Below, in pieces: positions 1 to 41,981 of a stretch of DNA of 41,981 nt. Both the position numbers and the translations under genes were made by a program. The stretch comes from Amanita rubescens (Eukaryota; Basidiomycota; Agaricomycetes; Agaricales; Amanitaceae): the NCBI GenBank assembly GCA_015039365.1, contig WION01000458.1, positions 1 to 41,981 on the forward strand, given 5' to 3'. The notes under the pieces are model-generated. The model was not told the origin of the DNA. It made no database searches and saw only the letters and a program-made list of their open reading frames with translations. How positions within the stretch are numbered: the stretch's first letter is position 1; the number at the start of each line of letters is the position of its first letter.

Positions 1-369
1 TCCCGATAGCCGCGGTCAATAAAGACGTCTGGACAGTGGAATTTACTTCGTCATACGCGCATGCGAAATCATAACAACCACCGCTTCTCAGTTGTTCAAA
101 GCAACCGTTCATAGGACCGCCATTCGCAACTGGCATATGTACTTCAATTCAATGATTCGACATCAACAAATATGCCGGCGGCAAGGTGCGGCAGTGACAA
201 CCCAGCCGATCAATCGGCTGATCAAGTGCTTCACCTGACATGGCTCCGCCGCGGCTGAGGTGAAAAACTGGTGAGAAAATGGGAGCGTTCCCCCATTCGT
301 GCTTTAGTGGATGACACCATCATATCTATATAGTTGGACGTCTTGTCGTCACATCGCCTCCTTTCTGCC

Positions 370-2754
370 ATGAACAAGCGACAAGAAGCTTCCATGAAGG
401 TCGAGGACTCCGCAACTGCAACGCACTGCCATGAACCTGAGGGCCTCGCCTGTAAAACACTGGAAGAAGTTGACGAGCCTATCGACTCGAGGCTTGATTC
501 GTTGTCGAGACCGAGCTCGGATAAACTCGATCTTACCCTCACGCGGCAACTAAGCGATTTAGTCCAAAGTGTTGCTAGCCAGCGGCAGTCCGGCGACAGC
601 ACGGAAAAAGCAAAGCTAGAAGAGCCGATCTATGTGAGTTCACTGGGCCTTCCGTATTTCCTCTCTTATGTGCTCACTCGACTAGGTAGACTTTAAGGAA
701 GGCGATAAAAGAAACCCAGCCAACTTCACGAACACGCAGAAGTGGATCACTACTTTCATTGCTTGCTACGCCACCCTATTAGCATGTACGTTCGCCTGCG
801 TTGCTGTCGGTGGACCGGAACTGACACTTTGGTGCATCTAGCTACTGTCGCCACAACATACCCTATGGGATTCCCATCCATGATGATGCGGGATCTCAAT
901 TGCACGAACTTACAGGCAATCACCGGTCTCAGCGTCTACACTCTAGGATTCGGGATCGTTCCTCTCGTAACAGCATCGTTTAGTGAAGAATTCGGCAGAA
1001 AGCCGCTTTACGTTGTTTCCTCGTTCATATTCCTTATAATATTTGCCATGATTGGTTTGTAAGTCCTTTTTCTGTATCAGTCATTGAATGAGACGTCATG
1101 GGTCGTTATAGAGCAAAAAATATCCAAACTGTAATAGTCGGACGGTTTCTCCAGGGAGCTGCCGGGTCCACTGGATCAACGATGGTGGGTGGGACTATCG
1201 CAGATATATGGTCGCCAAAAGAGTAAGGGTTGTGATCACCCTTTTTCTTTGCGAATTAAAATATTTTGTTGCAGCCGAGGTATTCCGATGGCTCTTTTCT
1301 CTTTAGCGGCAATTGGCGGCGCAGGCCTTGGTCCTCTTATGTCGGGATGGATAGAGGTAAACCCTCACCTGGGGTGGCGCTGGATTCAGTGGATACAGAT
1401 GATGTACGAATCTGTCGCACCATTACCTTTTTTACGCTGACAAAGGAGTAGGTATACTGGAATTTACTTTATCCTCTCATTCTTTATGCAAGAGACGCGA
1501 TCCGGCGTGTTGCTCACGCGTCTCGCTAAAAAAATCAGGAAAGAAACGGGCGACAAGCGGTACCGCGCACGGATAGAAGACGAGAGAGCTAGTTTGTGGA
1601 CGTTGATACGGATTTCGTGCACACGGCCGCTTTGTAAGTACATGAATCTCCTGTCTCTTTCTGCCTATTGAGACATACTTAGACTTAACCCTGACAGAGC
1701 CCATCGTCACTGCATTTAGCGTGCGTAGGGCTTCATCCCTCGCGTCGTACTCGTATCTGATATTTAACTGAAGCTGTGGGTCGGCTTTGCATGGGGCGTC
1801 ACTTTTAGCTTCATCGAGTGTGTATAACACATTCCGTCCATCATGTTTTTTATTCACAGCATCCTAGTGTCGTTCCATTGATATTCCAAACATTGCACAA
1901 CTTCAACACTGGTCTCCAAGGAACGACATTTGTATCTATGATGTATGTATAAACCTGTCTTTCCATTCTTTAATCTTACACCACTTAGAATTGGATCCCT
2001 ATTAGGTCTAGTAACGAGCTACGGTCAAGATGCTTTGTATCGGTGCGTCGGAGCGATCTCGTCCTTTATATGACACCAAATCGTTCACTTTAGGAAAAAC
2101 TTTGCCAAACGCGGACCCGAAGCGAGACTCTACGCTGCTTGTATCGCAGGGGTAATGCTCCCCGCTGGTTTGTTCATCTTTGCATGGTGTTCGTTTCCCC
2201 AAGTCAACTGGATCGGGCCCAACATTGGCATGGTTGTACGTTTTCCCCTTGCATTTTATTATCAATAGCGCCATTGTTGATTACATTTGTAGTGTTTCAT
2301 GTGGGCTATATACATTATATATCAAGCTGTCTTTGCATACATGTCTGATTGGTATGTGTCATATCAATGTGGAAAGAAAAATGCTTCTGATGATTCTGAA
2401 ATACAGCTATGGAACATGGGCATCATCTGCCTCTGCTGGGCAGAGCCTAGCACGTAAGCTCCGCCTCCTCGTAAACACGCCGTTGCCCTTTTACTTACAC
2501 TTTCATGTCATATAGGTAACCTCGTCGCCACCGCATTCCCGCTATTCTCGACTCAAATGTTCGAGAGGCTCACATTCAAATGGGCAGGCACGCTTTTCGC
2601 GTGCATAGCTGTCTTGATGATCCCTATACCCTATGTAAGCTCTACTACATCCTAATGAGATGGTGTTGATGATGTTGCACGGTAGGTTCTGTTCTTCTGG
2701 GGCCCAGTGATCCGCAAACGGAGTAAAGTTGCTAGCAGGCTTCTTCAAGTATAG
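370..2754 (+). CDS. MFS multidrug/polyamine-type transporter (DHA1-like)
   Basis: A plasma-membrane proton antiporter of the DHA1 drug/polyamine group is the likely role; the substrate is unknown. About ten short GT-AG introns were joined by eye. I see no frameshift. The spliced protein has a hydrophilic N-terminus, then the PxNF/W-type entry segment (YVDFKEGDKRNPANF), the first helix, and 'MGFPSM..RDLNC'. The MFS signature loop follows (SEEFGRKPLY), then GRFLQGAAGS, the motif-C-like helix FSLAAIGGAGLGPLMSG, and HLGWRWIQWIQM. A long cytosolic loop (KKIRKETGDKRYRARIEDERASL) precedes the C-terminal six helices, which end ARNLVATAFPLFSTQMF and VLFFWGPVIRKRSK. The start at 370 (MNKRQEAS) is the first ATG of the frame. 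Intron examples are 634-685 and 786-841. The stop at 2752-2754 directly follows the family's usual end. Confident on family, moderate on exact exon ends. Confidence 0.88.
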
Positions 2755-3014
2755 ACATCATAGGCTGTTTGTATTATGTATAACACTCGAGCGACGGATT
2801 TCCTCATCGATAACTCCAAAAAGGCAGTAATGTGAAGATAATGCATTAGAGAGGCGTTGATAAATTGTCCGCTTATATGCGTGGATTCTAGTGGGGGACT
2901 GTGGACCGGCACTACCAGTATTTCCTAATTGAGCGCCCCTACGACGATAGAACGACGTGACGTAATGGCGAGACGCGAATTGAAACTCCGACCATCCCTC
3001 CTATAACTATTGCG

Positions 3015-5556
3015 ATGAGCGACTTCCAATCCAACAGATCCTTTACTCCTTCCGATTCGCTCCATCCTTACCGCAACGTCGTACTTCCACCGTCCTTGAT
3101 GCCGGATTTCATTACACTTTGGTGTCTTGTTGGCGACGATCCTCCATTTCAGGTATCCGTACATCGCGACGTCAAGGTCGACTTTTTGAAGAAGGCTATA
3201 AAGGCGGAAACATATCTTCCTGGTATCAATGCCTCCACTCTAGTACTTTGGATGGCGAGGGCATTCTGCAGGCTAACGCAAACAGCTGACTGACTCTATC
3301 TTGCCAGCTAAATGATCCAGAACCTGTGGATCCAGAAGATACCCTCATGCAGCGTATTAGGTCGAGAGGCGATGTGGCGACGTTCGCAAAGCGGTTGCCC
3401 GCTACACAAACCATGTCGGCGCTCTTTCCGGACCGGGACCCTCTCGACAACCATGTCCATGTTCTGGTGCGCCTTCCCTCCACAGGTGAGCCCATCGCTG
3501 TCGTGTCATTTGTCCATCATTAATCAAAACTCCGTTCGCAATGCTCTCATCTTATTAGGACCATCCTGGCTGGTTGAAATTCATAATGAACTGTGGGGAA
3601 AGCGTGATTTTTTTGGCAAGATTTTTCGTACCGCAACCCTGACCAAAGGTGACTTCACCGAACTTCAATGTCACCTGGACGCACTGAATCCGAAACGCAA
3701 CTCTGATGAATATGAGGCGGAGGATGTTCTTGCCACGAAATCCGCATTCTTACGCGAGAGGAGCACTGGTCTTGACCTAGACCTTGGTGATGGCCTAGTC
3801 CCCCGTTTAGATGCCTCCCAGCCCCCATCTGATAATGTCCTCGACGACGACGTTGTGGATGACGATGTTGTAGACTGCGATGTTGTGGACGATGATGTTG
3901 TGGACGACGATATTGTAGACGACGACGACGACGACGCTGCCATGGTCATTGATTCCGACCACTGCTCAGGCGACACTCATCTTCCAAACGAAGCCACGGG
4001 GATTTTCCCCTACACCATTCGGTATGTGGACCTGACTGTCCTCCAGTCGAAGAAGAAGCTTCGCGTGCCACGGTTGATGCTCTTCCGAAACGAGTGGAAT
4101 ACCATGATAGACATCTTTAACAAGAGGAAAAAGGGCAAGAATGGAAGTGCCCTCTTCTCAGGTCAGCCGGGTATCGGTGAGCACCATTATTGGTATCTGA
4201 CTGCCACTTCCAACCAACAAACCAGGGAAAACATGCATGTTGTATTCCATCCTCATTCTTTGCATCATTCTTGCCCAGCCAATCGTGTTTCAGGATGTGT
4301 CTGGCAAGGTCTTCATTATTGGTAATACGGTGCTCCCAGAGGGCATGGCACCGGGAGTATCGGCCGACGCCGACGACGTTCTTGCACTCGTCGATGCCGA
4401 CGATAAAGTCTATCAACCTAATGAATATCTCTTTTGTCATGACGAATATCGCATACTGCTAACGTCTTCGCCAAAAAAGAGGAAAGACCGACGGTGGCTT
4501 ACCCAAAGAGTTAACGATCAGCATGCGATGTTTATGATGGAGCCATGGTCGCGAGAAGAACTTGTTGTTGCATCGTTCGTGCATTCTGCTTGATTAATTC
4601 GCCTGCTTATGATTTATAGGTTGTTCCTGCAAAGCAACGACATCACTCTCAAGCGACTTCAGGAAGCTTCCCGTATTTGCGGGAACATACCTCGTGAATG
4701 TTTCGCAGCGGCAGTATCCTCTCGTGCTCTTGACGATACCAAAGCGAAGATCAGGAAAGCGATTGAGCAGACTAAGGAGTTGTCTGATACTATCATCACG
4801 ATGACGGTGGATGGTGGCACAGTGATCCATCGCGTATTCCAAATACGCCCATTGTCCAAGCATCGGTTGTGGAACAAGTGTGCCGTGGAACCAGTTTCGG
4901 ACTGGGCTTTCTCGGAGATGATGGTTGTCCTGGACCAACGAAGGGTGGGTTCTGCATACGATTTTTACTGTGCCATCAAAGCGTGCCGTGAATCTGCTAC
5001 ACTCGTTGGAAAGACATTTGAATGTCACCTTCACAAATTCCTGAAAACTTCTTCCCGGACCTTTACTATTCAGTCTCTCGATAAACGCTCCACTACTCAT
5101 AACATTCGCTTCACTCCCAACACAAAACAATTCGGAGACATGAAATGTTTCACAGGCGAATTAGCATTGTCCGTCCAGAATAAAACATCATGCTACCTCC
5201 AGCCGCTCTCTCCTGTCTTTCCACCTTTCGACTCTTTCCTGTATCAACCCGATATTTCCCAATTCTCGCCTCTTGTCGCTTTGCAGGCAACTACAGCTGC
5301 CGACCATCCTATAAAGCTTAAAGGTTTGGAGGATGTTCAAACGTCACTCAAGCCTAAAGTCTCTGGGATGAAAGATCTTCGACCAACAACAAAAAGAAAA
5401 ATGATCATTCTTTTTGTTGTCCCGGACACGTTGGGGGTGCCTTTTGCAAAGCAGACAATTGAGGGCGCAAAGAAGGGTGCACAAACACTTTGGTATGGGA
5501 AGACTGATCAGTACATTCTTGCGCTATCAGAAGCGGAGGTGTTCGGGGCAAAATAG
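3015..5556 (+). CDS. Crinkler-like (CRN) protein: ubiquitin-like header, P-loop NTPase, nuclease-like tail
   Basis: Crinklers are modular proteins in which an N-terminal ubiquitin-like header is followed by an NTPase and a nuclease-type domain. They are known as host-directed effectors in oomycetes and some fungi. Here the header is ITLWCLVGDDPPFQVSVHRD followed by VDFLKKAIKAE. Next comes a linker with a DDVVD repeat, then a P-loop GQPGIGKT assembled across an intron (donor about 4177, acceptor about 4227). The C-terminal part has 'FDSFLYQ..' and 'VALQATTAADHPIKLKGL', in the position of the restriction-endonuclease-like core. It ends 'ILFVVPDTLGVPF..TDQYILAL', the usual Crinkler tail. About five exons. 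The first intron (near 3255-3307) lacks an obvious GT donor. I saw no stop or frameshift. Role in this fungus is unknown: it could be effector, self/non-self or defence related. Confidence 0.82.
3842..3938 (+). repeat. In-frame acidic DDVVD coding repeat
   Basis: A degenerate 15-nt repeat (GATGATGTTGTGGAC-like) occurs about five times and then runs into a GAC tract. It encodes alternating Val-Val/Ile-Val and Asp blocks in the Crinkler-like protein, between header and NTPase. Codon variation between units (GAC/GAT, GTT/GTG/GTA) shows the units are not freshly duplicated. One Cys interrupts an Asp position. Confidence 0.85.
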
Positions 5557-6544
5557 TCATGATTGTGTTGTATCAAGTATTAAGTAATATACAAATGGCC
5601 CGGTGGGATGCAATCCTGGCTGAAGGTCTGCGCAATAAAGGCAAATATTTGAAAAATTGCACGACCCCAACGGTAGGTTTGACTCGGAATTCATGACTTT
5701 ATCGTTAACATTAGCGGCGTCAACTCACTGACTCGGCCCGGCTCCCTCCTCCTAAGCGGTCCTCGTAACATTTGCGGAATAAGATAAAAGTTCGTCGCTT
5801 AATGTAGTCCTCCTCTCCCCTTTTGGGCCGACGCGCAACGTCAGTCGACGAAGACCTTAAGCTTGGACGTGAGGGAATCGACAGGTTACGTCGTGAAAAA
5901 TCAGGTTCGGCCGTAAACGTGAGGATGGACGTTGAAACGGACCGCCATCAAGATATGTTCACGAGAGGAAGGGGCTGCTAGGTAGTACAGATGCAAGGAA
6001 GCGTTGAGGCATTTCGGCTCAGTAGCTTGAAGGAGTAATTATTGTGGTCGAATACATATGATGTCTAGACTAGTTAGTGTGAAATACCTCCTCCGTATGA
6101 AAAATTATATCATCTTCGCTACACAAAGCAAGCAGAAAACCTCGAACAAAAAGAAAAAGAAAAAGAGACGACGAATAAACACGAGTTAATATAATATACG
6201 ATATACAAATAAAATCTATGTGGTACGACGGATATAATGACGAAAAAATACAGTTGAGATACCAAGTTCCAGTTATTGTAGTTTTTAAAATAAAAAAAAC
6301 GTAATGTATGAATGTGCAAAAACGGAATGGTAGGCGCGCGCGATCAAAAAGTCCCGTTGTGAATTAGTCATCATCAGAGAGAACCGTCGTTTTCGCCCGT
6401 TCGTTTGTTCGTTAGCTCTTGAGTTGTTGTGCTGTCCAGAGAGCCGACCCTACTAAAAACATAGCAGCGTCGCAGCCGGCTCTCCTCCGAGGTAACTCCG
6501 TTGGGAAAAAAAAATAGAGTACACGGCAATTGCCTTGCTTGGAC
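5557..6544. other. Intergenic, convergent 3' flanks
   Basis: No convincing gene. The stretch lies between the ends of the Crinkler-like gene and the minus-strand gene that stops at 6545. Positions 6100-6310 are strongly A+T rich with A runs, fitting 3'UTR and polyadenylation sequence of the minus-strand gene. The 5700-6000 part is CG-rich without an open frame that looks coding. Confidence 0.6.
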
Positions 6545-7826
6545 TCACTGCCCGCCACTTCTGGCAGCCAAGGCGCGCTGCCTGGCTTTCTCCATCGACT
6601 CCCTCAGCTCAGGACTATCAAAGGTATTGATGTCCTCGCTGCTTGTCCAAAGCCTGCCGGAAGAAGCGGGCGAGGAATCGAGCGAGAGTCCTGTGCGGTG
6701 TGTCCGGCGGGGAGTGGACGGGGCTTGAGGAAGAGAAGAGGTGCTGGCTGAGAAGGATTGGTAGATGGACCCGGGATCAGGTTGCTGGTGACCCCGACGA
6801 CGTCTTTGCGATGTAGAGGCAGAGGCGGAAGTAGTATGTGAACGACGACGACTGGTTCTTGTCCGCAGTGAACTGGAAGCAGGGTCAGAGTCTTCCCATG
6901 CACCTGAGCCATCATCAACTTCATCCTCTTTCGAGTCGGATATAACAACTATTTCGCAACCGAGAGCTCGTTTGCCTTCAGCTATCAGAACCGAGAGTTT
7001 GTCTCCGATCCAGTCCATCTGTCAAGTAGAGTTTTATTGTTCCGTGCACGTGACGTCATAGGAAGAGACATACCTGGTCATCCACTTCGTTTACCGGTTC
7101 ATCGAGGACAGTGGAGGGCTCAAAGTCGAGCTCGGGTGTTCCTGAAGTGAGGGCGGGGGGGATGTTGGAACGCGCACGCGTAGAACGTTGACGATAATTA
7201 GACCGTTTAGAGTAACCGGCTCCGGGGCGGTGTTTACGTGACGGTTTAGGAGAGGTCGGGCCTGGTGACCGCTCAATCTCGGATTCTCGATAAGGGGGAG
7301 GAGGTAGTTGATCGGTTGCGCGTGGTTCGGAGGATCCTCTCCATCTATAGGACGTTGGTTAAGTGATGGGGTGTGGCGGAGCGGGTGGTCGCTTACAGTC
7401 TATAAACGGTGAGACCGACGGCGGTACTAAAGAAAGCGGCACTAAGAGCGGTTGATACGATGGAATCAGTGAGACCACGGCGACGTTTGTCCGGGGGAGG
7501 GAGATCTAGACCGAGACGAGATTGGGAGTTAGTATTAATGTTCTTCTTGCCAGCACAGAAGAAGAAGAGAGAGAGAGAGAGAGAGAGATACATCATAGTG
7601 AAAGGGTGATAGTTGAAAGCAACTATATAGACAAGCACACGTGAAGGCCACATGCTAGAGACATACCTTGGGTATTGACCTCGTGGTATTCACGCTCAGG
7701 AACCCTTGTCCTCTTTCTTGATACGATGACTGGTGGTGATGGTGAGCGCCTCTGGGACATGATTTGAGTAGAAGCGAATGGGTTAACGATGTCTGGGACG
7801 GGGAACTTGAAAGTGAAGGGAAACAT
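6545..7826 (-). CDS. Conserved basidiomycete one-helix protein of unknown function
   Basis: I recognise the family only as a hypothetical protein common in mushroom genomes. It begins MFPFTFKFPVPDIVNPF (start at 7826). Exon 2 encodes LPPPDKRRRGLTDSIV followed by one hydrophobic segment STALSAAFFSTAVGLTVY, likely a membrane span or a strong membrane anchor. Exon 3 (about 7070-7350) is rich in Pro, Arg and Ser and includes LPPPPYRESE. The last exon starts MDWIGDKLSVLIAEGKRALG, then an acidic/Ser patch (DSKEDEVDDGSG), Arg/Ser low complexity, and ends SPELRESMEKARQRAL. Junctions keep one frame: 'TVYRL' continues to W across a GTAAGC intron near 7400, and 'VNEVDDQ' joins 'MDWIGD' across a GTATGT intron near 7020-7075. 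The intron before exon 2 is long and holds a GA/TC microsatellite. Confidence 0.8.
7567..7589. repeat. (GA)n microsatellite in an intron
   Basis: A run of GA dinucleotides lies inside the first intron of the minus-strand one-helix gene, where it appears as a TC-rich tract upstream of the acceptor. It may serve as an extended polypyrimidine region. Length is likely variable between strains. Confidence 0.9.
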
Positions 7827-7828
7827 AG

Positions 7829-9389
7829 ATGAGTGTGACAGTCACGTCGATGTCGTTGCTTTGTCTTCCGCCTGAGATCATCGACGGTATTCTCGCTCAC
7901 ATCGACCGCGTTGATCATCTCGCTGCTTTTGCTCAGGTTTCAAAAGAATGCGCTCGACATGCAATACCAAGACACACTCAGTACCGCTTCATTCGTACTT
8001 TAGACCTTTCTTATTCTTTATGGGCTCATCTCGCTTCAGCAACTAGTCTTGCTCGCAACGTACGACACTTATATATCCTCAATAAACAACGCTCTGGTTT
8101 TCGAGATAGATCCCCTACAACCCTCGTCCCAACCCTCGATTTCGACGAATTCGCTCCAGATGCCGAGGCCAAATATATGCTTGCTCTCTGTAGATCTCTT
8201 ATCCCTATGGATCTCCTCAACACCTTTGTTTGGCTAACAGGCAATTCACGCTACCCCTCCAAAGACATCTTATGGGAATACAATCTCCTCAACATTCTCA
8301 TTCACAAGCACGCTCACTTGCGCCACCTCTACCTCGGTGGCGATTTTGCTCGGTACACCCACAACATTGGAGACGATCCAGATAGCACCAAGTATCCCGT
8401 AAGCACTTCTCCCCACCTCGCTTCCAACCTGCTTTTACAAATCCCTAGGGATGGAGATTCACCAATCTCACCACCCTCTGCCTCCACGGCTCAGCATGGG
8501 TGACCCCCTACAACTCTCCCCATCTCGAACACCTCTTATCTCGAAACCCCGATTTAGAACATCTCGACATCCCCATGGAATTCCCGCGTCTCGCCAACTG
8601 CCGCTTGCCCCGCCTCAAACGGCTCAGACTCACCCTAACCGCCGGCGCACCCGCCCACATCGACAGAATCCACGTCCAATTCCTCTCCCACCATCCGACG
8701 ATACAAGACCTCGTATGGTTCCCGATAGGCAACGATCTCGCTCTACCCCCAGGTTTCCTCCCCAACCTCAAACGCCTCAGCACGGACGTCTCGCTCACCG
8801 AAGCGCTCTATGCCAACGACATGCCAGATCCAACGATCCGACGGACCATCGAATGCCTCAACATCCGAACGATCCCCCCTTCCTTGATGCACGTCCTCGA
8901 ACAAACACCGCACGACGACAGAGCGAGTCTCCGAACCCTCCTAATCCACGCTCTCCACCGCGATGATAGATTGGAACAAATCCCAATCCTCTTCCCAACA
9001 TTTCCCATTTACGGTTTCCCGCATCTGTCACCGGCTCGAGGCATCACGAGCGGTACTTTTTTACTATGGACGGGTGGCTCCAGCTCTTGCCGCAGTTTCG
9101 TCATTTGCAGGTGTTTAAGGGGTCGGGGATTTGGGAGACGTTGAGGCAGTCATCGCAAGGGGTGATGGATTATTCCCAGGCGATGGCGAGTATCGCTAGG
9201 GCTTGTCCAAAGTTGAGGCAGATGGATCATGTGACGGTTGATGAGGAGAGGGGGGATCATATGCGGTTGGTTGTTGGTCGGCAATTGGGTGGTTCGATGG
9301 TGGGGATCAATGGGAATGGGAACGGGGAAAGTGCTACCGATGGAGAGGTGAGGATAAAGTATCATTTACAACGACCAAAGCAAATGTGA
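7829..9389 (+). CDS. F-box/LRR-like protein, frame broken near 9060
   Basis: F-box proteins are substrate adaptors of SCF ubiquitin ligases. The N-terminus has a typical F-box (LLCLPPEIIDGILAHIDRVDHLAAFAQVSKECARHA, about residues 8-45). It is followed by leucine-rich stretches such as LVPTLDFDEF, HLRHLYLGGDF and NPDLEHLDIPMEFPRL. One GT-AG intron (about 8401-8448) joins STKYP to GWRFTNLTTLCLHGSAWV. The frame is open to 9144, but from about 9040 the plausible protein moves to another frame (MDGWLQLLPQFRHLQVF to KLRQMDHVTVDEE, ending at 9389). A single missing T in the T run at 9057-9062 would join the two. The start codon is 2 bp from the start codon of the divergent gene. A later Met (MSLLCLPPE) is also possible. 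Confidence 0.75.
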
Positions 9390-9600
9390 GTTGTTCTTGC
9401 GTTATTGGGCGAGTCACTTGTGCTGATCCAAGGGATATAGGTCTGTGTTTGACATATTTTGTGGAGTGTTCAATGAGTAGTAGTAATTTAAATTTTTCAT
9501 TTGTACGCATACACAAGTTGGAATTGGAATTACTAGTAACGTATTCCGAGGCCGAAACGAACTTCGAAGTGCAGGGGTATCCCGGGTATTGATTAATGAT
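9369..9600 (+). repeat. Dispersed repeat, copy A (end of F-box gene and 3' flank)
   Basis: The segment starting with ACAACGACCAAAGCAAATGT recurs at about 18,449. The two copies then share GAGTTGTTCTTGCGTTA, GGGATATAGGTCTGTGTTTG (copy B lacks a TA), CATATTTTGTGG-like and GAGTTGGAATT-like blocks with small indels. Copy A includes the last codons of the F-box gene. Confidence 0.8.
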
Positions 9601-10432
9601 TAGCCGGCAGCCGAACGCGGATTGCCACGCCGAGCCAAACATCCTAAAAAAGCTGCCGCACGAAGTGGCCCAGATTTGCCAAGTACTGTAGGGCCCGGGT
9701 ATACTGAGAGAAAACAGTATGGATCACGCGTCGCCCGTCACTCGAGTAGTTCCGCCGTTTATGGATGTGATTTGTCGGCTGCGGTCAGTGAGGGTCGTCA
9801 GTGAGATATTGTCATCATATCGTTGCCTAGTCGCTTGTCACATGTGTCACGCTATGAGCGGCCATTGCCGCCTTCTCAAGTAATGTTCTGCGGAGATTGA
9901 TAGGATATTCAAGTCACATGCAGGTGAAGTTCTGGCAATTAGCCTGGGAATATAGATGATGTCACTGCGGCATGGAAGTTCAAAGGAAGATTTGCGGACG
10001 GACGGTGGAACTTTGGAAGCGGATCGGCTTGCTGGTACGTTCGTAAACGGCCGTATCTCTCCATTGGGTATTACCAGCGCATCCTTTTGCCCGGCGGCGA
10101 GTGAGCTTCAATGATGCCTAATGGAGAAGGTCGAAATACGTGCGACTCCGAACTCGGCCACCGGTTCCAGGGGTCACTGCTACCTCATGAATATATACTA
10201 TGCCACGCGCTCACTTCCTTGATCAAACCCACTGTCCACTCACATCGTTCACGCCGTCCTGCGTGCTTCGTGGCATTTCACATAGTACCAGTAGGTGAGT
10301 CTAGCCACATCAATTATCGCATCACGGCGTGCTTATTAGTACCTTGAATCTAGCACCTGGCATCCACTTCGTTATTTTTATTTGAGTCAGACTTGCACAC
10401 CATTCTTACTTCACACACGGCAGCCAATTCTC
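9600..10432. other. Intergenic region upstream of the GTPase gene
   Basis: No gene I can support. Base use is CpG-rich up to about 10,370 and then changes abruptly (see the CpG-poor block). A GATAAA-free, CT-rich stretch precedes the first proposed start at 10,433. Confidence 0.5.
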
Positions 10433-12057
10433 ATGCCAAACACAAAGTTATCATTTCTCTCTCATCAAGTTCTCCCCCAGCCCAGGCTGCCCAGGATCAC
10501 TCTCATACCATCCCACAGTCAAACACCCCACTGCCAGTGCTTGCAGATAGTGCACTTCCATCAAGTAAACCAATATGATATCTTCACATTATCTGATTAT
10601 CTGACAGATACAACCAGATACAGAGGAGACACATATTAAATTTCTCAGGGAGCAATACCTATGCCTGCACTTTCGCATCCTTATCATTGGAAGGGCCAAT
10701 TCAGGAAGGACAACTATCATGGAGAAGGTTTGTGGTGTACTAGCAACAGGGACAAGGCCCATCATATATAAGAAGGATGGTAGTACATCATTTAACATGG
10801 TGAGTCAGATAAGGATGTATGCATGTACCCCCATTCACATGTAATAATAACAGGGAGTATCTGATATTGAAGAAGAGATTACATACCCTGGGAGTAACTT
10901 CATCTTCCATGCCCCTAGTATGGGTTTGAATCTGGTTCAACTGAGGAATTGGGAATTGTCTGGAAGTTCATTGAAAGGAGGTCTGCAGAAACTGAGCTGA
11001 AGAATCAGCTGCATGCAATTTGGTACTTTGTGTTATTCCTTTACATTACTGAAGGCTGATCAAGCCTCTAGGTACTGTATACCCATGGATGGCCCCCGTT
11101 CCATTCTACATTCAGAACTTGAATTCTTCAATAAAGGGACAGGCAGAGGTAAGTCCTGCTGATTTCATATCTCATCTTGTTGGTTTTGGAGAGATTATTC
11201 ATTGTTACTGCCTTTCCATTGACCAAATTGCCAAATTGCCACAGGATCTACTAATAGTAATCTACAGCACACTGACTAGTAAATATTTCATTCACAGTTC
11301 CATTGGTGGTTATGTTCACCAAATTTGATTATCAAATAATCAGGGAATTTGCAACTTGACTGACTTAAATGATGAAGATAAATGGGAGAGAGCCAGGGAA
11401 ATTGCTGACATCACTTTTCAGAAAGTTCATCTTCCTAAAGTTTTGAATACCAAATATCCTCCCAAGTTATGTGTGAGATTGGAAGGTGAGAATGGTGAAC
11501 ATTTATTTCTCCAAAGTGAAAAAGAAATCCTGCTTTATAGATGTGGATATGCCAAAGAAGAATTGCCCTGAATTAACTCAGATAATTGCTGATGCAATTG
11601 ATGATACCACTATACATCAACTTTTTGTTTCAACACAGATGAATAATCTGGATCTTTCAGTTAAATCTGCACTTCAGTGAGGGTCACATTCAAAATGTCA
11701 TTTACTAACATTGACATTGTTCAGACATGTTCTGAAACATAAACACTGGACATGGGATGATGTCATTCTCATAGTTCTCTCAAAATTTCCACATTTTGGG
11801 TATGCACTTTCATCAAACTGCACATAAGCATAGGATAAATCAACTGTCAACAGGTGGACAGGGAGGTAGGTGGCCTTCATATGGAATGATATGTGGATGA
11901 CTGCAAAAAGTTCATCAGGAGGTAAGTAACACTCCACTGCATTCACATGAAACCAAGATTAGTCATGCTTCAGATGGCCAAAAAACAACTGAGTGAAACA
12001 CAGGTTAGTTGTCACCACATTATTATTGGCAGGATCTGGTGCTATTGATATCAGTGG
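10433..12057 (+). CDS. Mushroom-type G-domain (AIG1/TRAFAC-like) GTPase, with two frame breaks
   Basis: A P-loop GTPase of a family expanded in mushrooms; role unknown. Exon 1 (10,433-10,564) carries a Pro/Ser/His-rich N-terminus. Exon 2 (10,608-10,799) has LHFRILIIGRANSGRTTIMEKVC, where the P-loop Lys of GxxxxGK(S/T) is Arg. Later parts are DIEEEITYPGSNFIFH, GSTEELGIVWKFIERRS, KNQLHAIWYCIPMD, the guanine-specificity motif TKFD after VPLVVMF, LPKVLNTKYPPKLCVRLE, LTQIIADAIDD, HQLFVSTQMNNLDLSVKSAL, and KHKHWTWDDVILIVLSKFPHF. Two one-base frame slips are needed, near 10,925 (TTT) and 11,356 (TT). The usual Asp of the DxxG motif is not visible ('FHAPSMGFE'). From about 11,854 the exons become very short (12 nt, then GAG at 11,919-11,921) and run into the micro-exon array. 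It may be a decayed gene or one affected by sequencing errors. Confidence 0.68.
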
Positions 12058-14518
12058 GTAAGTGAAATTGACCTTGCATATGTACTAGATCTGATATATT
12101 GTCATGACAATAGTTTGTGAGTAATGCTTCCATTTGTGATCAGTAATCTTGCTCCATAATATACAGGAAGTGAGTGATATCCAAATTCATTGCAGTTTTT
12201 GGTAAATTATCCCATTGTGTATTATATAACCAACAGCAAGTGAGTGATCTATTATGGTGATCAGATTTGTTAATTCAGTTTCCTGTGGATAGGGAGTGAG
12301 TGATACGACACTGCCTTGGCACGCCACATCTAACCTGTTTAAAGAAAGTAAGCAGCATCGAAGTTTATGAATCAGACATGACTCAATGAACAATAGAAAG
12401 TTGGTGACATATTGTTATCTGAAAGAGAGCTTCAACAAATTTTATTCAATTAATAACAGGAAGCAAGTGGCATTTCATTTCTATCCCCTTATGAACATTA
12501 CATCTTATCCTAAAATAATAGACAGTAAATATTTCTCATTTTCAAAGCCTAGGCTTGACCAACTATTGCAAAACAAACAGGATGTATGTGATACTTTGTG
12601 AGATGTGAATCCATGATGAATATGAAATGCTATGGCAAAAGAGAGTCAGTGACATTCTTTTTTTTTTCCAACTTGTTATGCTACATATGTAACTCCATTC
12701 TAAAAGGAAGTGAGTGGTGCTGGCCACTCTGCTTCAAGACAATTTGGACATTCCTTTGTTTTACAGATTGTGAGTGATATTGCAAGTTTTGTGGAATGCA
12801 GTGGGATCACAACAAACATAGAAGGTTAGCAGCATGCCACATTGGTTCAGTGGTTCAAAAGACAGTTATCAAAATTATTGCCTATTGCCAACAGTGTGTG
12901 AGTACTACATTGCAAACATTTCTGAAAAGTTGTTCTATCTATATTTTCCCTATGACTGATAGGATGTGAGTGACATTGAAGATTCTTGTGGAAGGCAGGC
13001 TCATCACATCTTTTCCTATAACTTCACTAGGAAGTGGGTGACATTCAATGCACAATTTATGAAAGGCAATCTCATCCTAGTATGACCAACAGGGAGTGAG
13101 TGCTAGACATTGCACATGTTGAGGAAGGCAGTCTCATTACATCTTTTCCTATGACCAACAGTTTGTGAGTAACATTATACATTTTGTAAAAGACAGTTTC
13201 ATCACTTCTTTTCCTATGACCCACAGGGAGCAGTGAGTGACATTGCACATTTTATGAAGACAGTCTCATTATCATACTTCCTTTCCCATGACCATTGACA
13301 AACAGTTTGTGAGTGACAAGTTGCACATTTTTGAAAGGCAGTCTCATGGCATCTTCAATTCCTGTGACCAACAGGAAGTGAGGGACACATTCAAGTGCAT
13401 GAAGTTGTGAATGGCAGTCTCATCACATCTTTTCTATGACCAACAGCTTGTGAGTGACATTGGACATGTTGTGACAGGCAGTCTCATCACATCTTTTCCA
13501 ACTATGACCAACAGCTTGTGAGTGACATTGACTCAACAGTTTGTGAGAGGCAGTTTCATTGAATCTTTTCCTATGACCTACAGTTTGTGAGTTTGCACAT
13601 TTGGTGGAAGGCAGTTGGCACATTATCACATCTTTTCCTCTGACCCAGGCTGTGAGTGACATTGCACATTTTGTGAAATGCAGTCTACATCCTTTCCTGT
13701 GACCAACAGTTTGTGAGTGACATTGCACATTTTGTGAAAGGCACTCTCATCACATCTTTTGTCTCTGATGGACAGGGAGTGAGTGACATTCATTTTGAGA
13801 AAGGCACTCTATCATATCTTTTCCTGTGACAAACAGGGAGTGAGTTATACTGCACATTTTGTGAAAGGCAGTCTCATCACATCTTTTCCTATACCAACAG
13901 CAGGTGAGTGACATTCCACATTTCTGAAATGCAGTCTCATCACATCTTTTCCTATAACCAACAGCGAGTGAGTGACATTGCACATAAGTTCATAAGATGC
14001 AGTCTCATCACATCTTTTCCTATGATGAACAGTTTGTGAGTGATGACATTGCACACTTTGAGAAAGGCAGTCCCATTGCATCTTTTCCTATGACTGACAG
14101 CTTGTGAGTGACATTGCATATTTTTGTGAAAGGGTGTTTCATCCTATCTTTTCCTACTATGACCAACAGCAAGTGAGCAACATTGTGCATTGTTGTGAAA
14201 CAGTCTGATCACATCTTATCCTATGAACAACAGCGAGTATGTGATATTATTACACACTGTTGTGGAACAGTGTCACATCTTTTCCCATGACCAACAGAAA
14301 GTGAGTGGCATTTTGTGAACACTTCCAAAAGGTAGTCTCATCATGTCCTACATATGTACTGTACTATATCAGGAAGTGAGCACATAGTCTCACCTTTTCT
14401 ATTTCTTTGCCTTACATTATCATTGTCAATAGATTGTAAGATTCTATATCAGCTTACCCAATCCCAGGGCCTCACATGATTGTCCTCTGACTTACATCAT
14501 GATTTCTTTGATTTTCAG
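12055..14518 (+). repeat. Array of about 37 intron-like units separated by 3-nt mini-exons
   Basis: Each unit starts with a donor-like hexamer (mostly GTGAGT; also GTAAGC, GTATGT, GTCAGT, GTTAGC, GTGGGT and one GCAAGT at 12,463) and ends in AG, usually ACCAACAG after a TCCTATGAC branch-like motif. Units are 49-73 nt. The interval between AG and the next donor is exactly 3 nt in 37 of 38 cases. Examples: TGG 12,055; TTT 12,114; GAA 12,167; CAA 12,237; GGA 12,293; AAA 12,345; GAA 12,460; ACA 12,522; GAT 12,581; AGA 12,642; ATT 12,767; AAG 12,822; TGT 12,895; CTT 13,447; GCT 13,649; CAG 13,901; CGA 13,965; CAA 14,170; AAA 14,298; ATT 14,433. The exception is a 6-nt GGAGCA at 13,227-13,232. Units from about 12,966 on share one body; earlier ones share only ends and spacing. 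The last unit (14,436-14,518) runs straight into another GTGAGT. Similar AG-triplet-GT sites occur at 14,572-14,574 (TGT) and 14,746-14,748 (TTT). The pattern is seen directly; splicing is inferred. Confidence 0.85.
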
Positions 14519-14852
14519 GTGAGTGAAACTGACTTATGAAACATCAAATTTCATATCAGCCCACATGCTAGTGTGTATGTCTGATGGTACATTGAAGGAT
14601 TTACTCTTTTTTATGATTAGCATGCACTTCTTTCTATGTTTGGAGGTCAACAAAAGAACTTTTTAGTTGATGTATGTATGGTTTGTTTTTCTTGTAATTT
14701 AATACTGACACTATTGCAATAAGCCTACTTCTTGCCAAATTTTAGTTTGTAAATCTTTCCACTTCATTTGCTCTATTTATGCTGAAACTCTCAAGCAATT
14801 ATTTTCATTGCCAAGTTATCATTTTGGATCAACAAACCATTTCTTCCATCAG

Positions 14853-16527
14853 TCACGGAAGCTTTGGATCAATTCAAGCACAAAGGCTTTGTTGAGAAGC
14901 TGAAGACTGACATTACACCTACTACTCTTGTGCATTCTGGTTATCAAGATTTGGTCCAATTCCTCTACAAGCAGGTGACTAACATTGATGGTGTGTGCCT
15001 TACCTACTCATACACCACATATGAACAATTCATGGCACAGCAAGTTTCCATTTGCCTTGGGACCAGGAGGAAAAAAATGGTGACAATGCACCCATGGAAG
15101 CATTGCTTGAAATCATCCTTAAGGTATTCAAGTTGTACTTCCCAAGCATCAGTGTACCACAGAGTCTAACTCACAACCACTAGTCAACAGCACGTGGTGG
15201 TTCAATGGCTAAAACATCTGCCCATGATTTTATGGGTGAATTGTTGCATCTATCTGAATATTCTGTCTCAGCATCTGAACTGAGCACCTTAAACATTGAG
15301 TCATTGCTTGATTTTATTCTCCATGTATGTATGTATACACTCTTTTGTTAGTCTATGTGCAATATTTTCCCTTTAGTCACTCTGCCATGACAAATTACAC
15401 ATTCAGAGTGAAAATCAAAAGGCTAGGAGGCTCATGCTTGAACTGGTGTCCAAGAAAAATATCATCCCAAAATCTCTTTTTGTGACAGATGTCAAAACTG
15501 CCAAGATGACAGTGATTGGTATTGGAGGCTTTGGGCGTGTTTTCAAGGGTGCATACAAAGGATTGCCAGTAGCATTGAAAGTGGTGGACAGGGGCCATAC
15601 CAATGTTAGTGCTTTTCTAAGTTTTTATTTTTTAACAATTCTGAAAAGTTTAATAAGAACTCACTTAGTAAAGACTTTTGCCAGGAGGCTCTAACATGGA
15701 AATCACTCTCACACCATTTTATCCTTCCTCTCTTAGGGATATTTGAGGAGGGATCACAGCTCTTTCTCGTGTCACCGTTCATGGCAAATGGGACATTGAC
15801 TGGATGGAGAAAGACTCAGCAGGAGCCAATCAAGATTAATGAGATCCACAGAGTGGTGGGACTCCTGCACGTACTTTGTGATGAATTTGCTAACATCTTC
15901 TACATAGATGCTAGAGGTAGCAGAAGGTGTGAAGTATCTTCACTCAGAAGGAATTGTACATGGTGACTTGCATGGGGTAAGGATTCCAATATCTTTGTGC
16001 CTCCCAAATCAATTCATCACATTATTTACCAGCATAATGTCCTCCTTAATTCTGAATTCCATTGCCAAATCACTGATTTTGGATCAACTCGACATTTCGA
16101 AGCCATTGTTACACGATCTACAACAGCATTTGCTATCAATTTTGTTGCACCCGAACTCTTTGGCATGTGCACCACGTGTGGTCTGTTCGACTGTGATGGA
16201 TGTCAGAGAGATCAGGCTTTACTGAAAAGAAGCAAAACAATGGCAACAGACGTTTATGCTTTCGGTTGCCTTTATTATGCAGTGTGTATAGATTTTTGCT
16301 TGATTGGTGCATTGATCCAAGACCTTAAACAGACATTCTTTGGTTCCGTTCCTTTTCATGACAAGACCGACATTCAAATTCTTCGACTAGTCACAAATGG
16401 AAAGCGCCCGGATCGATTAGAAAGTCCGAGAATGGAAGACGATACCTGGCATCTCATTCAGAGATGTTGGGAGTCCATTCCTTCTAAACGCTCGACGATA
16501 AAGGACATTGCGGCGGCATTGGCTTGA
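14853..16527 (+). CDS. TKL-like Ser/Thr protein kinase with unknown N-terminal domain
   Basis: The N-terminal exon encodes TEALDQFKHKGFVEKLKTD, then TTLVHSGYQDLVQFLYKQV and SYTTYEQFMAQ, a domain I cannot name. It breaks at the A7 run 15,071-15,077, where one more A would continue NGDNAPMEALLEIILK. Later exons give HDFMGELLHLSEYSVSASEL and LMLELVSKKNIIPKSLFVTD. The kinase domain follows: glycine loop GIGGFGRVFKG, VALKVV with the ATP-binding Lys, YLHSEGIVHGDLHG (HGD in place of HRD), ITDFGSTRH with intact DFG, FVAPELFG, TDVYAFGCLYYA, and WHLIQRCWESIPSKRSTIKDI near the end. The kinase core looks catalytically complete. Introns are short; for example, 16,283-16,331 joins LYYA to TFFGSVPFHD. It lies directly after the GTPase and intron array on the same strand with no clear separate start. 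It may therefore be the 3' part of one long gene. Confidence 0.75.
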
Positions 16528-16529
16528 GG

Positions 16530-17517
16530 TCTGTCTAATAAATCCACTTCAGAACTTAACTGAGCTGACGGAATGGGCCAAGAGTGTCGTCACTAACCGA
16601 ATTCCAGTCATTTCACAATTTGTCATCGATGTAATTTGTAGTGCTCACGAATTGGATATATTGTGGCGGTATTCACATGCTCGTAAGTTTGTGATATATA
16701 CTATCGCCGACTCGCTGGCTTGGTAACATGCCCAGTCAGTTGAAATAAGTACACGATGTAGTATTCCTGGCCGCTTTGCTGCCGGACGTGATCACGGGCT
16801 GGGATTGGCAGGCAAAGGGGATTGCAAGCTGTTTTTTGGAAGCGAGAGGCCTAAGCGCAGCCCTTAGATACGAAAACATGAGACGGTTAAAATATTGCTT
16901 GCACTGTTTACGGGTGCGTCGATTGCGTTATCACCTTGTGCTTTTGGGGGAGCTTGCGACCCCTTTGTTGACTTTCTTTGTAGGACGCAACGGCGCAAAT
17001 CGACATACAGATTTTAACTCTTGAGGTTTCATTGCAGGTTTAGAACCGTTACCTCATTGTCGCCGCAGCGCACGGATCCACTCCTCGCGCGGTACCCCGT
17101 GTCACAGGCACGTATGCGAATGCCGACCGACGTTTGACGTCATTTGGTTTATTTGATTCAGGGTTGTCGATATTGTGAGCAAGTATGCAGGAGGAGCATT
17201 ATCTGGGCCGGCGCGCACGCGTGCGTGGTTTCATATTGAAACTTCAGCAGAGAGGGCTAGTAAGGTTGGCGTCAGCGAAGTGACTCGTATTTCCCAACGA
17301 TGCTATTCTCCGTAAATCCTCGTGCACGATGCGCTGATAAAATTATCAACTTGCGGAACGGGGAGGGCAAGGATTTGTGAGATTACCTTTGGATACTTAT
17401 CGCACGCGTCACAGAGCCTCTGAATCGTGCACCTCATGGTTCAAAGGTAGCGGGTGATTGATAAACCTGGGCTTTCGTCTCCTTTTTGTTCCTTTTGACT
17501 GTATACGGCAGGTAGAG
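16530..17517. other. Intergenic region
   Basis: I see no coding signal I can support between the kinase stop and the small coiled-coil gene. It contains several GC-rich palindromic bits such as GGCGCGCACGCGTGCG near 17,210, and normal CpG density. Confidence 0.5.
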
Positions 17518-17690
17518 ATGGAAGGAGAGAGAACAAGTCATGAGATTTGTCAGGAGAGCTTCGGAGGCCTGAGGGTTCAAGCGTTCAAGGAAAGGTGAGA
17601 TGCGCGCCCGCACCCTCACTCATTCCCGCGGTCTCCCGCTGCATCTGATGCGCGCCCTACAACGTCCTAGATCAGCCGTTCCTACCCTCA

Positions 17691-18110
17691 TTGGGCCCGC
17701 GCCCCTCCACTGATATCCCTGTTGTATCCGTCACGCGTCACGCGCGCCCTTTCCCCTTTCCGTCAGGCCTTCTGGCAGTGTTGCTACGGGTTCTCATCGA
17801 CTCGGGGTGTCACCGACTCCGGTCACTCGAAAAACTTGGTGACCAAGTGGGATTTCTCACGTTGGAGCGAGTGGGGCTTAGGAGCGAACGGGAAGCGAGA
17901 GAACGCCTGCTACGAACGCAGGAGGAGAAAGAGCAACGTCTGTTGAAACAAGAATTGGGGAAATTGAAGCTGGAATCGCAGCAGAAGTATCGTGATTTGC
18001 AAGCACATCTAGAGCATCAAGGCGAGGAAAACGGCGAGTCGCCTCCAGGATATGATGAAGATGTATATTATCCATTTCGACGCACCAACACCCTGGTCCC
18101 TCTGATCTAA
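17691..18110 (+). CDS. Small coiled-coil protein, 5' end unresolved
   Basis: The open frame ends at 18,110 and from about 17,880 encodes a clear charged coiled coil (SEREARERLLRTQEEKEQR then LLKQELGKLKLESQQKYRDL), followed by a Gly/Pro-rich tail (SPPGYDEDVYYPF). There is no ATG in this frame, so a first exon must lie upstream; one candidate begins at about 17,518 (MEGERTSHEICQES). A second frame over 17,760-17,880 (FWQCCYGFSSTRGVTDSGHS) also looks protein-like, suggesting an intron or frame slip. I do not recognise the family. Tail and coil are well supported, the rest is not. Confidence 0.4.
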   Translation: MGPRPSTDIPVVSVTRHARPFPFPSGLLAVLLRVLIDSGCHRLRSLEKLGDQVGFLTLERVGLRSEREARERLLRTQEEKEQRLLKQELGKLKLESQQKYRDLQAHLEHQGEENGESPPGYDEDVYYPFRRTNTLVPLI

Positions 18111-18446
18111 CCAGAATTCCGATGATTTCTTAGCCTATCGGGTTTTTTTACTTTGATTACTGTCGTCCACATGCCACCTCCCTTCTTCTGTAGCTTCAGC
18201 CTGTAAGATACACGAATATACTATGCAGAGCGTTTATGTCCATTCAGGGTTAGTTCTCTCTGGAGTCTTCAAGGCGTATTTCTTCTATTCGCAAGGCCCT
18301 TCCGGTGCATAGGCTGAGCTTCGAGAGAACGCTGATAATCGGGTCCGTCGCCGTTGTGAGCCTCGTACCACCCCCGTCGGAATCCCCGATACAATACCTC
18401 CTCATTAATCGATATCGTCCGAGGATAGGTGAAATGCGGCACGGAT

Positions 18447-18650
18447 AAACAACGACCAAAGCAAATGTGAGTTGTTCTTGCGTTACGGGCGAGTGATGCT
18501 GACGGGCCGGAAGGGATAGGTCTGTGTTTGATATATTTTGTGGGGCGTTCAACGAGTAGGATATCGCACACACGAGTTGGAATTTTGAAGACAGACGCTG
18601 GGAATAGCACCTCCTCTTCGACCCCGCTTGATGACTAGTCGGCATGGTAT
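18447..18650 (+). repeat. Dispersed repeat, copy B
   Basis: Matches copy A at 9369-9600 over about 150-200 bp with small indels, beginning ACAACGACCAAAGCAAATGT. Just before it, GAGGATAGG resembles GAGGATAAAG of the F-box gene end. No F-box domain or long open frame remains here, so it is a truncated fragment or a small shared element. Confidence 0.75.
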
Positions 18651-18794
18651 TCAAATCGAAACTGAGGCTCGTCGCGAGCAGTCAAGTTAAACTGACAAGA
18701 GTGGATAACTTGATTGCATTTCGGATCACCCCACGACGCTGCGCCAAACAGAACCTAAACAGAACCCAATAGTAATAGATTTCTCCTAGGCTTA

Positions 18795-21206
18795 ATGCTG
18801 AGCGCCATCGCAGCGCGCAAGGCTGCCCAGACTTTGCGTGCTGATACTTCAACCATCCAAGTTGCTGAAGAGGAGTCAGAAGACACGAATATCGAAGAAG
18901 AAGACGTCATTGTGCATGTCAAAAAGAGAGTTAAACGCAAGCCACTCGCCAACCGTTCTCTGAGCGGCGGGACGACAAAAAGAAGCCTCGGTATTTTGCG
19001 GAAAAACAAGGGGAACCCATTCCTGGATCGGCGTCGTCCAGCGACGCGGAAATTGACCAGCCCATCGGGCGGGCGTGGTCTCCCAGCGTACCCCTCCAAG
19101 ATGCTTCAGATGAAGAACAAAATCGAGTCAAATCGCCGGCGACTTTGCAACGTTTGACGACTTTCACGCCGACTCTGAACCAAAATATTTTTCACTTGTC
19201 TCAAGACAAGCTTTCTGTTTTGGGCTTAAAGTCGGCGCAAGGAACTCTTATTGCAATATCGGCGGAAGAGACTCTCAGTATTGGGGGCACGTACTTGCTT
19301 ACAATTCTCAGGGGAACGATTTCTTTGCTTGGGACGTCGATTGGGGCTTCCACGAGATGTCACCGCGTATATGCACCGAAATCATCTCCGCTTCCGGTGC
19401 TAGAGGCAGTTTCCTCCGAGCCGTCGATCTTGAGCGACGAAGTATCTAGTTGGCTAGGATTCGATGGCCTATGCGGCGCCATCGTCTTGATTCAAGAGTT
19501 GCGAACCGGAATTCAAGGTTTAGGAAACCTTTGCAAGGTGTTTTCAGGCATATTTGATTATGATAGCCCAAGTGAAGATACCAAGATGCTAAATGTACCT
19601 GGTGCATATATGGTAGTATTCTCCTCTCTTTTGCAGAGTCTTTGATTTAACGTAGACAAGCTTAGGAATCAGGAGAAAGATTTTGAACCCTATGTAGTCC
19701 CAAAGTCTTGGGCTACTGCGTTTGATAATATGTCGCCGCCAGCTAGCGGGGGCGTTTATTTCATCAAGGGTCCTAAGAAAACTGGCAAGAGTACTTTTGC
19801 CAGAACCCTTCTCAATCGCTTGCTAGCACAGTAAGTAATCCAATCTCGTCGTATTCTTCCTCCTGGTGACCAACTAGATGGCTTTAGATTCGAACGTGTT
19901 GCGTATCTAGAGTGCGATCCGGGCCAATCTGAATTCACGCCCGGTGGCATGGTGGCATTGAATGTCATCGAAGACTATTGCTTTGGTGCGTGTTTTGTAT
20001 ATCCTTCGACGAAACACGACTAAAGAACGGAACAGGACCTCCATTTTCTCATCCGACACTGTCTAACAGAGCGCACTATATTGGAGCTACAACGCCACGA
20101 TCATCGCCTGCACATTACCTGGCTTCTGTTCAAGCCCTATTCCAGGTGTACGAGCTTGACGTTCGCACCCCCATTCTTTCCTATGATGATCGTATGGATG
20201 TTCACGTAGAGTCCGAGCTGGAGCTGCTGAACCGCATATCGGATGTCATCCCACTCGTGGTCAACACAATGGGTTGGAACAAAGGTATTGGTGCCGACCT
20301 GACCCAAAGAATCCAAGACATTGTCCAGCCAACGCACATATTTGAGATCACTGCCAACTCTATCGATGATTTTAACTACGAGACTACGATGATTAAACTA
20401 CGAGAAACCCACCCGACTTTGGGTTTTAGGCCCCTCCACACTCTATATACTCCTGCCGACCATCGTGTTATCAATCTTCTCTCACATCTCCATGCTGTTT
20501 TCCCAACGCCATCTCGGAGATCGCAGACCTGTCTAGTACGACCTCACTTGAGCAAATCACAGCCACGTCCTGGAGAACGGCGTTGCCGCTTTGTTCTCAA
20601 GTACCTTACGCTGTAGATTGGCGAGTTGCCCTGGATCGAGTCGTTCTCGTAGGAAGCAGCGCAGAAGATGTTATTCCCGCGGAAGTGGGACGCGTGTTGA
20701 ATGGGGCTTTGGTCGGCCTTGTGTCCAGTTGGGAAGATGGTGTAAACTCAAACGGTGACGTGTTGATTACGGATAGCGGGAATCAATATTCGCAAGAGTT
20801 ATCGTCCACGCACCATATGCTGCCTTATGTGCAAGGAGCTCAGCCGCCTGCACCGACGTCCTCAACCTGTTTAGGGATAGCGCTTATTCGTTCCATGTCT
20901 CATTCCTCTCCAACAACTAGGCCTGGGGTTCCTGAAACGGAATCTTCCGAGGTGGAGATGCACGTTCTTACGCCCGTACCACCTACTTCCCTCAAGCACT
21001 CCCGCGTATTCGTCAAGGGAGAGATGGAGTTACCTGTTTGGGGTATGCTCGACTATAATGCGGGTGGAGATGATGATGAATGGAAGAACGGCGTGGCTGG
21101 GGTGGAGTGGGGACGGGTGCCGTATCTTCAATGGGGTAAAGGCGAGGGAGCAGGTTCGCAGCGAAGACGTGTGAGAAGGAATCTGATGCGCAAGGCGCAG
21201 ATGTGA
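18795..21206 (+). CDS. GRC3: Polynucleotide 5'-hydroxyl-kinase GRC3/Nol9 (rRNA processing)
   Basis: GRC3 phosphorylates 5'-OH RNA ends during ITS2 processing of pre-rRNA in the nucleolus, with the LAS1 nuclease. The N-terminus is basic and acidic (MLSAIAARKAAQ; EEESEDTNIEEEDV). Then come the central fold (AIVLIQELRTGIQGLGNLCKVF), a Walker A GPKKTGKST near 19,770, LECDPGQSEFTPGG after an intron, and HPTLSNRAHYIGATTPRSSP. Further on are PLVVNTMGWNKGIG, ADHRVINLLSHLHAVFP, VPYAVDWRVALDRVVLVG and the C-terminal VPYLQWGKGEG. Two places need a single extra base to stay in frame: the A5 run at 18,977-18,981 and the C3 run at 20,502-20,504. The link around 19,612-19,665 is also unresolved. As this gene is normally essential and single-copy, sequencing error is the simplest reason. 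Confidence 0.85.
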
Positions 21207-21421
21207 TATTGCCAGCTCGGCCTCGAAGATTGGTACCGTCATCAGGCATGTGCATGAACTTCAGACTCGTGGTTGCACCCAAAAAACATCGGCGCAGGAC
21301 AAAACATTACGTTCCATTGTATCCGCCTAACCACTTGCGAAGCTCGGTTGCATTGGCACCAGGTATTAGATACCTTAGAAGTGTATCGGAAGCGTGCGAT
21401 TGAGGGCTAGTTGTGTTTATT

Positions 21422-22529
21422 TTAAACCCCTACATGATTTATATGCTGGCGCTCGTCTGTAAGGTCTTTTGCCCAAGACTGTACCTCCGGATGTTGTATC
21501 AGAGGAATACTAGAGTCATAAAAGACTTGAAGATTAGTAGCGCCTCTTCTCTCGTATTCAAGAGCTGTTGTGAGTTCGTACAGCAGAAAATACCAAGAAA
21601 CACAGAGACGCGCCTTGAGAGGCCATTTCGAACCTATCCAGATCTAGAATTTTCAAATTTCATTCGATGACGAAGGATTGGCTATGGGCATCAATTGTTA
21701 CCTTTCACGAACTTTGCCTCGGCAGTTTGGCCTTCTTCATATTCCTAAAACGACAAGTTATGTCAACTGTAGCGCGAAAGGGAACCACCAGGCACACCTT
21801 CCACAGGGCATATATGCGTTGCGCAGCGGGGCTGAAATGTAGCATGTCGTGCACGAAATTGTGCATCGCTTCCTGCAAAGCTTGAGAATGTCCGATTACA
21901 ACGATTATTGGCATACATACCTCTTCCAATCTCCGTTTCTCCGCCTTTGTTATACCCTCCTGAGGTGCAATATCACCAACTGTGATGGTTTTAGTTACAT
22001 ATATGTTGTCACCCTTTATTGCACCAACCTTGTGCTTCTGCGAGATCATGGACGATAGCCATCATCACACATCTAATGTAAATTGAATTATATGCGCATC
22101 CGTTGTAAATCATGACTGGGCAGTGAACGTACCTTGAGACATCTAGGCTAGTATCCGTCGTGCACATCGCCAGGACCGCCATTCGGTACATGTGATCGGA
22201 TATACTTGATCCAAGTCAATATAACATTTACGAATACTGTTCGTGCTTGCCTTTCGGGGCCCGGTATCTTTACGTTCGTTATGTTGGTGAGATAAATGAA
22301 AATAGATGACTAGACGTACGTTTTGGTTAATCCACCCTGTGCGCTTTTGCGTCTGACTCCCGAAGTGAACTAAAATCTTACACAAGAGTGGTGGGGGCCC
22401 AGTTACCTTCAGCCTCTCCAGGATATGGAAGAATGCGAGCCTATCTACCGATTCATTGCCAGTTGGAGAATACAGAGGAGGAAATGTGCGTTTGGATTCA
22501 GTGGTTGACGTGAAAGACATAATAGACAT
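21422..22529 (-). CDS. HD-domain 5'-deoxynucleotidase (YGK1/HDDC2 family)
   Basis: These HD-domain enzymes dephosphorylate (deoxy)nucleoside 5'-monophosphates. About seven or eight small exons join by phase. The N-terminus is MSIMSFTSTTESKRT, then ESVDRLAFFHILERLK, TQKRTGWINQNV, and HMYRMAVLAMCTTD. The metal-binding motif is CVMMAIVHDLAEAQ (HD pair visible), then VGDIAPQEGITKAEKRRLEE, EAMHNFVHDMLHFSPAAQRI, EYEEGQTAEAKFVKDLDRFEMASQ, and the C-terminal LEYERRGATNLQVFYDSS ending INHVGV with stop at 21,422-21,424. The upstream His of the first HD-type motif (SDH/ADH) is at the exon that begins near HMYR. No frameshift noticed. Convergent with GRC3, about 215 bp apart. Confidence 0.82.
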
Positions 22530-23326
22530 GATATAAAGTAAAACCGGCCCGGAAATGGATTCCGGATTCCGGACTATCTAGGGATTTACCGTTTACGAGT
22601 ACTTTCGCGCCTGCTACGTGTAACATAGATACTAAGATAGATTGGAATGGCAAAGTGAAACGATATCTTCAAACCTGGTTCTCGTATGCACTTCCATCTC
22701 AATGTGATTATATCTCTCAGCCCCACTTTACCATTATCTGCAACTATCATTATTTCTGACAGGATCTAGAATGTATGCGCCAAAACGACTGCACGTCAGC
22801 ATTGTACGTGACGCCAGGAGGTTGTTTCAGATGCGTGAGTACGACGGGCGACGGTCGTGAGATTCTGGAATCTGTATGTGCAAGTTATATTTCTGTTTCT
22901 CCTTTTCCGCTCGTGCGGCATCATGTACGACACGGTGATTATCATTTTAGCCACCGCACATGCGAACAAGATGGTCCAATCACTCGCGTCTCTTCGACCA
23001 GGTGCGTGCGCCCTCTCGCTCAGCTATCCATTTAGAAATTTCGGTATCATAGTATTGCATGTGACATCTTGCTCGCTCCCAAGATTGTTTACTGGGTTTT
23101 AGAAGCGCAAGTGCCATGACCCTGGATAATACTTGAGAAAAGTCTTTTTTGGCTGGAAAGGTTCAAAACATTCATCCAGTGGTGATGCATATATGCATAT
23201 GTGATGCCTAACGAACCGACGCTTCGCAACGCGCTGGAATGCTACCGTATCAGCGTCACTACGTCAGACTGGATCAGGAACTTGACCATCTGGTCCTGTC
23301 AGGCACTTCCCATGAGCTTGGAAGTG

Positions 23327-23372
23327 ATTGGCTAGCTATTTTTACGATTTGATACAGGTCATCGTTGATTGG
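23327..23372 (+). promoter_or_regulatory. Paired inverted CCAAT boxes, left VIT1 copy
   Basis: GATTGGCTAGCTATTTT and GTTGATTGGCTGG place two ATTGG motifs (CCAAT on the other strand) 41 bp apart, about 125-165 bp before the start codon. The right copy keeps both boxes at nearly the same spacing. CCAAT-binding complex with HapX controls vacuolar iron transporters in ascomycetes; extension to this fungus is inference. Confidence 0.5.
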
Positions 23373-23492
23373 CTGGTGCCATGTGGACCTTGAACGTTCG
23401 ATGGCTATCTAGTGTCCATATTTCAAGGGAAACGATTCTACTCCTATACTTGGCAACCAGCGCAGTCTACCCCAGCTAAAGCACCAGGTGCA

Positions 23493-24376
23493 ATGGCCCA
23501 CCCTACCTCTCGCCTCCACCGAAAAAGGACGTGATTCGGTGTTATACGAGTCATTGCTGGAAAGTCAAGCTACGAACGAAAACCATCCAGACCTGGGCGA
23601 TATTATAAGAGACATCACCATTGGTTTCGGCAGATGGCCTTACTGTACCATTTGCGCTAACCGCTGGCTTGTCTAGTCTCGGCTCTTCCAAACATTGTCA
23701 TAACTGTGGCCTGGCAGAGCTGTTAGTGGTGCCATCTCGATGGGACTAGGGGCTACCTCGCCGCGGTGACGGAGCGCGATCGTTACCTCAGTGAAGAAAA
23801 GCGTCAGAGGGAGCAGGGTGCTTACGAGACCTGACGCAAAGAAGATTTACGACCTATTTGCGCAATACGGAATAAGCAAAGAAGCAAGCGGGGCTATCGT
23901 AGATGAGCTAAGTAGAGATGACGATAGTTGGGTCAAGGTACGTTCTAATAAGTGGCTCTAATCCGTGCATAGCTGACGCGCATCTGAAAAAGTTCATGAT
24001 GGATTTTGAGCTTAAACTTGAGAAGCCTAACGTCTCCAGGGCATGGATCTCTGCAGGTACAATGGGTCTTTCTTACTTTATTGGTGTGTAATTTATCTCT
24101 CGCATTTGAAATTGTAAGAGTTACTGATGATGTTATGAAGGTGGTCTCCTACCTATGATACCCTACTTCGTCATAGACAATGTTACCCACGCATTATTCG
24201 TTTCAATTGCCGTTACCTTCATAGTACTGGTAGCGTTCGGCTTCGTCAAAAACTATGTCACGATTAAAACGAAGCGCGCTGGCTTCTATGGCGCGGTGCA
24301 GACAGTAATTGTCGGCGCGCTGGCTGCAGGGACGAGCTACGCGATCGTACGAGGCATTAATCATAGCAATGCCTAG
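23493..24376 (+). pseudogene. Decayed Ccc1/VIT1-type vacuolar iron transporter (copy 1)
   Basis: Compared with the right-hand copy, this one has several indels in the first exon. The frame slips just after the ATG. There is an extra base at 'ATTGGTTTCGGCAG' near 23,622, and losses near 23,700 (CTGTGGCC), 23,722 (CTGTTAGTGG) and 23,751 (GGGGCTACC). Recognisable pieces remain: TEKGRDS, DIIRDITIGF, EEKRQREQ, and an intact 3' part in one frame. That part spans KFMMDFELKLEKPNVSRAWIS, an intron near 24,089-24,140, GGLLPMIPYF and VAFGFVKNYVTIKTKRAGF, ending GINHSNA. The 3' half is thus better preserved than the 5' half. Some slips could be sequence errors, but the number and the insertion favour a true pseudogene. 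Confidence 0.72.
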
Positions 24377-24419
24377 TCCCCACCATGGACCTGTAGCAGG
24401 AACTCGCAATGAGTTCCGT

Positions 24420-26394
24420 GTGATAGTTAAAATATAGTGTATCGGTTGGTGATTTTTTTGCTCTTTTGTCTAATAACAATTGGGACTGTGGGATTCGCTT
24501 TCCTGAATCTCTGCCAGAAATCAATAGACGGATATGGCAAGGATATAGAACATTCAACCCGTTGCCAGCTCCCATTCTCACCATGGTGACACTACCCTCG
24601 GACAACAACTAGTAGAGCATCGGCAATCCACAGCGCATCTCAATCATAGCCCATTCACAAAATTCCTAACAGGGGCACATGTATTAACAATCAAAATTAT
24701 GTCTGGCATTTGGCAAAGGTTAGCTTAGAGCCTTGCATACAAACGGACGTCGGGATCAATGGAGCACTTGGAGATGAGACTTTGCCGTTATCTGCCAAAA
24801 GGGGTGATCGTGCGTTATTGATCTTTGTTAAGTTCTATGTCAACCATTGAGCAGGTCACCCTCATTGTCCACTGTATCCTTGGAGGTACTCGCCATTCCC
24901 GTGATTCTATTCACGACCTTGCCACAGGGATCAGGTCACCAGCCTTGTGGCTCGTCGTGTCTGATCGCAAACTCATATTATCCTCAAAGTTCGGCTCTCG
25001 ACCACTTCCATTCGAATACTCAACGCTTCAGCTCTCATTGCAGGTCAATGAATTTAATGCCATTGCGCGCCGTATTCTGCGAAAAACATAATATCGGATT
25101 CATTTGTCACTCAGGTGATGGACGAAGGACCGATACTCTGCTATATCGACCCATTCCTCGGCGTACGCACGGACGCGGCTGACGTCACCGTCTCTTGCAA
25201 CGAATATCTCTGGGACCACCCTGACAGCCTTAGGGAGCAACCGACAAAGTATCTCAAATTTGGAAATGAATCGAGAAACCAGTTGAGGAGAGAAGACCGG
25301 TCTGGAAGGCTTCAAAGAGCCATCTACGAGCCGACTCAACTTCCGGTCTACGATTCATCTGCCAGCTCGCGTTATCCTCATTTTTCTACACGATGTGTTC
25401 GATGCTTATGCCGATCTTGACCTCATTCAAGAACCTATAGCACGAGTATCAACCCGCCGAGGACATGCTCACTCTATGTGCCCTATATGGACAACTCGTC
25501 AAGATTTACTGCAAATAAACAGATGGAAAAGTTGTGTGCGCGATAGAAGCAGTGCGAAACTCAAGCTAGAAGTGAAGGAATTGAACTGGGTTATGGAAAG
25601 AGGATGAGAATGCGGCAAAAGCTAAATCTTGGTACGACAACTTGTTATTAGGTCGGCGAGCTACCGGTTAATACAAGATTGAGGTCAAGGCTTAGAGAGT
25701 CCATCCGTTCACCATTTGACCCCCAGTAGCGGAATGACGACGAGCATCGATGACTGTTCTTACACCCTTCTGGTCTGGTCCGAAGCGAACAATAGTTCAT
25801 AGCGAAGCCTTCTTGCCGACCCGTATTTTGGTTGTTCCTCTGATCCACCGTATGCTCTCTTACGGATGAAAGACTTGCGTCAGCGAAGGAAACGGAGCGT
25901 CAACTTTCTTTCCCCCTTTTTACGTTGATGCTCGTTCCTTCAATGCCCATCGCGGCCAGCGGGCGCCGTCCTATTATCCCGTAAAGATGTCTGGCGACTA
26001 GCGAGGTACGGTATAGGAGAGCGACGACAGCTGAACGAAAGGAAAGAGCAGAAATACAGCGGAGGGGAAGATCAGAAAGCTCTTCGCCAGATAGCTTGAA
26101 TGGACAAAGACATAATTCAAGTTCGTGCAATGCATGCGACACGACACAAAAATGATCAGTCGCTACCAATATTTGGTTAATAACGGCATACCAGTGAACG
26201 CAAGGCTGGCACAGAGATTGCAAGGCATGGTGAGGCCTGATGGGGTGCATCAGTCAACGGATCACGAAATCCAGATGCATGAGCCTAAGCAGAATGTGCG
26301 CTCGCCTAAACCGCGGTGCACATATCACGAATGGATAGCAAGATATCGGTAAGCGTTATACGCGGCACTAGTAGGACACAGCCTCGTTGTTTCA
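24420..26394. other. Spacer between VIT1 copies, one unrecognised open stretch
   Basis: No family recognised. On the plus strand 25,115-25,420 encodes DEGPILCYIDPFLGVRTDAA, then SCNEYLWDHPDSLREQPTKY, which reads like real protein. A following frame (25,395-25,607) contains DAYADLDLIQEPIARVSTRR, so a small multi-exon gene of about 24,700-25,610 is possible. Its start and splice sites are unclear. The remainder to 26,394 shows nothing I can support. Confidence 0.35.
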
Positions 26395-26959
26395 GTGCAC
26401 GAGTACAGTGACAAATGGTAGCCAGTTCCCGGGTCCGGGGTTCATACATCAGTGATGGCTTCCTGTTTCTCCTTTTCCACTACTGTGCACCGGCGCCCGT
26501 GTCCAAGGTGATTATCACAGTCATCGCACATGGTCGAGGTCAAACTTCAAACGTCAATCACAATATGCATATGAACTTGCAATTGGAAATTTACGACTGC
26601 CGTGTGCGCGTTATTGCCTAGATGCGCTGGAAACATTTCCAAAAATAAACACATTCACATCCATTCATTAAACGTTATTACACTGGGCGGCCGGGCGGGA
26701 ATCTACATCACGATGCTGTACAACTTACTCCTCCTACAATCCCGTCCACTCGGGACCAAGATTCTTGTAAGTTTAGCCACGGCTCAATTCATTTGATTCA
26801 AAAGCTCAACCCTGACCTGGATGGCTTAAAGCTCAGTCATCTGGTAGTGTATAGTAGAAGCGCTCCGGCAGTTGCAAGGGATTACCGGTTACTAGATTAG
26901 GAAACGAGCATCCAGCTGGATTAGGAAATTAACGTTACCTTTGAAATCCATCCAGTGCG

Positions 26960-27006
26960 ATTGGTTAGCTATTTTCGGGGATTTGAAACAAACCATCGAT
27001 GATTGG
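26960..27006 (+). promoter_or_regulatory. Paired inverted CCAAT boxes, right VIT1 copy
   Basis: ATTGG at 26,960-26,964 and again at 27,002-27,006, 42 bp apart, inside GATTGGTTAGC and GATTGGTTTG. Same arrangement as in the left copy although the sequence between has drifted. Confidence 0.5.
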
Positions 27007-27080
27007 TTTGTGCAACGCGGCACAACACGGCACGCAGATGCCTACCTCGATTTCAGGCTAGAGGGGATTGAACGCTAACC

Positions 27081-27088
27081 TTTATAAG
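27081..27088 (+). promoter_or_regulatory. TATA-like box of VIT1 copy 2
   Basis: TTTATAAG lies about 45 bp before the start codon at 27,131, a plausible core promoter with a short leader. The left copy does not keep a comparable motif. Confidence 0.45.
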
Positions 27089-27130
27089 TTGTGAGAACGG
27101 CGCGAAAACCAACGCTCAAGCTCAAACATA

Positions 27131-28026
27131 ATGGCTTCCCTACCTCTCTCCTCTGCAGAAAAAGGACAAGACTCATCAAGCTCACTGCTAAAAAGTCACA
27201 TTGCTGGTGAAAGCCATTCAAACGCAGCCGACATTATACGCGACGCCATCATTGGCTTCGCAGATGGCCTCACTGTACCATTCGCGCTCACGGCTGGCCT
27301 GTCCAGCCTTGGTTCTTCCAAGCTTGTCATAACTGGTGGCCTAGCAGAGCTGTTCAGCGGCGCCATTTCGATGGGGCTGGGGGCTTACCTCGCTGCGGTG
27401 ACAGACCGAGACCGTTACATAAGTGAAGAGAAGCGCGAAAGGGAGGAAGTGGCAACGAAACCCGAGGCAGAGAAGCAGGAGATCCACGACATATTTTCTC
27501 AGTACGGAATAAGCAAAGATGCAAGCCAGGCTGTTGTAGATGACTTGGTTAAAAATGAAGACCATTGGGTTCGGGTATGTTCTGAATATGTGGCTCTGGA
27601 CAGTGTATAGCTGACACAACGCATTTCCAAATAAGTTCATGATGGACTTTGAACTTAAACTTGAGAAGCCCAATGTTTCCGAGCGTGGATTTCCGCAGGT
27701 ACAATGGGACTTTCTTACTTTATTGGTCGGTGCCCAACTTGACCCGTCATCTGAAACTATACATGAGGTGCTAATGATATTATTAAGGCGGTCTCCTACC
27801 TATGATCCCTTATTTCGCCATAAACAACGTTACCCGCGCCTTGTTTGTCTCAATCGCAATTACTTTCGTTGTTCTGGTAGCTTTCGGCTTCGTCAAAAAT
27901 TATGTCACGATCAAAACAAAACGTGCTGGCTTCTATGGTGCAGTCCAAACGGTGATTGTCGGTGCACTGGCCGCAGGGACGAGCTACGGAATCGTACGAG
28001 GCATTAATCATAGCAATATCTCGTAA
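27131..28026 (+). CDS. Ccc1/VIT1-type vacuolar iron (Fe/Mn) transporter (copy 2)
   Basis: VIT1/Ccc1 proteins move ferrous iron or manganese into the vacuole. Start MASLPLSSAEKG at 27,131. Helix 1 is IIGFADGLTVPFALTAGLSS and helix 2 is TGGLAELFSGAISMGLGAYL. The cytosolic metal-binding region has many Glu (EEKREREEVATKPEAEKQE), then YGISKDASQAVVDDLV. After a GTATGT intron comes FMMDFELKLEKPN. After a second intron (about 27,727-27,786) come GGLLPMIPYFAINNVT, ALFVSIAITFVVLVAFGFVK and KTKRAGFYGAVQTVIVGALA, ending GINHSNIS. Relative to copy 1, one base is missing at the C pair 27,679-27,680. Adding one C restores VSRAWISAG, so error or recent mutation is possible. Family membership is certain. Confidence 0.88.
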
Positions 28027-28059
28027 TGACCATGGACTCCTGAATAAACGCGATTCAAG

Positions 28060-29729
28060 TTCCGTGTATAGTAGTTGCATGTACACCCTTTCGGTGACTC
28101 GTTGCCTTTGCCTAATTATAATTACCATTTGTATAATGTTAACGTTTGACACTGTATGGGAGCTCAAAACAAACCTTTTCCTCATGCAAAAAGTGGAACG
28201 TAGTCGTATGCTTCGGCTTGCACGCCCCTGAATGCGCGTAATCGGGGTCGGCACGCGAGCGCTCATGACTGCTGTGAAATGCGCTGCCACATCGTCTATT
28301 TGAAATGCAATTGTCGGCGTAATTGTTGGCGACTGTCAACAGCGTTTGGGGTTCCAACTTCCAGCGTCCAAAATCCTATGGCAGTCGTGCCTCGTGAGAT
28401 CGCGAAGCGAAACTCCACGCTCTTTTGAAAGTACAACAAATACATCTTATAATGACGAGATGGAGCAAAAGACAATCAAGATGCTAAACCAGCCCCGCAG
28501 GCGCAATCCTGTTGGTAACTTGCTGTAACCTGGAGCAGTCATTGCACCCACATCAAACAGATCATTAACGGGTGGGTTTGAATGAGCGAACGTAACACGG
28601 CTCGGTGTTTCCCAGTTTAGCCATTGAACTAAGTTATGTGCGGGCTTCCGTGGCGACTCCGCGAGGATTGTACGTTTTGGAGTAAAAACAGTTGGTGCGT
28701 GAGTAAAAAGAATTGTTCCAAATTTGAATTTCTCCAGACAGTTCGGTTTATGGTCGGTTCCTTCACCGCCTGAAGTAGCGTATCTCGGTTACAGTATTGC
28801 CAATTTGTCGCCGAGAAAGAGTTACGAGAGCATCGGGCCGGCATCAGTTAATTTTCCTTGGGATGATTTGACCCATTCTTTGCAATAAGGACAATACTCC
28901 AGAGGTGTTAGATCTATCTGTTGGCATTCGCGCGAACAGCAGTAGCCTCAGGAGCTCACAGTATCAGGTTCGGGAGTAATAAGAACCTGACCAAAAGCTG
29001 CAACTTGAAATAGCAACGTGTGGCCCAGCAGCATGAGTCTAGCCTTAAGTATATCTCGGCATCTACTTCACATCTTGTATTTCGTCGCTAACTGGAATAA
29101 GTAAGACCGTCCTCGGTCTCGAAAGCTTTAATAAGATGTCCGTCTTCATGTCACCAAGTGTTCTCATATCCGTCCGTTATCCATATCGTAACAAACTGGT
29201 GCGCATCTCTTGTTCCGTGATGTTAGAGTCCGGGTATTAGACGGAGGCTGAATTTGCGCCAAGTCAAGATCTTGTGTGAGAAAGAAGTCTTAGCCACACC
29301 ATGGGATGTAGTGTCGGTCCGGAATCCAGGATGGCGCGTCACAGCCATCGAGACTTGCCTGCACCAAAGTTGGAGTTTCGAAAAAATGGCTGCTCTTTGA
29401 GAGGGGTCCGTTCCATCCGATATCCTGCAGGTACACTCATGTGACATACCATAAGATATGATTTAGCTCGTGGTGGCTAACTTACGAAGGAGTAGTGTTC
29501 TTTGGGAGCATGTTTTGTCAAACGAGACATCTTTCAAATATATCCGTCTTGTTGAGTTTGGGCAGTGAGCCTTTTAGATCTGATGTATTGCTTTTTTTCG
29601 TGAGGCTGAGGTACCAAGTTGATTAAATGAGGTGGCCCTGTCAAATGTCGGATAAGATATTGCCCTTGTTTGGCAAGGGAGTGTTGTTTTCTAGATGTAC
29701 TCATTTGGTTCTCAAGTTATTGTCATCGG
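28060..29729. other. Intergenic region, 1.7 kb
   Basis: Several short open frames on both strands, none with recognisable protein features or splice-consistent extensions. I found no tRNA-like cloverleaf by eye. It probably contains the downstream flank of VIT1 and the promoter of the TFIIE-beta gene. Confidence 0.5.
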
Positions 29730-30976
29730 ATGACTAAGACGATCCAGTCGTCCTTCATGTCAAGCCTTGCCAAAGACGCCGCTGCTTTCAAGTCGACTCT
29801 ACAGCGGCAAGATACCACATCTTGGCACTCACACGCACGCCCAGATGAGGCCTCGAATGAGCCATCTCCGTCAGCGGAGCCTTCAAACTCACCTACCAAG
29901 AAGAAACGGCCAAAATCAAGTAAGAAGTGCCTTTCGTTTTTCGGACCTGACTTACGCTTGTAACTTGAAGATATTGTATATTCCCAGCCTGCAGACACGG
30001 GAACCGGAACACATGTCAATACACAGCTTGTATACGCCGTCGATCATCTAAAGGTTTCATATAATCGTGCACACTCCCAGGGCAGTCTGACTTAGCCATG
30101 TCGTCCAGTCGACGCATAATCCAATGCGTTTGCAAGACTTGGCCATCGTTACCAACACACCTCTGGACACGGACTCTGTCCTGCTCGAACGATTTAGGAG
30201 TCACGATCGTGTTCAATATGATCCAAAAACAGACCTCTATTCCTACAAGGTTAGTCTTTTGCGTGTCTCAGTATCTGGTTTCTGACGTTGCGAAACCTCT
30301 AGCACGAATTCAACTTTAGGAACAAGGCAGCCTTATTAACGGAGATTCAGCGTCAGACGAGGAAAGGTGGAGGTCTTTCTGTGAGGGCGTTAAAAGAGTC
30401 TTGGAAAGAAGCACCGCAAGCTATCGAGGAACTGGAGAAGGAAGGCGAAGTTCTCGTGACCCGAACTGTGAAAGACGGTCAATTGCGGATGGTGTTTTGG
30501 AATGAGATAAAGCCGACGGAGGAGGAAGGAGGTATGCTCGTCGAGAAAGGTACGCTTTGCACCTTTCGTGTTATTGGAGGACCAGGTCTCTCCTCGAGAA
30601 GCATTGCTTTAAAATTGACTGCTTCGTTCGCCCAATGCACATTCGGATAATGTTGACGCATTTTCTTTCCCTCGTTTGGAAACATTAGAGTTCCATGACC
30701 TGTGGCACTCGCTGAAAGTTCCGAACGAGGTAGACCTGCTCAAGCAATTAGCATCAGGTATGAAGCTTGCTGTTATATTGGTATCGACGCTTAACAACAT
30801 GTGCAACAGAGGGCTTGCAAGCTACCGCAGCAGAAGCTCTTATGCCAAAGGCACCAACGACGAAGAGGAAAGGTAAACGTGGAGGTGCGCCCCGGCAGCG
30901 TCCGGTCCGCATCACGAACGTGCATCTGAGGGGGGAGATTGACTTGTCGAGGGACTACGTTGCACCTGGGAAGTAA
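29730..30976 (+). CDS. TFA2: Transcription initiation factor IIE subunit beta
   Basis: TFIIE-beta works with TFIIE-alpha in the RNA polymerase II pre-initiation complex and helps recruit TFIIH. Start MTKTIQSSFMSSLAKDAAAF at 29,730, then a Ser/Pro linker (NEPSPSAEPSNSPTKKKRPK). Short exons follow: THVNTQLVYAVDHLK and NKAALLTEIQRQTR. The winged-helix core is VRALKESWKEAPQAIEELEK, EGEVLVTRTVKDGQLRMVFW, then EFHDLWHSLKVPNEVDLLKQ. The basic C-terminus is KRKGKRGGAPRQRPVRITN and ends LRGEIDLSRDYVAPGK, matching the family's very conserved end. Introns near 30,550-30,690 and 30,759-30,809 keep phase. No frame break found. Confidence 0.85.
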
Positions 30977-31139
30977 TGGAATCCATGGAGTTGTACATTA
31001 TTTGCTTTTGTTCTCCTGCTAACACTTGCTGTCATCGATTTTATACATGTTATTAATACAGGAGCAAGGTAGAAAATAAGTAAGATATTACACAAGAAAT
31101 TCCTGCCAGATAGATATGAATAGTCCGAGATGAAGTAAA

Positions 31140-33563
31140 TCAAGCAATGATACATCCCCAACCGTCCTCGTTGCGGCTAGGGACAAGCCTAGGTTTCGCA
31201 TTAATGGCGGCCATAAATCTCTCAAAAGTGACGATGCCGCCACATGTTTCCTCGTCCACGTCGGTATAACGGAGTTCATTATATGCACGATAGAACATCT
31301 GGATGAGAGGCATAATCCACTCCGTCTTGAGTCTCCGAAACTCGGGACGAACGCGATCCAACACATCTTCGACATCACTATCGCTGCTGTGTCGTGGAGA
31401 GCCACCGCACATTCTTCGCATCAATGCACGTTTGCACATCCAAACCTCTTGACGGGTGCCTTCGTCCCATACCTTGAGCTCCCGGTCAATCTCGTCTTGC
31501 GATTCTGATATATTCTTCTTGTTGGGAATATCATAGTGCACTGCAGCCCAGATGAGTATCCAAAGGAAGGACTCGAGGTCATGGCGGTATAGATGTTTCG
31601 GGACGGGACCATCCTCGTTGAGCAGGTCTAGTGCCATGAATGGAACTGTGCCCGTCCGACTGTTGAGCGCCTCGGCCTCGGCCGCTAGAGAAGGATCGTT
31701 GGTCACCATCGTTACAACAGATGCCATTCCCGAATATCGTCCAACCCGGCTTGACATATCCCAGTCGTTCAGAATCCCGAGAGCCCGCCTATGAGATTCG
31801 GAATTGCCAGCTCTGTGTCTATCAGTACGATGACGTCGCGGACGCCAAACCATGAGGTTGTTCTCGCTCAGATCTCGATGTAACACGCGGCCCTGCTTGT
31901 AAGCGTGGTAATGGCCTAGCACATAATGAATTCCATATCCACCACTAGATGCTTCCTACTCACACTCCACACAATCAAGAAACACCTCCTGAAACTCTTC
32001 TATGCTGTTGACTTGCCACAACTTTTCGTATCGTCTCATAGCGAACAGGTGAAGTAACCGTTCTTCCGAATCGGGACCAGCATACGATTTGAGTCGATAC
32101 GATGGAAGGTTTAACGCCTCTCTTGTGAATGAAGCAGAAAACGAAATGGCAGGAAGATGATCTGCGATTTCGGGAACGTCATCACGGAGCTGGTTTATCA
32201 CGTCCGCCTCGCATGGATCATCAGCGTTTGGCCAATAGAGCTTTAGTACTTGTTCTTCCTCATCGACGAGAACCTCATCATCGTCCGGTTGTAGCGTTAC
32301 AGCATGCACAATTGTCCCTCGACCCATGAGTTCGCGAGATGCGTAAACCGGTTTTTCGTGAGTTATCTTGAAACAGTAAGACGCCGTTGAAGTTGGAACA
32401 ACGAGCCTGCTATTTTTGAAGCTCGTACCAGGAAGCAGACCCCTAAAGGGAGTACTCGGAAATTGCATAAAGCGGTCAAAGCCAGCTTGATACGCGTCAC
32501 ATCTGGTGATAGCGTAGAGCACCAGCGCAAAATACGCGGGTGAATCCTCGAAATCGAATGGTCGACTCCGAATAGCGCTCATCCGGTCATAGTACCACAG
32601 AGTTAATGAGCAGTTGTTAATATAGATCCCCGTCATATAACGTCTACCGGCGGAGCTCATGCATTCAAGTGCTTTTTGCGCGAGTCGAAGTTCCCCACAT
32701 GAGATATGATCCTTTTCTTTATGCCGCAAACGCTTGGAGACCAGAGAATCGACACTACCAGCTGGCCTTTTCCTTCCATGAAAACTTGCCCTGCTCGAGG
32801 AGCTGCTGGCGGTCGTGGCATAGGAAGAAGCGCTGGCGGAGGATATTGAACCTTGGACGGAGGATTGTGATGACGAATGGGATGGTGAAGATGATGATGA
32901 TGAACGACGGAGAAAGGGGCTGTCGTTCATTGGAACATCGTAATCCAATACTGTATGTTGATTGAGGGGGGCTTGGGTAGTTGGCCTTTGAAATTCAAAA
33001 ATGGTCTGGATAACTGACCAGTCAGGTTTGGATGTCGCGTCCCAAGCAGTAGTGATGTCCGGAACCTTTGCCCTGGATCCATCCATGTTACATTTGAAAG
33101 AGATACTATTCGTTGGACGTTTCTTGTCATTAAGCCGAGCCCGGATATCGCTCAGAGTTTCCTCTATCACGTCCAGGAATGCGGAGAACGCGTTGGGACC
33201 TCGACGAGGTGGTAACGTGTTTTCATTCATCCTCCCGTACGCATCTTTATATTCCTCGAGAAACGGTGGAGGAATACCCCAGTTGCGCATTTTATCAAGA
33301 ATTCGCTGTGTGTCGATGTGATGGAGACCCCAGGCATGTTGGACGAACTGCTCCACGGAAACATCATCGTAAAGGGCTTCTCGTATAGTTTCCTTGAGTT
33401 TTGACAAAGAAGAAGAAATGGGTATAGAGCTTGCTGGATGTTTCACTGCATGAGAGACCTTGATGCGATGACCTACTAAATCACAAAACTCACTGGAATT
33501 TGAGGATGCGTTTGAACTGGAGCCGGCGGACTCTGAGCTAGACGAGTACAACCTAGACATCAT
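31140..33563 (-). CDS. FunK1-type fungal protein kinase
   Basis: FunK1 kinases are a family expanded in mushrooms with roles mostly unknown. Exon 1 (33,563 down to about 31,968) encodes a Ser-rich start (MMSRLYSSSSESAGSSSNAS) and a helical pre-kinase domain (VSVEQFVQHAWGLHHIDT). Next come a Ser/basic linker around residues 225-275 and the N-lobe region (FALVLYAITRCDAYQAGFDR; LMGRGTIVHAVTL). One 48-nt intron follows. Exon 2 has the catalytic loop GRVLHRDLSENNLMVW and the DFG position as ILNDWDMSS, so DWD in place of DFG. GTVPFMALDLL marks the APE-like region, then HDLESFLWILIWAA. The protein is about 790 residues, a usual size for the family. No frame break seen; the start is the first Met of a long open exon. 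Confidence 0.87.
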
Positions 33564-33954
33564 TCGTTCGTCAATACTGATTGTGGTGAAGCCTGAGTTA
33601 GAAACACGAGGTGATACTGCACCGAATGCGACGATGCCACCAACAAGCCAGGCGGTTCGCGCGAGAAGCTTTGATCAAATTCGTTCAAGTCGAGGCGAGC
33701 AATCACGTCCACGTGCCAACGGAGCCATGGTCTATAATATCAATTCCGTTATCCTTCGTAAAATACGTACAAGTCCCATTACTGTTTTAAAAACCTTCTA
33801 AAACGGCGAAATATAATACACTAATAAAAAGTAGGCTTGTAATGTATATGTGCATCATGCATGTGTGTCAGCCAAAGAAAAGAAAGGATGAAGAATGCAG
33901 AGTGAGGGATGCAGAAAAAAGGAGAAGAGCTTAAAAAGGCGCTCGTGCTCACTG

Positions 33955-36532
33955 TTATCTCTGCATACCACCTTGAACCGTCGCCTTCCCTTGGCCACTC
34001 GCACCTGGGACGTGGCCTGCCCCTGCTGCCGCGGCCATACTAGCCATCTGCTGGGCGCCAATAGGGATACCCCTCCCCATCCCTTGCACACCCGCCATCA
34101 TTACTGGAGGTATACCCCCCATCCCCTGCACTCCCTGCATGCCTGGCACACCTTGAACCTGCATTCCAGTAATGCTCGCCATATTCGCCATATTGGGCAT
34201 GCCTTGCATCCCCATGCTAGTCCAGTATGCTTGGGGCATACGGCCAGGGGCACCTTGCATATTGAACGGAAGCTGGTGGTGATAGCCATACACCTGAGGA
34301 TACATCTGCTGTAATTGTTGCTGCGTGAGTTGTTGCTGTGGATGCTGGGTAGGTTGTGTTTGTGTTTGTGGTGGTTGTTGATTTTGCTGAGGTTGCGCTG
34401 ACTGATTGGGAAGCTGCAGCATGGGCTGCGCAGGGATCTGAGGATGGGTAGGATGTTGAGGTTGCTGATGGTGGTCAGCGACAGCGGGATTTGACGGTAT
34501 CGCGGCCCCTGTATTGGCAACGTTTGTAACGGCAGCCTGCAGCGCCCGATGAGCCGCGGAAGGGTTCGTAGGCATCATCGCGCGCAGATTGAATTGTCCA
34601 TAGCCAACGTGTTGACCATGCTGGGCAGGCTGTTGCGCAGGTGAACGAGGCATGGTTGATGATTGGAGTTGTGGTTGCGCCTGCTGTTGAGCCACCGACG
34701 GTGGAGCTTGCGTAGGCTTAGGTGCATTAGGGGGCATAGGAGACCTTGAGACAGCCGCGGCCAACTGTTGATTTGTGGGGAGTGGACTCGACGCCTGGTT
34801 TGCAGGTGATAGTGCAGCATGTGGCTGTTGTGCTGGACTTGCCACGCCCGCCTGCGGGGTCGCTCGTCCGCCCATTTTTTGCGATTGAAGACGTTGTTGT
34901 TGCTGTTGTTGCAAATTTCGTTGCTGCGCATAAAATTGTTGGTAGGATGCGAGACCTTGACCCTGAATCAGATGAGCGGCCATGGCTGCGAGAGCCGCGG
35001 GCGCTGGTTTCTGCACTCCATTCCGAACTGGCTGCTGTTGAGGGATAAACGGCTGACCGGCTTGCTGAGGAGGAAAATTTGGCATGGTTGGTAATGGTTT
35101 GACGGTTTGCGGTACATGTGGTGCTTGGGGCTGAGGTTGAGGTTGAGGTTGCGCTTGTTGCGCAGAAATAGACGTCTGAGAAGGAGGGCGTGGTGATTGG
35201 GTATACCGTGATGCTGTCTGTTGCAAAGGCGTAGATACACGTAACGTAGAGTCTGGAACTGGTTGTACAGCTAAATAAACGGGGATCTGCATGGGTGATT
35301 GTACATTGGGTGGTGCGGGTGACGATGCAGTTGTAGGGGCTGGCGGATGAGCATTAACAAATTGATGAGTCGTCGGGGTAGGGGGCGCAGGTGTTTGCGT
35401 CCCATTTGCGCGGATGAAAGCTGTGGTGGCAAAAGGCGTTTGAGGCGTTTCCGACTTCCTCTTCTTCACCTTCTTCTTGTCGTCCTGTGATTCGGTAGGT
35501 GATTGAAGTTGAACACCATTGGGCCCAGGTGTTCCGGGTGGTTGAGGTGCCGGTGAAGATTGTGTAGACGGATTGGATGGGGCCGGAGGTGGTTGGGGTT
35601 GTTGGGCCGAAGCAGACTGTTGAGCCTCCCTATTTTGTCTTGCCTGCTGAATGGCATCGAATAGTTGGAAACTGTACATCTCGTGAAAAGTGAAATAAAG
35701 CAGTTGCAAAAATAAAATACCTTGGAGTCGTGCGGTTCGGTCTCGTCGCCATGTGTTGCATGATTTTGATCTTACGAGCCTTGTCGTTTTCGTCGTCCTC
35801 ATGCTCCATAGCCGCTGCCTTCCTCTTCAGCGGGGCAGGAATCGGAAGCACTGTTGCCCTCATGATATGATTCGTCATCCTTGTCAAATGTGGGTCAGGA
35901 TCTAGACATAGAGGGGAGCTAGTGGCGAGCTGCACAGCAATCAGACGTCGAGGTCAGCGACTTTGCCGATGTCAAAGCATGCAGAGGGGAACTGACCAAT
36001 ACGCGCGCCTCCACCTCCAACGCGTCCATGTCCGTCCACTTGGTCCCGTAGCGCTGGTTGAGCGAACAAATATCCGCCCACAGACTTTCCGAGCTAGGAT
36101 GCAGAACCACGCGCGTCTGCTCGGCTCTCTCAAGGACCGGATCCTTGTGATTCTGCGGACGATAGTCCAATATTTGAACGATCATGCAGCCTATGAATGA
36201 GCCTCGGTTCAGGAACATTACTAATGGCTGAAAATACGTCATAAACGAACGGACCGTCGTAAAAGGGCACGCGTGCCGAGTCGAATATTTCAAGGAAATC
36301 CACGGGGATTCTCTGGGCGCGTATGTCGTCGAGGAGCGACTAAGATTAATTCAGTTGCGAAACAAAGACAGGGACAAAAGGGTCGGACCGCCATTGGGAT
36401 ATGATAGTGAAATCTTGCACCATTGTTAAGACTCCAGTAATCCGGGTATAGATTGACCGTAAATGACGGTGGCTTTCCTTCAGTCCGCTGGAGGAGATCC
36501 TGGACGAAGCGGGACTTGTTGTGGCCCGCCAT
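33955..36532 (-). CDS. SPT20: SAGA complex subunit SPT20
   Basis: Spt20 is a structural subunit of the SAGA co-activator. The start is MAGHNKSRFVQDLLQRTEGK. The conserved Spt20 domain covers PPSFTVNLYPDYWSLNNGAR, SLLDDIRAQRIPVDFLEIF, DSARVPFYDGCMIVQILDYR, TRVVLHPSSESLWADICSLN and GTKWTDMDALEVEARVL. A basic segment (LKRKAAAMEHEDDENDKARK) leads to TTPSFQLFDAIQQARQ. The last exon (to 33,955) is a long Gln/Pro/Met/Ala-rich activator-like tail with Gln runs (for example LQQQQQQRLQ) and a Met-Gln-Gly repeat (MGMQGMPNMANM). Introns near 36,340-36,392, 36,192-36,256, 35,932-36,000 and 35,672-35,720 keep phase. It is divergent to HGH1 with about 95 bp between starts. Confidence 0.87.
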
Positions 36533-36627
36533 GAGTGTCGCCGAATTCCGTCCGCAATGTTAACTGGCTTAGGTAAGCACCCTTCATATCGCGTCACGTG
36601 CTCCTGAACAACTATTTCCGCTCCTCG

Positions 36628-38259
36628 ATGGACGCTCAGCTTCGCGAGGTCGGTATGTGATTCTGGTCTCAAAGGAGATCTGCGTTCACGTAATTTTTGC
36701 AGTTAATTTCGTTCTTGCGCGACAAGAACCCTCAAGTTCGACAGGTCGCTTTGTCGAATTTGTTACCTCAAACACCCAAAGGAGCACCTCATAGAAATCT
36801 ATTTTTTGAAGGGTTACAGACGGGAGGGCTACAAAAGCCCAAGGACAGTAATCTGATCCGCGATCTAAAACTCCTTTGCAGAGATCAAGTTGTGAGCAAC
36901 CTTTATCTTATCTGGATGGCCAACCGTCATTCTGATTCCGCAAAATTATAGGCCGTTGCTCACGATGCATTTCGAGCACTCGTTAACTTATCAGACTCAC
37001 CCACCCTCGTCGGGCCCTTGACTGAACCCAGTTTCCTCGATTTTCTTGTGTCGTACATCGTTGTATGTATTCGACTAAGGCTTGAGACATTCTACTCAAC
37101 ACTGGATGCAGAGTCCACAGGCTGTCCTGGCAGATTTGGCATCTATGCTCTTGTCTAATCTCTCTTCCTCTTCCGCTATTTGTGCCGCTATTGCATCCAT
37201 GACGATCAAAGTCGTCCCAGAGTCTAAGCTTGCTGGCCAATGTTTTCCTATCCAATCACGCTGTGGTTCATGCCCAGCCCCCGTTCCTTACCCTTCAAAA
37301 GAACCGCATGATGTACCCGCCCTCTCGTTGCTCATAGATGCATTTGTACAAGGAGCGCAGATAGAGGGGGATCTCTCAAAACGCATGCGAAAAGGGAAAC
37401 TACATTTCTTGGCAAGCGTATTCGCCAACTTGTCAGCAGTAGGAACTCATCTAACTGGGTGAAATTCGAACCTGTACTGAAATATCTTCTAGTCAACTGT
37501 GGGCCGGGATTTCTTTTGCGCACCGCAACCAGTCGATCCCTCTTCAACCAGACGCGTCTCGTCTTGAATACCCGCTAGCCAAAATTATTACATTCACAGA
37601 GCATGAAGACACGATCAGGCGTGGAGGCGTTGCTTCTACGATAAAGTGTGTACTCTGATTTATATCAGTTGCAAGCGCTTGACTGGTATCCGCATCGTTA
37701 GAAACTGCGCCTTTCATGCACGAGCTCATAAAGCTCTACTATCTCCTGAATCGACGCAAATTTCTGTCCCACCCTCAAATCTGCTTGCCCCTGGGATTGA
37801 TGTGTTGCCTTACCTCCTTCTTCCATTAGCTGGTCCAGAGGAGTACGATCTCGAGGTACGTTTCGCTGTCCTGCGCTTGTTTGCGTCGCTAAAAGCAGCG
37901 GCCCGTGAATGCGTTTGTTGACGACGATGGTAACAGGACCAAGAAAAAACTTTTAGAACCACTTCAGTTTCTCCCACCCACCAAGAAAAGGGAACCAGAT
38001 ACCGTGATTCGTCTCACGCATGTCGAAACCCTTCTACTTCTCTGTCATACGCGATGGGGAAGGGACTTTCTAAGAAATCATGGAGTGTACGAAATCATTC
38101 GTGTCGCACATGAAAATGATGCAAATGAGAAGGTAAGTACATTGGTGCTAAATAGTGCCATAATGATGTATTCGGATTAGGTACAAGAACATATGGAACG
38201 CCTTAGTTCAGCTCATTCAAGGAGATGAGTCCAGCGGTAAATCCAACAGAAGAGGATGA
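36628..38259 (+). CDS. HGH1: HGH1 homolog (armadillo-like eEF2 chaperone), with frame slips
   Basis: Hgh1 is an armadillo-like protein that helps fold elongation factor eEF2 with TRiC. Exon 1 is MDAQLRE, then ISFLRDKNPQVRQVALSNLL, VAHDAFRALVNLSDSPTLVG, and PQAVLADLASMLLSNLSSSS. Next are GKLHFLASVFANLSA, GRDFFCAPQPVDP, FTEHEDTIRRGGVASTIK, then NCAFHARAHKALLS and IDVLPYLLLPLAGPEEYDLE. The C-terminal part is LQFLPPTKKREPDT, ETLLLLCHTRWGRDFLRNHG and VYEIIRVAHENDANEK. Two slips are apparent. One base looks extra in CCC at 37,538-37,540, where removing one C gives VDPLQPDAS. One A looks extra at about 38,205, before the conserved VQLIQGDES-like end. The stop position therefore depends on this and is uncertain (38,259 or about 38,281). 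Confidence 0.8.
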
Positions 38260-38812
38260 ATTTGAGGCGACATCCGGCTGATATCGGTAAAGAGCCAGAG
38301 AAGGAAACTTTGGTTGGAGATGAAGATGACGAGGATAGCAGGATCGAAGAAGTCTAAGTAGAGATGGGATTGGATATCCGCAGTCGCGGAGACCTAAGTA
38401 TTAGAGCTCGTTACCAGCTTGCAATGATAATTGTAAGCGTGGGATTGACAGGTACAAGATGATTGTCACTTTGCAATGTAGTATGGTGACTACTACTTAC
38501 GGCTATACTTACTCTGTCGCCTTCTGTCGCTCGTCGTCACATGAACGACGACAGTCGCCATCCCGAATGTGAACCAGCAACGCCGCAGTTTCTTTTTGAA
38601 TGACAGCTTCCACGCCAGCTCCATGCCATGCCCATACTCCGAATAACAGATGGAGGTGCGTAGAAACGGTGTTCGCAACCGCTCCACGCGCAACGCTGCG
38701 CATGAGAAGAGCAACGAAACAAACACCAAATGGGTCGCCTTCTCATAAGCATCATTGGGCAATGGACATATGATTTGTGTTATGTCGTCTTGGCGTTCCC
38801 CACAAGAGAAGG

Positions 38813-38818
38813 TATAAA
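38813..38818 (+). promoter_or_regulatory. TATA box upstream of the secreted-protein gene
   Basis: TATAAA within AGAAGGTATAAAGGCC, followed at about 30 bp by a pyrimidine-rich start region. The first good ATG is at 39,076, so the leader is long and probably contains an intron. Confidence 0.5.
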
Positions 38819-39075
38819 GGCCTCAGCTTCTTCAGCTCAGAACAGCTCACCACACATCTTCGCCCCCCTTTCAACGAGACCTGGATTTGTCTCGGTTTCT
38901 TTCTCCCTTCTTTTCGATTGTTCGACTTCATTTTTATTTCTTTCACTTCTTCGTCACCTAGGATCCTGGTGCTGGGCACTGCAAATTTCCCTGTTTGCAA
39001 TTACTGCCCTATTTCAATTTCCTCTTTCATTAGCTTCAGGAAAGCAGGTGCCCACAGACCGGTTGCACAGACAAG

Positions 39076-40169
39076 ATGTTTTTCTTCTCGACTTTTGTTA
39101 TCTTGTTGGTTGCTACTAGCTCTCTGCTGAGAGATACGATAGCCTTCCCATTGTATGGTGAAGGTGCTCTGGAAGTACGTTATCCTTTTCTTTAGCTCGA
39201 AAATCTAGTAACGAATGATTGTAGGGCACGTAATGGTTCTGCTGGTTCAACTACTACGTCTGTGCGTTCCCGACGCGTATTTGCGCAAGTATCATATCTT
39301 AAGCTGTTCCTAGACTTCTGTTATGGCCCAGGCAACTACGACCTGGGTAAGAGTCCTGATTTACAAATGATACCTGTATTGATCCTCCCCAGCTAAATAG
39401 CTCTGCGATGGCGACTGGCACGGCAGCCTCAGGATTTTATTCCGCTGCAAGTGCACTGCAACGGCGATGGCCTCGGTACGTCGCTTTTAGCTTTGACTAT
39501 TTTGGTCATGATAGTGGAGTATAAAAGACGGGCTGGCTGATACGTATTTTTCATCTTATAGAATACAGGGTCTGCCGCTGCTTGCAACGCTACCTGTACA
39601 AATGCGACTTCTTCTGCAGCTGTAGGTGTCATTCCTAATCTACGTCCTACGTACCTGTTTTTATGCCATTGCAAGGGTACTAATATGGATGGAAGTGGAG
39701 GAAGCACTAATACAACGTCTACAAGCGCTGCATCTACCGGAGCTGTTAGTATATGCTCTGCTCAAATGTGATACGAACTGCTAACTAGAGTTTTAGAACT
39801 CAACACAAACATATGCAGCTAGCGCCCAGACTGTCTATGTCACTATGGTCTGTATCGTTCAGTTCTTCGCACAATCAGAAGCTCAAATGTCATGGCAATC
39901 CTCAGACTGTGACAGCGCAAGGGTCATGTGCAACGAACTCTAGTACCAGTGCCCATAAGAACCTTAAGAACGGGGGGAACGGGAAGGGCAAAGCTGGGAA
40001 GAAAGGGCACAAGTCAGCGTCGGCCAACGCCAACCATACGATTGCGGCGTCTACGTCGGTTTCCGGCGCTACGGTAGCGGCTACTCCAAGTGCAACCGGC
40101 TCTGCAGGAGCAGCAGGTAACACTACGACTACTGATTCTTCCGATTCCGCCGGGATGGAGTCTGGTTAA
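39076..40169 (+). CDS. Secreted Ser/Thr/Ala/Gly-rich protein of unknown function
   Basis: The N-terminus (MFFFSTFVILLVATSSLLRD then TIAFPLYGEG) is a good signal peptide. It is followed by many small exons of low-complexity sequence: LNSSAMATGTAASGFYSAAS, AAACNATCTNATSS, TNMDGSGGSTNTTSTSAAST, NSTQTYAASAQTVYVTM. The last exon is longer: TVTAQGSCATNSSTSAHKNL, a Lys/Gly stretch (NGKGKAGKKGHKS), and a Ser/Thr/Ala tail ending GMESG. Potential N- and O-glycosylation sites are frequent. No catalytic domain is visible, so a cell-wall or extracellular protein is likely. The second junction (after GEGALE near 39,174) does not give a clean frame with the next exon, so details are uncertain. TATA box at 38,813. 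Confidence 0.55.
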
Positions 40170-40629
40170 GATTAGATTAGATTTAGTCGTACCCTGTAAA
40201 TAACTCAAATAATTTCGTGTATTATTATGTAATACCTCACTATGCCCAACACTTTGAGGCTATTGGCTCGCTCGGCGCAACGAAGTGCATTCTTACATGT
40301 GTCAAGGACGAAACTCCGGGGAGGTGCTTATGCTCCGGTGACACCACCGCAGCAGCACAAAAGGCTTTTCTTCTCAACATCAGATCGGCAAACTCAAGTA
40401 ATAATGGCGCTTCTGTGTTAAGTGCTGGCGACACTCCAGCAGAAACCGCATCGTCTGAACACGCATGGCTATCGCATTACATGCACGTAGATGGGTGTGG
40501 CGAACGTTCTGCACCACACTTTACAAAGCGATCCTACGAGAAGGGTAGCGTTCTGTCCAATGTCCAAAGTGTAAGAATAGGTCTGTCTCTGTTCCCCAAC
40601 TTGTAAGAATGGCACGCTGATTCAGCCAT

Positions 40630-40791
40630 GTTCCCTTCGCAAGACACCTGATAGCCGACCATTTGGGCTGGTTTAAAGATAGCACTCAAGAAGGTAAATT
40701 GAAGACAGTGGAAGCTCTACTAAGGGCGAAAGGAGAAAATGTTACTAGAGGGAGCTTGGATGCTAATGGTGTTGTGGAGTATTCTGATTAA
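40630..40791 (+). CDS. Unrecognised C-terminal exon
   Basis: One frame reads VPFARHLIADHLGWFKDSTQ, then KLKTVEALLRAKGENVTRGS, and ends ANGVVEYSD at a TAA (40,789-40,791). It looks like a real protein end. A frame at 40,280-40,400 (ATKCILTCVKDETPGRCLCS) may be an upstream exon with a Cys-rich segment. I cannot join them or name a family, and this could be a gene remnant. Confidence 0.3.
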   Translation, partial: VPFARHLIADHLGWFKDSTQEGKLKTVEALLRAKGENVTRGSLDANGVVEYSD

Positions 40792-41981
40792 TTCGTATGT
40801 GATACCTTAGGTGCGTGCGTCTCCTTCCTCTCTCCGGATGGTGACCGCTGACCTGCTGTATCATAACAGTGGTTTATACCTGTGTACGAAGCTGTTATTA
40901 CCCTAAAATATTCTAATGGAACGTTACAAATGCATTGTTGCACGGAATGCAAAGAAATGCATCGTATCGTGCCTTGGCACGCCACCAAGTCGGATCTGAT
41001 TAAATCCGAAAAAATACGCCGTCAGGCGCCTAATAACCTCGTGGCTTAATGTCTACGATTATTCAAGGAAGACCCAACAGGGTCTTCGTATAGGTTTGGC
41101 TACCCAGAGTAAGTACAGAATTCTTTGCTAGCTTCGAAGTCATCAAATGCACTGACGTGACATAGTTTATACACAACACGATCAACACAAGCGCTCCACA
41201 ATATGCCAGAACCTTCAAGGCGCTGCTTTTGGAGTTTTATGCAAGTTTATACTTGATGAAGGCGTTGCGTTCCGCATACGGTACATCCTTCAATCAGTTC
41301 TTCATGCTCTTGCATTAGGATGCCTCTGACAAGATGCGCCATTATTTGCCCAAATGTCGCGACGTCTTATCAGCACCGCATGATAACGTGTCAATACGAG
41401 GACGCAAGGACGCCACCTTCATCAAGTCAAGCTCTTCTATTAAGAAGGCTCAGATTAGGAACGTAAAGGCGCAGATGTCGCTTGACCTTCGCGGTTGGTG
41501 CGGGGGAGAATGGCGCGTTTCTCTATTGGCAGCGCTACGCTTGGCAAGAAGCTTAATCGCGTCGCTTCTACTGCCGAAGCCACCTAGGTCGGCGACTGAT
41601 ATCACTCAGAATGGGGGAATGGACTTTTCATGTGTTTGTTGAAGAAGACATCAAGGAGCAAGAAAAAATGATCGACAGCTGTCAGTTGCGCTGAGGTGTC
41701 CTTCGCAGATCAGATGCCTTCAGTGTTTTTTTGGCCAAGCTAAGATTGTTGGTGTTACAAATATAGAACCGGCAACCTACTGATTGCGTTTTTAATAGAA
41801 CGGAAATACCAACCAAAACATGTCTTAGCAAGACTGAAATGGAGGGTGCCAGTGACTTCTATCAGGCTAGCCATGGTCGCTGTGGTGTAATGCTGGGTAT
41901 CCTAATTACAGTTCACCTGCTGATTGCCAAGCCGTCGTTTATAGGGCCGCGCGGATATGCCATTCAACTTTCGCTCGTTTC
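40792..41981. other. Intergenic, with small hairpins near 41 kb
   Basis: No supported gene. Three short inverted repeats occur in a row: GTGCCTTGGCAC (40,969-40,980), CGGAT-7 nt-ATCCG (about 40,991-41,008), and CGCC-GTCA-GGCG (about 41,017-41,034). An RNA element or a small transposon end is possible but unproven. Confidence 0.4.

Follow-up and report, generated by a model that had tools for sequence, protein, structure and literature searches.

GTPase-like exons followed by an array of probable single-codon exons

The window, by which we mean the whole analysed stretch of 41,981 nucleotides from Amanita rubescens, carries on its forward strand a group of GTPase-like exons (10,605-11,799), with the P-loop GRANSGRTT in the exon from 10,605 and the sequence TKFD. 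The last exon of this group (11,725-11,799) ends in ...LSKFPHF, and exon ends throughout the group were set by eye against paralogs. Three small exons follow. First, a 12-nt exon at 11,854-11,865, GTGGACAGGGAG (VDRE), rests on aligned paralogs and a gene model, and contains an AGG/AGA difference in paralog C604 that is synonymous if the phase is 0. Second, an extra single-codon exon, GAG (E), lies at 11,919-11,921 and is replaced by GTG in some paralogs. Third, a 30-nt exon in phase 0 (11,974-12,003) encodes MAKKQLSETQ in our gene model, opposite which two public proteins have equivalent peptides, MANKQLSEAQ in P0014 and TNEQLSETK in P0002.

The array itself occupies positions 12,055-14,435, where 37 exons of 3 nt and one of 6 nt spell the peptide WFEQGKKETDREIKCDEGFGAFELLFAFGGQRFLQRKEI. 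Downstream of it we predict, by eye, an exon entered in phase 0 at 14,621-14,671 (HALLSMFGGQQKNFLVD, compared with C13, C254 and C604; the public protein P0044 has PGLLSLFQATKFTEFSAT here) and another at 14,724-14,748 (PTSCQILV plus one nucleotide; ATECQLVV in P0044). These are followed by an exon at 14,796-14,990, an open reading frame with ends set by eye, which reads IIFIAKLSFWINKPFLPSVTEALDQF... and for which P0044 has IIIIAKLSFWIKNP...AFDQF. Protein kinase-like exons, identified from open reading frames and Pfam and belonging to the same or a separate gene, lie at 15,377-16,527.

A Pfam scan of four pieces (E<=0.1) returned weak MMR_HSR1, Arf and Dynamin_N matches and a kinase, the latter being PF07714 (1.3e-13) in a 186-aa reading frame at 15,967-16,527. 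Neither the exon at 14,796-14,990 nor a 64-aa piece of the reading frame from 15,377 gave a Pfam match, and the scan of the four pieces contained no NACHT or NB-ARC domain and no WD40, TPR or ANK repeats. The model of paralog C79 falls just under the MMR_HSR1 cutoff (19.5 vs 21.9 bits), and PF01926 is the precomputed annotation for some relatives.

To describe the array we checked its 38 exons letter by letter. AG precedes all of them, and the following donor is GT in 37 cases and GC in one, namely GCAAGT after the exon at 12,460-12,462. The 37 introns in between measure 49-73 nt (mean 61.2), with lengths leaving remainders of 0, 1 and 2 modulo 3 in 10, 13 and 14 cases, respectively. Every unit thus combines a donor and an acceptor with an intron length that is viable, the branch region having been judged by eye only. 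Since all 38 exons are 3 or 6 nt long, the coding segment consists of multiples of three, and the joined exons give 117 nt beginning TGGTTTGAACAAGGA... The exon counts, the unit lengths, the joined length and the single GC donor all agree with the first-pass annotation, which had also claimed, rightly, that the spacing outlasts similarity between intron bodies.

The spacing can be recognised without assuming it. Among 25 GTRAGT donors between 12,001 and 14,450, AG stands exactly 3 nt upstream in 24 and 6 nt upstream in the other, whereas elsewhere in the window 20 forward-strand and 19 reverse-strand donors show no preference for 3 nt (three cases and one case). A chain search in which exon lengths of 1-12 nt were weighted equally, with no length favoured, returned 37 introns in the array region, and 44 introns when flanks were included, with 38 of 43 exons being 3 nt long. 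The same search applied to 60 first-order Markov resamples gave 3.75 introns on average and 10 at most. This caller replaced an earlier one, tuned to homogenised repeats, which had recovered a chain of no more than 21 introns there.

Two parts of the array differ in how well their introns are preserved. The first part (12,055-12,824, exons W F E Q G K K E T D R E I K) is conserved in paralogs and matches P0002 and P0014. In 21 distinct paralog rows, chosen by the TGG site, TTT is kept in all and GAA in 20 (GCA in C170), while the introns of this part differ by indels. TGG is itself a 3-nt exon, and the stretch preceding it differs in length from paralog to paralog, as an intron does. By contrast, introns are still alike at 13,081-14,238, where three overlapping tandem-repeat rows have periods of 64, 68 and 127. 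The only 6-nt exon, GGAGCA (13,227-13,232), is also present in the C29 and C33 copies.

Recurrence across the genome

A pattern of two successive junctions matched the A. rubescens genome 3,863 times (2095+1768), compared with two matches (0+2) for its reversed control; a first version with a fixed distance from branch to acceptor gave no matches against 25 in its reversed control. Chains starting with TGG-TTT-GAA or TGG-TTT-GCA occur 58 times (control, 0) and are spread over dozens of contigs. GTPase exon matches lie upstream of listed arrays, for instance at C1:103950 before C1:105512-110236, and at C3:22516(-) before C3:20727-19483. In nine arrays, 435 of the 475 exons called are 3 nt long, and the 484 introns measure 43-110 nt, with a median of 62 nt. 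Single-codon chains are therefore a feature of a large GTPase-like gene family and not local to the window. Exons of other lengths were also found by pattern, and 20 of 46 have a length that three does not divide. Such odd lengths are concentrated in homogenised arrays, 17 of the 20 being in C408, C749 and C13.

Reading frame and coding constraint

The first-pass annotation had the GTPase entering the array in phase 2. Compared with the near-identical C29 copy, however, the window is one T short in each of two homopolymers of the upstream GTPase exons, and where paralogs have the full homopolymers, their upstream exons finish in phase 0. The frame that it had preferred (GLNKE...) scores 23 against P0002, whereas the codon-aligned frame (WFEQGKKETDREIKCDEG...) scores 74, with the other shifted frame at 20 and a shuffle maximum of 50. 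The phase-2 frame was rejected, since proteins match above chance only in the codon-aligned frame. The accompanying caution that openness alone is weak evidence was well placed.

Stop codons provide a separate measure of constraint. Among the first triplets of the 3,863 genome matches, 661 begin with T and 1,859 are NRA, from which about 318 TRA triplets (TAA or TGA) would be expected; three TGA, no TAA and no TAG were found, together with 32 TGG. In-register stops are thus about 100-fold rarer than expected (Poisson log10 p of about -131, a value overstated because the units are related). In the nine arrays, no stop occurs in register among 435 three-nt exons against 19.2 expected, whereas in the two shifted frames, from which exons of other lengths were omitted, 49 stops compare with 46.5 expected and 3 with 6.5. 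TAT, TGT and TGG served as comparison triplets, because each of them, too, generates a donor that overlaps the G of the acceptor. They were seen 11, 3 and 7 times against 5.0, 0.8 and 1.5 expected, and since they are not depleted, stop depletion as a by-product of overlapping donors and acceptors was rejected. An ordinary coding tandem repeat on either strand was rejected as well: the homogenised unit measures 65 bp, which is not divisible by three, and translating the C1 array in all six frames gave no match to P0044. Judged by their sequence, the triplets are codons.

Matches to public proteins

P0044 matches the joined codons of the paralogous C1 array in register at 39 of 47 positions (score 210); the 47 successive single-codon exons follow one another in the protein as they do in the array, apart from one gap. 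Controls scored 22 and 21 for the shifted frames, 57 for the best shuffle and 36 for the best six-frame genomic translation; the C1 peptide omits one exon, called as 4 nt (AGCT). For the window, the first 18 codons are identical to P0002 at 13 positions, and the peptide scores 65 against P0014 (shifted frames 23 and 21, shuffle maximum 47). In P0014 the frame opens only downstream of the P-loop exon. After the 18 residues that match, the tail of P0002 misfits array composition (log-likelihood ratio -15.1 nats), so that composition lends no support to the whole tail being array-coded; the ratio for the P0014 tail is -6.3.

The JGI contigs that encode P0044, P0002 and P0014 are short (1,446-1,903 nt), and we infer them to be transcripts because their reading frames run through without the GTPase introns, an intronless genomic copy being the alternative. 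The other five of the seven proteins tested against the window peptide gave no match above shuffles, as expected if the segment is variable, yet this is no proof of variability. Searches with the modelled array plus downstream part of the window returned nothing at E<=0.001, and those with the array region of P0044 returned only P0044 itself at E<=1. Among 120 proteins listed of 969 found, 15 continue for over 25 residues beyond the end of the GTPase part. Four of the 15 are named A. rubescens proteins (P0043, P0074, P0083 and P0117), and by eye none of these four has an array-like segment. It is likely that annotation misses the arrays.

Introns and codons in homogenised arrays

In five arrays we compared diversity, restricting the units to those that pair a 62-nt intron with a 3-nt exon (43, 33, 28, 36 and 25 units). 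Mean diversity per intron site is 0.0036-0.0283, versus 0.57-0.71 at the middle codon position. In C13, for example, 38 units share one identical intron and carry the codons CTA (13), CAA (13), CGA (9) and CTT (3). Introns are near-identical in homogenised arrays while codons vary strongly.

Probable serial splicing and its alternatives

Recurrence, stop avoidance, the near-fixed 3-nt spacing and proteins that contain the joined codons together strongly support a chain of spliceosomal introns with single-codon exons, as first proposed from the window; that proposal stands against a satellite, whereas its choice of frame does not. We consider it highly probable that the window units are spliced successively and that the joined codons, read in register, form a variable segment of a GTPase-like protein. 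Since the codons of a paralogous chain closely match the peptide of a public protein, the cell likely removes dozens of consecutive introns and so assembles a portion of a protein residue by residue.

One alternative is that many donors are joined to acceptors far away, each mRNA then holding a different in-frame subset of codons. Donors and acceptors of one type would permit this, and skipping would stay in frame because nearly every exon is 3 nt long; P0048 and P0051, moreover, share similar flanks and differ in the middle. However, P0044 retains its long run of successive codons in order, and P0048 and P0051 look like paralogs rather than isoforms because their flanks differ too, so we regard such combinatorial splicing as unlikely, though worth keeping in mind. 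Slightly less favoured, and likewise unlikely, is a variant concerning origin, in which copies of one introner-like intron were inserted or copied between the codons of what had been a continuous coding segment, so that the codons would be old and their introns young. The combination of near-identical introns with differing codons and the uninterrupted codon string of P0044 would fit, and introner-like elements are known from fungi (PMC4457414). Insertion at arbitrary sites, however, would not be expected to leave exact 3-nt spacing in one phase, and intron-unit matches, among those listed of 675, form clusters on 11 contigs instead of lying in scattered genes.

It is very improbable that the array is a non-coding satellite of decayed introns, removed whole within one large intron, its spacing inherited from a founding unit. 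The units are indeed tandem repeats, and P0083 passes from the GTPase to the downstream part without an array-like segment by eye, which means that annotation there skips the array; skipping it whole would keep the frame because its total length is a multiple of three. Against this, the absence of coding constraint expected of a satellite contrasts with the stop depletion and the protein matches, codons vary where introns are homogenised, 3-nt exons persist beside diverged intron bodies, and P0044 holds a matching codon string, which counts against a satellite if its contig is a transcript. An assembly artefact of a tandem repeat, to which the single-base homopolymer differences between the window and C29 (suggestive of local sequence errors) and the concentration of odd exon lengths in homogenised arrays might point, is refuted for practical purposes by recurrence from 58 chain starts on dozens of contigs, including diverged arrays with unique, non-repetitive units, and by an independent protein that matches the codon string.

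Under serial splicing, each short intron, with its own donor, branch region and acceptor, would be recognised as a unit (intron definition). As adjacent sites only 3 nt apart could hardly be occupied simultaneously, the introns would probably be removed in sequence, and every removal would place the next donor against the growing exon, in a zipper resembling recursive splicing, which is itself a stepwise excision. Arrays may grow and shrink by recombination between near-identical 65-bp units of intron plus codon, each event adding or removing one amino acid, while selection may keep the codons diverse and free of stops. The weakest step is that the variable segment might set recognition specificity in the family.

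It is tempting to speculate, as a tentative proposal, that A. rubescens possesses a modular peptide generator, in which 65-bp repeats of intron plus codon allow single-residue changes in frame, dozens of such genes yielding a hypervariable GTPase-based recognition repertoire through the splicing of some 40-70 successive introns per transcript. Recombination between identical introns would insert, delete or swap single amino acids with the frame intact, and in-frame exon skipping could multiply the variants of one gene.

If confirmed, a protein segment of these genes would be coded with an intron between every two codons, dozens of times per gene and thousands per genome. Ideas of how small an exon can be, and of the steric limits where splice sites adjoin, would be challenged, and strictly sequential splicing would become directly testable. 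The genes would also represent a new route to protein diversity, in which the recombining repeat is the intron and the variable letter a single codon, and similar genes may be hidden elsewhere.

Comparison with known systems

Searches of the open-access PubMed Central literature on microexons, intron arrays and their relatives, subscription papers and preprints lying outside this scope, turned up no account of such arrays. We know of no described gene with runs of single-codon exons; a cautious reader could call the arrays an extreme variant of micro-exon genes. A 3-bp exon in Drosophila homothorax and a single-nucleotide exon in Arabidopsis demonstrate that splicing can include exons as short as 1-3 nt, and as reported there they are isolated cases, versus runs of dozens in Amanita (PMC7392893, PMC4674806). 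Schistosome micro-exon genes have 10-20 exons of mostly 15 bp (6-81 bp in the main text of the source, 3-81 bp in its abstract) with introns of 0.1-5 kb, and resemble the arrays in their consecutive tiny exons, mostly multiples of three, in being hard to annotate automatically and in their varied products (PMC10526429). The Amanita arrays, in contrast, have dozens of exactly 3-nt exons per gene with a GTPase-like domain upstream, and instead of long introns they have tandemly repeated ones of about 62 nt. Micro-exon genes of the schistosome type are further characterised by a signal peptide and a secreted product.

Stwintrons share with our model the stepwise excision of adjoining introns (PMC8469720). 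There, the inner intron sits within a splice element of the outer one, whereas the Amanita introns are complete and lie side by side with a codon between them. Introner-like elements are multiplied across genes; the Amanita introns, judged by the unit matches listed, lie in tandem within one gene family and 3 nt apart. Both systems comprise many related spliceosomal introns in one genome (for introner-like elements, PMC4457414). Finally, fungal recognition genes with hypervariable repeats (NWD/NLR) combine homogenised repeats with hypervariable codons, as was found in five of our arrays, and differ in the NACHT/NB-ARC and WD40/TPR/ANK domains, absent from the Amanita pieces in the Pfam scan. 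The WD40 repeat unit of Podospora is coding and about 42 aa long. In the het/hnwd genes for non-self recognition, these unstable repeats are homogenised by recombination, and four codon positions per repeat are under diversifying selection (PMC2873952). Where the repeat of Podospora is a coding WD40 unit, that of Amanita is an intron with one codon as its only coding content.

A chain of predicted single-codon exons downstream of a GTPase-like domain

The window is contig 394 in an assembly of 75.7 Mb. As the first-pass annotation had proposed, its array at 12,055-14,435 comprises 38 exons, 37 of three nt and one of six, and each was verified by coordinate. AG precedes all 38 exons, GT follows 37 of them, and GC follows a single one. 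The introns measure 49-73 nt (mean 61.2), and the joined exons amount to 117 nt. Of the 25 GTRAGT donors within 12,001-14,450, 24 lie exactly 3 nt after an AG and one lies 6 nt after it; over the other 39.5 kb of the window, the 3-nt spacing is found for 3/20 and 1/19 such donors on the two strands, that is, with no preference. In a chain search that weighted exon lengths of 1-12 nt alike, the region yielded 37 introns; 60 first-order Markov resamples yielded 3.75 on average and never more than 10. An earlier caller, tuned to homogenised repeats, recovered only 21 introns in the window.

Upstream of the array lies a GTPase-like domain with a P-loop and TKFD, scoring slightly under the cutoff of Pfam MMR_HSR1, and downstream are exons of no assigned kind followed by a protein kinase-like region, possibly a separate gene. 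Compared with a near-identical copy on contig C29 of the same assembly, the GTPase exons of the window copy (10605-11799) miss one T in each of two homopolymers; these are probably assembly errors, or possibly a decayed allele. Elsewhere in the window, two near-identical membrane-protein-like ORFs (MIPYF...NVT.ALFVSIA...) at 24131-24376 and 27787-28026 apparently reflect a local duplication, and a 15-bp tandem repeat at 3843-3925, within the ORF 3312-4325, codes for an acidic D/V repeat.

Recurrence and exon lengths across the genome

Genome-wide, in counts that may include both haplotypes (the window and C29 hold near-identical copies), ACAG-NNN-GTRAGT followed after 40-70 nt by AG-NNN-GTRAGT has 2,095 + 1,768 matches (reversed control, 0 + 2), and 58 chains begin with TGG, TTT and then GAA or GCA (control, 0). 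Most of the roughly 100 matches listed form chains, and among these the chains lie behind GTPase exon matches wherever positions were compared, as on contigs C1 and C3.

Three-nt exons predominate. The chain search, applied to nine arrays, called 435 of 475 exons as 3 nt. Requiring ACAG at both junctions, we obtained 46 rows of other lengths, all read and three of them ambiguous, namely, 21 exons of 6 nt, 5 of 9, 9 of 4, 8 of 2 and 3 of 1, with none of 5, 7 or 8 nt; the corresponding 3-nt figure, 3,863, comes from a slightly looser pattern. Seventeen of the 20 frame-breaking lengths fall on contigs C408, C749 and C13, where decay or misassembly is possible. At about 20.0-22.5 kb of C408, minus strand, a second chain type has its own homogenised intron (gtgagtttctgacttttctg...) and exons of 2 and 4 nt, representing an array that is either independent or decayed. 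The homogenised array at about 2.0-4.2 kb of C749, minus strand, has exons of 1, 2 and 4 nt separating near-identical introns.

The triplets are codons read in register

Since 661 of the 3,863 first triplets begin with T and 1,859 are NRA, about 318 TAA or TGA would be expected; we observed only three stops, all of them TGA, alongside 32 TGG. The three TGA (C67:57187, C537:2866 and C557:79142) mark candidate decayed arrays. In register, none of the 435 three-nt exons of the nine arrays is a stop, where column shuffling expects 19.2; in the shifted frames, with exons of other lengths dropped, 49 stops compare with 46.5 expected and 3 with 6.5. Formal p-values for this depletion overstate its significance, because the units are related by descent. 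A second donor overlapping the acceptor does not account for it: TAT, TGT and TGG, which at the exon would give GTATGT, GTGTGT and GTGGGT overlapping the acceptor, were seen 11, 3 and 7 times against 5.0, 0.8 and 1.5 expected. The array triplets are codons, read in register.

The phase-2 entry from the GTPase favoured by the first-pass annotation does not hold, as the upstream exons of paralogs end in phase 0 (...KFPHFW/VDRE/V or E/MANEQLSETQ/W/F/E/Q/G/K). That reading traces to a T missing from a homopolymer of the window copy, by comparison with C29, and to TGG having been taken for the end of a longer exon; among rows selected by the TGG site, the stretch preceding TGG differs in length between paralogs as an intron would.

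Public proteins carry the joined codons

A search with a GTPase model found 969 proteins, of which 120 were listed; 21 of these were read, and all 120 were scanned for sequence past the GTPase. First, P0044, a 478-aa protein on a JGI contig of 1,486 nt, has after its GTPase a stretch that matches the codons of an array on C1 (31.0-34.2 kb). When 47 single-codon exons of that array are joined in register, the alignment to P0044 has 39 identical positions and a single gap, which falls at an exon called as 4 nt and omitted from the joined peptide. The score is 210, against 22 and 21 for the shifted frames, at most 57 in 2,000 shuffles and at most 36 for a six-frame genomic translation. Past this stretch, P0044 continues with residues corresponding to exons that follow the array and were delineated by eye. 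Second, alignment of the joined window peptide gives scores of 74 with P0002 (shuffles up to 50) and 65 with P0014 (shuffles up to 47), and no shifted frame scores above 23. The peptide does not exceed shuffles against five other proteins. Its match to P0002 covers the first 18 residues, 13 of them identical; the later tail of P0002 and the tail of P0014 are unlike the arrays in composition. Two further searches with array regions gave nothing new.

P0044 and P0002 have reading frames that cross the GTPase part without introns, and so does P0014 from after the P-loop exon. From this we infer that these JGI contigs are transcripts, a status that the database does not state. Two other JGI proteins, P0048 and P0051, have similar flanks and differing middles at the array's expected place, as expected for hypervariable arrays.

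Variable codons between near-uniform introns

We estimated diversity in five homogenised arrays, restricting each to the units in which the intron is 62 nt long and the exon 3 nt (43, 33, 28, 36 and 25 units). Mean diversity per intron site was 0.0036-0.0283, against 0.57-0.71 at the middle codon position. On C13, 38 units have one identical intron and the triplets CTA (13), CAA (13), CGA (9) and CTT (3); on C254, 25 units with one intron have ten different triplets. This contrast points either to strong diversifying selection on the codons or to homogenisation of the introns apart from them.

The chain is codon-aligned and nearly stop-free, each of its codons is flanked by splice signals, and proteins contain matching strings of codons; its first part is conserved and the rest hypervariable. 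Its introns would be recognised by intron definition and removed sequentially, since an acceptor and the donor only 3 nt beyond it could hardly be bound simultaneously, and arrays may gain or lose single amino acids through recombination between identical units.

Comparison with known systems

We found no description of runs of single-codon exons in the open-access literature searched. Functional microexons were said in 2024 to be undescribed in filamentous fungi (PMC11121469). The 10-20 exons of a schistosome micro-exon gene are mostly of 15 bp, and its introns are long (PMC10526429); single exons of 1 and 3 nt are known (PMC4674806, PMC7392893). Introner-like elements and stwintrons have some features in common with the arrays. 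The arrays fall outside the definition of stwintrons, and none of these systems, as far as seen, is a run of single-codon exons. By analogy with the Podospora het genes, and as the most tentative element of our proposal, the variable segment might have a role in recognition: in those genes, a few positively selected codons lie within homogenised repeats (PMC2873952).
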